Shown here one piece after another: positions 1 to 61,041 of a DNA stretch of 61,041 nucleotides. A program made the translations under genes and the position numbers. The notes below the pieces were generated by a model that had not been told where the DNA came from, searched no databases, and saw only the letters and a program-made list of their open reading frames with translations. Within the stretch, counting starts at the first letter, position 1; each line of letters begins with the position of its first letter. Origin of the DNA: Rhodospirillaceae bacterium (lineage in GTDB: Bacteria > Pseudomonadota > Alphaproteobacteria > GCA-2731375); NCBI GenBank assembly GCA_018667855.1, contig JABIRL010000057.1:1-61041 (forward strand), written 5' to 3'.

Positions 1-120
1 CAGCGGGGGAAAGCTGCGCAGTTTATCCAGCACACCGTCCAATGCGGCAGCATCGGCGTAGTCCGGCATTTGCAGGGCCGTGCGTTGCCGCCAGCCATCG
101 GGGGTCCATTGCTTGCCCAT
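1..120 (-). CDS. aroG: class II 3-deoxy-7-phosphoheptulonate (DAHP) synthase, N-terminus only
   Basis: Forty codons are visible, running leftward off the window edge from the ATG at 118-120. The peptide opens with W-T-P-D-G-W-R, then A-L-Q-M-P-D-Y, and ends at S-F-P-P-L. This matches the start of plant/actinobacterial-type (class II) DAHP synthases, which begin with a Trp-Pro-x-Ser/Gly-Trp-Arg segment and continue to a P-P-L-V-F-A-G-E motif just beyond the cut. The family condenses phosphoenolpyruvate with erythrose 4-phosphate, the first shikimate-pathway step, in the cytosol. It lies behind gor on the same strand, 174 bp away, and has its own promoter-like sequence. The identity rests on 40 residues only. 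Confidence 0.8.
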   Translation of the reverse strand, partial: MGKQWTPDGWRQRTALQMPDYADAAALDGVLDKLRSFPPL

Positions 121-150
121 GTCTTCGTTCCCAATAAGAAAGTAGCGCCC

Positions 151-179
151 TATATACGGTAAGCTATTGAGTTTTCCAA
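151..179 (-). promoter_or_regulatory. sigma70-like promoter for the DAHP synthase gene
   Basis: Reading leftward, a -35-like TTGGAA (174-179) is followed after exactly 17 bp by a -10-like TATATA (151-156). The -10 ends 30 bp before the ATG at 120, leaving room for a short leader. Each hexamer matches the consensus at 4 of 6 positions, so this is a plausible but unproven promoter. Confidence 0.4.
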
Positions 180-294
180 GCTTTCAGAGGCCCTGGCCGA
201 ACACATAGACAACGGCGCCGCCGGTCGACCGATCCGCACGATCTACCAGGTTGGATGATATCGGTCCGGTGGCGCGGCCTATTGGTTTGGCGCC

Positions 295-1671
295 TTACTC
301 CGCCGCTTGTCTTTCCGGCGGGGTCCATTTGGTGCGCATGGTGACCAGTTCCTCCGCCGCCGAGGGGTGGATACCGACCGTGGCGTCGAACTGCGCCTTG
401 GTGGCATTGCATTTCAGGGCGATGCCGATGCCCTGGACCATCTCCGCCGCATCCGGCCCCACCACATGGCAACCCAACACCCGGTCGGTCTTGGCGTCCA
501 CGATCAGCTTCATCAGGGTCTTTTCTTCGCTGGGCGTCAGGGTGTGCTTCATGGGCGTGAAGGTGGATTTATAGATATCCACGTCGCCGATTTCTGCCCG
601 CGCCTGTTCCTCGGTCAGGCCAACCGTGCCAACGCTGGGCTGGCTGAACACGGCCGCGGGGACGTCCGTGTGATTGGGCTGGCGGGGCAGGTCGCCAAAG
701 ACAGTATCGGCATAGGCATGCCCCTCCATCAGGGCCACGGGGGTCAGGGCGATGCGGTCGGTCAGATCGCCCACCGCATGAATGTTGGGGATATTGGTTT
801 GCGACCATTCATCTACCTTTACCGCGCCGCCCTTGGCCAGTTCAACGCCGACGGCTTCCAGGCCAAGATCGCCGCTGTTGGGATGGCGGCCGGTGGCATA
901 CATGATCAGGCCGGTATCCAGTGTTTCGCCGTTGGTCAGGGTCAAACGGTATCCTTCGCCGGTCTTTTCAATCGCCGTGACATTTGTGTCAGTGCGCAGA
1001 TCGATGCCCTTTTTGCGGATTTCGCCGGCCAAATGATGGCGCACGTCGTCATCGAAGCCGCGCAGGATCTGCTCGCTGCGATACAGCTGCGTGACCTTGC
1101 GGCCCAGGCCGTTGAAAATACCGGCGAATTCAACGGCGATATAGCCGCCGCCGACAATAGTGATGTGCTCGGGCAGGGTCTCGAGATGAAAAGCTTCGTT
1201 GGAGCTGATGGCATGTTCAATACCGGGCACATCGGGGAAGGTGGGGGTGCCGCCCGTCGCGAGCAGAATGCGTTCCGAGGTGACGACATCATCACCGATC
1301 TCGATCGTATGTGCATCCCGCAGCCGGGCCCGGCCGTCATAGCGGCGGACCCCGGCGGAGTCCAACAGGTTGATGTAAATGCCGTTCAGGCGGTCAATCT
1401 CACGATCCTTGTTGGCGATCAGTTTGGACCAATCGAAGCTGGCCTTGCCCACGGTCCAGCCAAAGGATTCCGCATCCTCGAAATCCTCCGAAAAATGGGA
1501 GGCGTAGACGAACAGCTTTTTCGGCACGCAGCCCCGGATTACGCAGGTGCCGCCATAGCGGTATTCCTCGGCCACCGCGACGCGGGCGCCATGGCCCGCG
1601 GCGATGCGCGAGGCGCGGACGCCGCCTGAGCCGGCGCCGAATACAAATAAGTCAAAATCGTAAGCCATCAT
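295..1671 (-). CDS. gor: glutathione-disulfide reductase
   Basis: 458 residues, normal for this FAD- and NADPH-dependent family, which keeps glutathione reduced in the cytosol. The N-terminal FAD-binding G-A-G-S-G-G lies at residues 12-17. The redox pair is C43-V-I-R-G-C48, the family's C-x4-C. A second dinucleotide-binding V-G-G-G-Y-I-A follows at about 170, and the C-terminal active-site H435-P-S-A-A-E-E motif is present. Two adjacent ATG codons (1669-1671 and 1666-1668) are possible starts. AGGGG precedes both, and the second has the more usual spacing of 7. The upstream neighbour on the opposite strand begins at 1859. Nothing odd is seen; the other disulfide-reductase families are less likely given the overall motif set and absence of a lipoyl domain. 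Confidence 0.93.
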   Translation of the reverse strand: MMAYDFDLFVFGAGSGGVRASRIAAGHGARVAVAEEYRYGGTCVIRGCVPKKLFVYASHFSEDFEDAESFGWTVGKASFDWSKLIANKDREIDRLNGIYINLLDSAGVRRYDGRARLRDAHTIEIGDDVVTSERILLATGGTPTFPDVPGIEHAISSNEAFHLETLPEHITIVGGGYIAVEFAGIFNGLGRKVTQLYRSEQILRGFDDDVRHHLAGEIRKKGIDLRTDTNVTAIEKTGEGYRLTLTNGETLDTGLIMYATGRHPNSGDLGLEAVGVELAKGGAVKVDEWSQTNIPNIHAVGDLTDRIALTPVALMEGHAYADTVFGDLPRQPNHTDVPAAVFSQPSVGTVGLTEEQARAEIGDVDIYKSTFTPMKHTLTPSEEKTLMKLIVDAKTDRVLGCHVVGPDAAEMVQGIGIALKCNATKAQFDATVGIHPSAAEELVTMRTKWTPPERQAAE

Positions 1672-1858
1672 TCATCCCCTGATCGGACCACTAGATCCGC
1701 AATATAATGCTTTCAGAGAGGCAAACCAGTGGTTCATGCGCCCGGACGACTTCACAAGGATGAGAGATTGAAATCCGGGCGGCGGCGCATTAGGTTGCCG
1801 GCCAAATTGGCGTGGCGGCGGCGTGGCCATTTTCGGCCAATGGCAAGACGGAAGAAAA

Positions 1859-2305
1859 ATGGAAAACTTTACGCCCATAGGGGCGCTGCTTGGCGGTCTG
1901 CTGATTGGACTGTCCGCTGTCATCATGTTGGCCGTAATGGGGCGGATCGCCGGTATTAGCGGCATTCTTGGGGGTATGTTGACGCTCAAGACCCCTGACC
2001 GTGCCTGGCGGTTGCTGTTTCTTTTCGGTTTGATCGTGGGTGCCGGACTATTTGCTGTTCTGGGCGGCAACGTCAGCGAAATCAACATCAATCCTTTTGA
2101 ATTTTCGGAGAGTACCCAGACGATTATGTTGGTGCTGGGTGGCTTGCTGGTTGGGTTTGGTACCCAGATGGGTTCGGGCTGCACCAGCGGACATGGTGTT
2201 TGCGGGCTGGGGCGATTTTCCCGGCGTTCGTTGGTGGCGACGGTAACTTTTTTCGGGACCGCCGCCTTGGTGGTTGCCGTCATACGCTTGGGCACGGGGG
2301 GCTAA
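1859..2305 (+). CDS. YeeE/YedE-family membrane protein, first half (sulfur-compound transporter type)
   Basis: 148 residues if begun at the ATG at 1859, which has GGAAG five bases upstream; an in-frame ATG at 1823 lacks a ribosome site. About four hydrophobic segments are visible. The diagnostic motif G-S-G-C-T-S-G-H-G (Cys at about 108), followed by V-C-G-L and S-R-R-S, is the signature of the YeeE/YedE (PF04143) family, whose studied members import thiosulfate or related sulfur species through conserved Cys residues. This is the N-half of a two-gene version. The C-half begins one base after its stop. Expression is presumably from the gap after gor. The substrate cannot be read from sequence. 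Confidence 0.85.
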   Translation: MENFTPIGALLGGLLIGLSAVIMLAVMGRIAGISGILGGMLTLKTPDRAWRLLFLFGLIVGAGLFAVLGGNVSEININPFEFSESTQTIMLVLGGLLVGFGTQMGSGCTSGHGVCGLGRFSRRSLVATVTFFGTAALVVAVIRLGTGG

Positions 2306-2306
2306 G

Positions 2307-2756
2307 ATGATGGCGCAACTGGTCGCTCTCATCAGCGGCATTATCTTTGGTCTGGGGCTGGCGGTCTCGGGCATGGTCAACCCAGCCAAGGTGATCGGCT
2401 TTCTGGATGTCACGGGCGATTGGGATCCCAGCCTGGCCTTTGTCATGGGTGGTGCCGTGGTTACGACCGCCCTGACATTTCGCTTTGTCCTCAAATGGCC
2501 CGGCCCTTTGTTAGGTGGAGCATTCCAAGTGCCGAGCCGCCAGGATCTGGATATGCGCCTGCTCGGCGGGGCCGTGATCTTCGGGGCCGGCTGGGGGATA
2601 TCGGGATTGTGCCCGGGACCCGCGTTCGCCTCCCTGGCGTATCTGGACCCAAAAATGGCTTTGTTCGTGCTGGCGCTGATCGCCGGCAGCTATCTGGCCA
2701 GACTGAACATATTTTCCCGTTCCAGCACGCCGCCGCCCGTCACCGCCGACGGCTAA
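2307..2756 (+). CDS. YeeE/YedE-family membrane protein, second half (DUF6691 type)
   Basis: 149 residues from the first of two adjacent ATG codons (2307, 2310), with a G-run just upstream. The longer open frame from 2274 would overlap the first half. Motifs G-M-V-N-P-A-K-V, G-F-L-D, G-D-W-D-P-S-L and G-W-G-I-S-G-L-C-P-G-P-A mark the C-terminal half of the YeeE/YedE fold, with a single conserved Cys in the C-P-G-P motif. It is almost certainly cotranslated with the first half, since the stop TAA at 2303-2305 is followed after one base by the ATG, and the two should form one transporter. Its stop overlaps the stop of the convergent cupin gene. Confidence 0.85.
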   Translation: MMAQLVALISGIIFGLGLAVSGMVNPAKVIGFLDVTGDWDPSLAFVMGGAVVTTALTFRFVLKWPGPLLGGAFQVPSRQDLDMRLLGGAVIFGAGWGISGLCPGPAFASLAYLDPKMALFVLALIAGSYLARLNIFSRSSTPPPVTADG

Positions 2757-3541
2757 TCCACCCGGTCTTCGGCGTAAAGCGGCGCGTCGCCGGCAAGTTC
2801 CGTGCCTTTTTCCCAAAACGGATATTGCAGGATCAGCACTTCCAGGCCGGTCGGGCCCGATTGGATCGCCAGGCCGTCCTCGGGCGGTTCGACGAAAACA
2901 CAGGACCATTTTTCGTAGTCGGCGCCATCGTGGACAAGGGTACCGTTCATGACGACATAATACTGCCCGCCGCCCAGGGCCGGGTCCGGGCCGGTGAAGT
3001 CCAGGCCGGGCCCCATGCGCAGGGACCAGGCCGCCAGCCCCTCGTCCTCGAGAGGCAACACGGCTGTTTGTTCAATGCCGTCCATGGCGGCCAAGTGGCT
3101 CTCGGCACTGTCGTCGGGCAGCACATCCACATCCGCCGTGAGATTGCGCCGGGCGTTCGCCTTTTGATATTTACGCCCCTCGGGGAAGAAAAAAGCGCCC
3201 GGTTCGGATTGCGCGCGCAGGGTGAAATAGAAAACGCCCTCGTCCTCGGCGTTCAGGGGGCCGTAGCCGGAATAGGCGTTCGCGTAATGAATACAGACCG
3301 GCTTGACCGCGTGCTTGCCCAGCATGCCGCCGCCCCGGACGACGACCTGAAACTGGTCGATGCCATGAAAATGCGGCGGGATCTCGGAATTCGCCGATTG
3401 TTCCACCAGCAACGCCTGGGGCGTATCCCGGTGCGAGGTATCCGTACCCAGATAATTCGTCCGCGCGTAGGTATGGCCGTTGAACAGCTTGCCGACGAAA
3501 CGGTCAGGACTGACCTCGCGAAACGATTTGGCGAATATCAT
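2753..3541 (-). CDS. cupin-fold protein of unknown function
   Basis: 262 residues, ATG at 3539-3541 preceded by AGGGAGGA with 8-base spacing, a strong ribosome site. P-P-H57-F-H59-G-I-D-Q63-F followed by G-G-x-L-G-K is a cupin motif 1, so a divalent-metal site is likely. A second cupin half probably covers residues 150-250 (D-P-A-L-G-G-G-Q-Y-Y-V-V-M-N-G). No signal peptide is seen, so it should be cytosolic. The gene ends tail-to-tail with the YeeE/YedE pair, the stop codons overlapping, and starts divergently from the VOC gene across a 106-bp shared regulatory gap. I do not recognise a specific enzyme; dioxygenase or isomerase roles are possible. Confidence 0.75.
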   Translation of the reverse strand: MIFAKSFREVSPDRFVGKLFNGHTYARTNYLGTDTSHRDTPQALLVEQSANSEIPPHFHGIDQFQVVVRGGGMLGKHAVKPVCIHYANAYSGYGPLNAEDEGVFYFTLRAQSEPGAFFFPEGRKYQKANARRNLTADVDVLPDDSAESHLAAMDGIEQTAVLPLEDEGLAAWSLRMGPGLDFTGPDPALGGGQYYVVMNGTLVHDGADYEKWSCVFVEPPEDGLAIQSGPTGLEVLILQYPFWEKGTELAGDAPLYAEDRVD

Positions 3542-3647
3542 GGCAAATTCCTCCCTTTCGTTGGATTATTCAGCATGGCGGTCGGTTTGACAAATGTGAT
3601 GTTGGTGAAATCGAGAGGCCTACAGCTCAAACGCCGGAGGTAAACTC

Positions 3648-4514
3648 GTGGTATCAGGTATCGATAGCGTCAACCATGTTGGAATTGTTGTTCACGACAT
3701 GGCCGCCTGCGTCGCCGCGTACGAGGCGATGGGCTTCCAGTTGACGCCATTCTCAAAACACTCGGGCGCACAGAAGCCAGGTGAGGCCGTTAAACCTTAT
3801 GCCTATGGCAATCGCTGCATCATGTTCGGGCAAAATTATTTGGAAATTATCGCCAACGTGGATCCCGAAAACCCCGAGCCGCGCATGGCGGGATACCTGC
3901 GCCGTCATCAGGGCGGGCACATCATTTGTTTCAATGCCGAGGACATGGAAACCGCAGATGAAATCGTACGCGGGAACGGCCTGGAAAGTTCCGGCGTCAT
4001 TCCCCTGCAGCGGGATATCGATACGCCTGACGGTACCAAGACAGCGAAATTCGAGAGAGCCCAGTTTGCCATCGGCGAAACGCCCGAAGGCTATATCCAG
4101 GCCGCCCGTCACCTGACGCCGGAATATATCTATCAGCCGCGCTACATCACCCACGCGAACGACTGCACCGCGCTGTCCGGTGTTTTCCTGGTGGTCGACG
4201 ATGTTGCCGGCTATGCGGCCCGATACGGCAAGATTTTGGGACGGGAGCCGGAGTTGAGCGAATATCAGGCGGTGTTTAGCCTGCCGAGCCTTTCCAGGCT
4301 GACGATCTTCGACTACCAACATGCCGGCCATGTGTTGCCCGGCACGCTTTTATCTGGCATCCCGTCCATTTGCGGGGTTACCTTCAAGACATCCGATCTT
4401 GCGGCGTTACGCGAGCGGCTGACCGGGCAAGGGTTTCAGATCATCGTGGAGCCGGGACGGATCGTCGTGCCCGCCGAACAGGCATCCGGCATCGCACTGG
4501 TATTCGAAGGTTGA
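3648..4514 (+). CDS. VOC (glyoxalase-like) family protein
   Basis: 288 residues from a GTG at 3648 with CGGAGG seven bases upstream. The N-terminus I-D-S-V-N-H-V-G-I-V-V is a VOC/glyoxalase first strand with metal-ligand-type His10. A second copy of the fold starts around L-S-G-V-F-L-V-V-D-D (about residue 180), giving the Glyoxalase_3-like two-module layout. Such proteins are metal-dependent lyases, isomerases or dioxygenases; the reaction is not evident. The downstream alpha/beta hydrolase begins 2 bp after its stop, so the two are translationally linked, and a deleted LLM monooxygenase once followed. This suggests a small catabolic operon. A -35-like TTGACA sits at 3587-3592 but lacks a good -10. 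Confidence 0.8.
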   Translation: MVSGIDSVNHVGIVVHDMAACVAAYEAMGFQLTPFSKHSGAQKPGEAVKPYAYGNRCIMFGQNYLEIIANVDPENPEPRMAGYLRRHQGGHIICFNAEDMETADEIVRGNGLESSGVIPLQRDIDTPDGTKTAKFERAQFAIGETPEGYIQAARHLTPEYIYQPRYITHANDCTALSGVFLVVDDVAGYAARYGKILGREPELSEYQAVFSLPSLSRLTIFDYQHAGHVLPGTLLSGIPSICGVTFKTSDLAALRERLTGQGFQIIVEPGRIVVPAEQASGIALVFEG

Positions 4515-4516
4515 AC

Positions 4517-5368
4517 ATGGAGTCTAATATGGTACCGACACTGCCGGAACTTCGTTTTGCCAAGGTGGATGGCCAAGCTTGCGGCCTGGATGGCGACCGC
4601 CTGACCTACCGCGAGGCCGGTGAAGCACATAAGGAGACGGTGCTGCTGATGCACGGCATTGGCTCCCACGCCGGCGGCTGGCGCTTCATCCTTGACGGGC
4701 TGTCGGACAGTCACCGGCTGATCGCGTGGAATGCGCCGGGTTATTATCTTTCCGATAATTTTGCGGCCGATGCGCCCGACCATTCCCAATACGCCAATGC
4801 CGCCGTCGCGCTGCTGGACAGTCTTGGTGTGGAGACCTGCCATGTGGTCGGAAGTTCCTTCGGCTCCATGATCGGCACGACATTGGCGGCCTTGCACCCG
4901 GAACGGGTTCAAACCCTGACGCTGCTCGGCGCCTCCCGCGGGCAGTTCTGGCGACCGGCGGAAGAACGAGCGGCGCAGATGAAGCTGCGGGAAGATCTGA
5001 TCGCAAACGGCGGCTTCGAGATGGCCGAGCAGCGCTGGCGGCAATTGCTTGGAAAAGACCCATCTGAACTGACAGTGACGTTGCTCAAGGAACTTTTGAA
5101 GGCCATCGACAAACGGGCCTATTTGCAGGCGGCACGGGCCAGCGATACGGCGGATACCCTGACACTGGCCGATCGGATCACGGCGCCGACGCATCTGATT
5201 ATCGGCACCGAGGACGCGATCAATCGACCCGCGATATCGGCGGAAATCCATGCCGCGATTACCCATTCGCGGATGACCTCCCTCGAAGGCATCGGGCATA
5301 TGACAAAACTGGAAGCGGCCCCGAAAGTGATTGAACTGCTTCGCGAGCATTTTTCGAGCGAGGTCTGA
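4517..5368 (+). CDS. alpha/beta-fold hydrolase
   Basis: 283 residues from ATG 4517, with GAAGG six bases upstream; ATG 4529 is an alternative. The fold is clear: L-L-M-H-G-I-G-S-H oxyanion-hole strand, nucleophile elbow G112-S-S114-F-G with Ser114, acid-containing I-I-G-T-E-D near residue 235, and C-terminal G-I-G-H-M with the catalytic His. It resembles ester or meta-cleavage-product hydrolases used in catabolism; the substrate is unknown. It sits two bases after the VOC gene in the same operon. Immediately downstream, in another frame, lies the remnant of an LLM monooxygenase, so the operon has been shortened. Confidence 0.88.
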   Translation: MESNMVPTLPELRFAKVDGQACGLDGDRLTYREAGEAHKETVLLMHGIGSHAGGWRFILDGLSDSHRLIAWNAPGYYLSDNFAADAPDHSQYANAAVALLDSLGVETCHVVGSSFGSMIGTTLAALHPERVQTLTLLGASRGQFWRPAEERAAQMKLREDLIANGGFEMAEQRWRQLLGKDPSELTVTLLKELLKAIDKRAYLQAARASDTADTLTLADRITAPTHLIIGTEDAINRPAISAEIHAAITHSRMTSLEGIGHMTKLEAAPKVIELLREHFSSEV

Positions 5369-5370
5369 AA

Positions 5371-5544
5371 ATCAGTTTCGCAAGATCGTTGATCGCGGAC
5401 CTGGACCGTTGCCAGACCCGCTTGCAGGAATACGTCGACGCCGGCGCCACCATGTTCTTCGTCTCCACCGCCTGCCCGGACGAATATACCGACACGAATT
5501 TGGAGATGATCGCCAAGACCATCATACCGGCGTTTCGGGGGTGA
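5371..5544 (+). pseudogene. C-terminal remnant of a luciferase-like (LLM) monooxygenase
   Basis: In the frame ending at TGA 5542-5544, the translation contains L-I-A-D-L-D-R, then G-A-T-M-F-F-V-S-T-A-C-P, and ends E-M-I-A-K-T-I-I-P-A-F-R-G. This matches the last alpha helix and barrel strand of about 300-residue F420/FMN-dependent LLM enzymes. There is no start codon or N-terminal part; upstream the frame runs into the hydrolase gene and stops at 5332-5334. About 55 codons survive. It therefore looks like the tail of a gene lost by deletion, exactly at the edge of the AT-rich ORFan segment. It is not the C-terminus of the intact LLM gene at 7700-8959, which ends differently. Confidence 0.7.
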
Positions 5545-5557
5545 GCTCCGTCTTACT

Positions 5558-5588
5558 TTGACAAATTTCCAATGAACAAAAATATCTT
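5558..5588 (+). promoter_or_regulatory. possible promoter of the ORFan
   Basis: A perfect -35 TTGACA (5558-5563) is followed by AT-rich sequence with -10-like hexamers AATATC (5581-5586, spacing 17) or TATCTT (5583-5588, spacing 19). It lies about 150 bp before the chosen ORFan start. The -10 is poor, so confidence is low. Confidence 0.25.
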
Positions 5589-5735
5589 AAAACTAGTAAA
5601 TTATCATGTATATATTTGTAATAATTGCAAAAAGTAGACTGTCATCGTAATCGAATTCTAAAGAAGAAAGCCCCGACTCCATGCATTCGCGAACGATCAT
5701 CTCATGTTGGAAGCGAATTTATTTTGGGGAAAAAA

Positions 5736-6386
5736 ATGTCGCGCGCATTTGAAATTCCGATACCTATTAAGCAAGCAATCGAACACCTACCCGATTGCGA
5801 CCCTGCGTATGCGGCTAGCTGCAGCACCAATTGTACTGGCATTAATGACACTTGGCTGTTCCAAGATTGTGAAATCAAAGGGCCACAAAGTTCGAAACCC
5901 AAAGATTTTTATTCTGAGGAACAATGGATCAATAAATGTATGGATGAGTTGTATGCCGTTTTACGTTTGGAACCCATAGAGCCCGATACGTACTATCGCT
6001 TTACAACGAATAATTCAGAGTACAAAGAAGCGAAATTGGGGAAATTTTGTGTTTCAAGCAACCATCGGACCAGCGCCCCAGAAAAGGGAAAGTCTGTCCT
6101 AAATGGTCCCTATTTTGATTATTTTCTAAACCGCAAATGGTCCTTTCTCCTAAAAGGAAACCTTATTGACGAGAAATGTTCCGATGGCGCTCCGCTTCTC
6201 GAAGTAAATGAAAACCTCGTATTGGCTTCCGAAATAATGACGATTCCGGAAATACTCACAAAGTTTTATGACCGAAATAGTGCGACATTCCGATCAGCCT
6301 CTCAAGATAGCGGTGTACCAGAACTCGACTTATTTATCCTATCTCTTGGCCATTGGGATAATTATCAACCTGGAGTTGAGAATTGA
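5736..6386 (+). CDS. ORFan protein in AT-rich DNA, unknown function
   Basis: 216 residues from ATG 5736, which has GGGGA five bases upstream. The open frame extends to 5625, but that part has no ribosome site. I do not recognise the protein. It is soluble, with no membrane segment or signal peptide, and has a Cys-rich patch early on (D-C-D-P-A-Y-A-A-S-C-S-T-N-C) and several Trp and Tyr residues. Codon use is strongly AT-ending (AAA, GAA, TTT, ATT) unlike its neighbours, and the surrounding 5545-6430 segment is visibly AT-rich. With the gene remnant just upstream, this points to horizontal acquisition. The open frame and good ribosome site support a real gene. Confidence 0.6.
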   Translation: MSRAFEIPIPIKQAIEHLPDCDPAYAASCSTNCTGINDTWLFQDCEIKGPQSSKPKDFYSEEQWINKCMDELYAVLRLEPIEPDTYYRFTTNNSEYKEAKLGKFCVSSNHRTSAPEKGKSVLNGPYFDYFLNRKWSFLLKGNLIDEKCSDGAPLLEVNENLVLASEIMTIPEILTKFYDRNSATFRSASQDSGVPELDLFILSLGHWDNYQPGVEN

Positions 6387-6430
6387 TTTGGATATTACGG
6401 TGACAGTTTACTAATTAGGCCAACTACAAA

Positions 6431-7660
6431 TTAAGATCTCACCAATCGGTGTATCTGGGCCCTGGGAACGAGTTGTCTTGCCGCGGCCCGCCGGATGCTC
6501 TTTTCCGGGCTCTCGAGACACACGGGGCGTAGGGCGAGGAGGAGTTCGCCGGCGGCTGTATCGCTCCAGAACCAATCGGCGACCTCATGGCTGGTGGCGG
6601 GGCCGGGTTTCGCTGTGGCGGCTTCCATATAGAAGGTGCGCATGTCTTCCGAGGCGCCGAGAAAAATCTGGCCGGGGCTGAGGGATGCCACGGGGTTTTC
6701 GGCGGTGCCATGGCCCTCCAGTAAGGCGTGCAGGAAGCGGGCGGAGTCTTCGATGGCCATGCGAGCGGAACCGACGCTGGTGCGGCCGCGGGTTTCATGG
6801 GCCAGGGCATGCCAGGGGGTGAGGCTGGTGATTTCGGCTAGTATATTGGCGAGCAGGGGCGGCTCGTCCGTTGACTCTGCTGGGGGGAACGAAACGGGGC
6901 AGGTCCAGCCGGTCATTTCCGCTGGATCGCCGCCGGGGGCCTCAACGGGGAAATCATCGAGGATGGGCGGAGCTTCTTCGCGCTCCAGCAGGGCCAGGGT
7001 TGCGCGCAGCACTTCTGTTTGAAATTCCGGCTCGTCCGGCGCCCCAAACGGGCGGCCAAGTTCGAACGGCACCCACAGGAACCGGGGCGGGCGCAGGCGC
7101 TCGGTAATCTCGCGCACCAGGGAGATGCCCGCCGTGGGGATGCCTTCGTCCTCCAGGTAATGGGCCAGCCCGCCGACGGCGCGCGTGCAGTTGGGTCAGA
7201 CCGGGACCAGCAGTGCGGCGTTGACGCCATCCTCCTTCAACATGCGGGCAACCTGCCGCGCCGTCGCCTCGTAGGCGGAGGCCAATTGCCCGGCGCCGTT
7301 GAAGGCATAGTGGAACGCGGCGATGGAGCCGATTTCGCCCCGCGCCTGCAACTCCCGCAGTCGATCCAGGGGGAAGACCACGTTGATATCCTGTTGGAAA
7401 CCGGTACGGTCGAAATTCACCGATGATTGCGTCATCACCAGATCGTCGGCAGGCACATCGCCGGGGATCACCCGATAGCTGAGATCGAGCAGATCAAAAT
7501 TATCATCATCGCGGCGGTGCAGACCCGCCGTGGTGACAATGGCGACCCGCCGCTGGTGCAATGGCGGGCCGGTGACGAAGGGCGCCGTCTCGAACGGCGG
7601 ACACCCCTTGTCCAGCAGGTGTTGCGCAGTCTCGGGCGACAGATCGCTTAGTCTAGCCAT
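6431..7660 (-). CDS. PrdB/GrdB-like selenoprotein (proline/glycine reductase selenoprotein B family), TGA read as selenocysteine
   Basis: Two leftward open stretches (7660-7199 and 7195-6431) are in the same frame, separated only by TGA at 7196-7198. Read through, they give 409 residues with continuous homology. The N-part begins M-A-R-L-S-D-L, with V-A-I-V-T-T-A-G-L-H. The centre reads L-L-V-P-V-U155-P-N-C-T-R-A-V-G-G-L-A-H-Y-L-E. The C-part has I-P-T, then V-R-E-I-T-E-R and P-F-E-L-G-R-P-F-G. The U-x-x-C redox motif and following helix are those of the glycine/betaine/sarcosine/D-proline reductase selenoprotein B family, in which Sec is the expected residue. A nonsense mutation is the alternative, but both sides are intact and the TGA sits exactly where a Cys or Sec belongs. 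It follows the LLM gene on the same strand with a 39-bp gap. Substrate unknown; no reductase partner subunits lie in the window. Confidence 0.85.
7164..7198 (-). promoter_or_regulatory. candidate bacterial SECIS hairpin after the Sec codon
   Basis: In the leftward transcript, starting at the U of the UGA (7198 = +1), CGCC (7181-7178) pairs with GGCG (7174-7171) around the three-base loop GUC (7177-7175). The loop G is at +22. Two further short pairings extend the stem across mismatches, down to 7188/7164. A G at the start of a small apical loop about 16-37 nt after UGA is the published shape of bacterial SECIS elements. GC-rich coding sequence makes small hairpins common, so this is only supportive. 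Confidence 0.45.
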
Positions 7661-7699
7661 ATGATCTGCCGCCCGGTCATGCAGTTCAATTCCGGTGCG

Positions 7700-8959
7700 C
7701 TACTCGGCGGCGCTGTCGGCCACCGCCGCCTCGGCCCGTTGTTCGGCTTCCTTTTGCGCCATATGCGCCTTCAGCTGTTCGGGAGACAGGCGCACTATGT
7801 CTTCGTTTTGGTGACTGAAGACGTCGTAGGGCTGGGTATCCAGTTCCTCCAGATTGATCGCGCCGCTCATCACACCGTCTTTCCAGGCTTGATGTTCGCT
7901 TTCACGGCCATGGAATTCCGGCATCACCTCGTCGGCGAACAGCTTCAGGCTGTCGCAGATATCCTGATGGGAGGTCTTGCCGGCCTGGTTCAACAGGATC
8001 ACCTGATCCACATGCGCCTCTTCGTACTGGCGCAGCTTGTTGCGGATGGTTTCGGGCGAGCCGATCAGGCCGGCGGTCAGAGCCTTTTGCGCTTTCTCGG
8101 AATGACGCCAATCCTGATACAGCTTCCACAGATCGCCCTTGCCCGGCGCATCGATACCTTCGCGACCGTAGTGGGACAGGGCGAAGATGAAGAAGGTCCA
8201 GCCGGCGGCCTTTTCAATGGCCTCTTCATCCGTATCGGCACACATAAAGCCCGACACCATGGCCACATTGGGATTGACCGGATAGTCGGTCAGCAAATTG
8301 GAATGGTGCAACAGGTTGTTGTAGTACTGGTTGACCCAGGCCTTGGCCGCATCCGGCGACACGAATGTAAAGCCCAGGGCGCCCATGCCCCATTGCCCGG
8401 CCAGGGTAATGGTCTGGATGTTGGAGCAGGCCACCCACAATGGCGGATGCGGTTTCTGAAACGGCTTCGGCAGCACGCTGCGGGCGGGGAAGTCGTGAAA
8501 TTCGCCGTGGAATTCCCAATCTTCCTTGGTGAACATGGGGATAATGGCCTGCACGGCCTCTTCCCACCGATCCCGTTTGCTACGCACTTGCGTGCCGAAC
8601 GGATGCAGCTCGGCCGGGCCCGCGCCCTCGCCCAAACCGAATTCCACCCGGCCGCCTGACAGCAGATCCAGGGTCGAAACTTTTTCGGCCACCCGGTGGG
8701 GCTGATTGGTGGTGGCCTGAATGATGCCGAAGCCAAGGCGGATATTCTTGGTCCGCTGGCTGGCCGCGCCCAGGAACGTCTCGGGCGAGGAGGCATGGGA
8801 ATATTCTTCCAGGAAATGATGTTCCACCATCCAGGCATAGTCATAGCCCAGGCGGTCGGCCATTTCGATTTGGGTCAGGGAATTTTGCAGCAGGTTATAT
8901 TCACCGTCCGCTTCCCATGGCCGGGGTAGTTGGTGCTCGTAAAAAATACCGAATTTCAT
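7700..8959 (-). CDS. LLM-class flavin-dependent monooxygenase
   Basis: 419 residues from the ATG at 8957-8959 (M-K-F-G-I-F-Y-E-H-Q-L), with GAGGA 10 bases upstream. A longer frame from 9004 would run into the epimerase gene. The bacterial luciferase-like barrel is clear: W-M-V-E-H-H-F-L-E-E-Y at about residue 45, G-F-G-I-I-Q, S-G-G-R-V-E-F-G-L-G, and G-S-P-E-T-I near 315. Such enzymes oxidise an organic substrate with FMNH2 and O2 in the cytosol. The C-terminus carries an Ala/Glu-rich tail that is probably unstructured. It lies 22 bp after the epimerase and 39 bp before the selenoprotein, all leftward, suggesting one operon. Alkanal monooxygenase is the loose family name; the substrate is not known. 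Confidence 0.9.
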   Translation of the reverse strand: MKFGIFYEHQLPRPWEADGEYNLLQNSLTQIEMADRLGYDYAWMVEHHFLEEYSHASSPETFLGAASQRTKNIRLGFGIIQATTNQPHRVAEKVSTLDLLSGGRVEFGLGEGAGPAELHPFGTQVRSKRDRWEEAVQAIIPMFTKEDWEFHGEFHDFPARSVLPKPFQKPHPPLWVACSNIQTITLAGQWGMGALGFTFVSPDAAKAWVNQYYNNLLHHSNLLTDYPVNPNVAMVSGFMCADTDEEAIEKAAGWTFFIFALSHYGREGIDAPGKGDLWKLYQDWRHSEKAQKALTAGLIGSPETIRNKLRQYEEAHVDQVILLNQAGKTSHQDICDSLKLFADEVMPEFHGRESEHQAWKDGVMSGAINLEELDTQPYDVFSHQNEDIVRLSPEQLKAHMAQKEAEQRAEAAVADSAAE

Positions 8960-8981
8960 GGTTCTCGTTTCCTCATTTGTT

Positions 8982-9977
8982 TTATTTTTTCCAGAATGCC
9001 CCATATTGGGCCATCCAATCCAGAAAATCCTTAAAGGCGGCTTCCGGGTCGTTGGGCAGGGTATGGCCGATGTCGGCCGTCAAACGGCCACCGGACAAGG
9101 GTCGGCGGTCGCTATCGCTGTGTAGATTAATGGTTGCCGGCGCGCCGCCTTCCGCCAGACCATAGTTGAATTTGGGATCATGGCGCGCCAGGACGGCACA
9201 CCAGTCGATCACCCCGCACGGTGTCCCGGACGATATGTGGTAAAGATCATGGCCCGGATCACCCGCGTCCATCAGGGCCAACAGGGCCGTGGCGACATCG
9301 CGGGAATAGACCCAATCCTGGCTGTCCCGACGCGGCAGCACCGCCGCCTCGCCCTCCATCGCGGCCAGGGCCGCCTGCATCATCGGGCTCAAGGTATCCC
9401 TGGCCCCGCTGTCGATTTCCCACGGGCCGTATACCGCCGCCAGGCGCACCGAACGAACATCAATGGATAGCAGATCGCCCAACCGGCGGCCGACCGCCTC
9501 CGATGCATGCTTAGTGATGCCATAAAGGCTTTCCGGCTCCGACGGTGTTTCGTCCTCCACCACCGCGCCCGCGCCCTCCATGCGGTGGCGTCCATAGGCC
9601 GAGCCGGAACTGATATTGATGACCCGCCGCACACCGCCCGCCGCCGCCGCGGCCTTCAAGGCGTTGATCAGACCGGAGAGATTTACGGCGAGGACCTGAT
9701 CGGGCGCATCCCGCTCCCGTTCCGGGCCGGAGGTCATGGCGGCACCGTAAAAGACCGCGTCAATGTTCCCCTCGGCGAAGGCCGCCGCGACCGAGCCTGG
9801 GTCACGCACATCGCCCTGACAAACAACGTAGTCGCCCGGCAGCGCGTCGAAAGCTCTGGCCGCTTCGGAATTCAGAGGATTGGCGTCAAACAGCACGGCG
9901 CCATCACCGCGCCGCAATAAAGCCTCGGCGATGTTCAGGCCGACGAAGCCGCAACCGCCCGCGATCAATGCCCGCAT
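8982..9977 (-). CDS. NAD(P)-dependent epimerase/dehydratase (extended SDR)
   Basis: 331 residues, ATG at 9975-9977 with GGGAAGG eight bases upstream. The nucleotide-binding G7-G-C-G-F-V-G13 motif, D-V-R-D-P at about 57-60, N-I-S-S-G-S active-site serine region (121-126) and catalytic Y152-G-I-T-K156 are all in place, so the protein should be a functional extended short-chain dehydrogenase. Family members epimerise or dehydrate nucleotide sugars, but many act on small carbonyl compounds. Being first in an operon with an LLM monooxygenase and a PrdB-like selenoprotein, a catabolic role is more likely than cell-wall sugar synthesis. Upstream lies a compound palindromic repeat at 9993-10097. Confidence 0.88.
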   Translation of the reverse strand: MRALIAGGCGFVGLNIAEALLRRGDGAVLFDANPLNSEAARAFDALPGDYVVCQGDVRDPGSVAAAFAEGNIDAVFYGAAMTSGPERERDAPDQVLAVNLSGLINALKAAAAAGGVRRVINISSGSAYGRHRMEGAGAVVEDETPSEPESLYGITKHASEAVGRRLGDLLSIDVRSVRLAAVYGPWEIDSGARDTLSPMMQAALAAMEGEAAVLPRRDSQDWVYSRDVATALLALMDAGDPGHDLYHISSGTPCGVIDWCAVLARHDPKFNYGLAEGGAPATINLHSDSDRRPLSGGRLTADIGHTLPNDPEAAFKDFLDWMAQYGAFWKK

Positions 9978-9992
9978 GATAGCTACCTTCCC

Positions 9993-10097
9993 TAGATCAA
10001 CATGCGTTCAGATTGAATCAATCTGAACGCATAAAGTTGATCTATCTTAAAGAATTAGAGCATCTTTATGCATCTTCTTAGATGCATGATGCTCTAA
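9993..10097 (+). repeat. compound palindromic repeat, copy A (two hairpins)
   Basis: Hairpin 1 has outer arms TAGATCAAC (9993-10001) and GTTGATCTA (10036-10044) and a perfect 14-bp inner stem (10002-10015 with 10019-10032), loop AAT, with a 3-base bulge AAA on the 3' side. After a 10-base spacer, hairpin 2 has outer arms TTAGAGCATC (10055-10064) and GATGCTCTAA (10088-10097), a 5' bulge TTT, and inner stem ATGCATCT/AGATGCAT around TCTT. The last arm contains the TAG stop of the leftward SDR gene (10094-10096). The element lies between two leftward genes, where it could act in termination or mRNA stabilisation. Copies B and C have the same design. Confidence 0.85.
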
Positions 10098-10867
10098 ACA
10101 ATTGCGTTGCCGCCGTCGACATTCAGCACCTGCCCGGTCAGGAACGCGGCCGCATCGCTTGCCAAAAATACCGCCGTGCCGGCAATTTCATCCGGATTGC
10201 CGATGCGGCGAAGCGGCAGCAACTTTTCAACACGTTCCAAGCGCGTGGGGTTGGTCCACAGGGTCTTGGCGAAATCGGTCTTGATCAGGCCCGGCGCAAT
10301 GGCGTTCACACGCACGCCCTCGGGGCCGAATTCCACCGCCAGATTGCGGGTAATCTGATGCTCCGCCACTTTCGAGATGGAATAACCGCACAGGAACGGC
10401 GACCCCTTCAGACCCGAGTTGGACGAAATAATCGTAATCGATCCCTTGCCTGCCGCGACCATGCCGGGAATGACCATGTGACAAAGCTTGAAGACACTTT
10501 TGACATTGGTATCAAGAATCTTGTCGAAAGCTTCCTCCGGCATATCGGCAGATGGACCATAATAAGGGTTGGAGGCGGCATTGGGCACCAGCGTGGTAAT
10601 CTTGCCCCACTTGTCCAAAGTCTTATCGACCAAATTTTGCAGATCGTCATCCATGCCCACATGGGCCGGTATGGAAATCGCCTCGCCGCCGTTGGCGGCA
10701 TAGTCTCGGTTAATCTCCTCCATCACCGCCTGGCAGGCATCCGCCTTGCGGGACGAGACCACCACCTTGGCCCCGTGCTGACACATACGCGCCGCGATCG
10801 CCTTGCCGATGCCCTTGCTGGAGCCGGTAATGATCGCGACCCGGTCGCTTAGATCAAATAATTCCAT
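10094..10867 (-). CDS. SDR-family NAD(P)-dependent oxidoreductase
   Basis: 257 residues, ATG at 10865-10867 with GAAGGAGAG eight bases upstream. Classical short-chain dehydrogenase features are T14-G-S-S-K-G-I-G21 for cofactor binding, N-A-A-S (97-100, replacing the usual N-N-A-G), a serine at S148/S149, Y162-S-I-S-K166, P-G-L-I-K-T and a C-terminal V-D-G-G. It should oxidise or reduce an alcohol/carbonyl pair in the cytosol; the substrate is unknown. The protein ends N-A-I-V and its TAG stop is provided by repeat copy A, hinting that the repeat landed at or near the original 3' end. It may be cotranscribed with the downstream epimerase operon, although the repeat lies between. Confidence 0.9.
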   Translation of the reverse strand: MELFDLSDRVAIITGSSKGIGKAIAARMCQHGAKVVVSSRKADACQAVMEEINRDYAANGGEAISIPAHVGMDDDLQNLVDKTLDKWGKITTLVPNAASNPYYGPSADMPEEAFDKILDTNVKSVFKLCHMVIPGMVAAGKGSITIISSNSGLKGSPFLCGYSISKVAEHQITRNLAVEFGPEGVRVNAIAPGLIKTDFAKTLWTNPTRLERVEKLLPLRRIGNPDEIAGTAVFLASDAAAFLTGQVLNVDGGNAIV

Positions 10868-10949
10868 AACATCATCTCTCCTTCTCCGCCGTCTTTGTTG
10901 ACAGCTTATACCATGGAGACTGGAGCTTGCGGACAGTGGAGCGAATAAC

Positions 10950-11906
10950 CTAGCCCATGACGGCGCGGATTAAATCCGCCTGGACCCGGCCGGTTTTGGC
11001 GACCGCATCACTGATGGCATCGCCCGCATCGCTTTCCTCGTGATCCAGTTTGGAGGCGACCCTCAAGGCCAGCGCGCTTTGTTCCAGCAGAAACAAACCC
11101 TTGCCGTTCACGGGTTGTCCGAATAATCCAGCCAGCACGCCGGCCAGACTATCGCACAAGGTCGACAGGTCGACAGGATCCGTCGGCGACAATGTCTTTT
11201 TGTAGACCGTGACGGTTTTCCGTAAACCAGCCAATTCGGCGACATAACGGTCGGGCATGGTCGGGTCGGCTTGCTCCTTGTGCAGTTTGTCGGCCCGATA
11301 CCAGATGTTTCTGGAAATATTGCGCAATTTCAGGCGGCGCAATTGCCCCAAGGCATTGTCGATCCGGGAGGCATTCGGCGCCGCATTTCGGTTTCCCGAC
11401 ACCGCCGCCTGCAAGGCGTTGGGAACCACGATGGATGTGGGGTCGGTCTTTTGTACCGCGGAAGAACGGCGGTCCGGGCCGAAATATCTTTCCGTTACAA
11501 CGAATGGCTTACGGCTATGGACCAAAGTCTCTATACGATGTCCCATCTGGGCCGTGGAAAAGGGATGCAGCAACACATCATCTGCACCCGATTCAATGAC
11601 CGACGCGACGGCGCGCATTTTTGCATCCCATGTGGTTAGCAAAATGGGAACGAACGGGTCCAGTGCACAGCGCTGGCTGCGGATATCTTCGATCAATTTC
11701 AGAACGCCGCAATCAGTTGTGTCCAGAGCCAGAACCGCAACATCGGTTCTTTGCGCATGCAGAATATTGCGCAGCTCCTCCATATTCCCGAATTCGAGAA
11801 AGTTCTTGAATCCGAGGACATTTAGGACCGAGCGGGTTTGCTTTCGCACATGCCGTTTTCGATCAAAAAGTAATACGGTGGCGTCAGCGTAATAGGCACC
11901 ATGCAT
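10950..11906 (-). CDS. degenerate receiver-domain protein with Y-F-G-P-D-R-R linker
   Basis: 318 residues if begun at the ATG at 11904-11906; the frame stays open to 12173, but that would overlap the opposite DUF455 gene, and no start has an ideal ribosome site. Residues 10-130 follow a CheY-like pattern: V-L-L-F-D15 in place of the usual D-D or E-D pair, a possible phospho-site D62 in L-A-L-D-T-T, T91/T92, and L-L-H114-P where receivers have K-P. The missing acidic residue and Lys suggest a pseudo-receiver. The Y-F-G-P-D-R-R segment at 141-147 also follows the receiver of the protein at 15314. The C-terminal 170 residues are helical with no recognised domain. It is divergent from the DUF455 gene. 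Confidence 0.7.
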   Translation of the reverse strand: MHGAYYADATVLLFDRKRHVRKQTRSVLNVLGFKNFLEFGNMEELRNILHAQRTDVAVLALDTTDCGVLKLIEDIRSQRCALDPFVPILLTTWDAKMRAVASVIESGADDVLLHPFSTAQMGHRIETLVHSRKPFVVTERYFGPDRRSSAVQKTDPTSIVVPNALQAAVSGNRNAAPNASRIDNALGQLRRLKLRNISRNIWYRADKLHKEQADPTMPDRYVAELAGLRKTVTVYKKTLSPTDPVDLSTLCDSLAGVLAGLFGQPVNGKGLFLLEQSALALRVASKLDHEESDAGDAISDAVAKTGRVQADLIRAVMG

Positions 11907-12020
11907 TTTGGAATAACCCTGTTTACTTCCCTGTGCCCTACATCCCATGCCGGACTTGCCGCCCGTCTTCATGGGTTGCGCTATTCTCATCTCGGATGCA
12001 TTAACGAAGCTTGAACAAAC

Positions 12021-12842
12021 ATGGTTAAGATCGACGCAATGTCCCCCAACAGTCTTAGCGAAGCTGCCTGTGCTATCCTGCAAACCGCCGACCCGGCGGC
12101 CAAGGCAGCCGCCGGCACCGAACTTGCCGCGGCCTGGCGACGCGGCGACATTGCCACGGTCGGCACCGCGCATCCGCCAATCCGCCCGGCCCGTCCCAGC
12201 CGCCCTGAATTGCGCCGCCCCGGTGACATGCCCCGGCGTGGAACCTCCGGGACCCGCGGCCGCATCGCCCTGTTACATGCCGTCGCCCATATCGAACTGA
12301 ATGCCATCGATCTGGCCTGGGATCTGATCGCCCGTTTCGCGCACGACGATCTGCCCCGCGCCTTTTATGATGAATGGGTTAGTGTCGCGGCGGATGAAGG
12401 CCGGCATTTTACACTTTTGGCCGCCCGTCTGGCCGAACTGGGTACCACCTACGGTGACCTGCCGGCCCACGACGGTCTGTGGCAGGCGGCGGTTGATACC
12501 GCCGATGATCTGACCGCCCGTCTGGCCGTGGTACCAATGTTGCTGGAGGCCCGCGGTCTGGACGTGACACCGGCCATGGTCGGGAAACTGCTGCGCGGCG
12601 GTGATCAAAAATCGTCTGAAATATTGCAGTTGATCCTGGACGAAGAAATCAGCCATGTGGCGATCGGCTGTCGTTGGTTTGAATGGTCCTGCCAGCGGTT
12701 GGACCTGGAACCGGTGGACCATTGGCGGGCCTTGATCGCGAAATCCTTCGCAAGCGTTCTGAAACCACCCTTCAACGAAATGGCCCGAAACCGGGCCGGC
12801 ATGGCGGCGAAATACTATCAACCCCTTGATGCCCCGGGGTGA
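12021..12842 (+). CDS. DUF455-family ferritin-like protein
   Basis: 273 residues from ATG 12021 (ATG 12039 is an alternative). The core matches the DUF455/COG2833 ferritin-like family: H-A-V-A-H-I-E-L-N-A-I-D-L-A-W-D at about 90-105, A-D-E-G-R-H near 133 and D-E-E-I-S-H-V near 210. Together these supply E-x-x-H type ligands of a probable di-iron centre. The biochemical role of the family is not established. It is cytosolic. The start lies 115 bp from that of the divergent receiver protein, so the two may share regulatory DNA, and the cell-envelope pair (M23, bactofilin) follows 157 bp downstream. Confidence 0.85.
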   Translation: MVKIDAMSPNSLSEAACAILQTADPAAKAAAGTELAAAWRRGDIATVGTAHPPIRPARPSRPELRRPGDMPRRGTSGTRGRIALLHAVAHIELNAIDLAWDLIARFAHDDLPRAFYDEWVSVAADEGRHFTLLAARLAELGTTYGDLPAHDGLWQAAVDTADDLTARLAVVPMLLEARGLDVTPAMVGKLLRGGDQKSSEILQLILDEEISHVAIGCRWFEWSCQRLDLEPVDHWRALIAKSFASVLKPPFNEMARNRAGMAAKYYQPLDAPG

Positions 12843-12999
12843 TCGCCGAGCCGGCCTCGATCGGGAATTGCGCCGGAAATTACCGCCTGACTAGTTCCCT
12901 GATTATTTCCCCAATTATTTCCGTTGCAATGCGCTTCGGTATCGGATGCAATACAAAAAAGCACGGGGTGGCGCGCAAGCGTTTGAAGAGGGGCACGGC

Positions 13000-14610
13000 A
13001 TGAACGAGGGCATCGCAGCCGTGGTTGCGCGGCTGATGGGGCGTCTATACCCGGAACGGCAAATCATTTTGCGCAGCCGTGGCGAAGTCAGTTTCGTCAC
13101 TCTTGGCCAGACGAGCCAGATCGGGCTTTCGCTGGTCGCCCTGTCGTTATTGGGTTGGCTGGCCTATGCCAGTGTCGGCATTTATCTGCAGCTGAATATC
13201 ATTGCCGACAAGGACGTTAATATCGCCCGAATGGTCGGTGCCCACGACCGCCTAAACGCGGATATGCGCGCGGTGGAAACCAAGTATCGCAAGATCACCG
13301 CGAATTTGGAAAGTAACCAGAAATTCCTCGGCGATGTATTGCGCCAACGGGCCAGCCTGGATCGCGTGCGGACGGAATTGTTGCGCGAATTGGGGCAAAC
13401 GCAAAAGCAACGGGATCTGGCTTTGAACAGAAGCCAGAAATTGCAGGATCGTCTGACCAGCCTGGAAACCAGCTTGCGCCGCACATTGAACGAGTCGAAC
13501 AATCTGCAGAGCGATCTTAGCCAGGTCACGGATCAACTTGCCTCCACTAAATTCGAACGGGAGCAAGAGCAAAAGGAAAGCCAAACCCTGGCATTGAACC
13601 TTGACAGCATGCGTGAGCATGTTCTCGGCCTGAAGAGTGACCGGCAGACCCTGCAATCCGACTTAAGTTCGGTTACCAACCGGTTGGTATCGACGCTGTC
13701 CGAGCGCGACCGGGTACAAATGGAACGCAAGGCCCTTGCGACGAACCTGAACATCATGCGTGACAACCTTTCAGGCTTGCGCAAGGCGCGTCGGGATTTA
13801 CGCCAGAACCTGCAAAGCAGCGAACAGATGGTGGCGCGCCTGACTGATCAGCGCAATCATGCCGTATCCACCAGCAATGCCCTCAACCGGCGTATTGCCA
13901 GCCTGGAAGACCGCCTGGAGCAACTGCATATTTCCCAACGTACGTTGGTCGGCAATATCCATGACCGTACGGACGCCAACATTTCGGAATTGGAATCCGT
14001 CGTTCAAATTACCGGTCTCAATTTGGATAAAATGGTGCAACGGGTAAATCGGACGCAGACCGCCGTCGGCGGCCCTCTATTGGACAGGGGGTTGGATAGG
14101 GGGTTGGACACGGGCGATGAAAGACAGACCGTTGGCGAATTGGGGCTGCTGGAAACCCGGCTGACCCGGTGGAGCGCCCTGAATGCGGTGCTGGAGCGTT
14201 TGCCCATCACCCCGCCGGTCGATTCATTTTCCATCTCGTCGCGCTTCGGCAAACGGCGGGATCCGTTCACCAAGCGCCGGGCCTTTCACGGTGGTGTGGA
14301 CCTGGCTGGCGTTCGCCGCACCAGGGTGCGTGTGACGTCTCCCGGCGTGGTAACATTCGTCGGCTGGAAGGGTCCGTATGGCCGCATGGTGGAGGTTGAT
14401 CATGGCCTTGGCATACGTACCCGGTACGGACATTTACAAAAAATACTGGTCAAACGGGGTCAAAAGGTAGAGTTTCGGCAAAAGATTGGTTTGATGGGCA
14501 GCAGTGGGCGGTCCACTGGTTCCCATGTTCACTACGAAATTCTGTTCGACCGCAAGCCGCTCGATCCGATGAAATTTTTGAAGGCTGGAAAATATGTTTT
14601 CAAAGGCTGA
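13000..14610 (+). CDS. membrane-anchored coiled-coil M23 (LytM) peptidoglycan endopeptidase
   Basis: 536 residues from ATG 13000, with GAGGGG six bases upstream; the open frame reaches 12946 but that start has no ribosome site. One membrane segment at residues 41-63, then a long coiled coil (about 75-350, heptad-like L, N, Q and R repeats), then a short D-R-G-L-D repeat and a C-terminal LytM domain. Zinc ligands H430-G-G-V-D434 and H511 in S-H-V-H-Y-E, plus H478 in R-Y-G-H-L, are intact, so it should cut peptide cross-links in the periplasm. It overlaps the bactofilin gene by 17 bp. Bactofilin/M23 gene pairs are known elsewhere in curvature and stalk/bud morphogenesis, so a local wall-remodelling complex is likely. 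Confidence 0.92.
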   Translation: MNEGIAAVVARLMGRLYPERQIILRSRGEVSFVTLGQTSQIGLSLVALSLLGWLAYASVGIYLQLNIIADKDVNIARMVGAHDRLNADMRAVETKYRKITANLESNQKFLGDVLRQRASLDRVRTELLRELGQTQKQRDLALNRSQKLQDRLTSLETSLRRTLNESNNLQSDLSQVTDQLASTKFEREQEQKESQTLALNLDSMREHVLGLKSDRQTLQSDLSSVTNRLVSTLSERDRVQMERKALATNLNIMRDNLSGLRKARRDLRQNLQSSEQMVARLTDQRNHAVSTSNALNRRIASLEDRLEQLHISQRTLVGNIHDRTDANISELESVVQITGLNLDKMVQRVNRTQTAVGGPLLDRGLDRGLDTGDERQTVGELGLLETRLTRWSALNAVLERLPITPPVDSFSISSRFGKRRDPFTKRRAFHGGVDLAGVRRTRVRVTSPGVVTFVGWKGPYGRMVEVDHGLGIRTRYGHLQKILVKRGQKVEFRQKIGLMGSSGRSTGSHVHYEILFDRKPLDPMKFLKAGKYVFKG

Positions 14611-15037
14611 CAAGACCAAAGCCGCGGCCAAGCCGGCCCGTACGGTGCCGTCGCTGGTCTCCACCGACCTGGAAATCAGCGGAAATCTTCAGACACCAGG
14701 CGAAATACAGCTGGATGGCACGGTGGAAGGCGATATCACCTGCGGAAAGTTAATGGTCGGCGAAAAGGCCTCTATCACCGGCCATATAGAGGCGGATGAA
14801 GTGGTGATACGCGGCAAGATCATGGGCCGGGTCAAGGCGCGCAGCGTGCACCTGGCAAATACCGCGCATGTAACCGGCGACATCTGGCACGACAGTCTGG
14901 CGATCGAGGCAGGCGCCTTCCTGGATGGCCATTGCAAGCGCAATGACGCCCCGCCAACGGCCGTCACGGCAACCCACCGCACGGCCGAGGTCGTCACGGT
15001 CAGAGACAATGCCGGGAAATCCGCCGCGCGGAGTTGA
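14594..15037 (+). CDS. bactofilin (polymer-forming cytoskeletal protein)
   Basis: 147 residues, ATG 14594 inside the end of the M23 gene. After a short flexible, Lys/Ala-rich N-terminus, residues 25-115 form the right-handed beta-helix of bactofilins: repeated I-x-G-x-V/I turns such as E-I-S-G-N-L, L-D-G-T-V-E-G-D-I, I-T-G-H-I-E-A and V-I-R-G-K-I-M-G-R-V. The Ser/Thr-rich tail is disordered. Bactofilins polymerise without nucleotide on the inner membrane face and position wall enzymes. The translational overlap with a membrane-anchored LytM enzyme strongly suggests they act together. Nothing odd in composition. Confidence 0.95.
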   Translation: MFSKADKTKAAAKPARTVPSLVSTDLEISGNLQTPGEIQLDGTVEGDITCGKLMVGEKASITGHIEADEVVIRGKIMGRVKARSVHLANTAHVTGDIWHDSLAIEAGAFLDGHCKRNDAPPTAVTATHRTAEVVTVRDNAGKSAARS

Positions 15038-15050
15038 GCCGAATTAACCA

Positions 15051-15070
15051 ACACGAACAGACACGAACAG
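15051..15070 (+). repeat. 10-bp direct tandem repeat, two units
   Basis: ACACGAACAG occurs twice in a row (15051-15060, 15061-15070), followed by ACA, just after the bactofilin stop. Probably slippage; no function is evident. Confidence 0.6.
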
Positions 15071-15178
15071 ACAATATTGCAGCTACATCCGTAGCTGAAG
15101 TCTTCGCACCTCTTCATAGCAGTTTGATGCCACAGAGCACCGGCACCTGACTCGCGTCGGTCGTCATAATTCTTCGGC

Positions 15179-15210
15179 AAATTTGCAAATTTTCGGAGCT
15201 GGGCTATAAC
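15179..15210 (+). promoter_or_regulatory. promoter and overlapping operator-like palindrome for the receiver/HPt operon
   Basis: A -35-like TTGCAA (15183-15188) is followed after 16 bp by TATAAC (15205-15210), 5 of 6 matches to the -10 consensus. The -35 lies inside a perfect 14-bp palindrome AAATTTGCAAATTT (15179-15192), which would suit a dimeric regulator. Transcription would start about 97 bp upstream of the ATG at 15314. The rest of the 276-bp gap (15038-15313) holds only the short tandem repeat and no convincing gene. Confidence 0.45.
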
Positions 15211-15313
15211 GCTCTATGTTGCCATCAAATCGCTTAGTATTTGTACAATGAATTATTTACGCGATCTTTGTAAATCAGTGGCCGGACATTTAGTCGTAGC
15301 GGTCAGTTGAGCC

Positions 15314-15856
15314 ATGCTGAATACCAGAATGCTTGACCTCACGGCAATTCGGGTATTGCTGGTAGAGGACAATACAAATATCCGCGCCATCGCAAAAATG
15401 ATAATGCGCGGAATTGGCATTCATGAAATTAAGGATGCGCACGATGGCAAAGAAGCCTTGATGCATCTAACGACTTTTCCCGCCGATATCATCATTACCG
15501 ATTGGATGATGGATGGAATGGATGGTCTCGAGCTTGTGCAAAATGTGCGAAGTTCAGAAGATCAGGCGATGTCCATGATCCCAATTATCATGATGACGGG
15601 GCATACGGAGCAAAGCCGTGTGGGACAAGCCCGCAACATGGGCGTCACGGAATTTTTGGCGAAACCAATTTCTCCCATGTCTTTGTATTTGCGCATTGCC
15701 GAAGTTATCCAACGGCCGCGTCAATACGTGCGTACCGAAACCTTTTATGGTCCCGATCGGCACCGCCGGGTTATCGAGAACTATCAAGGCCCATTTCGGC
15801 GGGGGGCGGACAATGTGAACGGCGAAGGCAGCGCAAATACCGGTGAAGTCGAATGA
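15314..15856 (+). CDS. single-domain response regulator (CheY/DivK-like receiver)
   Basis: 180 residues; an ATG at 15329 is an alternative start. The receiver is canonical: V-L-L-V-E18-D19-N, phospho-acceptor D63 in I-I-T-D-W-M-M-D-G-M-D-G, T95 in M-M-T-G-H-T and K117-P-I. It has no DNA-binding domain. After the receiver comes a basic linker with F-Y-G-P-D-R-H-R-R, a tail seen in alphaproteobacterial receiver proteins, and a similar segment follows the degenerate receiver at 10950-11906. Its TGA stop overlaps the ATG of the HPt gene (ATGA), so the two are cotranslated and are natural phosphotransfer partners. Output target unknown. Confidence 0.92.
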   Translation: MLNTRMLDLTAIRVLLVEDNTNIRAIAKMIMRGIGIHEIKDAHDGKEALMHLTTFPADIIITDWMMDGMDGLELVQNVRSSEDQAMSMIPIIMMTGHTEQSRVGQARNMGVTEFLAKPISPMSLYLRIAEVIQRPRQYVRTETFYGPDRHRRVIENYQGPFRRGADNVNGEGSANTGEVE

Positions 15857-16356
15857 CCGACGAGACCGAAGACAAACCCGTCTATGAAGTTGAATTCATT
15901 CCTCCTTCTTACGAATTAAAGACCAAAGCGCCTATGACCGAGCAGAGGCTTAGCCCAGCGTTGAGCAAGATTGAGGACAGCTTGGAAAAACTGAAGTCGG
16001 AGTATCTTGTCTGGTTCAAATCGGATTTCGAACGATTGCAGGGCGCCTTGAAATCGCTGGTCGGGTCTCCCAATTGCAAACGCAAAATTCTGGACATTTA
16101 TCGCATTTCACACGACATGAAAGGGCAGGCCGGCACGTTCGATTATGAACTGGTCACTGATATCCTGCATAACCTTTGCGAATACCTCGAAGATCGCGAT
16201 GCCGTCGATGCCGATGAACTTCATGTCATCGAATTACATGTCAACGCGGTCAAGCTCGTGGTCGATACCGCGCTGACGGGGAGAGGCGGTGAAGTCGGCG
16301 AGAAGTTGTTGCAGGGCCTAGCCGCGATTGTTGATTCTCGCTTTCCATATGCATGA
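15853..16356 (+). CDS. histidine phosphotransfer (HPt) domain protein
   Basis: 167 residues, starting in the ATGA overlap with the receiver gene. The centre reads I-S-H87-D-M-K90-G-Q-A-G-T-F-D-Y-E-L, matching the HPt signature H-x-x-K-G with the phospho-accepting His at 87, followed by a helix with L-C-E-Y-L-E. The first 35 residues are Pro/Glu-rich and probably flexible, and a coiled-coil-like stretch (residues 37-70) precedes the HPt helix. It probably shuttles phosphate to or from the receiver encoded just upstream. The kinase partner is not adjacent; the kinase at 43590 carries no receiver of its own and is only a speculative candidate. Repeat copy B follows 20 bp after the stop. Confidence 0.85.
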   Translation: MTDETEDKPVYEVEFIPPSYELKTKAPMTEQRLSPALSKIEDSLEKLKSEYLVWFKSDFERLQGALKSLVGSPNCKRKILDIYRISHDMKGQAGTFDYELVTDILHNLCEYLEDRDAVDADELHVIELHVNAVKLVVDTALTGRGGEVGEKLLQGLAAIVDSRFPYA

Positions 16357-16376
16357 AATTGGAATTCGCTTTGGTC

Positions 16377-16468
16377 TGGAGCATTTTCGAATTGGAAATG
16401 CTCCAATCTTTAAGAATAGAGCAACTTATCCGCGGTCAATTGAATCCAATTGACCGCGGGTTGCTCTA
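16377..16468 (+). repeat. compound palindromic repeat, copy B (two hairpins)
   Basis: Hairpin 1 has arms TGGAGCATTT (16377-16386) and AAATGCTCCA (16396-16405). After the spacer ATCTTTAAGAA (16406-16416), hairpin 2 has outer arms TAGAGCAAC (16417-16425) and GTTGCTCTA (16460-16468), the 5' bulge TTAT (16426-16429), and a perfect 13-bp inner stem (16430-16442 with 16447-16459) around AATC. It sits between the convergent HPt and acyl-CoA ligase genes. The outer arms and bulge of hairpin 2 are identical to copy C, while the inner stem is unrelated yet fully paired. Confidence 0.85.
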
Positions 16469-16521
16469 GTTCGATTAACTTGGGAAAAACGAAGGATTGG
16501 TTGCCGCTTCCCACATGTCCG

Positions 16522-18015
16522 TCAGCGATTGAAATTAGCTTCCGCGTGGGCGAACAGGGCCCGGCGGTCGATCTTGTTTGTACCGGCCAGGGGCAATTCC
16601 GCCAGCACGGCGACAAAGCGGGGGTGTTGATAAGCCGGACCATTCGCCAGTGCGAACTGTTTGATCTCATCAACCGTGGGCGCGGCGTTCGGCTTGGCCA
16701 CGACGAAGGCCACGGGAATATGTTGTTTGATTTCGTCGGGAATGGGAATGACGGCGGCCTGGGCAATGCCCGGATGCTTCTCCAGCAGACGCTCAACCTC
16801 GGCCGGATAAATATTCTCGCCGCCGCAAACGAACATGTCATCCGCCCGACCGACGAAAAATATAAATCCCGCCTCGTCCCGCCGCATGATGTCGCCGGTG
16901 TTGTACCAGCCGTCCTTGATGCTTTTTTCGGTTTCTTCGGGACGGTTGAGATAGCCCGGCATGACCGCCTTGTTGCGGACCCAAAGTACCCCCTGATTTT
17001 CATCCGGTCCGTCGAGCAGTTTCATTTCCGTATGACCGCCGGGATAACCGAGGGATAGTTTCGGGATTGCCACGCCGTCGGGATGCGGCCCGAAGGCGAC
17101 CGGACTGGATTCGGTCGTGCCCCAGCTGTTGGAAATCATGGCATTGGGGAATATCTCGCCAGCCCGGTCGAACAGCGCCTCGCTGAGGGGGGCCGAGCCC
17201 ATGATCAGCTTTTCCACGCAGGACAGATCCAGCCGCTCAATGGTTTCGGGCTCCCGCACCGCCATGGCGATCATCGTCGGCACGGACGTTAGGACATGAC
17301 AACGATGGGCGGCGGCGGTTTCCAGATACCGGATGGCCGAAAATTGCCGCATCAGAACAACATTGCCGCCGGTCATGCCGCTGAGCGCGCTTAGGATCAG
17401 GCCATTCATATGATAGAGCGGCGCGGCCACCAGGACGCGCTTGTCCGTCATGGGGGGCAGGGAATCCCGCATCAGTTCCGCTGCCCAGACATAGCCGCCA
17501 TGGGTCAAGGGCACGCCCTTGGGCAAACCGGTCGAGCCGGAGGTATAGAGGATCGTCGCGTACTCTTCCTCGGCCATGGGCAGGGGCGTAAAGGGCCCGG
17601 CATCCAGCAAGTTTCGCCATTGCTCCGGCAGATCCATGCGGACCTGCGGCAGATCCCCGGCCAAATGCTGCCAGGCCTCATCGACCAGCACCATCTTCAC
17701 CTCGGCATCGGCCAGGATGTGTTCGACGGTAGCCTGCGGTACTTTGTAGTTGATGGGAACGGCAACCAACCCGGCCCGCATGATGCCGAAATAGGCCAGC
17801 AGATATTCGGCGCTATTGCCGGCAAGAATGCCCACCGACTCGCCGCGTTTCAGGCCCCGTGCCAACAGACCACGGGCCAGGGCATCCGCGTCCGCATGAA
17901 ATTCACCTACCGTGATGTGGCGGACGCTGTCGTCGGCCGCGATTTCCGTCAGCCAGATGGCTTGCGGCGAAAAATCGCGTGGAATAATTTCACCAAGATT
18001 GTGAATACTCGTCAT
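16522..18015 (-). CDS. AMP-binding acyl-CoA synthetase (class I adenylate-forming)
   Basis: 497 residues, normal for a stand-alone ligase activating a carboxylic acid with ATP and CoA. The P-loop Y-T-S-G-S-T-G-L-P-K-G is at residues 157-167, the A5-like N-S-W-G-T-T-E-S follows near 300, the hinge W-Y-N-T-G-D-I and G-R-A-D-D-M-F-V-C-G-G-E-N region near 375-400, and the C-terminal G-T-N-K-I-D-R-R supplies the catalytic Lys. It is cytosolic, with no signal sequence. The start is ATG 18013-18015. It lies downstream of prfB on the same strand, 79 bp away, and ends facing repeat copy B. The substrate (fatty, aryl or crotonobetaine-type acid) cannot be told. Confidence 0.9.
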   Translation of the reverse strand: MTSIHNLGEIIPRDFSPQAIWLTEIAADDSVRHITVGEFHADADALARGLLARGLKRGESVGILAGNSAEYLLAYFGIMRAGLVAVPINYKVPQATVEHILADAEVKMVLVDEAWQHLAGDLPQVRMDLPEQWRNLLDAGPFTPLPMAEEEYATILYTSGSTGLPKGVPLTHGGYVWAAELMRDSLPPMTDKRVLVAAPLYHMNGLILSALSGMTGGNVVLMRQFSAIRYLETAAAHRCHVLTSVPTMIAMAVREPETIERLDLSCVEKLIMGSAPLSEALFDRAGEIFPNAMISNSWGTTESSPVAFGPHPDGVAIPKLSLGYPGGHTEMKLLDGPDENQGVLWVRNKAVMPGYLNRPEETEKSIKDGWYNTGDIMRRDEAGFIFFVGRADDMFVCGGENIYPAEVERLLEKHPGIAQAAVIPIPDEIKQHIPVAFVVAKPNAAPTVDEIKQFALANGPAYQHPRFVAVLAELPLAGTNKIDRRALFAHAEANFNR

Positions 18016-18094
18016 GCTCGATCAGCCCCCTATGTATCCCGACATGTATCCCGGTCGGAAAGCGCGGTTATACTATCCTGGTCAGCCTAAGTGT

Positions 18095-19229
18095 TTAGTC
18101 CTCGGCCTCATCTTTGGTGCCGGCACCGTCACCACCCAGACGCGCGGCAAGGGAAGCTTCCATGAACCTGTCCAGATCACCGTCAAGGACCCGCTGGGCA
18201 TCGCCGCGTTCGACCCCCGTCCGCAAATCCTTGACCATTTGGTAGGGGTGGAGAACGTAACTGCGGATCTGATGGCCCCAGCCGATATCGGTTTTTTCGT
18301 CCTCGATGGCCTTTTTGTCGGCCTCCCGCCGTTGCAGCTCCGCTTCATACAAACGTGCCTTCAACATCTTCATGGCGGCGGCGCGGTTCTTATGCTGGGA
18401 CCGCTCGGCCTGGCATTGCACGACGATGCCGGTTGGTTCATGGGTGATACGAATGGCGCTATCGGTGGTGTTGACGTGCTGACCGCCGGCGCCCGAGGCG
18501 CGGTAGGTATCCACGCGCAGATCGCCCTCGTTAATCTCAATCTCGAAATCATCATCGATTTCCGGATAGATCCAGACGGAGGCAAACGAGGTGTGGCGGC
18601 GCGAGGCGCTGTCGAAAGGCGAAATACGGACCAGACGGTGGACACCGCTTTCCGTCTTCATCCAGCCATAGGCGTCCGTGCCCCGTACATGCAGGGTCGC
18701 GGATTTCAGGCCCGCTTCCTCGCCGGCGCTGAGTTCAACCAGTTCGCCCTTGAATTTGCGTTGATCGCTCCACCGGCTGTACATGCGGAGGAGCATTTCG
18801 GCCCAGTCCTGGGATTCGGTCCCGCCCGCGCCCGCATGGATTTCCACATAGCAGTTGTTGCCGTCCGCCTCGCCCGAGAGCATGGATTCCAGGCGTAATC
18901 GGTCGACCTTGCCGCATAGTTCACCGACCTGCTGCTCGGCTTCGGTGACGATTTCCTCGTCATCCTCGGCCTCCCCCATTTCGATCAGCTCCAGGCTATC
19001 GGCCAGCTCGCCCTCCATGGCGCGCAGGCCATTGATGCCGTTGTCCAGATTGGTGCGTTCCCGCATCAGTTTCTGGGCCCGGGCGGCATCGTCCCAAAGA
19101 CCGGGATCTTCGATCAGTTTGTTGAGTTCATCCAGTCGCTTAAGGGAAACATCCCAGTCAAAGATGCCTCCTTAGAAGGGCCAGATTCTGGCCGATCTCG
19201 TCTGCAAGGGCCTGTGTTTCGGCACGCAT
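18095..19229 (-). CDS. prfB: peptide chain release factor 2, with programmed +1 frameshift
   Basis: The protein is encoded in two frames. The first 23 codons run from ATG 19227-19229 to the CTT at 19161-19163, then an in-frame TGA (19158-19160). Skipping one base and resuming at GAC (19159-19157) gives a 377-residue RF2. The slip site CTT-TGA-C preceded by AGGAGG is the standard autoregulatory signal: low RF2 favours frameshifting. Motifs S-P-F (203-205), which reads UGA/UAA, and G-G-Q (248-250), which hydrolyses peptidyl-tRNA, lie very close to their E. coli positions. The gene starts 25 bp after the PBP1A stop. An annotation starting at 19066 would miss the N-terminus. Confidence 0.96.
19157..19176 (-). 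promoter_or_regulatory. prfB +1 frameshift signal
   Basis: On the leftward strand an internal Shine-Dalgarno-like AGGAGG is followed three bases later by CTT-TGA-C. This spacing stimulates +1 slippage of the tRNA on CUU to UUU when UGA is decoded slowly, giving RF2-level feedback on its own synthesis. Confidence 0.95.
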
Positions 19230-19254
19230 GAATTCTCTCCGGTACAAATAATAA

Positions 19255-21672
19255 CTAATACAGACCGCCCGTGCCGGCCCGTTTGCTCCCGCTAATTGCC
19301 TCCGCGGCAAGGGTGCCGTCAAGCACCGGGCCGGAGTTTCTTGGCACCGTCCCGGGTTTAAAGGCCTCCAGCACGACTTTGCGGTCATTGGGTCCCGCCG
19401 GCAAACCGGTGGCGGAGGCGATACGAACCAATTGAATGCCGGGTGGAATGCGGAACGGAATGGCCGTCCGATTGGCCAAAGCCTGAGCCATGAAATCACG
19501 GAAGACTGGAACCGCCACGGAACTTCCCGTCTCGCGCCGGCCCAGACTGCGCGGGCTGTCAAAACCGATATAGATGCCCACCGCCAGGTCGGGGGAAAAG
19601 CCCATGAACCAGGTGTCACGGCTCTTATTCGTTGTGCCCGTCTTGCCCGCCAGGGGTTTTCCGACCGCCTTGATCCGAATGCCGGTACCTCTTTGCACCA
19701 CCCCTTCCAGCATGGAGATGACCTGATAGGCCGTGCTTGGCTGTATAACCTGGGCCCGCAGATCCGGAATGGCCGGCGCTTCCTGATCATGCCAGCCGGA
19801 GGAGACACAACCGGGGCAGTCCCTGGCGTCATGGCGAAACACGGTCCGGCCGCGGCGATCCTGGATCCGGTCAATCAAAGTGGGTGCGACGCGTTTACCA
19901 CCGTTGACCAGCATGGCATAGGCCGTGGTCAGGCGCAGCAGCGTGGTTTCTCCGGCGCCCAGGGCCATGGGCAGAAGCTTTGGCATATCCGACATGATGC
20001 CGAAGCGGTCGGCGTAGTCCACCACCCGGTCCATGCCAATATAATTGGCCAGACGCACGGTCATCAGATTGCGGGATTTTTCGATACCCAATCGCAATGT
20101 TGATGGACCGTAAAAGCGTTTGGTGTAGTTAGCCGGCTTCCACTTGCCCTGACCCCGTCCCGCATCAATGACAAAGGGCGCATCCAACACCAAGGACGAT
20201 GGCGTAAAACCATTCTCCAGGGCGGCGGCATACACAAAGGGCTTGAAGGCGGAGCCCGGTTGACGTTTTGCCTGGGTGGCCCGGTTAAATTGCGAGGCCT
20301 TGTAGGCATACCCCCCGGTCATGGCCAGAACGCGGCCGGTATGGGGGTTCATGGCGACCAAAGCGCCATTGATCGCGGGGATTTGCTGCAGAGAAAAACC
20401 GCCGGGTTGATAATCCTCGTCCGTTTCCGGCACGGCGGCAACCGCGACCACATCACCCACGGCCAGGACATCGCCCGGTCGGCGCACTTTCCGACCGCGG
20501 GTCTCTCCCTTGCGCCAGGCCCTCGCCCAGGCCAGATGCGGCAGCAGAATTTGCCCCTCCACCCCATTGGAGAATCCGATTTCGGCTCGATCAGGGTGCA
20601 GCGCCAGAACGACAGCCATGTACCATTCCCCGATAGCCGGCGGGATCGGTACCTTTCCAAGGTCCTCCAACCAGTTTTCGGTGTCTTCGATCCGTGTCAA
20701 GGGGCCGCGCCAGCCGTGGCGGCGGTCATAGGCCTCCAAACCGGCACGCAGGTTGCGGTCGGCAATGGCCTGCAAGGCCGGCTCCAACGTCGTGCGGACC
20801 GACAGGCCGTCTTCATAGAGACGCTTCTCGCCATAGCGCACCAGCAATTCCCGGCGCACTTCCTCGGCGAAATAGCTGGCCTCCAGACTGCGTGTTGAAT
20901 CCGAACGGCGCATCAACAGCGCCCGTGCCGAGCCGCGTTTGGCCTCCAGCTTACTGATAACGCCATTTGCCGCCATGCGGCGCAAAACCCAGTCCCGCCG
21001 CTCTCGGGCCGCCTTTCGATTGCGAATGGGATGATAATTGTTCGGCGCCTTGGGCAAGGCGGCCAGGAATGCGGTTTCTTCCAAAGTCAATTCATCGAGG
21101 GATTTGTCAAAATAGTTCAGGGCGGCGGCGGCCACGCCATAACTGCCCAGACCAAGGTAAATTTCGTTCAGGTACAGTTCCAGAATTCGGTCCTTGGAAA
21201 AGGCATGTTCGATGCGAAAGGCCAGAATGGCCTCCTTCGCCTTGCGGGTGATCGAGACTTCGTTGGTCAAAAGAAAGTTCTTTGCCACCTGCTGCGTGAT
21301 GGTCGAGGCGCCGACCGGCCGCCGTTTGCCGCCGATATTCTTGATGTTCCGTAATACGGCGGAGGCGATACCGGCGAAATCGATGCCCGGATGGGTATAG
21401 AACGTCTTATCCTCGGCCGACAAAAATGCCTGGATAACCCGGCGTGGCATAGCGGCGATAGGCACGAAGAGGCGTCGCTGATGGGCAAATTCCCCGATCA
21501 ATGTACCGTCGCCCGCATGTACGCGGCTCATCACGGCGGGTCTGTAGTCAGCCAATTGACTGTAGTCCGGCAAATCCCGGCCGAACTGCCACAAGGCATA
21601 CAAACTGCCCCCGCCGGCCAGCACCACCAGCAGCAAAATCAGCGAAAACACAATTGCCAGAACCCGGATCAT
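19255..21672 (-). CDS. mrcA: penicillin-binding protein 1A (bifunctional transglycosylase/transpeptidase)
   Basis: 805 residues, typical of class A PBPs that polymerise and cross-link peptidoglycan. One N-terminal membrane segment (about 4-30), then a glycosyltransferase domain with S-A-E-D-K-T-F-Y-T-H-P-G and G-A-S-T-I-T-Q-Q-V-A-K-N, an OB-like insert, and the transpeptidase domain with nucleophile S474 in P-G-S474-A-F-K477-P and the K-T-G-T-T-N box near residue 695. The tail after the box is longer than minimal. Start ATG 21670-21672. It is followed after 25 bp by prfB, an arrangement seen in other alphaproteobacteria, probably one transcript. Confidence 0.95.
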   Translation of the reverse strand: MIRVLAIVFSLILLLVVLAGGGSLYALWQFGRDLPDYSQLADYRPAVMSRVHAGDGTLIGEFAHQRRLFVPIAAMPRRVIQAFLSAEDKTFYTHPGIDFAGIASAVLRNIKNIGGKRRPVGASTITQQVAKNFLLTNEVSITRKAKEAILAFRIEHAFSKDRILELYLNEIYLGLGSYGVAAAALNYFDKSLDELTLEETAFLAALPKAPNNYHPIRNRKAARERRDWVLRRMAANGVISKLEAKRGSARALLMRRSDSTRSLEASYFAEEVRRELLVRYGEKRLYEDGLSVRTTLEPALQAIADRNLRAGLEAYDRRHGWRGPLTRIEDTENWLEDLGKVPIPPAIGEWYMAVVLALHPDRAEIGFSNGVEGQILLPHLAWARAWRKGETRGRKVRRPGDVLAVGDVVAVAAVPETDEDYQPGGFSLQQIPAINGALVAMNPHTGRVLAMTGGYAYKASQFNRATQAKRQPGSAFKPFVYAAALENGFTPSSLVLDAPFVIDAGRGQGKWKPANYTKRFYGPSTLRLGIEKSRNLMTVRLANYIGMDRVVDYADRFGIMSDMPKLLPMALGAGETTLLRLTTAYAMLVNGGKRVAPTLIDRIQDRRGRTVFRHDARDCPGCVSSGWHDQEAPAIPDLRAQVIQPSTAYQVISMLEGVVQRGTGIRIKAVGKPLAGKTGTTNKSRDTWFMGFSPDLAVGIYIGFDSPRSLGRRETGSSVAVPVFRDFMAQALANRTAIPFRIPPGIQLVRIASATGLPAGPNDRKVVLEAFKPGTVPRNSGPVLDGTLAAEAISGSKRAGTGGLY

Positions 21673-21770
21673 AATGTCGTCAGATTGCCCTTCCGATGTT
21701 GCAAATCAAATCACAAAGCAAGTACCAGGCGAATATGTCAGCTTCATGGCAGGGGCGCGGCCAATCGCCA

Positions 21771-21803
21771 TTGTTTTCAACTGTTTTCAACTGTTTTCAA
21801 CTG
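21771..21803 (+). repeat. 10-bp tandem repeat, about three units, containing the pirin stop codon
   Basis: TTGTTTTCAA, CTGTTTTCAA and CTGTTTTCAA follow one another at 21771-21800, with CTG starting a broken fourth unit. The leftward pirin gene takes its TGA stop from the last unit (21797-21799). Since the unit is not a multiple of three, expansions would shift the reading frame of anything translated through. Confidence 0.75.
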
Positions 21804-22840
21804 CCTTCGCCGCCACTCGTGCCGCCATTTTCCACCCGACCATCCGGAAACCTGGCAAACCGCCCGGCGTCCCTGGGATGCACCGGCCCAGGGGCCGGCC
21901 ACTGCCAGCCGCCAAAACCGGTGCGCTGGTAATCTATGAAGGCCTGTTGCAGCTCATCGCGGCTGTTCATGACAAAGGGGCCATGATGCGCCACCGGCTC
22001 ACCGATCGGGAGGCCCTGCAGCAACAATATTTCGGCCGCTTCGTCACCGTTCCGTAGATCGACCGTTGCCTCTGCCGCCCAGACCACCCCGTGCCCCACA
22101 GAAACATCCCGGCCGCCCATTTGCAGGCTGTCGCCCTGGAAGAAGAACAATTGCCGATTAAACCCCGGCGCCGTCGGTGCCAGACTCCAGGATGCCCCAG
22201 GCGCCATTTGAATGGTCCAGATGACGATGCCATTGCCCGCGTCCGCGGCCCAGGAATGGGGCGGGGGTGAAGGTGGCGCCCCACCATCCGTCAGGGCGCC
22301 GCAATAGCTGACCACGGTGGTTTCCCGACCCTGTTCGTCCGTGGTGGTGGAACGGGGAATGCTGTCCTGCCAGAACATGGCGAAATGGGATTCCACCATC
22401 TTGTCCCTGGCCGGCAGATTGAGCCAGATTTGAAACAGTTCCGTATGATTGCCGCGATCCCGTTGGCGCAGGGGAAACATCTCTGAATGCACAATGCCCC
22501 GCCCGGCGGTCATCCATTGCAAGTCGCCCTCGCCAAAGCGGGCGCAGGCGCCCATGGAATCCGCGTGATCGATAAAGCCCCGCCGCGCCACGGTCACCGT
22601 CTCGAAGCCACGGTGGGGGTGTTGCGGAAAACCGGGAATGCTGTCGCCATGATACATGCTCCAGCCGTCCTGACCGCTGAAATCCTGGCCGATGGCCCGT
22701 CCCGCAAGAGAGGCCGCGGGCGCCATATGCTCATCGCCCGGCGGATAGGCGTCATTGTGATAGGCGCAAAACAAAAACGGATCCAGGGTTGGCCAATGGG
22801 TGCCGAGCGGCATGATGTCCAATAGTCCGGAATTGCTCAT
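21797..22840 (-). CDS. pirin-family protein
   Basis: 347 residues from ATG 22838-22840, which has GGGG six bases upstream; an ATG four codons earlier has worse spacing. The bicupin pirin signature is clear: H-N-D, then Q-H-P-H-R-G-F-E-T-V-T with metal-binding His residues, and G-R-G-I-V-H-S-E near residue 120. Bacterial pirins bind Fe or other metals; some have quercetin dioxygenase activity and others act as redox sensors. Which applies here is not evident. Cytosolic. The last 40 residues are Gly/Pro-rich and the stop falls in a decamer tandem repeat, so the C-terminus may be length-variable between strains. It lies between amiC and the PBP1A gene, all leftward. Confidence 0.9.
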   Translation of the reverse strand: MSNSGLLDIMPLGTHWPTLDPFLFCAYHNDAYPPGDEHMAPAASLAGRAIGQDFSGQDGWSMYHGDSIPGFPQHPHRGFETVTVARRGFIDHADSMGACARFGEGDLQWMTAGRGIVHSEMFPLRQRDRGNHTELFQIWLNLPARDKMVESHFAMFWQDSIPRSTTTDEQGRETTVVSYCGALTDGGAPPSPPPHSWAADAGNGIVIWTIQMAPGASWSLAPTAPGFNRQLFFFQGDSLQMGGRDVSVGHGVVWAAEATVDLRNGDEAAEILLLQGLPIGEPVAHHGPFVMNSRDELQQAFIDYQRTGFGGWQWPAPGPVHPRDAGRFARFPDGRVENGGTSGGEGS

Positions 22841-22905
22841 CCATTTCCCCAATTTAGCATCGCAAAAGCGACTCGCCCAAGGATGCCAGAACGGCCCGGC
22901 AGGGG

Positions 22906-24093
22906 CTACGACTTCTGCGCCTTGAAATAATTGTCCACGGCCCGGGCGATCGCCTTTGCGATGGCGGCGCGGGAGCGTTGGTTAGTCAGCATTTTTTCGT
23001 CTTTCCGATTAGACAGGTAACCCAATTCGATCAACACCGAGGGCACATCCGGCGCCTTCAGAACGACAAAACCGGCGAACCGATGGGGCTTGCGGCGCAT
23101 ATGGATCAACTGCCGCAGCTGGGGCACCAATTCGGTGGCAAATTGGGCAGAATAGTTCATGGTTTCCCGCTGTGTCAGATCAATCAGAATAGAGGTCACC
23201 TCGTCATCGTGGCCATTCAGATTAAGCCCGGCGATCAGGTCGGCGCGGTTCTCCTTGGCGGCCAGGGCCGCTGATTCCTTGTCGGAAGCAGTCTCGGACA
23301 AGGTATAGATGCCGCCGCCTCGGACCCTGCGGTTGGCGATCGAATCCGCATGTATGGACAAAAACAGCTCCGCCCCCGCCGCGCGGGCAATCGCGACACG
23401 GCGGCGCAAGGGTATGAAGCTGTCCCGGTCCCGGGTCAGGCGGACCCGATGACGACCCAGGGCCAGAATGGCCTTGCGGACCTGCTGGGCCATGCCCAAA
23501 GTGACGCGTTTTTCAAAAATGCCGCTCACCCCGATGGCGCCCGGGTCTATGCCGCCATGGCCGGGATCGATCACGACAAGAGGCTTTTGCGTCGGTTGGC
23601 GCTTAGGCTTGGTGCTGAGCGGTGGCGCTTTACTTTCCGCGACCCGCTTCGGCGGCGCCCGCACAGCCGCCAGGAAGGCTTGCCGCGTTGATTTCCTGAT
23701 ATCCAGCACCAGACGCGGGCCACGGCTTTTGGATGGCGGGATAAAAAAGGATTTTCCGACAATACCAGGGCCCTTCAGATCCAAAACGACACGGGAATTG
23801 CCGGCTTGGTACTGACCATAGCGCAGGCCCGCGATCAGACCGCCCTTGCGCCGGGCGGCCGCGGGCGGCACCTGCCACTGCATTTCGGGCAGGTCCACGA
23901 CGATGCGATAGGGATCGGCCAAAACAAATATCTGGTACGGCACGGTGGCGGACAGATCGAACACCACACGGGTCTTGTCACGGTGTATGCCAACCCGGAT
24001 ATCCTGGGCAATCGTCTCCGCCCAGGCATGGGAGGAAAGCCCGCAGCCTAGTCCGACGATAAGAATAAGCAGAATTCGAATGTTAGAAGGCAT
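22906..24093 (-). CDS. amiC: N-acetylmuramoyl-L-alanine amidase (AMIN + Amidase_3)
   Basis: 395 residues from ATG 24091-24093. A Sec signal peptide is visible (L-L-I-L-I-V-G-L, cleavage after A-W-A), so the protein is periplasmic. An AMIN domain follows (about 28-140), a Pro/Lys-rich linker, then the zinc amidase domain: I-D-P-G-H-G-G-I-D-P-G-A, F-E-K-R, S-I-H-A-D-S and the catalytic Glu in V-L-I-E-L-G-Y-L-S-N. It splits septal peptidoglycan during cell separation. The frame stays open upstream to 24624, but that extension has no family similarity and would bury the signal peptide, so it is not coding. No strong ribosome site precedes the chosen ATG. Confidence 0.93.
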   Translation of the reverse strand: MPSNIRILLILIVGLGCGLSSHAWAETIAQDIRVGIHRDKTRVVFDLSATVPYQIFVLADPYRIVVDLPEMQWQVPPAAARRKGGLIAGLRYGQYQAGNSRVVLDLKGPGIVGKSFFIPPSKSRGPRLVLDIRKSTRQAFLAAVRAPPKRVAESKAPPLSTKPKRQPTQKPLVVIDPGHGGIDPGAIGVSGIFEKRVTLGMAQQVRKAILALGRHRVRLTRDRDSFIPLRRRVAIARAAGAELFLSIHADSIANRRVRGGGIYTLSETASDKESAALAAKENRADLIAGLNLNGHDDEVTSILIDLTQRETMNYSAQFATELVPQLRQLIHMRRKPHRFAGFVVLKAPDVPSVLIELGYLSNRKDEKMLTNQRSRAAIAKAIARAVDNYFKAQKS

Positions 24094-24688
24094 GGAATAT
24101 CTTGTGGTCCCGAATCGCTGAACCACAATATCTAATATCACCGCCGAAGACCATGGGGCAAAGAAGGCGGCGTCACGATTTCGGCACTTATGATTGGGGT
24201 TTGGTATTTTTGTTTGAGAAAACAGCTTATCAAGCGTATATGATAATGCTTGTGTATTAGTTCCGTCACCGTTTCGCTGAAATTTTGTTTCCAGCGTATG
24301 CGTGGCGGCGAAAGTCGAATATTCCGGGGCCATGTTCTTGTTTGGTGACCGCGGGTTCCAGACCGACGCCGCTACGCATTTGGATTGACGGATTGGATAG
24401 GTGAATTCGAAGCCAGGTTCGCCATATTGCTCAGCCTTTGCGGCGGCATGTGGTGAACGGGTGATGGTAGAAGGATCCCCGTCCTGGACGGCCAAGGCAT
24501 CGGCGTGGTGATTTAGACCGCGTCGCAAGATTTTGGCGGGTAGGTTGCGGCTAATAAAAGTGCCGCGACATAATCTGCGAAAACCTGTCCTGGGCCGCGC
24601 CGTTTGACGGGTTGATATCCCCATTTGCCGGCTTCGCTACAATTAGGGACCGTTACGCCTGGCATGGTTTTGTCGGAGCGTCGCGGGC
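24094..24688. other. 595-bp divergent intergenic region between amiC and rne
   Basis: No convincing gene is seen. It holds a 7-bp inverted repeat TTGTGGT/ACCACAA (24102-24108 and 24122-24128) in the amiC leader and a -10-like TACAAT at 24638-24643, about 45 bp before the rne ATG, without a good -35. Length and position are compatible with a long rne 5' UTR, which in enterobacteria mediates RNase E autoregulation; here that is only inference. Confidence 0.4.
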
Positions 24689-27463
24689 ATGAAAGATATG
24701 ACGACGCGTATGTTAGTTGACGCGACGCATGCGGAGGAAACCCGCATCGTCGTTGTCGTTGGCAAGCGGCTGGTTGATTTTGATTTTGAAACAGCCACCA
24801 AAAGACAACTCAAAGGCAATATTTATTTGGCCAAGGTGACGCGGGTCGAACCCTCGTTACAAGCGGCTTTCGTTGACTATGGCGGCAATCGCCATGGCTT
24901 TTTGGCCTTCAACGAAATCCATCCCGATTACTACCAGATTCCAGTTGCCGACAGGGAAGCCCTGCTGCAGGACGAGGCCGAACAGGCCGCCCGGCAGGCG
25001 GAATTGGAAGACCGTGTCGATGATGACAGTAATGGGGACGACGACAATGGGGATGACAGCGACGGGGACGACGGCATCGACAGCGATGATGCGGACAACG
25101 CCATCGAAGCCAATGGCGACGCGCCGGCGTTAGAAGCCACCGACGAGGATGGCGAAGATAACAAAGACAATGGCGAGGACGGGTCCGGCGACGATACATC
25201 AACCGATGCCGCCGCTGAACAAACCGCCGCCGGCGACGAAGAGAGCGCCGAAGACAGCGGTGACGATGATGGCGAGGACGTTCGCCAAAATGACAGCCAG
25301 CCGGCTGGCGCCGTGGATGTCATGGATGAAGTGCCGCGGCCCCGGGGTCGCAGCCGGCGCAGCTATAAAATCCAGGAAGTCATCAAACGGCGGCAAATCC
25401 TGTTGATCCAGGTGGTCAAGGAAGAACGTGGCAACAAGGGCGCCGCATTGACCACGTATTTGTCCCTGGCCGGGCGCTATTGCGTATTGATGCCCAATAC
25501 GGCGCGTGGCGGCGGCATCAGCCGTAAGATCGCCAATCAGACGGCCCGGCGGAAGCTGAAAAATATCGTCAGTGATCTCGATGTACCCGATGGCATGGGC
25601 GTCATCGTTCGTACGGCGGGGCAAAACCGCACCAAATCGGAAATCCGCCGAGATTTTGAATATTTACTGCGGCTGTGGGACAGCGTGCGGGATCTGACCT
25701 TGGATTCGTCGGCGCCCACGGTGGTTTATGAAGAGGCCAACCTGATCAAACGGGCGATCCGGGACATGTATGCCAAGGACATTGATGAGGTCCTGGTGGA
25801 TGGCGAGGACGGCTATCGCGTGGCCAAGGACTTCATGCGCATGCTGATGCCCTCACATGCCAAGAAAGTGCAGCCCTATCGTGACCGCATTCCCCTGTTG
25901 CACCGCTATCAAGTGGAGCAGCAATTGGACAGCATGCATTCCAATGTGGTGCAGCTGAAATCGGGCGGCTATCTGGTATTTGCCCAGACCGAGGCGCTGG
26001 TCGCCGTTGACGTCAACTCGGGCCGTTCCACCAAGGAGCGGAACATCGAGGAAACGGCCCTGAAGACCAACCTGGAGGCAGCGACCGAGGTCGGGCGGCA
26101 ATTGCGTCTGCGGGATCTGGCCGGTCTTGTGGTGATCGACTTCATCGATATGGATGAAAACCGCAATAACCGCTCGGTCGAACGCCGTATGAAGGACTCA
26201 TTAAAAGATGACAGGGCGCGCATCCAGATGGGCCGTATCTCATCCTTTGGCTTGATGGAATTGTCCCGTCAACGGCTGCGCCCCAGCCTGTTCGAGGCGT
26301 CGACCAAGATCTGTGAAATCTGCGCCGGCACCGGCTTTGTCCGGACCACGGAATCTACCTCCCTGCATGTTCTTCGCACGATCGAGGAAGAAGGCATTCG
26401 CGGCCGCGCCGCACAGTTGACCGTACATGCCCCGAGCGATGTATCGCTGTATCTGCTGAACCAGAAACGGGATCATTTGGCGGAGATTGAGCAACGTTAT
26501 GGGATGCGAATTTTTATCCTGGGCGATGAAACCCTGGTCGCGCCGGACTGCCGCATCACGGTCGATCAAACCCGCACGGCCCAGGAGATTGAGGAGATCG
26601 AGCAGGAACGGCGCCGCAATGCCGAGAATATGCCCCAGCCCGATGATGACGACGATGACGAAGTGATAGAGGCCGAAGCTATTGAGGTCGACGATAGCGA
26701 AGATGACGAAAAGCCCAAGGAACGGCGTCCGCGCCGCCGCCGCCGCTCCCGCCGGGGCGGTGAAGAACGCAAGGCAGAGGATGATGGCGGCAATTCTGAC
26801 GACAACGAAGCGGCCGGCGAAAACAGCAACGGCCAGGACGAAGCGTCCTCCGATGACGGTGATGGCGATGGCGAAGAAAAAACCCGCCGCCGCCGCCGTG
26901 GCCGTCGCGGCGGCCGGCGTCGGCGCGCCAATGCGGAACAAGGCGATCAGGCAGACGCCAATGGAGCCAACGGCGCCAATGGCGACGCCGCGGAGGACTC
27001 TGAAGGAGCCGCGGCAGAGGCAGGCGATACCGCCCCATCCGATGGCATGCCGGTGCAGGATCTGACTGAAGACACAGCTGAAGACACAGCTAATGTCGCG
27101 GAAAGTCCTGGACAAACCGATACGCCGAACTTCTTTGCCACCGTCGAAGCCCCCTCGCCGATCGGCTTTACCGCCGTGGGCATGACGAACACGGATGCCG
27201 ACGAAGGCGATCAGACCGCAGATGCTGCTGAGGCCACCGATGCCGCCAATATTTCGACGCCCGAAGAAGCGGCGCCCGTGGCGGACGAACCCGTCGCCGT
27301 GATCGAACCGGAAGCGGCAAGCGAACCTGTCGTCGAGGCGGAAAGTGACAGCAGCAATGGGGATGCCGGGCCCACGGAAGAAGCTGTCGCCGATGAGACA
27401 GTGGCCGATGAGGCTGACAAGCCGAAACGGCGCGGTTGGTGGCAGCGGGGCAGGTTGTTCTAA
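24689..27463 (+). CDS. rne: ribonuclease E
   Basis: 924 residues. The S1 domain starts at residues 35-80 (G-N-I-Y-L-A-K-V-T-R-V, F-V-D-Y-G) and is interrupted by a strongly acidic, Asp/Asn/Gly-rich insert at about 95-215 before resuming near R-Q-I-L-L-I-Q-V-V-K. Catalytic D441 (V-A-V-D-V-N-S-G) and D484 (V-I-D-F-I-D-M-D) are 43 residues apart, as in E. coli, and the zinc-link C542-x-x-C545 is intact. After residue 650 comes a disordered scaffold with Arg-rich RNA-binding patches (R-P-R-R-R-R-R-S-R-R and R-R-R-R-G-R-R-G-G-R-R-R-R) between acidic stretches, expected to assemble the degradosome. An internal S1 insert is known in other alphaproteobacterial RNase E; this one is large. Confidence 0.96.
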   Translation: MKDMTTRMLVDATHAEETRIVVVVGKRLVDFDFETATKRQLKGNIYLAKVTRVEPSLQAAFVDYGGNRHGFLAFNEIHPDYYQIPVADREALLQDEAEQAARQAELEDRVDDDSNGDDDNGDDSDGDDGIDSDDADNAIEANGDAPALEATDEDGEDNKDNGEDGSGDDTSTDAAAEQTAAGDEESAEDSGDDDGEDVRQNDSQPAGAVDVMDEVPRPRGRSRRSYKIQEVIKRRQILLIQVVKEERGNKGAALTTYLSLAGRYCVLMPNTARGGGISRKIANQTARRKLKNIVSDLDVPDGMGVIVRTAGQNRTKSEIRRDFEYLLRLWDSVRDLTLDSSAPTVVYEEANLIKRAIRDMYAKDIDEVLVDGEDGYRVAKDFMRMLMPSHAKKVQPYRDRIPLLHRYQVEQQLDSMHSNVVQLKSGGYLVFAQTEALVAVDVNSGRSTKERNIEETALKTNLEAATEVGRQLRLRDLAGLVVIDFIDMDENRNNRSVERRMKDSLKDDRARIQMGRISSFGLMELSRQRLRPSLFEASTKICEICAGTGFVRTTESTSLHVLRTIEEEGIRGRAAQLTVHAPSDVSLYLLNQKRDHLAEIEQRYGMRIFILGDETLVAPDCRITVDQTRTAQEIEEIEQERRRNAENMPQPDDDDDDEVIEAEAIEVDDSEDDEKPKERRPRRRRRSRRGGEERKAEDDGGNSDDNEAAGENSNGQDEASSDDGDGDGEEKTRRRRRGRRGGRRRRANAEQGDQADANGANGANGDAAEDSEGAAAEAGDTAPSDGMPVQDLTEDTAEDTANVAESPGQTDTPNFFATVEAPSPIGFTAVGMTNTDADEGDQTADAAEATDAANISTPEEAAPVADEPVAVIEPEAASEPVVEAESDSSNGDAGPTEEAVADETVADEADKPKRRGWWQRGRLF

Positions 27464-27480
27464 GCTAAAACGCTCTAGCT

Positions 27481-28632
27481 TCAGACTTTCGCGAGCCAAA
27501 CCTGCAAACGGCGACAGGCCTCGGCCATGTCTTCGTCCGAGCCGGCGAAGGAAAAGCGCACATGGGATGCGCCGTCAACGGGATCGAAATCGTTGCCCGG
27601 CGTCGCGGCCACGCCTGTTTGCTCCAGCATTTGGCGGCAAAAGGCCTGGGCGTCATTGGTGAAGGTACGCACGTCGGCATAGATGTAAAACGCGCCGTCG
27701 GCGGGGGCGAACTTGTCCAGGCCGGCCTTTGGCAGTTCCGCCAATAGCAATTCCCGATTCCGGGCGTAACGGGCCACATTGGCATCCAACTCGACGCTGC
27801 AATCAAATGCCGCGACGGCGGCATGTTGGGCCAGACTGGGGGCCGAGATAAAGAGGTTCTGGGCCAGGCGCTCCACCGGGCGCAGCATATCCTCGGGCAG
27901 CACCATCCATCCCAGCCGCCAACCGGTCATGGAGTAGTATTTCGAAAACGAATTGATCACGACCGCGTCTGCGTCGTGAGCCACCGCCGTGGATGTGGTT
28001 TCGCCATAGGTGATCTGATGATAGATCTCGTCCGAAATGTAACGAATCTGGTGGTTTCGGCAATAATCCAGGATCCCGCGCAATTCGTCCTCGCGCAGCA
28101 TGGAGCCCGTGGGATTTGCCGGTGAGGCGATTAGCAATCCATCCAGGTCGCCGCCGCCCGCCGCATCCAGACTTTCCAGGGTCGGCTGGAAACGGCTGTC
28201 CGGCCCTACCGGGACTTCCACGGCCTCGATATCCAGGGCACCGAGAATATTGCGGTAGCAGGGATAGCCGGGCCGCAGAATGGCAACCTTGTCACCGGGA
28301 TCAAAGGCCGCCAGAAAGGTCAGCAGGAAAGCGGCCGACGACCCGGTGGTGACGCAAATCCGCTCGGCCGGTACCGTGACGCCGTAATATTCCAGATAAT
28401 GGCGGGCAATACGCTCCCGCAGCGTCAGGATACCGGTGGCCAGGGTATAGCCCAGCAAATCACCGTCCAGGGCCTGCTTGGCAGCGTTGATAACACCGCT
28501 GGGCGCCGGCGTGGATGGCTGGCCCACTTCCATATGCAGGACCCCCTCCCCCGACGCCTCGCGGTCGGCGGCAGCCTTCATCACATCCATGACGATGAAG
28601 GGGGGAATGGCGCCCCGTTGCGAAATTTTCAT
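27481..28632 (-). CDS. pyridoxal-phosphate aminotransferase (class I/II)
   Basis: 383 residues from ATG 28630-28632, which has GAGG six bases upstream; the open frame to 28752 overlaps the upstream gene. The fold type I signature is present: G-S-S-A-A cofactor-phosphate region near 97-101, P-A-N-P-T-G (171-176), D-E-I-Y (201-204), and the Schiff-base K231 in S-F-S-K-Y-Y-S-M-T-G-W-R. It should transfer an amino group from an amino acid to a 2-oxoacid in the cytosol; specificity (aspartate, aromatic or branched) cannot be read. It starts seven bases after the GGT-like lipoprotein gene, probably cotranscribed, and converges on rne. Confidence 0.9.
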   Translation of the reverse strand: MKISQRGAIPPFIVMDVMKAAADREASGEGVLHMEVGQPSTPAPSGVINAAKQALDGDLLGYTLATGILTLRERIARHYLEYYGVTVPAERICVTTGSSAAFLLTFLAAFDPGDKVAILRPGYPCYRNILGALDIEAVEVPVGPDSRFQPTLESLDAAGGGDLDGLLIASPANPTGSMLREDELRGILDYCRNHQIRYISDEIYHQITYGETTSTAVAHDADAVVINSFSKYYSMTGWRLGWMVLPEDMLRPVERLAQNLFISAPSLAQHAAVAAFDCSVELDANVARYARNRELLLAELPKAGLDKFAPADGAFYIYADVRTFTNDAQAFCRQMLEQTGVAATPGNDFDPVDGASHVRFSFAGSDEDMAEACRRLQVWLAKV

Positions 28633-28639
28633 GACAGCC

Positions 28640-29980
28640 TCAAAATTTGTCAAATACGGCCAGGCCATAGGCCCGGGGATCGGTGGCGAACTGACAGGTT
28701 TCCGGCGTCGCGCGGATCCCCTTGGGACACCACAAGGCCTGCACGCGGCCAAGGGCGGTTATGGTGTCCCGCGCGGCCATGGCCCGAACCAAATCACCGC
28801 TCTTTGTCATGGCCTCGAGACTGACGAAGGCCGCCGCCAAGGCGCCGTTCGGCCCGCCCGCGCCCGCCACCGCCAATACGGTCTGGTTCAAGGGCTCATT
28901 CACCCCCAGCAACGGCAGCGAATAACCGCGGCCGCCGCCCAGCGTCTGCCCCGCGCCAGATTCCGGCGAGAGAAATACACCCATCTCCGGCACCATGGCA
29001 GCGCTGCCAAAGGCGCCGTTCATATGAAATATGCAGGCAACGGAGGAGCCGAAACTGTCGCCCGCCACGAACGCCGCCTCACCCCGATCAATTGCCCCCG
29101 ACAGTTTCTGACCGCTGAACATCGCCCTGGCCGTATCAACGACGCTGGACTTCGCCAACATATCGGTCAATCGCTTGCCAGTACTCTCGCCATCGCCCAA
29201 AACAGGATGATGCAGCATATGATTGCCCACGGGCGTCTGGGCGGTTTCGCGCCAGATCGCCCGGTATTTTCGTAATTCTGCGATCGTTCCCTTGCCGCCA
29301 TGGGCCGCTCCGGCCTGCAGCAATTGGCGGCCGGCCTCGCCGCCGTAAAGGTCGCTGACGCCGCGGGTACGGATTCGCGTCAGGGCCGAGGCCAATTCGA
29401 CCTGGAAAACGGTTTCCGCTTCATCCAGCGGCGTACCGTCCGCATGTAGGAATATCCTGGCCGCTGTTGCATCCCTGTGCAGGCGCGCGGCCTGTGGCGC
29501 CAGGCGTTTGGCCAGGGCGCGACTGATTTGATGGCCAAAACGGGCCATGGTTTCGGCCGGCGCCACCAGTTGCGCCCACGGTAGACGGCCATATCGGCTA
29601 TGCAGCAGGGCCATGCCACGCAGGGCGCCCGGCACAGCGATGGCACCGCCCGCCAGGGCCGGTGCGGCCCGAAAATCCAGGGTTTCGACTTTGTCGCCGC
29701 GATGGTCGTAGTACAGACAGACACCGCCGCCGCCCAGACCAACGGCCACCGGATAGGTCACGGTCATGGTGAAATAGGCCGCCGTTGCCGCATCAGCGGC
29801 CGTCCCGCCGGCCGACAATGTATCTCTGGCCGCCAAAGCCGCGCGCGGTTCCTCGCCAATCGCGGCGCCGATAAAGCCCTGGACGGCGCCGACTTGGCCG
29901 ACCTTGGGCGGTGCCCCGCCGCAGGCCGCCAAAGCTAAAAACAGCGCCGCCAGACAGCCACGTTGACGCCGCCGCGTCAC
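28640..29980 (-). CDS. gamma-glutamyltransferase-like lipoprotein, catalytic Thr absent
   Basis: 446 residues from a GTG at 29978-29980, giving M-T-R-R-R-Q-R-G-C followed by hydrophobic residues and the lipobox L-A-A-C, so an outer- or inner-membrane lipoprotein. ATG 30031 is an alternative but overlaps the divergent M48 gene. GGT-family features: S-A-G-G-T-A-A-D-A-A-T-A-A at about 60, L-G-G-G-G-V, A-V-P-G-A-L-R-G near 130. Aligning the region before F-G-S-A with GGT, the conserved T-T-H nucleophile triplet reads E-A-A here (G-E-A-A-F-V-A-G-D-S-F-G). No self-processing or transferase activity is then expected; it may bind a ligand or be decaying. The frame is intact, arguing for retained function. 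Confidence 0.8.
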   Translation of the reverse strand: MTRRRQRGCLAALFLALAACGGAPPKVGQVGAVQGFIGAAIGEEPRAALAARDTLSAGGTAADAATAAYFTMTVTYPVAVGLGGGGVCLYYDHRGDKVETLDFRAAPALAGGAIAVPGALRGMALLHSRYGRLPWAQLVAPAETMARFGHQISRALAKRLAPQAARLHRDATAARIFLHADGTPLDEAETVFQVELASALTRIRTRGVSDLYGGEAGRQLLQAGAAHGGKGTIAELRKYRAIWRETAQTPVGNHMLHHPVLGDGESTGKRLTDMLAKSSVVDTARAMFSGQKLSGAIDRGEAAFVAGDSFGSSVACIFHMNGAFGSAAMVPEMGVFLSPESGAGQTLGGGRGYSLPLLGVNEPLNQTVLAVAGAGGPNGALAAAFVSLEAMTKSGDLVRAMAARDTITALGRVQALWCPKGIRATPETCQFATDPRAYGLAVFDKF

Positions 29981-30014
29981 AAACTTAGTTTGGGGAAGAC
30001 ATGCAGATGGAGCG

Positions 30015-31370
30015 GTGAGCTTGCGGTACATAATTGGACTTCTACTGCTTTCATATATGACGCTTCTGGTCGGCACTGAACCGGCCCAGGCGCGACGGGT
30101 TTCCTTTATCCGCGATGCGGAGATTGAAGATACCATTCGTCTGTTCGGGACACCACTGTTCGCCGTCGCCGGGCTGGAGCCGTCCGCCGTGCGCGTATTC
30201 CTGGTCAAGGATTCCTCGCTCAATGCCTTTGTCGCCGGCGGGCAAAAAATATTTATAAATACCGGTCTGTTGATCGCATCGGACGATGCCAACCAGGTCA
30301 TTGGCGTCATGGCCCATGAAACCGGGCACATCACCGGCGGCCATCTGGCCCGCACCCAGGATGCCCTGCGCGATGCCACGGCCCAGTCGATCATGGCATT
30401 TGTCCTGGGCGCCGCCGCCGCCGTCGCCGGCCAGGGGCAGGCCGGCAGCGCCATTATCGCCGGCGGCACCCATGTCGCCCAGCGTTCGTTCCTGAAATAC
30501 AGCCGGGTGCAGGAAAGCTCGGCTGATCAGGCCGCCTTGAGCATTTTGGAACAGACCGGCCAATCGGCCCGGGGAATGCTGGCCTTTTTTGACAAGCTGG
30601 GCGATCAGGAAGCTCTTCTGACCTCCAGCCAGGACCCTTATGTACGCACCCATCCCCTGACCCGGAACAGGGTCGACACGATTCGTGCCGCCGTGGCCCG
30701 CTCGCCCTATTCCGATGCCGCCGAAAGACCGGAATTCGTCATTCGTCATCACCGAATGCAAGCCAAGCTGATCGCCTTCCTGCGCAGCCCGGCGGAAACC
30801 TTCCGCAAGTACCCAAACACCGACAAAAGTCTGTACAGCCGTTATGCCCGATCCATCGCCCAACACAAGAAACGGCAAACAGCGAAAGCGCTGGAGCTGA
30901 TCCAGGGCCTGCTGACCGACCATCCCGACGACCCGTATTTTCACGAATTTCACGGACAGATTCTGTTGGAGAACGGCCGGGCGGCGGCGGCCGTGGCGCC
31001 GTACCAACGCGCGGTTGACTTGCGCCCCAACAGCGTCCTGTTGCGAATTGGCCTGGGTCAGGCCCAGGTTTCCGCAGAGAGTGACCAGCACATCGAAGCC
31101 GCCGTCGAGAACATGCGTCGCGCCGTGCGGCTTGCGCCGGGCAATCCATCGGCCTGGCGCTGGCTGGGCATGGCCCATGGCCGGCATGGGGATTTGGGCC
31201 AGGCGGCCCTGGCCACGGCGGAACGATATTTTCTGACCGGCAAGTTCCGCGATGCCGCCGGACAGGCCGCGCGGGCGGAACGGACCCTGGCGAAGGGTTC
31301 GCCCGGCTGGTTACGGGCCCAGGATATCAAGGCCGCCGCGCAAAGGGCTGGCAAGCGCAAGAAAAGATAA
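30015..31370 (+). CDS. M48 metalloprotease with TPR repeats (BepA-like)
   Basis: 451 residues from GTG 30015; a TTG at 30021 has better spacing to GGAG and is a credible alternative. A signal peptide (I-I-G-L-L-L-L-S-Y, cleavage near A-Q-A) sends it to the periplasm. The zinc site is H101-E-T-G-H105, with the third ligand in E-S-S-A-D-Q. C-terminal TPR repeats span about 290-430 ([21 protein letters not shown]). E. coli BepA of the same layout assists outer-membrane protein assembly and degrades misfolded ones. It is head-to-head with the GGT-like gene, starts 34 bp apart, so its promoter must lie inside that gene's 5' part. Confidence 0.9.
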
Positions 31371-32875
31371 TGCCGGGGGATACCTTCATCCTGGCACTGG
31401 ATCAGGGCACCACGTCCAGCCGCGCTATATTGTTCGACGACCAGGGTGCGGCGCGGGCCACGGCGCAGCGGGAATTGCCTCAGATATTTCCCTCTCCCGG
31501 CCTTGTGGAACACGATGGTGAACGGATCTGGCAGGATACCCTGGCCACCGCGCGGGAAGCCTTGGAACGGGGCGGTGTCAGGCCAGGGCAAATCGCCGGC
31601 ATCGGCATCACCAATCAACGGGAAACCACGGTGATCTGGCATCGTGATACCGGCGTGCCAATCCATAACGCCATTGTTTGGCAGGACCGCCGCACCAATG
31701 ATCACTGCGAGCATCTGCGCCGGGACGGCCATGATACGTTGATCCAGGCCCGGACCGGCCTGATCGTCGATCCATACTTTTCGGCCACCAAGATCGCCTG
31801 GCTGCTGGATAACGTGGACGGCGCCCGAGAGGCGGCGGAGGCAGGCCGGTTGGCCTTTGGCACCATCGACAGCTGGCTATTATGGAACCTGACCGACGGC
31901 GCCCATCACGCCACCGACGCCACCAACGCGGCCCGCACCATGCTGTTCGATATTCATCGCCAATGCTGGGACGAGGATCTTTGCCAACTGTTCGCCATTC
32001 CCATGTCCCTGCTGGCGGAGGTCCGGGACTGCGCCGCCGATTTTGGGCACACGCGAAGTGATTTGTTTGGCGCCCCCATCGCCATCGCGGGCATGGCGGG
32101 GGATCAACAGGCGGCCACGGTCGGGCAGGCCTGTTTCCGCCCCGGCATGATCAAATCCACCTACGGCACCGGCTGCTTCGTGATGTTGAACACCGGGGCC
32201 GAAGCCATCACCTCGCAAAACCGCATGCTGACCACGGTGGCCTATCGCCTGGCCGGGCAGACCACTTATGCCCTGGAGGGCAGCATCTTTGTCGCCGGTG
32301 CCGCCATGCAATGGTTGCGTGACGGCCTGAAATTGATCGACGCGGCGCCGGACTCCGAAGCCCTGGCCCACAGCGTACCTTCCACAGATGGCGTGATCAT
32401 GGTGCCGGCCTTTACCGGCCTTGGCGCACCCTATTGGGATGCCGAGGCGCGCGGCGCCATATTGGGGCTGACCCGGGACAGCGGCATCGCGCAGATTGTC
32501 CGCGCCGGGCTGGAGGCGGTCTGTTATCAGACCCGCGATTTACTCCTGGCCATGCAGCGGGACGCTTCCGCTTCGAGGGATTTGTCCTTGGACGTGCTGC
32601 GCGTGGACGGCGGCATGGTCGGTAATGACTGGCTGATGCAGTTTCTGGCCGATATTCTGGATGTCGCCGTGGACCGGCCCGTCGTCACCGAAACCACGGC
32701 CCTGGGCGCGGCCTATCTGGCCGGCCTGCAGCAATCCGTCTTTCCCTCCACCGAAGTTATCGGGAAACATTGGCGGCGCGAGGCGAATTTCGTACCGCGA
32801 ATGGCAGCCGGGGAACGGGACAGGCTGTACGCCGCCTGGCTTGCCGCCGTCGCACGGGTGCGCACAGTTGCGTGA
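31370..32875 (+). CDS. glpK: glycerol kinase
   Basis: 501 residues, normal for GlpK. ATG 31370 shares one base with the TAA stop of the M48 gene (TAATG), so translation is coupled. FGGY motifs: [12 protein letters not shown] at 9-20 (ATP and glycerol site), G-I-T-N-Q-R-E-T-T near 81, W-Q-D-R-R-T near 101, and [11 protein letters not shown] near 262. It phosphorylates glycerol to glycerol 3-phosphate. No glpF, glpD or glpR lies nearby, and the coupling to an envelope protease looks like accidental operon membership, so control may be constitutive. Confidence 0.95.
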
Positions 32876-32949
32876 TCGGGTCTTGCCTATGGCGGCGTCC
32901 CAGCCCAATATCCCGGCACATTCCTGACAGTAGCCCAGACGGGGACCAT

Positions 32950-33708
32950 ATGGCTTTCGCACTCCTTCGCCGCTTCGTTTTAGTTCTATCCTTTGCCGCC
33001 GCGATTATCCTGCCGGCCATGGCCCAGGCACAACAATCCAAGGATCCGGAAACCACCCGGATTGAACAGATCATCCGCAATTATCTGCTGGAGAACCCGG
33101 AACTGCTGGTCGAAGTGATGCAGAAACTGGAACGGCGCCAAAAAGCCAAGGAACAGGAAGACCGCATCAGCGCCATCAAGAAAAACCGCAAGGCGTTGTT
33201 TGCTTCCACGAATGACCACATCGTCAATCCGATGGGCCGGATCCCCGTAGTGGAATTTTTTGACTATCAGTGCGGCTACTGCAAGAAATTCCTGCCCAAC
33301 GTGGTCCGGTTGCTGAAATCCGACAAAAGCGTTCGTTTCATATTCAAGGAATTTCCCATTTTGGGCGAAGCCTCGGTGGTGGCCAGCCGGGCCGCCCTGG
33401 CGGCCAAGATGCAGGGCAAATACCTTGCCTATCATAACGCCTTGATGGGCCTTCGGCGCGGCCTGACGGAAACCCTGGTCTTTCAAATCGCCGAAGACAT
33501 CGGTTTGGACGTGGCGCGTTTGAAGACGGACATGGAGAGCCCGGAAATTTCCCGGATCATAGATGAAAACCGAAAACTGGCCCGATCAATGGGCATTCGC
33601 GGCACACCGACGATCGTGGTGGGCGAGCAGATGGCGCCGGGTGCCGTCAGTTATAGCCGGTTGACCGCCCTCATCGAGGACGCCCGGAAGAATTGCTCAG
33701 TCTGTTAG
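32950..33708 (+). CDS. DsbA-family thiol:disulfide oxidoreductase (periplasmic)
   Basis: 252 residues from ATG 32950 with GGGG six bases upstream; the long frame from 32770 overlaps glpK. A Sec signal peptide ends near A-M-A-Q-A. A helical N-terminal segment (E-Q-I-I-R-N-Y-L-L-E-N-P-E) precedes a thioredoxin fold with C108-G-Y-C111 in F-F-D-Y-Q-C-G-Y-C, and the cis-Pro loop G-T-P-T-I-V-V-G near 220. This layout matches DsbA-like/Com1-type proteins with an N-terminal oligomerisation domain, some of which act as isomerases. Substrates probably include envelope proteins. Confidence 0.92.
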   Translation: MAFALLRRFVLVLSFAAAIILPAMAQAQQSKDPETTRIEQIIRNYLLENPELLVEVMQKLERRQKAKEQEDRISAIKKNRKALFASTNDHIVNPMGRIPVVEFFDYQCGYCKKFLPNVVRLLKSDKSVRFIFKEFPILGEASVVASRAALAAKMQGKYLAYHNALMGLRRGLTETLVFQIAEDIGLDVARLKTDMESPEISRIIDENRKLARSMGIRGTPTIVVGEQMAPGAVSYSRLTALIEDARKNCSVC

Positions 33709-33715
33709 ACCTCTG

Positions 33716-34693
33716 TTAGGCTTCTGCTAGACCGCGGTCCCACAGAGGCTGCAGGCCGGCGATGACGTCATCGGCCATGGGGCCCATGGCGGCGGCTTCC
33801 AAGGCCTCTTCCAGATGGGACAATTCCGCCAATCCCAGGACAACGCCAGAGATACCGGCATGGGCCAGGCCGAAACGCACGGAAGCTTGCGCCCGGCTGC
33901 CCTGACCGGGCGGCAGGGACGCCAGCAGGGTCTCGGCCCTGGCGTGTTCCAACGGCACGTCTGAATTGCGGGTGATGGGGAATTCCCGTCCGTGCGGATT
34001 GGGCGCGGCCAGCGCGCCGCCGGCGAAAATGCGGATGTTCATCACCGCCACACCATGTTCCTGACAGGTGGCGATCAGGTTGCCGAAATCCGTGGTTGGC
34101 CAGTCCGCCGTGACCGCTTGTCCGGCAGATGGGTTGAGTAGGTTGTAGTAGACCTGGGCCGAGGCCACGCGGCCGCTGGAAATCAATTCCTTGCACTGGT
34201 CCGCGTCACCCAGAGAGGTAAAGCCGATGTGGTCAAACAGCCCCTGCGCCTTCAGTCTATCCAGGCTGTCGCAAACGCCGCCCGCGCCCAGCACATGGCT
34301 GATATCGAAGCCATCCTGACCAAGCGGATTGTGCAATTGATAGAGATCGATCCGATCCATGCCCAGGCGCTCCAGGCTGCCGGACAGAGACTTTTCGATC
34401 TGCCCGGGAATATCGTCCAGGCGGTCCGTATCAAGGCGGAATTTGGTCGAAAGATAGGGTCTGTCAGCTTCCGGCAGCTCGGCCAGCAGCCAGCCCAAGG
34501 CTTTCTCGGATGCCCCCTGGCCATAGCTTTCCGCCGTGTCGATCCAATTGATCCCGGCTTCCAGCAGACGGCGCAAGAGGGCGCGGCGGGTTTCATCGTC
34601 GGCATGTATGACAATACCGCCCACATAGCCGGCGCCCATGATAAGTTCCGACACTTCCAACCCGGTCCTGCCAAAGGGCCTGCGTTTCAACAT
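33716..34693 (-). CDS. aldo/keto reductase
   Basis: 325 residues from ATG 34691-34693 with GGAGAG eight bases upstream. The (beta/alpha)8 AKR pattern is clear: F-G-R-T-G-L-E-V-S at 6-14, W-I-D-T-A-E-S-Y-G-Q-G with catalytic Asp and Tyr near 48-53, the catalytic Lys in L-S-T-K-F-R near 80, and Q-L-H-N in the barrel around 122. It should reduce aldehydes or ketones with NADPH in the cytosol, closest in style to the L-galactose dehydrogenase/YajO-type branch. Substrate unknown. It converges on the DsbA-like gene with a 7-bp gap and is divergent from the SDR gene at 34797. Confidence 0.9.
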   Translation of the reverse strand: MLKRRPFGRTGLEVSELIMGAGYVGGIVIHADDETRRALLRRLLEAGINWIDTAESYGQGASEKALGWLLAELPEADRPYLSTKFRLDTDRLDDIPGQIEKSLSGSLERLGMDRIDLYQLHNPLGQDGFDISHVLGAGGVCDSLDRLKAQGLFDHIGFTSLGDADQCKELISSGRVASAQVYYNLLNPSAGQAVTADWPTTDFGNLIATCQEHGVAVMNIRIFAGGALAAPNPHGREFPITRNSDVPLEHARAETLLASLPPGQGSRAQASVRFGLAHAGISGVVLGLAELSHLEEALEAAAMGPMADDVIAGLQPLWDRGLAEA

Positions 34694-34796
34694 CGCCGTC
34701 TCTCCACATTTGTCCGTAAATACCATTTTACGCTTTGCCCGGACGCTACCATGGTTTAGGCATCCATGCATCGCTCGCGGTTGAATGGAACGAAAT

Positions 34797-35621
34797 ATGC
34801 AGGATTTTCAGGGCCGCACGGCCTTTGTCACCGGCGCGGCCAGCGGCATTGGCCTCGGCATGGCGCGCGCCCTGTTGGATCAGGGCGCCAACGTCATGCT
34901 GGCGGACGTGGAAGCGGACGCCCTGGCGGCGACCATGTCCAATTTGGCCAGCGCGGACAACCGTATCGACAGCGTGGTCTGCGATGTCGCCGACGCCGGC
35001 GCCGTCAGTGAGGCCGCGCAACGCACCTTTGATCGCTTCGGCAATGTGCATGTGGTCTGCAACAACGCGGGGATCGGTGCCGGCGGCATGCTGGAAGACG
35101 TAAAACCTGAAACCTGGCAATGGGTCATCGGTGTCAACCTGATGGGCGTGTTGCACGGCATCCAGGCCTTTCTGCCGCATATGAAAGCCCATGGCGAACC
35201 GAGCCATGTGGTCAACACCGCGTCCATCGCCGGCATGATCACCGCGCCCGGCATGGGGCCGTACTGCGCCACCAAGTTCGCCGTTGTTGCCATGACGGAA
35301 GTTCTGGCATTGGAGTTGGAAGGCAGCGCCATCGGCGCCTCGGTGCTGTGTCCCATGTGGGTACGTACCCGCATTCAGGAGAGCGACCGCAACCGGCCCG
35401 AGGCGCTGCGCAACCCGGTTCCCGAAAAATTCGATCCGGCCCGGCGGGAGGAGATGGCCCAGGCGATCGAAAACGGCATGGACCCGGCCGAGGTCGCCGA
35501 CCGGGTGCTGGATGCCATTCGGGCCAACCGGGTGCATATCTTTACCCATCCCGAAACAAGAGCCCTGACCCAGGACCGTTTCGACGGCATCATGGGCGCA
35601 TTCGACGCCATTACCGGCTAG
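34797..35621 (+). CDS. SDR-family oxidoreductase
   Basis: 274 residues from ATG 34797 (GGAAC eight bases upstream); ATG 34785 adds four residues. Motifs are canonical: T-G-A-A-S-G-I-G (12-19), C-N-N-A-G near 88-92, S143, Y156-C-A-T-K160. The enzyme should be an active NAD(P)-dependent dehydrogenase of unknown substrate. The C-terminal region with N-P-V-P-E-K-F and V-H-I-F-T-H-P is typical of SDRs grouped near polyketide/lipid-type reductases. The Gfo/Idh gene follows 10 bp later, probably in one operon. Confidence 0.9.
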   Translation: MQDFQGRTAFVTGAASGIGLGMARALLDQGANVMLADVEADALAATMSNLASADNRIDSVVCDVADAGAVSEAAQRTFDRFGNVHVVCNNAGIGAGGMLEDVKPETWQWVIGVNLMGVLHGIQAFLPHMKAHGEPSHVVNTASIAGMITAPGMGPYCATKFAVVAMTEVLALELEGSAIGASVLCPMWVRTRIQESDRNRPEALRNPVPEKFDPARREEMAQAIENGMDPAEVADRVLDAIRANRVHIFTHPETRALTQDRFDGIMGAFDAITG

Positions 35622-35631
35622 GGAGACAGAG

Positions 35632-36591
35632 ATGCGGGTTGCAGTTGTAGGGGTCGGTCATTTCGGCAAACTGCATGCGGAAAAGTATGCGGCGATGGAA
35701 GATGTCGAGCTGGTCGCGGTCGTGGACCAGGATGCCGCGAGTGGCGCTGAAATCGCCGCCCTGCACGGGGCCCAGGCCTTGACGGACTTTCGCGACCTGG
35801 CCGGCCAGGTTGATGCCGCCTCCCTCACCGTGCCCACAAGCCTGCATCACGAAGTGGGCCTGCAGCTGCTGGAAATGGGCATTCATTTGTTGGTGGAGAA
35901 ACCGATCACGGTGACCGTCGACAGCGCTAATGCCCTGATCGCCACGGCCAAGGCCCGGGGCCTGACCTTGCAGGTGGGCCACCTGGAACGATTTTCGCCA
36001 GCCTATTTCGCCCTGGCCGAACGCGTCGGCAAGCCATTGTTCATCGAGGCCAACCGGATCGCACCGTTCAACCCCCGCGCCAAGGACGTCAATGTGGTGC
36101 TGGACCTGATGATCCACGACATCGACCTGATCACGGCCCTGGTGGGCGCGCCGCTGATCTCGGTCGATGCGGTGGGCGCGGCGGTGGTCTCGGAAGGCGA
36201 GGATATTGTCTCCGCCCGCCTTGGCTTCGCGTCCGGCTGCGCCGCCAATCTGACCGCCAGCCGGGTCAGCCTGAAGACCGAACGCAGCATGCGGATTTTC
36301 CAGCCCGATACCTATCTGGTGGCCGATCTGGCCCAGCGCAAGGTCACCATCCGGCGCAAGGGCGACGGCGAGATGTTTCCGGGCATCCCCAATATCGAGA
36401 CGGAGGAGTTCAGTTTCGAGGAAGCGGACGCCCTGGGCCAGGAAATCGCCGCCTTCATCCATTGCGTGCGGCAGAGGGAAATCCCGGCGGTCAATGGCGA
36501 GGCGGGGCGCGATGCGGTGCAGGCCGCGCTGATGATCACTGACAGCCTGCAGGCCCATCGCCGATTGTTGGAACAAAGCGGCGTTATTTAG
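35632..36591 (+). CDS. Gfo/Idh/MocA-family oxidoreductase
   Basis: 319 residues, ATG 35632 preceded by GGAGA. The Rossmann motif G-V-G-H-F-G is at 7-12, the catalytic Lys lies in V-E-K-P-I-T-V near 92, and the C-terminal alpha/beta domain carries H-D-I-D-L-I near 163 with the usual second catalytic His. Family members oxidise or reduce sugars or sugar acids with NAD(P). A similar gene often sits in alphaproteobacterial lipid A clusters as a UDP-sugar dehydrogenase, but no lpx genes are present here. It overlaps the 3' end of the convergent cytochrome b561 gene by 8 bp. Confidence 0.87.
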   Translation: MRVAVVGVGHFGKLHAEKYAAMEDVELVAVVDQDAASGAEIAALHGAQALTDFRDLAGQVDAASLTVPTSLHHEVGLQLLEMGIHLLVEKPITVTVDSANALIATAKARGLTLQVGHLERFSPAYFALAERVGKPLFIEANRIAPFNPRAKDVNVVLDLMIHDIDLITALVGAPLISVDAVGAAVVSEGEDIVSARLGFASGCAANLTASRVSLKTERSMRIFQPDTYLVADLAQRKVTIRRKGDGEMFPGIPNIETEEFSFEEADALGQEIAAFIHCVRQREIPAVNGEAGRDAVQAALMITDSLQAHRRLLEQSGVI

Positions 36592-37120
36592 GCGTCCTCA
36601 TAAACGGAATCATGCGGGCCGCGATGGCGTCCTTGTCGATCGCCATATGTTTGATGGTCGCGCCTACGTGCCCGATGACCAGGAGCGCCAGCAACCAGGC
36701 GCACAGCCCATGGATAACATGAAAGACGCCGGTCAGGGTCTCGCCAGAGGGTAACAGCGCGGTCACGTTCATCGACCCAAAGACCAGAACCTCGAAATCC
36801 GCATAAGTCGCCGCGTGCATGAAACCGGCCAGGGGCAGACAAATCATCAAGGCATAGAAACCGTTCACGACCCACCTGGCCCATTTTTGCTGCCGGGGGC
36901 TCATGCTGTCGGGATAGGGTGGTGGCGGATGGGCACGGCGCCAAGCCAGACGCACCACGGCCAGCAACAACAATATCAAGCCCATGGAGGCATGCTGCGG
37001 CAGCGCCTCTTTTCGCTCCGCCAGCGACAGCTCTTCCATGCCCAGGCCGAACATGAACATGACGATCAACAGCATCGCCATGAGCCAATGCAGCAGTTTG
37101 GCGACGCCATCGAAGGCCAT
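36584..37120 (-). CDS. cytochrome b561-family membrane protein
   Basis: 178 residues with four hydrophobic segments (about 10-28, 43-60, 85-105, 135-158). Probable haem-ligating His residues are in K-L-L-H-W-L (H11), L-P-Q-H-A-S-M, M-H-A-A-T-Y and V-I-H-G-L-C, the pattern of prokaryotic di-haem b561 proteins. It transfers electrons across or within the inner membrane, possibly from quinol to an oxygen-derived acceptor such as superoxide. It begins three bases after the class II aldolase gene stop, so they share a transcript. It also overlaps the end of the Gfo/Idh gene on the other strand. Confidence 0.88.
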   Translation of the reverse strand: MAFDGVAKLLHWLMAMLLIVMFMFGLGMEELSLAERKEALPQHASMGLILLLLAVVRLAWRRAHPPPPYPDSMSPRQQKWARWVVNGFYALMICLPLAGFMHAATYADFEVLVFGSMNVTALLPSGETLTGVFHVIHGLCAWLLALLVIGHVGATIKHMAIDKDAIAARMIPFMRTPK

Positions 37121-37123
37121 GGG

Positions 37124-37900
37124 TTAATTCCGGTATTCCGGCTCTTCCCGATCCAGGATGCGGCGCAGCGCCGCGAAATGACGGTCCGCCACTTTCGGCC
37201 GCTCCACGGCCATTTGCTCCCGCACCTGATCGCGGACCTGTTGGGAAATCGTGCGTAGCTTGCCGCCCGTGGACCTGGCCAGAACCTGAAACTGCGCCGC
37301 CCGCTCCAGATAATACAGATCATTGAAACAATCGGCGACGCTGGGACCGACGGCCATGACGCCGTGGCTGGCCATCATCAACAGGCTGCAATTGCCGATT
37401 TTGCGGGCCAACCGGTCGCCTTCGTCCTCGTCCAGGGCCAGACCTTCGTAGTCATCGTCATAGGCGATACGGTCGTCGAACATCAGGGCGTTCTGTTCGC
37501 ACATTTCCAGGCGTCCGCCCTCCAGCAAGGTCAGGGCGGTGACGTGGGGTTGGTGCGTGTGCATCGCCACCGTGGCCGACGGGCAGGCCAAATGCACCCG
37601 GCTGTGAATATAGAAGGCGGTATCCTCGACCTCGTTATCACCCTCCAGCACCTCGCCCTTGGCATTGCACAGCACCAGCGAGGAGGCGGTAATCTCAGAC
37701 CAGTGCCAGCCATAGGGATTGATCAGAAAGCGATCACCGCGCATGACGCCATCGTCGCCCGCCACGGCCATGGAAAAATGATTATCGACGCCTTCGTTCA
37801 GGCCAAGCCGTGCCGCCCACCGCAGGGACGCCGCCAAATCGATCCGCATTTGTTGAATATCCAACGCTTCCTCCAATCCACGAACAGTATTTTTCGACAC
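37124..37900 (-). CDS. class II aldolase/adducin-family protein
   Basis: 258 residues from a GTG at 37898-37900 with a run of G four bases upstream; ATG 37927 is an alternative nine codons longer. The aldolase II zinc site is recognisable: G-V-D-N-H-F-S near 37, M-H-T-H-Q-P-H near 118, and a third ligand in A-S-H-G-V near 185. The family contains fuculose- and ribulose-phosphate aldolases, but many members act on non-sugar compounds. No sugar-catabolic genes are adjacent. The cytochrome b561 gene follows directly. Confidence 0.88.
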   Translation of the reverse strand: MSKNTVRGLEEALDIQQMRIDLAASLRWAARLGLNEGVDNHFSMAVAGDDGVMRGDRFLINPYGWHWSEITASSLVLCNAKGEVLEGDNEVEDTAFYIHSRVHLACPSATVAMHTHQPHVTALTLLEGGRLEMCEQNALMFDDRIAYDDDYEGLALDEDEGDRLARKIGNCSLLMMASHGVMAVGPSVADCFNDLYYLERAAQFQVLARSTGGKLRTISQQVRDQVREQMAVERPKVADRHFAALRRILDREEPEYRN

Positions 37901-38063
37901 TGTGCCCCCCTGACGGGCAAACCGCAATATCCCAGATCAACGGCAGCGGCAAGCTGTTGAATGGCCGTAAATCTTTCTTAAGGCGCGCCAGGCATTATGA
38001 CAAAATTACGCTCCGCAAAATGAAGTCCAAATCTCCCCTGTCCCGACGAGGACCTTAGCTGTC

Positions 38064-39533
38064 ATGATCATTCCCCGTCTCGGTATCGGTCTGGTTTGCT
38101 GGTTCCCCGCCATGGCGGCGATCCTGGCGGCTTCCCATGTCATGTTGGGCGAGGACGGCGGCACGCAACTGAGCGCGACCATAGGTTTTTTGTCTTTCCT
38201 GGGCCTGACCGGCGTGGCGGGTTTCAGCCCGACCGGGCGCCTTGCCTTTGGACGATGCCTGAAAGCCGTTGGCATCATATTCGCCGTCGCGACAGCCATT
38301 GCGATGCTGGGGCATTATCCCGAACCGCTGGGATTAATAGATCCAACGCGTATGCACGACGTACCGATCCTGGCATTGGTGATCGGCGCCGCCGCGGCTG
38401 TCGTCCTGTTCTGCTGGGGCTTTTTACTAATCTATGACCATGAACCGGGCCGCCCGAGCCTGTTGACTCGCGCCGTCGTGCCAACGCTTGCCCGTGCAAC
38501 GGCGGGCATGATCAGTGATCGGCGCCTGCGCGCCCACGATCGCATCGAAGATGGCGTTCTGGACGGCACGGGCCGGTTTGATGAAGGTCTGCCCCATTTG
38601 CGGGGCTTCAACGACTACTACCAGCAAAACATCCGACGAAAGCTGGCTGACCTGGAAGCCAGCAGATCCGCCGCTATCCAGCGACGCAACAAACGGCTGT
38701 TGGTCGGTGTCCCGATCATGTTGGTATTGAGTGTCCTGGCCGTCGCAAATATTGAGGAAGACACCATTCTGCAGGATGTGGTGGGCATGATCCTGTTCCT
38801 GGGCTGGCTCGCCACATTCGGCTATGCGATCGGTGACAGCCGGAAAATCAAAGGCATGGCCAAAGGGGTGATGATCGAAAGTCTGTCCGCATTTTTTCAA
38901 CTGACGTATGGCACCCGAACACCGTCCATCGAGATGAGGCTGTTTCGCGAAACCGGGCTGGTCCCCGAATACGATGGATGGGTCGCGAAGGAGGCCTTTA
39001 GTGGTGACCGGGACGGGGTCCATATGGTCATGGCCGAGGTCCGGCTTTATGACCATAGCCGCAAGGGCGGCCGCCGCCGCCGGGTGACCAAATTTCAAGG
39101 CGCTGTTTTGCAGTTCGGGCAGCCGAAGCAGTTTCTTGGTCAGACGGTCGCCCTGGCGCGGCGCGGTCTGGCGACCAATATCGTCGATCAGATCATCAGA
39201 GGTAAGCCGCGCATACGGCTGGAAAATCAGGAATTCGAAGCTCTGTTCGATGTCTTCGCCGATGACGAGGTGGAAGCGCGTTATTTGCTGACGCCGCTGT
39301 TCATGGAGCGCATGGTGGGCCTGGCCGAACTGGTGGGCAAAGGCTCCGATCTGCGTTTCGCCTTTGCCGATAATCAATTGTTGGTCGCGGTCAGCGGGTG
39401 GGACCTGTTCGAGGCGGCCGCCCTGTCCCATGCCGTCAGCGATCCGGTTCAGGTGCAGACCTTTATCAACGAGGTTGGATTGATCCTGGATGTGGCGGAA
39501 ACCCTGAAACTTACCCAGAAAACAAGGATTTAG
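38064..39533 (+). CDS. DUF3137-domain membrane protein, paralog 1
   Basis: 489 residues. Hydrophobic segments at about 5-22, 33-50, 68-85 and 105-125, then a soluble part, two more segments near 213-262, and a C-terminal soluble DUF3137 region. Conserved stretches shared with the gene at 40255 include L-P-H-L-R-G-F-N-D-Y-Y (about 176) and G-W-D-L-F-E-A-A (about 455). DUF3137 proteins are often encoded next to LemA, as here; their function is unestablished, though envelope stress or membrane homeostasis is assumed. The start has no close ribosome site (GAGG lies 14 bases away). Confidence 0.85.
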   Translation: MIIPRLGIGLVCWFPAMAAILAASHVMLGEDGGTQLSATIGFLSFLGLTGVAGFSPTGRLAFGRCLKAVGIIFAVATAIAMLGHYPEPLGLIDPTRMHDVPILALVIGAAAAVVLFCWGFLLIYDHEPGRPSLLTRAVVPTLARATAGMISDRRLRAHDRIEDGVLDGTGRFDEGLPHLRGFNDYYQQNIRRKLADLEASRSAAIQRRNKRLLVGVPIMLVLSVLAVANIEEDTILQDVVGMILFLGWLATFGYAIGDSRKIKGMAKGVMIESLSAFFQLTYGTRTPSIEMRLFRETGLVPEYDGWVAKEAFSGDRDGVHMVMAEVRLYDHSRKGGRRRRVTKFQGAVLQFGQPKQFLGQTVALARRGLATNIVDQIIRGKPRIRLENQEFEALFDVFADDEVEARYLLTPLFMERMVGLAELVGKGSDLRFAFADNQLLVAVSGWDLFEAAALSHAVSDPVQVQTFINEVGLILDVAETLKLTQKTRI

Positions 39534-39617
39534 AACGCGCGCCCTGCAAACGGTCGGAGAATTCCGGTGTATTTCCGTAAGCTAATCTTAACAACCCACC
39601 TTACATTATGGCAAACG

Positions 39618-39634
39618 ACCGGCGCTTCGCCGGT
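39618..39634 (+). other. hairpin just before lemA
   Basis: ACCGGCG (39618-39624) and CGCCGGT (39628-39634) form a perfect 7-bp stem with loop CTT, ending six bases before the GGAG ribosome site of lemA. It lacks a T-run, so it is not an intrinsic terminator; it might modulate translation or act as an mRNA processing boundary. Confidence 0.4.
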
Positions 39635-39651
39635 GCTGTTGGAGCGGACAC

Positions 39652-40248
39652 ATGAATACGATTTTCTGGTTTCTGATCATTGTCGGGGTGGTCGGCTATA
39701 TTTGGTACGCCACCTTGATCCGGCGCCGCAACAAGGCCGAGGAAGGATTGTCCCTGGTCGATGTGCAATTGAAAAAGCGCCACGACCTGTTGCCGAACAT
39801 CCTGAAGCTGACCGGCGGCTATCTGAGCCACGAAAAACCCCTGTTCGAAAACATTGCCGCCCTGCGCAGCCAGGCTCAACAATCCTATGACCGCAAGGAT
39901 CCAGGCCAGGTGCAGGACCATCTGGCCGCGGCCGGCGCCCTGAGCGGTATGCTGGGGCGCTTGATGATGGTGGCAGAGAATTATCCGGACCTGAAGGCCG
40001 ACAAAGTGGTGACCCGCGCCATGGGTACCCTGGAAGAGGTCGAAGGTCATATCGCGGCGGCCCGGCGCACCTACAATGCCGCCGTCACGGCCCTGAACAA
40101 CGCGGCGCAGATTTTCCCCGGCACCCTGATCGCGGAAAAGGCGGATGTGAAAACCATGCCCTATTTCGAGATCACCGATCCCGCCGACCGGGAAGAAGTC
40201 GATGCGGCAAAATTTCTGCCCGGACAACAGGACAGCGCCGCGGGATAG
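39652..40248 (+). CDS. lemA: LemA-family protein
   Basis: 198 residues, ATG 39652 with GGAG eight bases upstream. N-terminal membrane anchor (about 4-21), then the helical LemA core: R-R-N-K-A-E-E-G-L-S-L-V-D-V-Q-L-K-K-R-H (about 25-44), D-L-L-P-N-I-L-K, L-M-M-V-A-E-N-Y-P-D-L-K-A near 110, and the C-terminal Y-N-A-A-V-T-A-L-N-N. LemA proteins are inner-membrane proteins of unknown activity often paired with membrane or stress proteins. Here the gene is bracketed by two DUF3137 paralogs, with a 6-bp gap to the second. Confidence 0.92.
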   Translation: MNTIFWFLIIVGVVGYIWYATLIRRRNKAEEGLSLVDVQLKKRHDLLPNILKLTGGYLSHEKPLFENIAALRSQAQQSYDRKDPGQVQDHLAAAGALSGMLGRLMMVAENYPDLKADKVVTRAMGTLEEVEGHIAAARRTYNAAVTALNNAAQIFPGTLIAEKADVKTMPYFEITDPADREEVDAAKFLPGQQDSAAG

Positions 40249-40254
40249 AACGCC

Positions 40255-41727
40255 ATGATTTTGGTTCGACTTGGCGTTGGTTTCACCGCCTGGCTGGCGG
40301 CCCTGCCGGTCATTGGGATGGCTTTCCTTATCCCATTTGGAGAGAAAACAGGAACGGCGGTCGGGGGCGTTTTTTGTTTCCTGATGTTTTTTGCCGTGTT
40401 GGGCATGGCGGCCGCCTCGCCAACCGTACGGGTTGCTTTTGGCCGTGGCCTGAAACTAATCGGCGGCGCGTTCTGGACCGCCATCGCCATTTTGGTGTTC
40501 TTCCACTTTCTGGCATTACCGTCCATGCCGGATGCCCGGCAGCTGGGATACGGGCTTATCCCCGTGTCGATTATCGGCAGCGTATTCGGCGGCCTGCTGT
40601 TCCTGGCCGGCTATTTCATGACCAGAAAGTCCGACGCCGGTGCGCCCGGGTTCCTGGCCCGCCGACTGGGGCCGTTCCTGGAAAGACGCGGCCGCGGATT
40701 GTTCAACGCCCGGCGGGTTCATGCCCAGCGCCGCCTGCAACAAGTTGCGGAGGTGGAGGGGCGCATATTCGATGAAAGCCTGCCACATCTGCGCGGCTTT
40801 AACGACTATTACCGCGAACACATCGAAGACTGGATGAGCAGCCAGGAACAACGGCGGAAGGCGGCCCTCGGCTATCGCCTGAAAGTTCTGGTCATCGGTC
40901 TGCCGATAATGGCCGTCATATCCATTATTTTGGCTGCTTTGGCGTCCTCCGATAACGACTTTTGGAACGGAGTTCTGGGCTTTATAATTTTATTGGGGTG
41001 GTTGTTCGTGATCGGTTTGGCCATCAGCAAGGGCGAGGACCTGAGCGATGACGTCAAGGCCTTCATGATTAAGCATTTATGCGACTTCTTCGAATTATCC
41101 TACGACCCCCAGGAAATGCCGGCGGGCCTCCACAAATATGTGTCGCTCGACCTGATACCGTCCCATGCCTCGGCGATGATTGACGAGGCATTCACGGCTG
41201 AACGCGAGAACGTATCCATGTTCATGGCTGACGTCACGGCCTATGGCTATCGCGGCACCGGGGTGGATCGTCACCGCGAGGTTCAGTTCGCCGGCGCGAT
41301 CCTGGAATTCACCTATCGAAAGCAGTTTAAGGGGCAGACCATCGCCTTCTCGGATCGGGGTTTGATTGGCAACCTGCTAAAGGGCAGTTGGCGTAGCGAG
41401 CAACGCATTCGCCTGGAAAACGCCGAGTTCGAGGATCGGTTTGAAGTGTTTGGCACAGACGAGATAGAAAGCCGCTACCTGATGACGCCACTTTTCATGG
41501 AACGCATGGTGGCGCTTTCGGATCTGATCGGCAGCTCGAAAAAAATGCGGTTTGCTTTCGCCGAAGACCGGCTTTTGGTCGTTGTGCCGGGCTGGGATCT
41601 GTTCGAGGCGGCTTCCCTGGCCCATGCCATGAACGATCCCCTGCAAGTTCAGACATTTCTGAATGAAGTCGGCCTGATCATGGGCATCGCTGATACCATG
41701 AAACTGAACCTGGACAGCCGAATTTAA
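40255..41727 (+). CDS. DUF3137-domain membrane protein, paralog 2
   Basis: 490 residues, almost the same length as the paralog at 38064 and colinear with it: membrane segments near 5-25, 35-50, 60-82 and 98-120, L-P-H-L-R-G-F-N-D-Y-Y near 178, another membrane pair at about 205-260, and the end G-W-D-L-F-E-A-A-S-L, V-Q-T-F-L-N-E-V-G-L-I. The two genes arose by duplication around lemA and have diverged moderately. It starts 6 bp after the lemA stop and belongs to that operon. Activity unknown. Confidence 0.85.
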   Translation: MILVRLGVGFTAWLAALPVIGMAFLIPFGEKTGTAVGGVFCFLMFFAVLGMAAASPTVRVAFGRGLKLIGGAFWTAIAILVFFHFLALPSMPDARQLGYGLIPVSIIGSVFGGLLFLAGYFMTRKSDAGAPGFLARRLGPFLERRGRGLFNARRVHAQRRLQQVAEVEGRIFDESLPHLRGFNDYYREHIEDWMSSQEQRRKAALGYRLKVLVIGLPIMAVISIILAALASSDNDFWNGVLGFIILLGWLFVIGLAISKGEDLSDDVKAFMIKHLCDFFELSYDPQEMPAGLHKYVSLDLIPSHASAMIDEAFTAERENVSMFMADVTAYGYRGTGVDRHREVQFAGAILEFTYRKQFKGQTIAFSDRGLIGNLLKGSWRSEQRIRLENAEFEDRFEVFGTDEIESRYLMTPLFMERMVALSDLIGSSKKMRFAFAEDRLLVVVPGWDLFEAASLAHAMNDPLQVQTFLNEVGLIMGIADTMKLNLDSRI

Positions 41728-41895
41728 TCCGGCTGCAGGCCTCAAACCTGAAATACGCCGATACGCAATCCGGCAGATATCCCGGCGGAAAGCCTGGATA
41801 ATGCCATTGCGTTCTGTTCCGAACCATGCAAAACGGATGACAAATCGCCCGGTTGCTGGATATGCTGCGGCCAACAATTTTGGAGCCTTTGACAA

Positions 41896-43452
41896 ATGAA
41901 GATATCGTCCACCATCCGCCGCAATTTGCAGGTCAATGGCAACGGCACCGCCACCATATTCGGCGAGCGGCAGCATAGTTGGCAGCAATTCGGCGAGCGT
42001 ATCGCGCGGTTGGCATCAGGTCTGTCGGGACTCGGGCTGGGGCGCGGCGACCGGGTGGCGGTGCTGTCATTGAACAATGACCGCTATATGGAAAGCTATT
42101 TCGGCGTGCCGTGGGGCGGGTTTGTCCTGGTGCCCATAAATACCAGGCTGGCGCCTCCCGAAATAGAATTCTGGCTGAACGATTCCGGATCCACGGTGTT
42201 GATGGTCGACGAAGCGTTTGTTTCCATGCTGCCTAAAATTCAGGACCAGTTGGAAACCGTCAAGCATGTGGTCTTTCTTGGCGAGGGCGCCACGCCCAAA
42301 GGCATGTTGTCTTATGAGGGCCTGATCGACGGCGCCGCGGCCACGGCGGCGATGGATACGCCCAGCGAAGAATTGGCCATGTTGTATTACACCGGCGGCA
42401 CCACCGGCCGCTCCAAAGGCGTGATGCTGAGCCAGCACAACGTGCTCTACGATGCCTTGCAGTTCGCGCCAAAGGTCGGCTTTCGCAGCCATTCGGTCTA
42501 TCTGCATGCCGCACCCATGTTCCACATCGCGGACGGCACCTGTACCTACGCCATCGCCACGACCGCCGGCGCCTCTGTCATATTGCCGGCTTTCGAGCCG
42601 CGGGCGGCGTTGAACGCAATCCAGGAACACAAGATATCGATCACCATCTGGGTGCCGACCATGGTCAATATGGCAGTGCATTATCCCGGCGTCGAAGACT
42701 TCGACCTATCCAGCCTCGCCGATATTCTCTACGGCGCCTCGCCCATGCCCGAAGCGGTGGTCCGCCGCGCCATGGAAGTCATGCCCCATACACGCTTCCA
42801 CCATGCCTATGGGCAGACCGAATCCGCGCCCATCCTGACCATGTTAGACGCCGATCGACATATCCCGGATACGCCTGGGAGCAAAATGGGATCGTGCGGA
42901 CAGGCCCTGTTGGGCGTGGAACTGAAAATCGTCGATGAAGATGACAACGATGTTGCCCCCGGCGCGGTGGGCGAACTTTGCGCCCGAGGCGACAACGTCA
43001 TGCTGGGCTATTGGCAACAGCCCGAGATGACCGCTCATGCCCTGCGCAATGGCTGGCTGCATACGGGCGATGGCGCCCGCATGGACGACGAGGGCTTTGT
43101 CTACATCGTCGACCGGGTCAAGGACATGATCATATCGGGCGGCGAAAACGTCTACTCGGCCGAGGTCGAGGACGCCGTCTATCGCCATGAGGCGGTCGCT
43201 GAATGCGCCGTTATCGGCATCCCGCACGAAAAATGGGGCGAACAGGTCCACGCCATCATTCGCCTGCATGATAACCAAGACGCCAATGAACAAGACATCA
43301 TGGACCATTGTCATGCTCTGATCGCCGCCTTCAAATGCCCCAGATCGGTGGAATTCAGTGCCGAACCACTGCCACTTTCCGGCGCCGGCAAGATATTGAA
43401 GGCGCAGCTGCGCGAACCGTATTGGGCAGACCAGGAAAAGGCTGTTCATTGA
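41896..43452 (+). CDS. AMP-binding acyl-CoA synthetase (long-chain fatty-acid ligase type)
   Basis: 518 residues. Adenylate-forming motifs: Y-Y-T-G-G-T-T-G-R-S-K-G near 162-173, H-A-Y-G-Q-T-E near 301, W-L-H-T-G-D-G near 388, D-R-V-K-D-M-I-I-S-G-G-E-N-V-Y near 405-420, and C-terminal S-G-A-G-K-I-L-K with the catalytic Lys. It should activate a fatty or other carboxylic acid to its CoA ester. A second ligase of this superfamily lies at 16522; the two are clearly different subfamilies. The gap upstream (41728-41895) shows no gene. Confidence 0.92.
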   Translation: MKISSTIRRNLQVNGNGTATIFGERQHSWQQFGERIARLASGLSGLGLGRGDRVAVLSLNNDRYMESYFGVPWGGFVLVPINTRLAPPEIEFWLNDSGSTVLMVDEAFVSMLPKIQDQLETVKHVVFLGEGATPKGMLSYEGLIDGAAATAAMDTPSEELAMLYYTGGTTGRSKGVMLSQHNVLYDALQFAPKVGFRSHSVYLHAAPMFHIADGTCTYAIATTAGASVILPAFEPRAALNAIQEHKISITIWVPTMVNMAVHYPGVEDFDLSSLADILYGASPMPEAVVRRAMEVMPHTRFHHAYGQTESAPILTMLDADRHIPDTPGSKMGSCGQALLGVELKIVDEDDNDVAPGAVGELCARGDNVMLGYWQQPEMTAHALRNGWLHTGDGARMDDEGFVYIVDRVKDMIISGGENVYSAEVEDAVYRHEAVAECAVIGIPHEKWGEQVHAIIRLHDNQDANEQDIMDHCHALIAAFKCPRSVEFSAEPLPLSGAGKILKAQLREPYWADQEKAVH

Positions 43453-43455
43453 TTG

Positions 43456-43469
43456 ATTTATTAATAAAT
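43456..43469 (+). other. perfect 14-bp AT palindrome after the acyl-CoA ligase
   Basis: ATTTATTAATAAAT (43456-43469) begins three bases after the ligase stop codon. It could be a protein-binding site in the kinase promoter region or a chance AT palindrome. Confidence 0.4.
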
Positions 43470-43480
43470 TTCTGACGTTG

Positions 43481-43495
43481 TTAATAAATCGTTAA
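43481..43495 (+). promoter_or_regulatory. CtrA-type box upstream of the sensor kinase
   Basis: TTAA (43481-43484), seven bases, TTAA (43492-43495) is an exact match to the TTAA-N7-TTAA site bound by the alphaproteobacterial cell-cycle/signalling regulator CtrA. It lies 95 bp before the GTG start of the histidine kinase in a gap of 137 bp. In GC-rich DNA this is unlikely by chance, though the local gap is AT-rich. Confidence 0.55.
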
Positions 43496-43589
43496 TCATG
43501 GTTTGGCACCATGCCCGTACATTCGCATATCGTGACAAAAACCGATTTAGCGCAATGAATTAGCCATTTCTTGGCAAGGGAAAGCGTAG

Positions 43590-45869
43590 GTGTCCGGAGC
43601 AACCAATATTGCCGTTGATCGATCAAGCGGGGAAAGCCTTGCGCGCGCCCGCCGTGTTGAACGGCGCGATGATGTGCGTTCTTCAGTACGTGAAAACAGC
43701 CGACGGCAAAATAAACGGCTGGCCCTCCTCGCCGCCGGCATGGTCGCCGTAATCGTAGCGGCGGCCGGCGCGTCGCTGGCAATGCTTTATCGGGCCGAGG
43801 TGGATCGCCAGTCAGAATTATTGCACGAATTGGCCTTGAGCGAGGCGCGATTAATCAAATCCGTTATTGCCGCTGGCGCGGAATACCAGGACCCTTTGGC
43901 CATTACACCGGGAAACCTGGCAATCCTTACGGACAGCCTCTCCCGCCGGCTACCAAAAGCCGGTTTCGGCAAGAGCGGGGAATTCATCCTGGCCCGCAGG
44001 GATGGCGATCAAATTATTCTATACCGGCGCGGTGAACCTTTTTCGCCGGGCCCTACCCTGGCGATCCCAATGCAATCGGATCTGGCGGTTCCGGCTCGTC
44101 TTGGTCTGAAGGGACGTTCCGGGATTATCCGCGTTTTGGATTATGCCGGGGTGAAAGTCCTGGCGGCGCATGAACCGGTTCCAGGCTTTGAATTGGCCGT
44201 TGTTGCGAAAATAAACCTGGCGGAAGTTAAGGGGCCGTTTTTGATCGCCGCCGTTGTCATATCGGCCGGCATCGCCGTGTTCCTTACTTTGGTGTTTGGC
44301 GGCTGGTATTACATCAACCTCAGCATGCGGCATCGGGAGCGCACGGCATGGGAATTACGCCGCAGCCAGTCCCGATTATCACGCGCGCAACGAATTGCCC
44401 GGTTGGGTGGCTGGCAGTACAACTTTCGATCCAAAGAATTCAGCGCCACGGAAGAGACCTACCGAATGTTCGGCGTAAGCCGCGCCGAAGTGATGGACGC
44501 GCCGAAGGCGACATCGGAATTCCTCCACCCTGATGATCTGAGCGCGACGCGCGAGGCCCACGCCCTATCACTGGAAAACAGCAGCGATTATGAAATTGAC
44601 TACCGCATCGTGCGTCCCGACGACGAAGTTCGTTACATTAGGGAGCAAGGCGCCTTTGATTTTGACAAACAAGGGGTTCGAATCCGACTTTCAGGCACTG
44701 TCCATGATGTGACCGCCGGCCGGCGGACCGAGGAGCGACTGCGTCAACAAGCGCTGATCTTCGATCAAATTCATGATGCCGTGGTTTTCACCGATACCAG
44801 TGGCAAGATAATGAGCTGGAACAAAGGCGCCGAACGGCAGTCGGGGTTTAGCGCTGCCCAGATGATCGGAAGCAGCGTCGATATATGCGTGGCACAGCGG
44901 GACAAGGCGCGGTTTTGGAAAGAACTTGCACCAAAAGCCTATAAGGAAGGCAGCGCGGAATTTGACGTCTGGCTGCGTCACCGCGACGGCCGTCACTATC
45001 GCGGCCATACCTCGGTTGCGATCGTGCGCGACACCCAGGGCGAGATCATCGGCGCCGTCTCCTGCACCTTGGACATCACAGAAAAATTCAGCGCCGACCA
45101 GGAGCTGATCCAAGCGAAACGCCTGGCAGAGAATGCCAATCGTTCAAAATCTGAATTCCTGGCCAATATGAGCCATGAATTGCGGACGCCGCTGAATGCG
45201 ATATTGGGTTTCTCGCAGATCATGATGTCCGGCATGCTGGCGAAAGACGATCTTGATCGGGTTCATGAATATGCCAAGGATATCTTTGACAGCGGCACTC
45301 ATTTGCTTGATGTGATTAATGATCTGTTGGATCTGGCAAAGATCGAAGCCGGACATATGGATCTGGAGGAAGGCGTCGTTGACATCGACGACATCATAAC
45401 GACCAGCCTGCGCCAGATAAGCGGACCGGCCCAAAAGCGCAGCATTAAATTGACCCAGTCCGTGCAGACCGATATGCCGTTGCTGTGGGCGGATGATCGA
45501 AAATTGAAGCAGGTGATATTGAATTTACTTTCAAACGCCGTCAAATTTACGCCCAAAGGTGGCAAAGTCGAGGTAACGGCCGGCTTACAGGACAATGGCC
45601 AGATGGAATTGACGGTACGCGATACCGGCCAGGGCATGACCGAAGCGGAAATTGAGTTATCCCTGCAACCGTTTGGCCAGGCCAGCGATGCCATGACCCG
45701 TGATCACGAAGGTACCGGCTTGGGCTTGCCCTTGTCCCGATCCCTGTGCGAGCTGCATGGCGGCGATCTGCAGATTGAAAGCACCAAGGGTGTGGGCACC
45801 ACGGTCAAGGTGCATTTGCCGGACTTCCGTATTCGGAATGGCGCCGATGGCACCTTGGCCGCCGACTAA
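43590..45869 (+). CDS. membrane PAS sensor histidine kinase
   Basis: 759 residues from GTG 43590 (GGGAAAG upstream). Membrane segment at about 45-67, a periplasmic sensor region (about 70-210), second segment at about 213-240, then two PAS/PAC domains (about 265-390 and 390-505; F-T-D-T-S-G-K-I-M-S-W-N). The HisKA domain carries H529 in M-S-H-E-L-R-T-P-L-N-A-I-L-G-F, and the HATPase domain has N, G1 (D-T-G-Q-G-M) and G2 (G-T-G-L-G-L) boxes. No receiver is fused. Signal unknown. A CtrA-type box precedes it, and repeat copy C follows. Its phosphoacceptor partner is not adjacent. Confidence 0.93.
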   Translation: MSGATNIAVDRSSGESLARARRVERRDDVRSSVRENSRRQNKRLALLAAGMVAVIVAAAGASLAMLYRAEVDRQSELLHELALSEARLIKSVIAAGAEYQDPLAITPGNLAILTDSLSRRLPKAGFGKSGEFILARRDGDQIILYRRGEPFSPGPTLAIPMQSDLAVPARLGLKGRSGIIRVLDYAGVKVLAAHEPVPGFELAVVAKINLAEVKGPFLIAAVVISAGIAVFLTLVFGGWYYINLSMRHRERTAWELRRSQSRLSRAQRIARLGGWQYNFRSKEFSATEETYRMFGVSRAEVMDAPKATSEFLHPDDLSATREAHALSLENSSDYEIDYRIVRPDDEVRYIREQGAFDFDKQGVRIRLSGTVHDVTAGRRTEERLRQQALIFDQIHDAVVFTDTSGKIMSWNKGAERQSGFSAAQMIGSSVDICVAQRDKARFWKELAPKAYKEGSAEFDVWLRHRDGRHYRGHTSVAIVRDTQGEIIGAVSCTLDITEKFSADQELIQAKRLAENANRSKSEFLANMSHELRTPLNAILGFSQIMMSGMLAKDDLDRVHEYAKDIFDSGTHLLDVINDLLDLAKIEAGHMDLEEGVVDIDDIITTSLRQISGPAQKRSIKLTQSVQTDMPLLWADDRKLKQVILNLLSNAVKFTPKGGKVEVTAGLQDNGQMELTVRDTGQGMTEAEIELSLQPFGQASDAMTRDHEGTGLGLPLSRSLCELHGGDLQIESTKGVGTTVKVHLPDFRIRNGADGTLAAD

Positions 45870-45933
45870 GCCGCCGAATAAACTGATTCAGGAATAGTTG
45901 CTGATTTCCATCAAATTGCCCTCCACATCCCCG

Positions 45934-46039
45934 TTAGATCAAACAGCCTAAAATCGAATTCGATATTCGGATGATAATTTGATCTAATTCAAGGAGTTAG
46001 AGCAACTTATCTGCGTTCAAATGAACGCAGGTTGCTCTA
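45934..46039 (+). repeat. compound palindromic repeat, copy C (two hairpins)
   Basis: Hairpin 1 has arms TTAGATCAAA (45934-45943) and TTTGATCTAA (45978-45987) around a 34-base interior containing the palindrome ATCGAATTCGAT. Hairpin 2 has outer arms TAGAGCAAC (45998-46006) and GTTGCTCTA (46031-46039), bulge TTAT (46007-46010), and inner stem CTGCGTTCA/TGAACGCAG (46011-46019, 46022-46030) around AA. It lies between the convergent kinase and SDR genes. Hairpin 1's arms resemble copy A and hairpin 2's arms equal copy B. Confidence 0.85.
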
Positions 46040-46080
46040 GGCAGCACCAGATGTTCCAGGCGGTCCAGGGTGATCCGCAT
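46038..46080 (-). pseudogene. possible start of a VOC-family gene cut off by repeat copy C
   Basis: Overlapping the SDR stop (TGATG), a leftward ATG at 46078-46080 opens M-R-I-T-L-D-R-L-E-H-L-V-L-P. VOC/glyoxalase proteins commonly begin with L-D-R-L-(D/E)-H-L-V-L-x-V. After 14 codons the frame enters the repeat and ends within it after 13 unrelated codons. The start is coupled to the SDR gene as an operon mate would be. Only 14 residues support this, so it could be chance. Confidence 0.35.
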
Positions 46081-46823
46081 CAGAATGCTTCCTTGAACGG
46101 GCGCAGATCCCATTCAAAACTCCAGGCGCTACGCGGCTGGAGGTGCATTTGCCAATAGGCCTCGGCGATATCATCGGGGTTCAACATGCCGTCTTCGCCC
46201 CGCGCGGCGACAGCGTCTGGATTACCGCTGCGCAGCTTTTCACCATCGATGCCGCCATCAATGATGAAGTGACCCACGTGTATGCCCTGGGGCCCCAATT
46301 CCCGTGCCATGGCCTGGGCCAGAGAGCGCAGCCCGGCCTTGGCGGAGGCGAAGGCGGTGAAAGGCGGCTTGCCGCGGATCGATGCGGTGGCGCCGGTGAA
46401 AAACAAACTGCCCCGGCCTCGTGGCACCAGGCGCCGTGCCGCTTCCCGGCCGCAAAGAAACCCGCCGAAACAGGCCAGCCGCCAGGTTTTTTCAAACCAT
46501 GAGGCGGTCATTTCCAGGATCGGCATACGGCTGTTGTTGCCGGCGTTATAGGCAGCCAGGATGACGCCGTCGCCATGACCCTCAGCGGCATCAAACAGAG
46601 CTATGACCTGATCTTCATCCGTGGTGTCGCACAAATGAGCGGTCGCCGCGCCGCCGTTGGCCTGAATCTCGGCCACGATCAAATCGATTTTCTCCTGAGT
46701 TCGGCCCGCCACGAATACATGCAATCCGCCCTTGGCGAAGCGGCGGCACAGCGCGGCTCCCAGGCCGGCGGAGGCGCCGACGCCAACCACGACGGCACTA
46801 TGATTGCTATTATCTTCAGCCAT
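46080..46823 (-). CDS. atypical SDR-family protein (catalytic Tyr replaced by Phe)
   Basis: 247 residues. Cofactor motif G-V-G-A-S-A-G-L-G at 14-22, and N-A-G-N-N near 91. The catalytic stretch reads G-K-P-P-F-T-A-F-A-S-A-K-A-G, with Phe at the usual Tyr of Y-x-x-x-K, while Lys is kept; the usual Ser region is T-G-A-T-A-S. A normal SDR redox mechanism would be impaired. This pattern is found in a recognised group of SDR-like proteins, so it is probably not decay. A hairpin with T-run lies in its leader (46873-46913). Its stop overlaps a truncated VOC-like start. Confidence 0.82.
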   Translation of the reverse strand: MAEDNSNHSAVVVGVGASAGLGAALCRRFAKGGLHVFVAGRTQEKIDLIVAEIQANGGAATAHLCDTTDEDQVIALFDAAEGHGDGVILAAYNAGNNSRMPILEMTASWFEKTWRLACFGGFLCGREAARRLVPRGRGSLFFTGATASIRGKPPFTAFASAKAGLRSLAQAMARELGPQGIHVGHFIIDGGIDGEKLRSGNPDAVAARGEDGMLNPDDIAEAYWQMHLQPRSAWSFEWDLRPFKEAF

Positions 46824-46872
46824 GCAACGGTCTCTCCTGTGTTTTGGTTTCGAATACTGCCGTCATGGCGGC

Positions 46873-46913
46873 GAAAAGAAAAGAGGCGCCCCGACGATAT
46901 GCCAGGGCGCCTC
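46873..46913 (-). terminator. leftward intrinsic terminator-like hairpin in the leader of the SDR gene
   Basis: Reading leftward, GAGGCGCCC (46913-46905) pairs perfectly with GGGCGCCTC (46891-46883) around a 13-base loop, followed by TTTTCTTTTC (46882-46873). No leftward gene lies upstream within 46914-47107; the opposite LysR gene starts at 47108. The hairpin therefore either ends a short untranslated RNA from this 284-bp gap or attenuates the SDR transcript that begins upstream of it. No known riboswitch was recognised. Confidence 0.55.
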
Positions 46914-47107
46914 AACCGGACCAACAGCGGGGCCTGCTATCGGCCAGATAATGTTTCTATAGATAAGAAATACTTTAACAAATCTCATAATCGCATATTG
47001 ACTTAGATCCGATCTCCCACAAAAAATAAGGCTCACATGCTGGAACAACAACAGAGACTTTCTATATAGTAATTTAGAAAATCTAATTCGACCTATATTG
47101 GAGATTG

Positions 47108-48061
47108 ATGTTGGCCCGACGTCTACCGCCCCTGAATGGCTTGCGCGCATTTGAAACTGCGGCCAGGCATCTGAGCATTTCCGCCGCCGCGGACGAGTTG
47201 AACGTGACGCCGGCGGCGGTCAGCCAGCAGATTAAGGGCCTGGAAGGCCAGCTGGGTCTGAGCCTGTTTCGCCGCATGAACAGGGCCCTGGCCCTGACGG
47301 AACACGGCCGCCTGTTGCTGCCCGGATTGAGCGACGGGTTCGACCTATTGGACCGGGCCGTGGCCGAGGTGCGCCAGGCCCAGGCCGGAGGACCGCTGAA
47401 CCTGTCCACCTCGCCGTCCTTTGCCTCGAAATGGCTGATCCCCCGTCTGGACCGCTTTCAGAATGCGCATCCCGAGATCGAGGTCCGTATTACGGCCGGG
47501 ATGGACTTGACCGATTTCCGTCGCGACGACGTGGATTGCGCCGTGCGCTTTGGCCGGGGCCGCTATGATGGTGTCGAGGCGATCTGGCTGTTGGGCGAAG
47601 AGGTGTTCCCCGTTTGCAGCCCCGATCTACTGGAGGGGCCGCACGGTTTGCGCGGCTTGGATCAATTGCGTCACCACCGCCTACTGCACGACGGCACGCC
47701 CATGCCGGACGATGTGACCCCGGATTGGCGCATGTGGCTGCAGGCGGCCCGGGTCGATGATGTGGATCCCAGCCATGGCACGACCCTGACGCCCTGGACC
47801 ATGGTGGTGCAGGCCGCCATCGAGGGGCAGGGCGTGGCCCTGGGCCGGCGGGCCCTGGTCGCCGATGACCTGGCGGCGGGCCGCCTGGTGCGGCCATTCG
47901 ATCTGGGCCTGCCGCTGCCGTTTTCCCATTGGCTGGTTTACCCCCCCGGGGCCGAACGCCGGCCCAAGGTCCGCGCCTTCCGCGACTGGCTGGTGGCGGA
48001 GGCCGAGGCCGCGCGGGAGACGGCGGAAACAACCGCCGGCGAAGCGATGGAGCCATCATGA
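47108..48061 (+). CDS. LysR-family transcriptional regulator (GcvA-like)
   Basis: 317 residues from ATG 47108 with GGAG four bases upstream; a TTG one codon earlier is also open. The winged HTH is at residues 5-63: L-N-G-L-R-A-F-E-T-A-A-R-H, S-A-A-A-D-E-L-N-V-T-P-A-A-V-S-Q-Q-I. The substrate-binding domain starts at L-N-L-S-T-S-P-S-F-A near 97 and resembles the GcvA/AmpR-like branch. It is divergent from the SDR gene at 46080-46823 across a 284-bp gap, the usual arrangement for a LysR protein controlling its neighbour. The effector is unknown. Confidence 0.9.
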   Translation: MLARRLPPLNGLRAFETAARHLSISAAADELNVTPAAVSQQIKGLEGQLGLSLFRRMNRALALTEHGRLLLPGLSDGFDLLDRAVAEVRQAQAGGPLNLSTSPSFASKWLIPRLDRFQNAHPEIEVRITAGMDLTDFRRDDVDCAVRFGRGRYDGVEAIWLLGEEVFPVCSPDLLEGPHGLRGLDQLRHHRLLHDGTPMPDDVTPDWRMWLQAARVDDVDPSHGTTLTPWTMVVQAAIEGQGVALGRRALVADDLAAGRLVRPFDLGLPLPFSHWLVYPPGAERRPKVRAFRDWLVAEAEAARETAETTAGEAMEPS

Positions 48062-48149
48062 CCATGCGGGCAATGACTTGAAAACCATATCGGTTTGTTA
48101 ATTGAACAGGCGCAGACTCCGGGTATCACAACCAAGATAGGTTCCGGTC

Positions 48150-48971
48150 GTGCGCAAGAATTTCCTGTTACCAGTCTTCATGACGATTTTCTTCGGGGCA
48201 TGGATGCTCGGTGGGTGCTCGCCCCGGGAAACGGCGCCCATGACACTCGTCGATGCGACGTCGCGGGTTGAAGGCGGGTTGCGCGTGAAGCGCCCGGACG
48301 GCCAAGGGCCGTTTCCCACCGTGATCTATTTTCACGGCGCGAGCGACTTCGCCTGGCACGATGGACAACAGGCCATTCTGGACGGTTTCGCCACCGAAGG
48401 GTTCGCCGCCGTTTTCGTCGATTTATACCATGGCCGGGGCGTCAATGGCCCGGCCGTGCGGTCCGGCGCATTAATGCCCCGCGCGGCGGCGCGGGATGTT
48501 TCAATCGCCTTGGATTGGGCCGGCCGGCAAAGCTGGGCGGCACCCGGCAGGTTGGGCCTGTTCGGCCTGTCGTTCGGCGCCACGACCATCATGGATGCGC
48601 TGGTGCTCGATGCGCCCGACAGAAGCCTTGAAACGGCTCGTGCGGCGGCGCTGCTTACACCCTGGTGCGCTAAGGACATCTTCGGCTTCAACATGATCCG
48701 CGCGGTGCACGTGGACTTCGCCCGACACATCCCCATGCTGGCGATATTGCCCCAAGCGGATTCGGCGTCCAATCAAGCTTTGTGCCAAGCCATCCTGCAA
48801 CGAAACCAGGCCCGCGGCGCACCTATTGAGGTGGTTTCCGTGGCCGGCGCGGGCCACAACTTCGCCCTGGAAAACGACGATTACGGCAACGCGTTCGAAG
48901 ACTATGATGCGGCCAAATCAAAAGCCGCCTGGCAACGAATTTATACCTTTTTCAGGACCCGGCTGGAATAA
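48150..48971 (+). CDS. lipoprotein alpha/beta hydrolase (dienelactone hydrolase-like)
   Basis: 273 residues from GTG 48150. A lipoprotein signal is visible: basic start, hydrophobic stretch, lipobox L-G-G-C with lipidated Cys23. The hydrolase fold follows: V-I-Y-F-H-G-A oxyanion region near 58-64, nucleophile elbow G-L-F-G-L-S-F-G-A near 145 with Ser, and a C-terminal A-G-H-N-F-A supplying the His. Dienelactone hydrolases use Cys in this place; Ser suggests an esterase/peptidase type. It would act in the envelope. Its 3' end overlaps the convergent flavin monooxygenase gene by 20 bp. Confidence 0.85.
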   Translation: MRKNFLLPVFMTIFFGAWMLGGCSPRETAPMTLVDATSRVEGGLRVKRPDGQGPFPTVIYFHGASDFAWHDGQQAILDGFATEGFAAVFVDLYHGRGVNGPAVRSGALMPRAAARDVSIALDWAGRQSWAAPGRLGLFGLSFGATTIMDALVLDAPDRSLETARAAALLTPWCAKDIFGFNMIRAVHVDFARHIPMLAILPQADSASNQALCQAILQRNQARGAPIEVVSVAGAGHNFALENDDYGNAFEDYDAAKSKAAWQRIYTFFRTRLE

Positions 48972-50745
48972 CGGCTTCGATCTTGCCCATGTCCGTGGCC
49001 TTGATCTGCATCGCCAGATACTTTGAATAAATTCGCACGTGAGGCAACCCGCCAGCCGTGAACCACAGGCCCGGCTGTGCCGTGCGGCGCCACATGTTGC
49101 GAAGCTCTCCACCGTCATCAAAGCCCCAGACGGGGCCGACCTTATCAGCCACATCGTCACCCAACGTGGCGCGGACGACCTCCTGCTGGTTCTTATAGCC
49201 GGTGGCCGTCACTATTAGATCGGCCTGCATGATGGTGCCGTCCTTCAGGCGCACGCCATCGGCGACGAATTGTTCGATGTCGTCGTACTGCATCAAGCCG
49301 ACTTCACCATCGATGATCAATTCGGAACAGCCGACGTTCAGACAATAACCGCCGCCCTGGCGCAGGTATTTCATTTGAAAGCCAGTGTTGTCGGGGGGGC
49401 CGATGTCGTGGCGAAAACCGCGCGCCGACAATCCATCCAGCAGATCCTTGTCCGCCGCCTGCATGGCCAGGGCCGACAATTTGTACCCCTGCACCAGAAC
49501 CGGATAGGGCGAGGCCGTGGCCAGCAGGTCGCAATCCGCGAGCGAGGGGCCTTCATCATAGACGCTGTAAACCTTCTGCGCCTCATCCAGGCTTACGATC
49601 AGGGATGTGCCGCGCTGGATCATGGTCACATCGGCGCCGCTGGCGTGCAGATCCTGGGCAACGTCATGACCGCTGTTGCCGGTACCTAGCACCAGGGCCT
49701 TACGCCCATTCCACTCGTGCCCCTCTGTGTAGGCGCCCGAATGGACGACAGAACCGGCAAAGTCTTCCAGGCCCGGCAGTTCGGGATGTATGGGAATGCC
49801 GCTGACCCCGGTGGCGAAAACCACGTGGCGCGGCCGTATGTCAATTTCCGAGCCGTCGGTCCTGGCCAGGGTGATTTGCCATTCACCGGCCTGTTCATCA
49901 TAGCTGCCGCCGCCCACTTCGGTCCCGGTCCAGACGTTCAGCTCCATGCTGTCGGCATAGGCTTCGAACCAATTGGCCAGCTTGTCCTTGGGGATATAGA
50001 GCGGCCAGTTGGGTGGAAAGGGCATATAGGGCAAGTGATTGACGTGCACTTGATTGTGCAGGGTCAAGGAATGATAGCGCTTGCGCCAGGCATCGCCGAT
50101 CCTTTCGTGGCGGTCGATAACCAGGGCATCGACGCCCAACTGTCCCAGACACGCCGCGATGCCAAGGCCGGCCTGTCCGCCGCCGATAACAAGGACGTCG
50201 GGCTCGTGATCCTCATAAGCCTGGGCTTTTCGGCGCAGATCCGCCCAGTTTTCACCGCCAAATTCCCGTGAATAGGCCTCGCCGTCGGGACGGAATGAGC
50301 CGGTCCGCTCCTCATGCCCCCTGATATCGTCCAGAGCGGTCAGCAACACCCAGGCGCGCCATTCGCCGCCAGCGGTATCATCCGATACCAGGCGAAGAAT
50401 GCCGCTGGCCGGACCGGTCGCGGTTTCGAAGGCAATTATAGCTTCGATACATTCCACGCCCGCCCGCGTCACCAGACGGGGTGCGGCCCGGTGGCTTGGG
50501 ATATGAAACTCATGCGGCTTTGTTGCGGCCAGTGTCCGTTGCAACCCGGCCGCAATGTCCGCCGTGCCGCTTGCGGTCTGGATATGCCAGGTGAACGACA
50601 GCAAATCTCGCCAATGCCCATCGGACAGAAACAGCGCTGCCGCGCCGTCCGAATCATTGCGCCGTAGAGCGTCCGCGAACCCATCCAGCCAATCGCTGGT
50701 AATCTCGGCAAGAGTTAATTCGGTCGGTTCGGCGGCCAAAACCAT
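48952..50745 (-). CDS. flavin-containing monooxygenase with N-terminal SnoaL/NTF2-like domain
   Basis: 597 residues from ATG 50743-50745 with AGAGG nine bases upstream; the open frame continues to 50928 but lacks a ribosome site. Residues 15-150 look like an NTF2/SnoaL-type domain (D-W-L-D-G-F-A-D-A-L-R-R, F-L-S-D-G-H-W-R-D). The monooxygenase part has the FAD motif V-I-G-G-G-Q-A-G-L-G near 190, the F-A-G-S-V-V-H-S-G-A-Y fingerprint near 350 and the NADPH motif L-G-T-G-N-S-G-H near 375. It oxygenates soft nucleophiles or ketones. The same domain fusion is common in fungi and some proteobacteria. Substrate unknown. Confidence 0.9.
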   Translation of the reverse strand: MVLAAEPTELTLAEITSDWLDGFADALRRNDSDGAAALFLSDGHWRDLLSFTWHIQTASGTADIAAGLQRTLAATKPHEFHIPSHRAAPRLVTRAGVECIEAIIAFETATGPASGILRLVSDDTAGGEWRAWVLLTALDDIRGHEERTGSFRPDGEAYSREFGGENWADLRRKAQAYEDHEPDVLVIGGGQAGLGIAACLGQLGVDALVIDRHERIGDAWRKRYHSLTLHNQVHVNHLPYMPFPPNWPLYIPKDKLANWFEAYADSMELNVWTGTEVGGGSYDEQAGEWQITLARTDGSEIDIRPRHVVFATGVSGIPIHPELPGLEDFAGSVVHSGAYTEGHEWNGRKALVLGTGNSGHDVAQDLHASGADVTMIQRGTSLIVSLDEAQKVYSVYDEGPSLADCDLLATASPYPVLVQGYKLSALAMQAADKDLLDGLSARGFRHDIGPPDNTGFQMKYLRQGGGYCLNVGCSELIIDGEVGLMQYDDIEQFVADGVRLKDGTIMQADLIVTATGYKNQQEVVRATLGDDVADKVGPVWGFDDGGELRNMWRRTAQPGLWFTAGGLPHVRIYSKYLAMQIKATDMGKIEAVIPAGS

Positions 50746-50946
50746 TTCGATACCTCTTCGATAACCTGATGCGAATTCGGGCCGGAGTTTTGCGACCGGA
50801 TGCCGCGCGCCCATGACCAACCTGACATTTCCCCCACAGGCTGTCAAAACCATGACTGTATTCAGTCGCACAATTTGCTTGCGGAAAAACCGAACATACA
50901 CCCCTTCGCCGTTGCGCTGGGGCGACAAGGGGTTTAGGTTCCCTGA

Positions 50947-52194
<1,248 letters not shown>

Positions 52195-52207
52195 GGATCA
52201 CCATTAG

Positions 52208-53149
52208 ATGTCATTGAAAATCGCGGTCATGGGGGCCGGCGGTATCGGCGGCTATTACGGTGGCCGGCTGGCCGTCGCCGGCGCCGACGTCAGTTTCATT
52301 GCCCGAGGCGCTCATCTGGCCGCCATGCAAAAAAACGGCTTGCGCATTATCTCGCCCCTGGGCGATGCGCATATTCCAGAGGTCACGGCGACGGATGATC
52401 CCGCCACCGTCGGCGTGGTCGATATCGTCATGTTCTGCGTCAAGCTGTACGACGTGGACGAGGCGTGCGAATTGATCCGGCCGTTGATCGGGCCGAACAC
52501 GGCGGTGATATCGTTCCTCAACGGTATTGATTCCGAGGACCGCATGCAGGCCATACTGGGCGGCAACGTCGTGGTTGGCGGCACGGCACAAATTCCGTCC
52601 AATATCATCGAGCCGGGTGTGATCGAACATAAGGCGCCCCTGGCGGCCTTGGAATTCGGCGAGTTGGACGGCAGGGACAGCGAGCGCCTGCGGGCATTTT
52701 ATGATGTCTGCACGGATGCCGGCATTCAAACCTTCCTGGTCGAAAACATCGAAACGGCGATCTGGCTGAAGTTTGCCATTCTGGTGCCCTTTGCCACCGC
52801 CTGCTGTCTGACCCGCCTGCCGGGCAAGGTCCTGATCGAGGAACCGGTGGTCCAGGAAATCGCCGTCGGCGCCATGCAGGAAATTATCGCCCTTGCGGAA
52901 GCAAAAGGTGTCCAACTGCCACCCGATGCGCTGGAGAGCCGCATGGCGATGTTGAGCAATTTCGCCAATGCCATGCCGTCCATGCTGGTGGATCTGCTGG
53001 CCGAAAAGCGCATCGAACTGGAAGGTTTGCATGGCGCCGTGGTCAGAATGGCCAAGGCGCTAGGCGTACCCGTACCCGTTCATCAGGTGGCCTACGCAGC
53101 GTTAAAACCCTATGTGAACGGCCCGCCCGGGATTGCGTCGGCAAAATAA
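52208..53149 (+). CDS. panE: ketopantoate reductase family (2-dehydropantoate 2-reductase)
   Basis: 313 residues. NADPH motif G-A-G-G-I-G-G-Y-Y-G at 9-18, V-K-L-Y-D near 80, L-N-G-I-D near 103, the helix with a candidate catalytic Lys in I-W-L-K-F-A near 183, and a C-terminal domain with P-S-M-L-V-D near 257. PanE reduces ketopantoate to pantoate for CoA synthesis. The L-N-G-I-D (instead of N-G) and several copies per genome in this group mean it may act on another 2-oxoacid, so the symbol is provisional. Likely cotranscribed with aspC. Confidence 0.82.
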   Translation: MSLKIAVMGAGGIGGYYGGRLAVAGADVSFIARGAHLAAMQKNGLRIISPLGDAHIPEVTATDDPATVGVVDIVMFCVKLYDVDEACELIRPLIGPNTAVISFLNGIDSEDRMQAILGGNVVVGGTAQIPSNIIEPGVIEHKAPLAALEFGELDGRDSERLRAFYDVCTDAGIQTFLVENIETAIWLKFAILVPFATACCLTRLPGKVLIEEPVVQEIAVGAMQEIIALAEAKGVQLPPDALESRMAMLSNFANAMPSMLVDLLAEKRIELEGLHGAVVRMAKALGVPVPVHQVAYAALKPYVNGPPGIASAK

Positions 53150-53296
53150 ATACCGTTTAGGCGAAAATTTATTGCGAATCCACTTGCGCCCGGCCCCTGC
53201 CCGTTGATTAAATTGAACCCTGGCAGAATGAATAAGGCCGCTTGGTAAAGAACGTCCCTGTCAGACCATGCTATGGACAGTAGATAGGGAAGCATC

Positions 53297-55324
53297 ATGA
53301 CCAACAACAAACCAACAGGACCCCGCAGCATCGCCATTATCGGCCCGTATCTGTCCGGCAAGACCACGCTGCTGGAAGGTCTTTTGCATACCTCGGGCGC
53401 GATCAACCGAAAGGGCACGGTCACCGAGGGCAATACCGTCGGCGACAGCGCCCAGGAGGCCCGCAACCGGAACATGAGCACGGAATTGAACGTCGCTTCC
53501 GCCACCTTCATGGACAGCGAATTGACATTCCTTGATTGCCCCGGTTCGATCGAACTGCTGCAGGAAAGTCTTTTCGTATTGCCCGGCGTGGATGCCGCCG
53601 TCGTGGTCTGTGAACCTGACAGCGACAAGGCCCAGGCGTTGGCGCCCTTGCTGCACAACCTGGATGAAGCCGGCATTCCGCATATGTTGTTCGTGAACAA
53701 GATCGACAAAGCGACGATCACCGTTCAGGCGCTGCTGGATGCCCTGCAACCCATTTCATCGAAGCCGTTGGTCTTGCGCCATATTCCGGTACAGGACGGC
53801 GAAGAGATCACCGGCTATATCGATCTGGCCTCGGAACGCGCCTATCACTATCAGGCGGGCCAAGCTTCGGAAGTGGTGGAGCTGCCGGGATCGGAGGAAG
53901 ATGCCTTTGGCGAGGCGCGCTACACCATGCTGGAGGCCCTGGCGGACTTCGACGACGACCTGATGGAAAAGGTGCTGGAAGATATCACGCCGGAAAAAGA
54001 TGAACTGTATGCGAACCTGACCAAGGATTTTCAGGACGGCAACATCATTCCCGTATTGTTGGGCGCGGCGGAACAGGGCGGCGGCATTTTCCGCTTGTTG
54101 AAGGCCTTGCGCCATGAAGTCCCCACGGCTGATGCCGCCGCCGCCCGCGCTGGCGCCGATGACGCTAACGGTAATGTGGCGCAGGTCCTGAAGACCTATC
54201 ACACGCAACATGGCGGCAAGGTTTCCGTCGCCCGGGTCTGGGCAGGCGAGTTGACCGAGGGCATGTCCCTGAACGGCCAGCGGGTTTCCGGCATTTTCCG
54301 CATGATGGGCCATGAACAGCAAAAGATCCCCTCCGCCAAGGCCGGTGAAGTGATCGGTTTGGGACGTATGGAAGAGGCCGTGACCGGCGAAACTCTTTCC
54401 GACAGCAACGCCGATAGCCTGCCCAAGCCCGATGTTCTGCCGCCCGTCTTTGGCCTGACCATCGCTGCCGCGCATCGGGACGATGAAGTCAAATTGTCAT
54501 CGGCCCTGGCCAAAGTGCGTGACGAGGATCCCTCTATTTCAATTGGCCACGATGATTCCACGCACCAACTGGTCATGCGCGGCCAGGGTGATATTCATCT
54601 GAAGATCACCATGGACCGGCTGTTGGGCAAGTACGGCCTTGAGGTCAAGTCGGAGCGGCCGAAAGTACCGTACATGGAGGCCATTCGAAAAAGTGTCGAA
54701 CAGCATGGCAGGCACAAGAAACAATCGGGCGGACACGGTCAGTTCGGCGATGTGCACCTGGCCATCAAGCCGCTGCCGCGCGGTTCCGGGTTTGAGTTCG
54801 TGGACAAGATTGTCGGCGGCGCCATACCGCGGCAATACATCCCGGCGGTCGAGGCGGGCGTTAAGGAGTACCTGATCAAGGGACCCTTGGGCTTCCCCGT
54901 CGTCGATGTCTCCGTGACCGCGTTTGATGGCCAGTATCATGCGGTGGATTCATCAGAAATCGCCTTCAAGACCGCCGCCCGAATTGCCATGAATGAAGGC
55001 ATGAAGCAGTGCAACCCGGTTCTTTTGGAGCCGATTTTGCAGGTTGATATCGCCGCGCCGACGGAACACACACCGAAAATCAATGCCATCGTGTCCGGCC
55101 GTCGCGGCCAGATTCTGGGCTTCAATACGCGGGTGGGCTGGACCGGTTGGGATGTCGTCTCGGCCCATATGCCACAATCCGAACTGCATGATCTGATCAT
55201 CGAACTACGTTCCGCCACTCAGGGCACCGGCAGTTACACAGCAGAATTTGACCGGCTGCAGGAGTTGACGGGACGACTGGCGGACGACGTGGTGACCGCC
55301 CATAACGAAGAAGTGGCAGCCTAA
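53297..55324 (+). CDS. elongation factor G-like GTPase (EF-G paralog)
   Basis: 675 residues, close to EF-G length. G1 is G-P-Y-L-S-G-K-T-T-L at 17-26, G3 L-D-C-P-G near 79, G4 N-K-I-D near 136. The region where EF-G has R-G-I-T-I (G2) is instead N-M-S-T-E-L-N, marking the EF-G-like paralog family rather than FusA. EF-G domains II-V follow (G-A-L-T type strand K-V-S-V-A-R-V-W-A-G, then G-Q-F-G-D-V near 480, domain V A-H-M-P-Q-S-E). Function in translation or recycling is not established for the family. A 147-bp gap precedes it, with a small hairpin near the start. Confidence 0.9.
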   Translation: MTNNKPTGPRSIAIIGPYLSGKTTLLEGLLHTSGAINRKGTVTEGNTVGDSAQEARNRNMSTELNVASATFMDSELTFLDCPGSIELLQESLFVLPGVDAAVVVCEPDSDKAQALAPLLHNLDEAGIPHMLFVNKIDKATITVQALLDALQPISSKPLVLRHIPVQDGEEITGYIDLASERAYHYQAGQASEVVELPGSEEDAFGEARYTMLEALADFDDDLMEKVLEDITPEKDELYANLTKDFQDGNIIPVLLGAAEQGGGIFRLLKALRHEVPTADAAAARAGADDANGNVAQVLKTYHTQHGGKVSVARVWAGELTEGMSLNGQRVSGIFRMMGHEQQKIPSAKAGEVIGLGRMEEAVTGETLSDSNADSLPKPDVLPPVFGLTIAAAHRDDEVKLSSALAKVRDEDPSISIGHDDSTHQLVMRGQGDIHLKITMDRLLGKYGLEVKSERPKVPYMEAIRKSVEQHGRHKKQSGGHGQFGDVHLAIKPLPRGSGFEFVDKIVGGAIPRQYIPAVEAGVKEYLIKGPLGFPVVDVSVTAFDGQYHAVDSSEIAFKTAARIAMNEGMKQCNPVLLEPILQVDIAAPTEHTPKINAIVSGRRGQILGFNTRVGWTGWDVVSAHMPQSELHDLIIELRSATQGTGSYTAEFDRLQELTGRLADDVVTAHNEEVAA

Positions 55325-55351
55325 CTCTCGAGTTATATAAAGTAAGGAGAC

Positions 55352-56155
55352 ATGACCTTGGAACAATCAGCGGCCGCCGCGGCGGCGGAACTGCTGGCGC
55401 AGGCGCGCCGGGACCATACGACCATTGAGGGGCTGCCCGATAACTTACAGCCGCAAGATCTTGATGAAGCCTATCAAATTCAGGACGCGCTGATCCCGCT
55501 GATCGAAGAATTGTCGAACGGCAAGCGGGCCGGCTACAAGGCCGGCGCCACAACGGAAGCGGCGCAGCAGCTATTCGGTCTGGACACTCCGTTCCGGGGG
55601 ATTTTGGTTTCGTCCTACATGCTGGAAAGCGGCGCCGTGATCGCACCGGCGGATTGCAAATTCCGTGTCCTGGAAGCGGAGTTCGCCTTTCGCATGGCCG
55701 AGGATCTGCCAAAGGCCGCAGCACCATATGATCCGGGCGGGGTAGCGGCCGCCGTCGGCGCGGTGATGACGTCCATCGAAGTGGTGGATCTACGTTATAC
55801 TTCCGGGCTGGGCGCGGGTGGCATGCAGGTCATCGCCGATAATTCAGCGGCCGGCCATTGGGTCAAAGGCGCCGAGATCGCGGATCTGGATGCCGTGGAT
55901 TTCGATGACTGGCCCGTTAATCTGTTGATTAATGGCGAACTGGCGGCCGAGGGCAATGCCTCGAACGTGCTGGGCAATCCCTACAATGCGCTCACCTGGC
56001 TGGCCAACACCCTGTGCGCCCAGGGCGGCGGTTTGAAGGCTGGCGATATTATCACCGCCGGTTCCTGCATCGCCCCGACACCGGCGCCGGAGGGGGCCGA
56101 GGCCGTCGCTGATTTCGGCAGTCTGGGACAGGTCACGGTCAAATTCAGCACATAA
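55352..56155 (+). CDS. 2-keto-4-pentenoate hydratase family protein, copy 1
   Basis: 267 residues, ATG 55352 with AAGGAG four bases upstream. FAH-superfamily hydratase motifs: A-Y-Q-I-Q-D near 35, G-Y-K-A-G-A-T near 62, metal ligands in L-E-A-E-F-A-F near 107-113, S-I-E-V-V-D near 137 and A-D-N-S near 158. Such enzymes (MhpD type) hydrate 2-hydroxypentadienoate in meta-cleavage catabolism, but related decarboxylases exist. A paralog follows 4 bp downstream; such pairs can form decarboxylase/hydratase complexes as in the 4-oxalocrotonate branch. Confidence 0.88.
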   Translation: MTLEQSAAAAAAELLAQARRDHTTIEGLPDNLQPQDLDEAYQIQDALIPLIEELSNGKRAGYKAGATTEAAQQLFGLDTPFRGILVSSYMLESGAVIAPADCKFRVLEAEFAFRMAEDLPKAAAPYDPGGVAAAVGAVMTSIEVVDLRYTSGLGAGGMQVIADNSAAGHWVKGAEIADLDAVDFDDWPVNLLINGELAAEGNASNVLGNPYNALTWLANTLCAQGGGLKAGDIITAGSCIAPTPAPEGAEAVADFGSLGQVTVKFST

Positions 56156-56159
56156 TCCA

Positions 56160-56954
56160 ATGATTGATACAAAACGGGATCGGGCGGCGGAACTTTTGCT
56201 GGAGGCACAGTGCGAACACCGCCGCATGGCCGCCCTGCCCGACGACTGCCGCCCCAGAGACGAAGCGGAAGCCTATGCCGTCCAGGACCAATTCGTAGAT
56301 TTGATGATGGCCCATTATGGCGGCGGTATCGTTGGCTACAAAGCCGGCTGCACCAACGTGACGGCGCAACGACAACTGGGACTATCCTCGCCCTTCGCGG
56401 GGCCGTTGTTATCCGCCTTTGTCCTGACCAGCCCGGCGACAATTTCGTCCGGCGATGGTTTCATGCGCATGATCGAGGCGGAGATCGGCTTTCGTCTGGG
56501 CAAAGATCTGAGCGATACCGGCACGCCCTATGTAGCGGCAACCGTCCGCCCGGCCCTGACGAGCATATTCGGCGCCATCGAAGTCGTGGATTCCCGCTAT
56601 GACGATTGGACCACGGCTGGGGCCCTGCAACTGGTTGCCGATAATGTCTGTACGGGGTTCTGGGTTTACGGTGACGAGTCGACCGATATTGATGCCATCG
56701 AGCTGGCCAATCATCCGGTTCAGGTGCGCCGGAACGGCGTTGCGGCGGAACAGGGCAGCAGCGCGAACGTGTTGGATAATCCCTTGAATGTCGTGGCCTG
56801 GCTGGCCAATCATCTCATTTCACGAGGCAACTGTTTGCGATCGGGACAGTTGATCACCACGGGCACCATGATTGCCGTCAATGGAGCGGAAAAAGGTGAT
56901 AACGTTGTGGCCGATTTCGGACCATTAGGGCTGGTCGAGGTAACGTTTACCTGA
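56160..56954 (+). CDS. 2-keto-4-pentenoate hydratase family protein, copy 2
   Basis: 264 residues, ATG 56160 four bases after the first copy's stop and without its own ribosome site, so translationally coupled. It is colinear with copy 1: A-Y-A-V-Q-D, G-Y-K-A-G-C-T, metal ligands in I-E-A-E-I-G-F, A-I-E-V-V-D, A-D-N-V. Sequence identity is moderate, so the duplication is old. The two proteins may form a hetero-oligomer or serve successive steps. No ring-cleavage dioxygenase lies in the window. A 12-bp tandem repeat follows the stop. Confidence 0.87.
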   Translation: MIDTKRDRAAELLLEAQCEHRRMAALPDDCRPRDEAEAYAVQDQFVDLMMAHYGGGIVGYKAGCTNVTAQRQLGLSSPFAGPLLSAFVLTSPATISSGDGFMRMIEAEIGFRLGKDLSDTGTPYVAATVRPALTSIFGAIEVVDSRYDDWTTAGALQLVADNVCTGFWVYGDESTDIDAIELANHPVQVRRNGVAAEQGSSANVLDNPLNVVAWLANHLISRGNCLRSGQLITTGTMIAVNGAEKGDNVVADFGPLGLVEVTFT

Positions 56955-56958
56955 CTTC

Positions 56959-57018
56959 GGTCACGGGGGCGATCACGTGTGCGATCACGTGTGCGATCAC
57001 GTGTGCGATCACGGGGGA
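56959..57018 (+). repeat. 12-bp tandem repeat, five units, containing CACGTG
   Basis: Units of the pattern GATCACGTGTGC occur at 56971, 56983 and 56995 exactly, flanked by variants at 56959 (GGTCACGGGGGC) and 57007 (GATCACGGGGGA). Each exact unit contains the palindrome CACGTG. The array lies between the hydratase pair and msrP; it may be slippage-prone spacer DNA or repeated protein-binding sites. Confidence 0.8.
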
Positions 57019-57097
57019 TTGAAGCGACAATGGCTTGCTTGAGACGGTAAACAACCAACATTGTTACTTGGGACTTTAATGGGATTAGGGGCAAGTC

Positions 57098-58054
57098 ATG
57101 TTGATTAAATCACCGCCATCCTGGCAGATGCCGGAACGTGAAGCGACGCCGGAGCATGTATTTCTTAATCGGCGGCGTTTTCTGGGCGCCCTTGGGCTGG
57201 GTGCGACAAGCCTGATCGGCGGTGCCGCTTTAGCCGCGAAGGAAGAAGATCCGACAGCGGATCTGTATCCCGCCATGCGCAACCAGAACTATCAGTTGGA
57301 CCGGCCGCTGACGAAAGAGCGCGATGCCGCCGCCTACAATAATTTTTACGAGTTCGGCTCACATAAGCGCATTGCCAGAGAGGCCCGAGCCTTGAAAATC
57401 AGGCCGTGGACGGTGTCTTTCGAGGGCATGGTCGAAAAGGAACGCCAGGTCGATATCGATACCCTGATCCGCGCCATGCCCTTGGAAGAGCGGTTGTACC
57501 GGATGCGTTGCGTAGAGGCCTGGTCCATGGCCGTGCCCTGGTCCGGCTTTCCTCTGGCGGAACTGGTGAAATACGCCAAGCCGCTGTCGGGCGCCAAATA
57601 TCTGGTCATGCAAACCTTCCTGGACAAGGATATGGCCAGCGGCCAGAAACAGGTCTGGTATCCCTGGCCCTATACGGAGGGCCTGACCATGGCGGAAGCG
57701 ACCAACGAGTTGGCCTTCATGGTCACCGGCGTCTATGGCAAGCCCTTGGCCAAGCAGTTCGGTGCGCCTTTACGTCTTATCGCGCCGTGGAAGTACGGTT
57801 TCAAATCAGTCAAATCCATTACCCGTTTTGAATTCACGGACAAACGGCCGACCACTTTTTGGGAGCAAATTCAAGCTTCCGAATATGGCTTTTGGGCCAA
57901 CGTCAACCCGGATGTCTCCCATCCAAGATGGAGCCAGGCGAGCGAACGGGTTCTTGGCTCCAACAATCGGGTGCCGACCCTGCTTTACAACGGTTACGGC
58001 GAGCAGGTGGCCCATATGTACAAGGACCTGAAGGGCGAGAAGCTGTTCATGTAA
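57098..58054 (+). CDS. msrP: protein-methionine-sulfoxide reductase catalytic subunit MsrP (YedY)
   Basis: 318 residues. A Tat signal (N-R-R-R-F-L-G-A-L-G, cleavage near A-L-A-A) exports the folded molybdenum enzyme to the periplasm, where it repairs oxidised methionines. The molybdenum-ligating C138 lies in M-R-C-V-E-A-W-S, and the cofactor-contacting V-W-Y-P-W-P-Y near 185 and A-P-W-K-Y-G-F-K near 230 are typical. The haem-membrane partner MsrQ (YedZ) is usually adjacent; it is not here. The HAD phosphatase starts 3 bp after the stop. Confidence 0.95.
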   Translation: MLIKSPPSWQMPEREATPEHVFLNRRRFLGALGLGATSLIGGAALAAKEEDPTADLYPAMRNQNYQLDRPLTKERDAAAYNNFYEFGSHKRIAREARALKIRPWTVSFEGMVEKERQVDIDTLIRAMPLEERLYRMRCVEAWSMAVPWSGFPLAELVKYAKPLSGAKYLVMQTFLDKDMASGQKQVWYPWPYTEGLTMAEATNELAFMVTGVYGKPLAKQFGAPLRLIAPWKYGFKSVKSITRFEFTDKRPTTFWEQIQASEYGFWANVNPDVSHPRWSQASERVLGSNNRVPTLLYNGYGEQVAHMYKDLKGEKLFM

Positions 58055-58057
58055 ACA

Positions 58058-58702
58058 ATGCCTTTTGAGTTGGTAATTTTCGATTGCGACGGCGTCCTGG
58101 TCGACAGCGAACCACTGGCTAATCGCGTACTGTCGCGCTGTTTCCAGGACGCCGGCTTTCCCATCACCTACGACACCTGTGTCGCCACCATGGTCGGGCT
58201 GTCCCTGCCCAGCTGTTTCAAGATGGCCGAAGACTGGCACGGCAAGGCACTGCCGGATGATTTTTTCCATACGGTGCAAAGCCGCACCTATCAGGCGATC
58301 CGGGATGAATTGCAGGCCATTCCAGGCGTCCGCGCGGCGATCGAGGCGATCCCCCTGCCCCGTTGCGTCGCCTCCTCCTCCGAACCGGAAAAAATTGCTT
58401 TGTCGCTGACGACCACGGGCCTGGCGCCGTTATTCGAGGGGCGGCTGTATTCCGCCAGCCAGGTTGCCAGGGGCAAACCTTTCCCCGATCTGTTCTTCCA
58501 TGCGGCCGCGCAAATGGGCATCGAACCAGGAAACTGCGTGGTTGTCGAAGACAGCCCCTATGGCGCGGCGGCGGCGCGGGCGGCAGGGATGGCTGTACTC
58601 GGCTACACGGGCAGCGGCTTCGCCGATAAATTGACAGATGAAGGTGCCGAAATCTTTGATACAATGGCGGACCTGCCCGGCCTGTTGGGGTTTCCCCCAT
58701 AG
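58058..58702 (+). CDS. HAD-superfamily phosphatase (phosphoglycolate phosphatase-like)
   Basis: 214 residues. Motif I is F-D9-C-D11-G-V-L-V-D-S-E, motif II A-S-S-S near 108, motif III Lys in A-R-G-K-P near 143 and motif IV V-V-E-D-S near 169. The cap is the alpha-helical type of beta-phosphoglucomutase/Gph-like enzymes. It dephosphorylates a small sugar or organic phosphate in the cytosol. Coupled to msrP by a 3-bp gap, though no functional link is obvious. Confidence 0.9.
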   Translation: MPFELVIFDCDGVLVDSEPLANRVLSRCFQDAGFPITYDTCVATMVGLSLPSCFKMAEDWHGKALPDDFFHTVQSRTYQAIRDELQAIPGVRAAIEAIPLPRCVASSSEPEKIALSLTTTGLAPLFEGRLYSASQVARGKPFPDLFFHAAAQMGIEPGNCVVVEDSPYGAAAARAAGMAVLGYTGSGFADKLTDEGAEIFDTMADLPGLLGFPP

Positions 58703-58728
58703 CCGACACAACCAGTAAGGAATCCGCT

Positions 58729-59922
58729 ATGAGCGACAGCCATCTGCCCCTCAAGGGCATCAGAGTGCTTGATTTGACCCACGCCCGCGCCGGCCCCACG
58801 GCCGTTCGGCAATTGGCCGATTGGGGCGCCGATGCCATCAAGATCGAGGTGCCGGCCGATAAGGACGCTGGTCAAGGCCTGGGCGGGGCGCGCCATGGTC
58901 CGGATTTCCTGAACCTGCATCGCAACAAACGCGCCATGACCATCAATTTGAAAAAGCCCGAGGGCCTGGAAATTTTCATGGCCCTGGCCAAGGATGCCGA
59001 TGTCATCGTGGAAAATTTTCGCGCCGCCGTGAAACATCGCCTGGGCGTGGATTACGAAAGCGTGCGCGCCGTCAACCCGCGCATCATCTATGGCTCGATC
59101 TCGGGCTTTGGGCAGACCGGCCCTATTTCCCTGCGGGCCGGCGTGGATCAGATCGCCCAGGGCATGGGAGGCTTGATGTCCATCACCGGGCTGCCGGGCC
59201 AGGGCCCGGTGCGGGTCGGAATACCCATCGCCGATCTAACCGCCGGGATGTATCTGGCCCAGGGCATTCTGCTGGCCATGATCGAACGCAACCAATCGGG
59301 CCAGGGCCAATGGGTCCACACCTCGTTGTTGGAGGCACAGATTTCCATGCTGGATTTCCAGGCCGCCCGCTGGCTGATCGACCAGGACGTCCCCGGCCAG
59401 GCTGGCAATGATCACCCCACGGGCATTCCCATGGGCGCCTTCAAGACCGCCGACGGCGCGGTCAATATCGCGGCTGCGTCCGGCCGATTGTGGACGCGGT
59501 TTCTGGAAGTGGCCGGCGCGGAGGAACTGGCGGAGCACCCCGATTACGTTTCCGCCAGCCTGCGGTCCAAGAATCGGGCCCAGTTGAACCAAGTGATCGG
59601 CGAGATCATGGCCAAACGCACCAGCCAGGACTGGATTGAGTCCCTTAGCGAAGCCGGCGTGCCCTGCGGGCCCATCAACAGCATTGATCAGACCTTCGCC
59701 GAACCACAGGTGGAGCATCTGGGCATCGCCCAGCCCATGCATCACGCCGCCAAGGGTACGGTCAACGTGGTCGGCCAACCGGTGCATCTGGAACGCACAC
59801 CGCAGCCGCCCGAGATAAGGTTGCCAACGCCGGAGCTGAGCGGCAACACCGATGAAGTGCTGGCCGAGTTGGGCTATGACGAGGCCCGGATCGATGATCT
59901 GCGGCAACGCGGCGTAATCTAG
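58729..59922 (+). CDS. CaiB/BaiF (class III) CoA-transferase
   Basis: 397 residues, ATG 58729 with AAGGA seven bases upstream. Family pattern: I-R-V-L-D-L-T-H near 11-18, L-A-D-W-G-A-D-A-I-K-I-E near 29, catalytic D169 in I-P-I-A-D-L-T-A-G (same number as in formyl-CoA transferase), and G-V-P-C-G-P-I-N near 310. It moves CoA between carboxylic acids, or racemises 2-methylacyl-CoA. Acceptor unknown. It sits in an evidently catabolic run with a quinone oxidoreductase and a DapA-family aldolase. Confidence 0.92.
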   Translation: MSDSHLPLKGIRVLDLTHARAGPTAVRQLADWGADAIKIEVPADKDAGQGLGGARHGPDFLNLHRNKRAMTINLKKPEGLEIFMALAKDADVIVENFRAAVKHRLGVDYESVRAVNPRIIYGSISGFGQTGPISLRAGVDQIAQGMGGLMSITGLPGQGPVRVGIPIADLTAGMYLAQGILLAMIERNQSGQGQWVHTSLLEAQISMLDFQAARWLIDQDVPGQAGNDHPTGIPMGAFKTADGAVNIAAASGRLWTRFLEVAGAEELAEHPDYVSASLRSKNRAQLNQVIGEIMAKRTSQDWIESLSEAGVPCGPINSIDQTFAEPQVEHLGIAQPMHHAAKGTVNVVGQPVHLERTPQPPEIRLPTPELSGNTDEVLAELGYDEARIDDLRQRGVI

Positions 59923-59934
59923 GGGGCATGAATC

Positions 59935-60873
59935 ATGCGCGCAGTAGGAGTGATTGTTCACGGCGGCCCGGAAGCACTGGAGGTCGTTGACCTCGCAGAG
60001 GTCCAGGCCGGGCCCGGCGAGGTCCGTATCCGGGTGCACGCGGCGGCGGTGAACCCCACCGACACCATGGCGCGGAACGGCTCCAGGGCCGAGCAGCAAA
60101 AAGTCGACCCGCCGCCCTATGTGCCCGGCATGGACGCAGCCGGGATCGTCGATCAGGTGGGCGACGGTGTCGGCACGGGCGTCGCCGTTGGTGATGCGGT
60201 CATGGCCATGGTGGTCCCAAAAGCCAGCCATGGTGCCTACCGCGAACAGATCGTCCTCGACGCCCGGGCGGTGGTTCCAGCGCCAGCCGGCACCACGCAT
60301 GTGGAAGCCTGTACATTGCCCATGAATGGCCTGACGGCGCGCCTGTCGCTTGATCTGCTGGGGCTGTCACCGGGACAGACGCTGGCCGTGACCGGTGCCG
60401 CGGGTGCCTATGGCGGCTATGTCATCCAGCTTGCCAAGGCCGATGGCCTGACCGTTATCGCCGATGCGTCGGAGGCTGATGAGGCACTCATCACCTCCCT
60501 TGGCGCCGATATCGTCGTTCGCCGGGGCGAGGACGTCGCCGCGCGGATCAGAGAGCATTTTCCAGACGGCGTCGATGGTCTGGCCGATGGCGCCGTACAG
60601 AACGAACAGGTGATCGCGGCGGTTCGCGACGGTGGCGCCTTCACCGCCGTGCGCGGTTTCGAAGGCGAGCCGCAGCGGGGCATCTCGTTCACGGCCACCT
60701 GGGTACGCAACTACGATTGTGAATACGAGAAACTGGACCGCCTGCGGCAAATGGCCGAATCCGGCGCAATTACTCTCCGCGTGGCTGACACCTTTCCACC
60801 GGAACAAGCTGGTGAAGCACACCGGCGCCTTGAGGCAGGCGGCACGCGAGGGCGGCTCGTCATTGTATTCTGA
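59935..60873 (+). CDS. zinc-independent quinone oxidoreductase (MDR family)
   Basis: 312 residues. GroES-like N-domain ([18 protein letters not shown] near 25-42, P-G-M-D-A-A-G near 62) and Rossmann motif G-A-A-G-A-Y-G near 152-158. The Cys/His zinc ligands of alcohol dehydrogenases are absent, so it belongs to the QOR-like NADPH reductases acting on quinones or enones. It starts 12 bp after the CoA-transferase and 12 bp precede the next gene, so one operon is likely. Confidence 0.9.
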
Positions 60874-60885
60874 GCTGGAGAGATC

Positions 60886-61041
60886 ATGACGTCTGCAAGG
60901 CATTCGCAACCCTATCGCGGCGTCTACCCCATAGCGCCGACGCCATTCAATGATGACGAAAGCCTGGATCTGGAGGGTCAGAAACGGGTGCTCGACTGCA
61001 TGATCGATCAGAATGTGGACGGCATCTGCATTCTGGCGAAC
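60886..61041 (+). CDS. dihydrodipicolinate synthase (DapA) family protein, N-terminus only
   Basis: 52 codons to the window edge, ATG 60886 with GGAG close upstream. The start R-G-V-Y-P-I-A-P-T-P-F, then D-L-E-G-Q-K-R-V-L-D, I-D-Q-N-V-D-G-I-C-I-L-A-N, is the first beta strand and helix of the DapA/NAL aldolase barrel. In this operon a role as 2-oxoacid aldolase or dehydratase is likelier than lysine synthesis, because true DapA rarely sits with CaiB and QOR genes. Catalytic residues lie outside. Confidence 0.85.
   Translation, partial: MTSARHSQPYRGVYPIAPTPFNDDESLDLEGQKRVLDCMIDQNVDGICILAN

Follow-up and report, generated by a model that had tools for sequence, protein, structure and literature searches.

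Three compound palindromes lie in a 61,041-nucleotide stretch of a Rhodospirillaceae genome (the window, or contig C94; the draft assembly totals 5.33 Mb in 371 contigs and is 94.2% complete), raising the question of what kind of element they are and how they came to occupy these sites. The evidence set out here indicates that they are probably copies of a small transposable repeat, non-autonomous and of the kind described in Caulobacter as CIR, which lands at YTAR sites and stop codons and would be moved in trans by a transposase of the IS630 group.

Anatomy of the repeat and its subfamilies

The three copies and their parts are as follows.

9993..10096, + strand: copy 1, a C variant in B-type orientation, TA to TA (sequence, R2 search)
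9993..10044, + strand: hairpin 1 of copy 1, outer arm TAGATCAAC, 3' bulge AAA (fold)
10015..10019, + strand: GAATC, a GANTC-type site at the apex of copy 1 hairpin 1 (sequence)
10045..10055, + strand: linker of copy 1, 11 bases (fold, alignment)
10056..10096, + strand: hairpin 2 of copy 1, outer arm TAGAGCATC, 5' bulge TTT (fold)
10094..10867, - strand: gene with its stop TAG (10094-10096) inside the end of copy 1 and a C-terminus as in nine relatives
16377..16468, - strand: copy 2, subfamily A, canonical orientation on the - strand, far hairpin (16377-16405) replaced or decayed
16406..16416, - strand: linker of copy 2
16417..16468, - strand: intact hairpin of copy 2, equivalent to the canonical hairpin 1, bulge ATAA on the - strand (fold)
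45935..46039, + strand: copy 3, subfamily B, TA to TA, flanking bases T and G
45935..45986, + strand: hairpin 1 of copy 3, outer arm TAGATCAAA, 3' bulge ATAA (fold)
45987..45997, + strand: linker of copy 3 (fold, alignment)
45998..46039, + strand: hairpin 2 of copy 3, outer arm TAGAGCAAC, 5' bulge TTAT (fold)

All three are members of a repeat family of ~105 bp that is dispersed over the genome and falls mostly into two subfamilies, A and B. The hairpin 1 unit consists, in order, of TA, an outer arm of ~9 bp, an inner stem, a loop, the returning inner stem, a 3' bulge (ATAA or AAA), the outer arm and TA; it is followed by 11 or 12 linker bases and a second hairpin with a bulge on its 5' side. 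An earlier note on this DNA had rightly recognised the two-hairpin copies, which lie at 9993-10096, 16377-16468 and 45935-46039 and have an 11-base linker and a 5' TTT or TTAT bulge in hairpin 2, but it had read copy 2 in the wrong register. It had also mentioned a bulge in hairpin 2 only; hairpin 1 has one too, with AAA (copy 1) or ATAA (copy 3) unpaired on the 3' side and opposed to the bulge of hairpin 2. All three copies fold strongly, with energies of -54.9, -53.7 and -38.7 kcal/mol for copies 1, 2 and 3 (z of -10.0, -9.95 and -7.26), and 0 of 200 shuffles folded as well.

Covariance models were built from 23 subfamily A copies (R1) and from 11 B and C copies (R2). Under R2, copy 2 scored 64.4 bits on the - strand against 52.8 on the + strand, so that what is hairpin 2 in copy 2 is the counterpart of hairpin 1 in copies 1 and 3; the hairpin at 16377-16405 is a different one, with no bulge, no TA end and no YTAR flank, and copy 2 is chimeric or decayed. 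The same model revealed that subfamily A matches subfamily B end to end on the opposite strand: A copies scored higher there (84.6 bits against 49.4 at C20:56790), and reversed A copies aligned with B almost without gaps (alignment A4). This strand match implies that the two bulged hairpins form an inverted pair in which the bulges face each other. Among 21 folded loci from across the class, the facing bulges are reverse-complementary in eight, as ATAA/TTAT (genomes G259 and G338), AAA/TTT (G242 and G352) or TGA/TCA (G349, G390, G208 and G109). Hairpin 1 of the G042 locus has no bulge, and six loci (G206, G239, G366, G125, G274 and G118) show the plan only in part. Subfamily A also departs from facing-bulge complementarity, and some copies are without a bulge.

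The apex zone of the canonical hairpin 1 contains GANTC in 71 of 98 copies; copies 1 and 2 of the window have the motif, and the loop of copy 3 is GAATT and has none. Across the class it occurs anywhere in 18 of 23 loci (about one third would be expected by chance, by our arithmetic) and touches the terminal loop in eight of the 23. The GANTC present in many loops may be a site of CcrM methylation.

Individual loci depart from the common form. At 1501-1609 of L129 (G010:C1), ACAA on the opposite arm pairs with the hairpin 2 bulge TTGT and makes the palindrome perfect, which looks like the outcome of palindrome repair. A further double-hairpin type, running from TAGAGCAATTTTC to GATCATGCTCTAG, is present at 713-815 of L212 (G001:C93). 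On a small contig of the window's own genome (L023, G000:C369), two A copies at 6320-6421 (+) and 6830-6934 (-) lie in opposite orientation with ~400 bp between them.

Copy number, spread and complementary change in the stems

The genome was scanned with R1 and R2. In the R2 scan, with 150 of 1031 first-look candidates scored, at least 60 distinct places matched at E ≤ 0.001 with partial copies counted, far beyond the three from which the earlier note had proposed such a scan. A gapped hairpin 2 pattern found 38 places in the genome and its reversed control found none. No Rfam family matched anywhere in the window at the gathering threshold, and the element pattern gave no match in viral contigs. 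The 43 own copies used in the placement tests are the subset of the 60 places that simple patterns caught; the 98-copy flank set comprises these 43, another 43 from nine other genomes of the genus, and 12 from G093, G065 and G092.

At E ≤ 1e-4, R2 matched 13 of 116 genomes: ten of the 11 in the genus (own genome included, G006 being the one without), none of four other family members, and three more distant genomes. The model R3 (E ≤ 0.001) matched 25 of 385 alphaproteobacterial genomes in 19 genera, some by weak or partial matches only; three of the 25 belong to the genus, and the stems are rewritten. In named records, the B pattern was found at 29 loci in metagenome-assembled genomes (MAGs) titled Alphaproteobacteria or Rhodospirillaceae, which, judging by isolate names, appear to be marine. 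The close relatives found are such MAGs, and the Rhizobiales to which the earlier note had looked are not supported as host. In one gene neighbourhood shared by two species, a B-type copy in one (L146, G001) stands against an A copy in the other (L074, G000:C337). The flanks of another own A copy (L031/L069, G000:C51) are split over two contigs of G002 with a B-type copy beside each (L154 and L156), an arrangement that possibly reflects rearrangement at repeats.

The pairing of the stems was followed in an alignment (A3) of 42 copies by 105 columns, 35 of them from nine genomes of the genus and seven from G093, which belongs to another family; the alignment excludes C variants, A copies and any copy with insertions or deletions. 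Paired cells made up 95.4%. Two-sided changes affected 18 of 38 pairs and 153 cells, compared with 39.3 ± 5.5 in shuffles and at most 31 in slid controls, although the cells are not independent events and part of the signal reflects the divergence of G093 from the genus. Ten of the 12 pairs in the hairpin 1 inner stem changed on both sides. In the single-genome alignment A1, only two of 38 pairs were changed in this way, a number matched by 52 of 500 shuffles. The stems are maintained by complementary change, and the excess of such changes that the earlier note had predicted is present. Its picture of conserved architecture with divergent inner stems fits the 18 changed pairs but not subfamily A, whose 23 copies have inner stems that hardly differ (column identity averages 96%).

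The note had further suggested selection on folding. G-T and A-C cells, a weak test, numbered 24 and 18 in B and 6 and 10 in A, so that no RNA strand was clearly favoured; similar counts are expected where DNA of both strands pairs, and selection on an RNA fold is not specifically supported.

Target site, stop-codon landing and a candidate mobiliser

Copy 1 is absent from all nine relatives that align on both flanks (G002-G010), including G006, in which the R2 and R3 searches found no copy anywhere in the genome; in G001, no match at the copy 1 site was found among the matches listed. The empty site in G008 reads CCTAAACAATTGC, and the window reads CCC-TA[element]TA-AACAATTGC, so that a single TA at the empty site corresponds to TA-element-TA in the window. 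Duplication of TA and an element that carries one TA itself are indistinguishable by sequence alone. The base before the element was C or T in 95 of 98 copies and the base after it A or G in 93, with both (Y-TA...TA-R) in 90 of 98; among class-wide loci, one per genome, a Y-TA start was present in 23 of 23 and a TA-R end in 19 of 23. For copy 2, no flank pair was recovered in relatives, and for copy 3 a flank pair was found only in G005, with ~620 bp between the flanks. At the sites of other copies the flanks have diverged in relatives, and some neighbourhoods hold an element in both species. That the repeat is mobile and targets YTAR is well supported.

Placement relative to genes, called around the elements as simple ORFs of at least 100 aa, revealed a further regularity. 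None of the 43 own copies lies inside an ORF, and the 42 flanked on both sides lie between convergent (29) or tandem (13) genes and never between divergent ones, where gene pairs in the window include nine convergent, 31 tandem and ten divergent. The first TAG of the element serves as a gene's stop in 29 of the 43 copies. When 33 ORF ends reaching into elements were examined, 31 stopped at the first TAG, two deeper and none ran through, compared with one third expected at the first TAG from random gene cutting (p = 4e-13). The gene at 10094-10867 retains the C-terminus GGNAIV, its relatives having GGNAIV or GGNAVV, and in nine of nine relatives it ends at the identical codon, TAG in eight and TAA in one. 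Since nearly every full-length tip is TA followed by G, a TAR stop becomes TAG and the protein is unchanged, as observed for copy 1. According to the window gene list, copies 2 and 3 lie outside any stop codon.

The tips of the element, TAGAGC or TAGATC, suggest a candidate mobiliser, since the short TAGAGC also occurs at the ends of one group of IS630 elements. IS630 transposases (PF13358) were sought in 34 genomes and matched in 24. Ends of the TAGAGC type were present at both tips in five of the 24 (G065, G118, G008, G206 and G276) and at one tip in two (G005 and G274). One IS copy in G065 has TAGAGT at one tip, and G008, a member of the genus, has two such ISs, one with TAAAGC at one tip. 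The TAGATC tip was matched by just one IS, in G007 (TAGATC/TAGACC). The IS630 ends of G001, G002 and G006 are TAGTGSTC, and in the remaining genomes with PF13358 other ends, or none, were found. G012, which belongs to the same family and has no elements, gave 27 PF13358 matches, and the copies inspected there end in TACCA. IS630 types ending in TAGTGSTC or TATACC were rejected as mobilisers, as their ends mismatch the element tips. No PF13358 match was obtained in nine element-bearing genomes (the own genome, G093, G136, G352, G208, G109, G010, G180 and G366); draft assemblies often lose ISs.

A tblastn search of plasmids returned 1013 records, 16 of which were chosen by hand and inspected. 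Ten of these ISs have inverted ends (at least 15 of 22 positions matching) and pyrimidine flanks, and all ten end in TAGAGC except for Neorhizobium (TAAAGC) and one Azospirillum tip (TAGAGT). With ISRm10-1 included, 11 of the 16 ISs have at each tip TAGAGC or a form that differs from it by one base; three have it at one tip, and the two from S. medicae and Nostoc showed no such end. What the element and these ISs have in common is a short tip, TAGAGC followed by A or G, whose TAG is partly dictated by the target. In an IS630 tree, the TAGAGC label was clustered (1 of 500 shuffles was as low), with weak deep forks. No obvious element-like hairpins were seen at the ends of the four IS copies that were folded. 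At 967-2028 of L328 (G008:C358), a GAGC-ended IS630 is followed by a lone element-like hairpin, the right TA of the IS doubling as the TA at which the hairpin begins, and at 833-2089 of L212 (G001:C93), a TAGTGSTC-type IS630 with an A run at its likely frameshift abuts an A copy that starts at 2088.

Taken from these ends, the most plausible mobiliser is an IS630 transposase. An enzyme of this group whose own ends are TA-GAGC would move the element in trans into a YTAR site, turning one TA into TA-element-TA; at a stop codon the G of the tip would restore TAG. The hairpins would act at the DNA level, as a cruciform or a single strand.

Some of these observations could also be read in favour of a resident structural element, such as a bidirectional terminator or an mRNA-stabilising hairpin pair kept between converging genes for its RNA fold. 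The location of 29 of 42 copies between converging genes, the strong folds and the compensatory changes agree with such a role, but stop-codon landing alone would yield the convergent bias, none of nine terminator-like sites in window positions 9000-17500 falls in copy 1 or 2, and G-T cells are without clear excess over A-C cells. With copy 1 missing at nine of nine aligned sites, and sharp YTAR and stop-codon borders that indicate insertion, a resident origin appears unlikely.

Movement by a different enzyme is less probable again. REPINs are inverted pairs of bulged hairpins, and the window family shares this form, so that a Y1 tyrosine transposase (RAYT) of the type the earlier note had asked after might be considered; however, PF01797 gave no match in the own genome, the only one searched and a draft 94.2% complete. 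The element also lacks the GTAG tag, the defining feature of REP/RAYT systems, and its YTAR target, symmetric on both sides, suits a DDE enzyme, all of which makes a REPIN-like origin highly improbable. A transposase of the IS5/IS427 type, the class to which we take Brucella IS711 to belong, has in its favour the behaviour of that IS. IS711 duplicates TA at YTAR and has inserted into a Bru-RS1 repeat, as described in PMC3163539. Yet in six genomes only five DUF4096 loci were found, none of them in G000, G001 or G007, and the four with ends found (in G002 and G006) terminate in TAGGGTCTG, TAGGGCCTG or TAAGTGTCC and not in TAGAGC, so that mobilisation by this class is very unlikely. An IS630-group transposase thus remains the preferred candidate.

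Comparison with known repeats

Palindromes of the CIR, Bru-RS and RIME kinds were published from alphaproteobacteria between 1994 and 2003 (further sources: PMC2266754, PMC10800456, PMC2267715, PMC2573895, PMC2873474, PMC2245857, PMC1525189, PMC3733652, PMC11578231 and PMC5748706). In the open-access text searched, we found neither a connection with IS630 nor landing at stop codons reported for repeats of the CIR or RIME kind. The Brucella repeats Bru-RS1 and Bru-RS2, related palindromes of 103 and 106 bp, resemble the window family in size and palindromic form, as far as their description allows. RUP of Streptococcus pneumoniae (107 bp) has a TA target and tips like those of IS630-Spn1 but differs in its 9-bp terminal repeat, and the review that describes it sets the arms and linker of CIR apart from other repeats (PMC2229807).

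For a rhizobial comparison, four plasmid copies were fetched with a GAGCAT-repeat probe. The copy from R. ruizarguesonis (L256) clearly follows the plan of the window family: it ends in YTAR, its linker is 11 bases long, and its bulges, ACAA and TCA, face each other. A second (L257) has a roughly similar plan with the bulge AAAA; the other two (L255 and L258) have no regular second hairpin, and the rhizobial copies differ in sequence from the window family. We take the repeat that the probe recognises to be RIME1.

These likenesses permit a broader and tentative reading, to which we give rather less than even weight: CIR, Bru-RS, the RIME-like copies and the window repeats might form one class-wide superfamily of parasitic DNA elements, each a pair of hairpins mobilised by an IS630 transposase that recognises a GAGC or GATC tip, with tips fitted to stop codons, bulges kept, a GANTC loop in several lineages and stems rewritten complementarily. 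Under the superfamily reading, the G that follows the TA target would re-create TAG whichever way round the element inserts, making insertion nearly neutral. The presence of GANTC at the loop in only eight of 23 class-wide loci makes this superfamily less likely.

CIR, the Caulobacter CcrM-associated intergenic repeats of Chen and Shapiro 2003 (as reported in PMC2229807 and PMC10969869), are the closest known family. The earlier note could not match the architecture to any repeat; it fits CIR as the review describes them (PMC2229807), and we call the window family CIR-like by architecture, on the strength of that description and not of CIR sequence. As described, CIR are ~110 bp long (105 bp here), consist of two inverted-repeat arms and a linker, end in TA and are intergenic in alphaproteobacteria. 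In many CIR copies GANTC lies in or next to the loop of one of the arms; here it is present in the apex zone of 71 of 98 copies and touches a terminal loop in eight of 23 class-wide loci. The window family differs in its lineage, its own stems, its YTAR target with an empty site, its IS630-like tips and its stop-codon landing. For CIR, the review enters the target-site duplication as '?' and the terminal inverted repeat as '-', and describes mobility as needing more information (PMC2229807). The present analysis combines an empty site with a target and a possible mobilising transposase for a repeat of the CIR kind, whose movement that review had left open, and the landing at stop codons suggests a harmless route by which such repeats could spread in gene-dense genomes.
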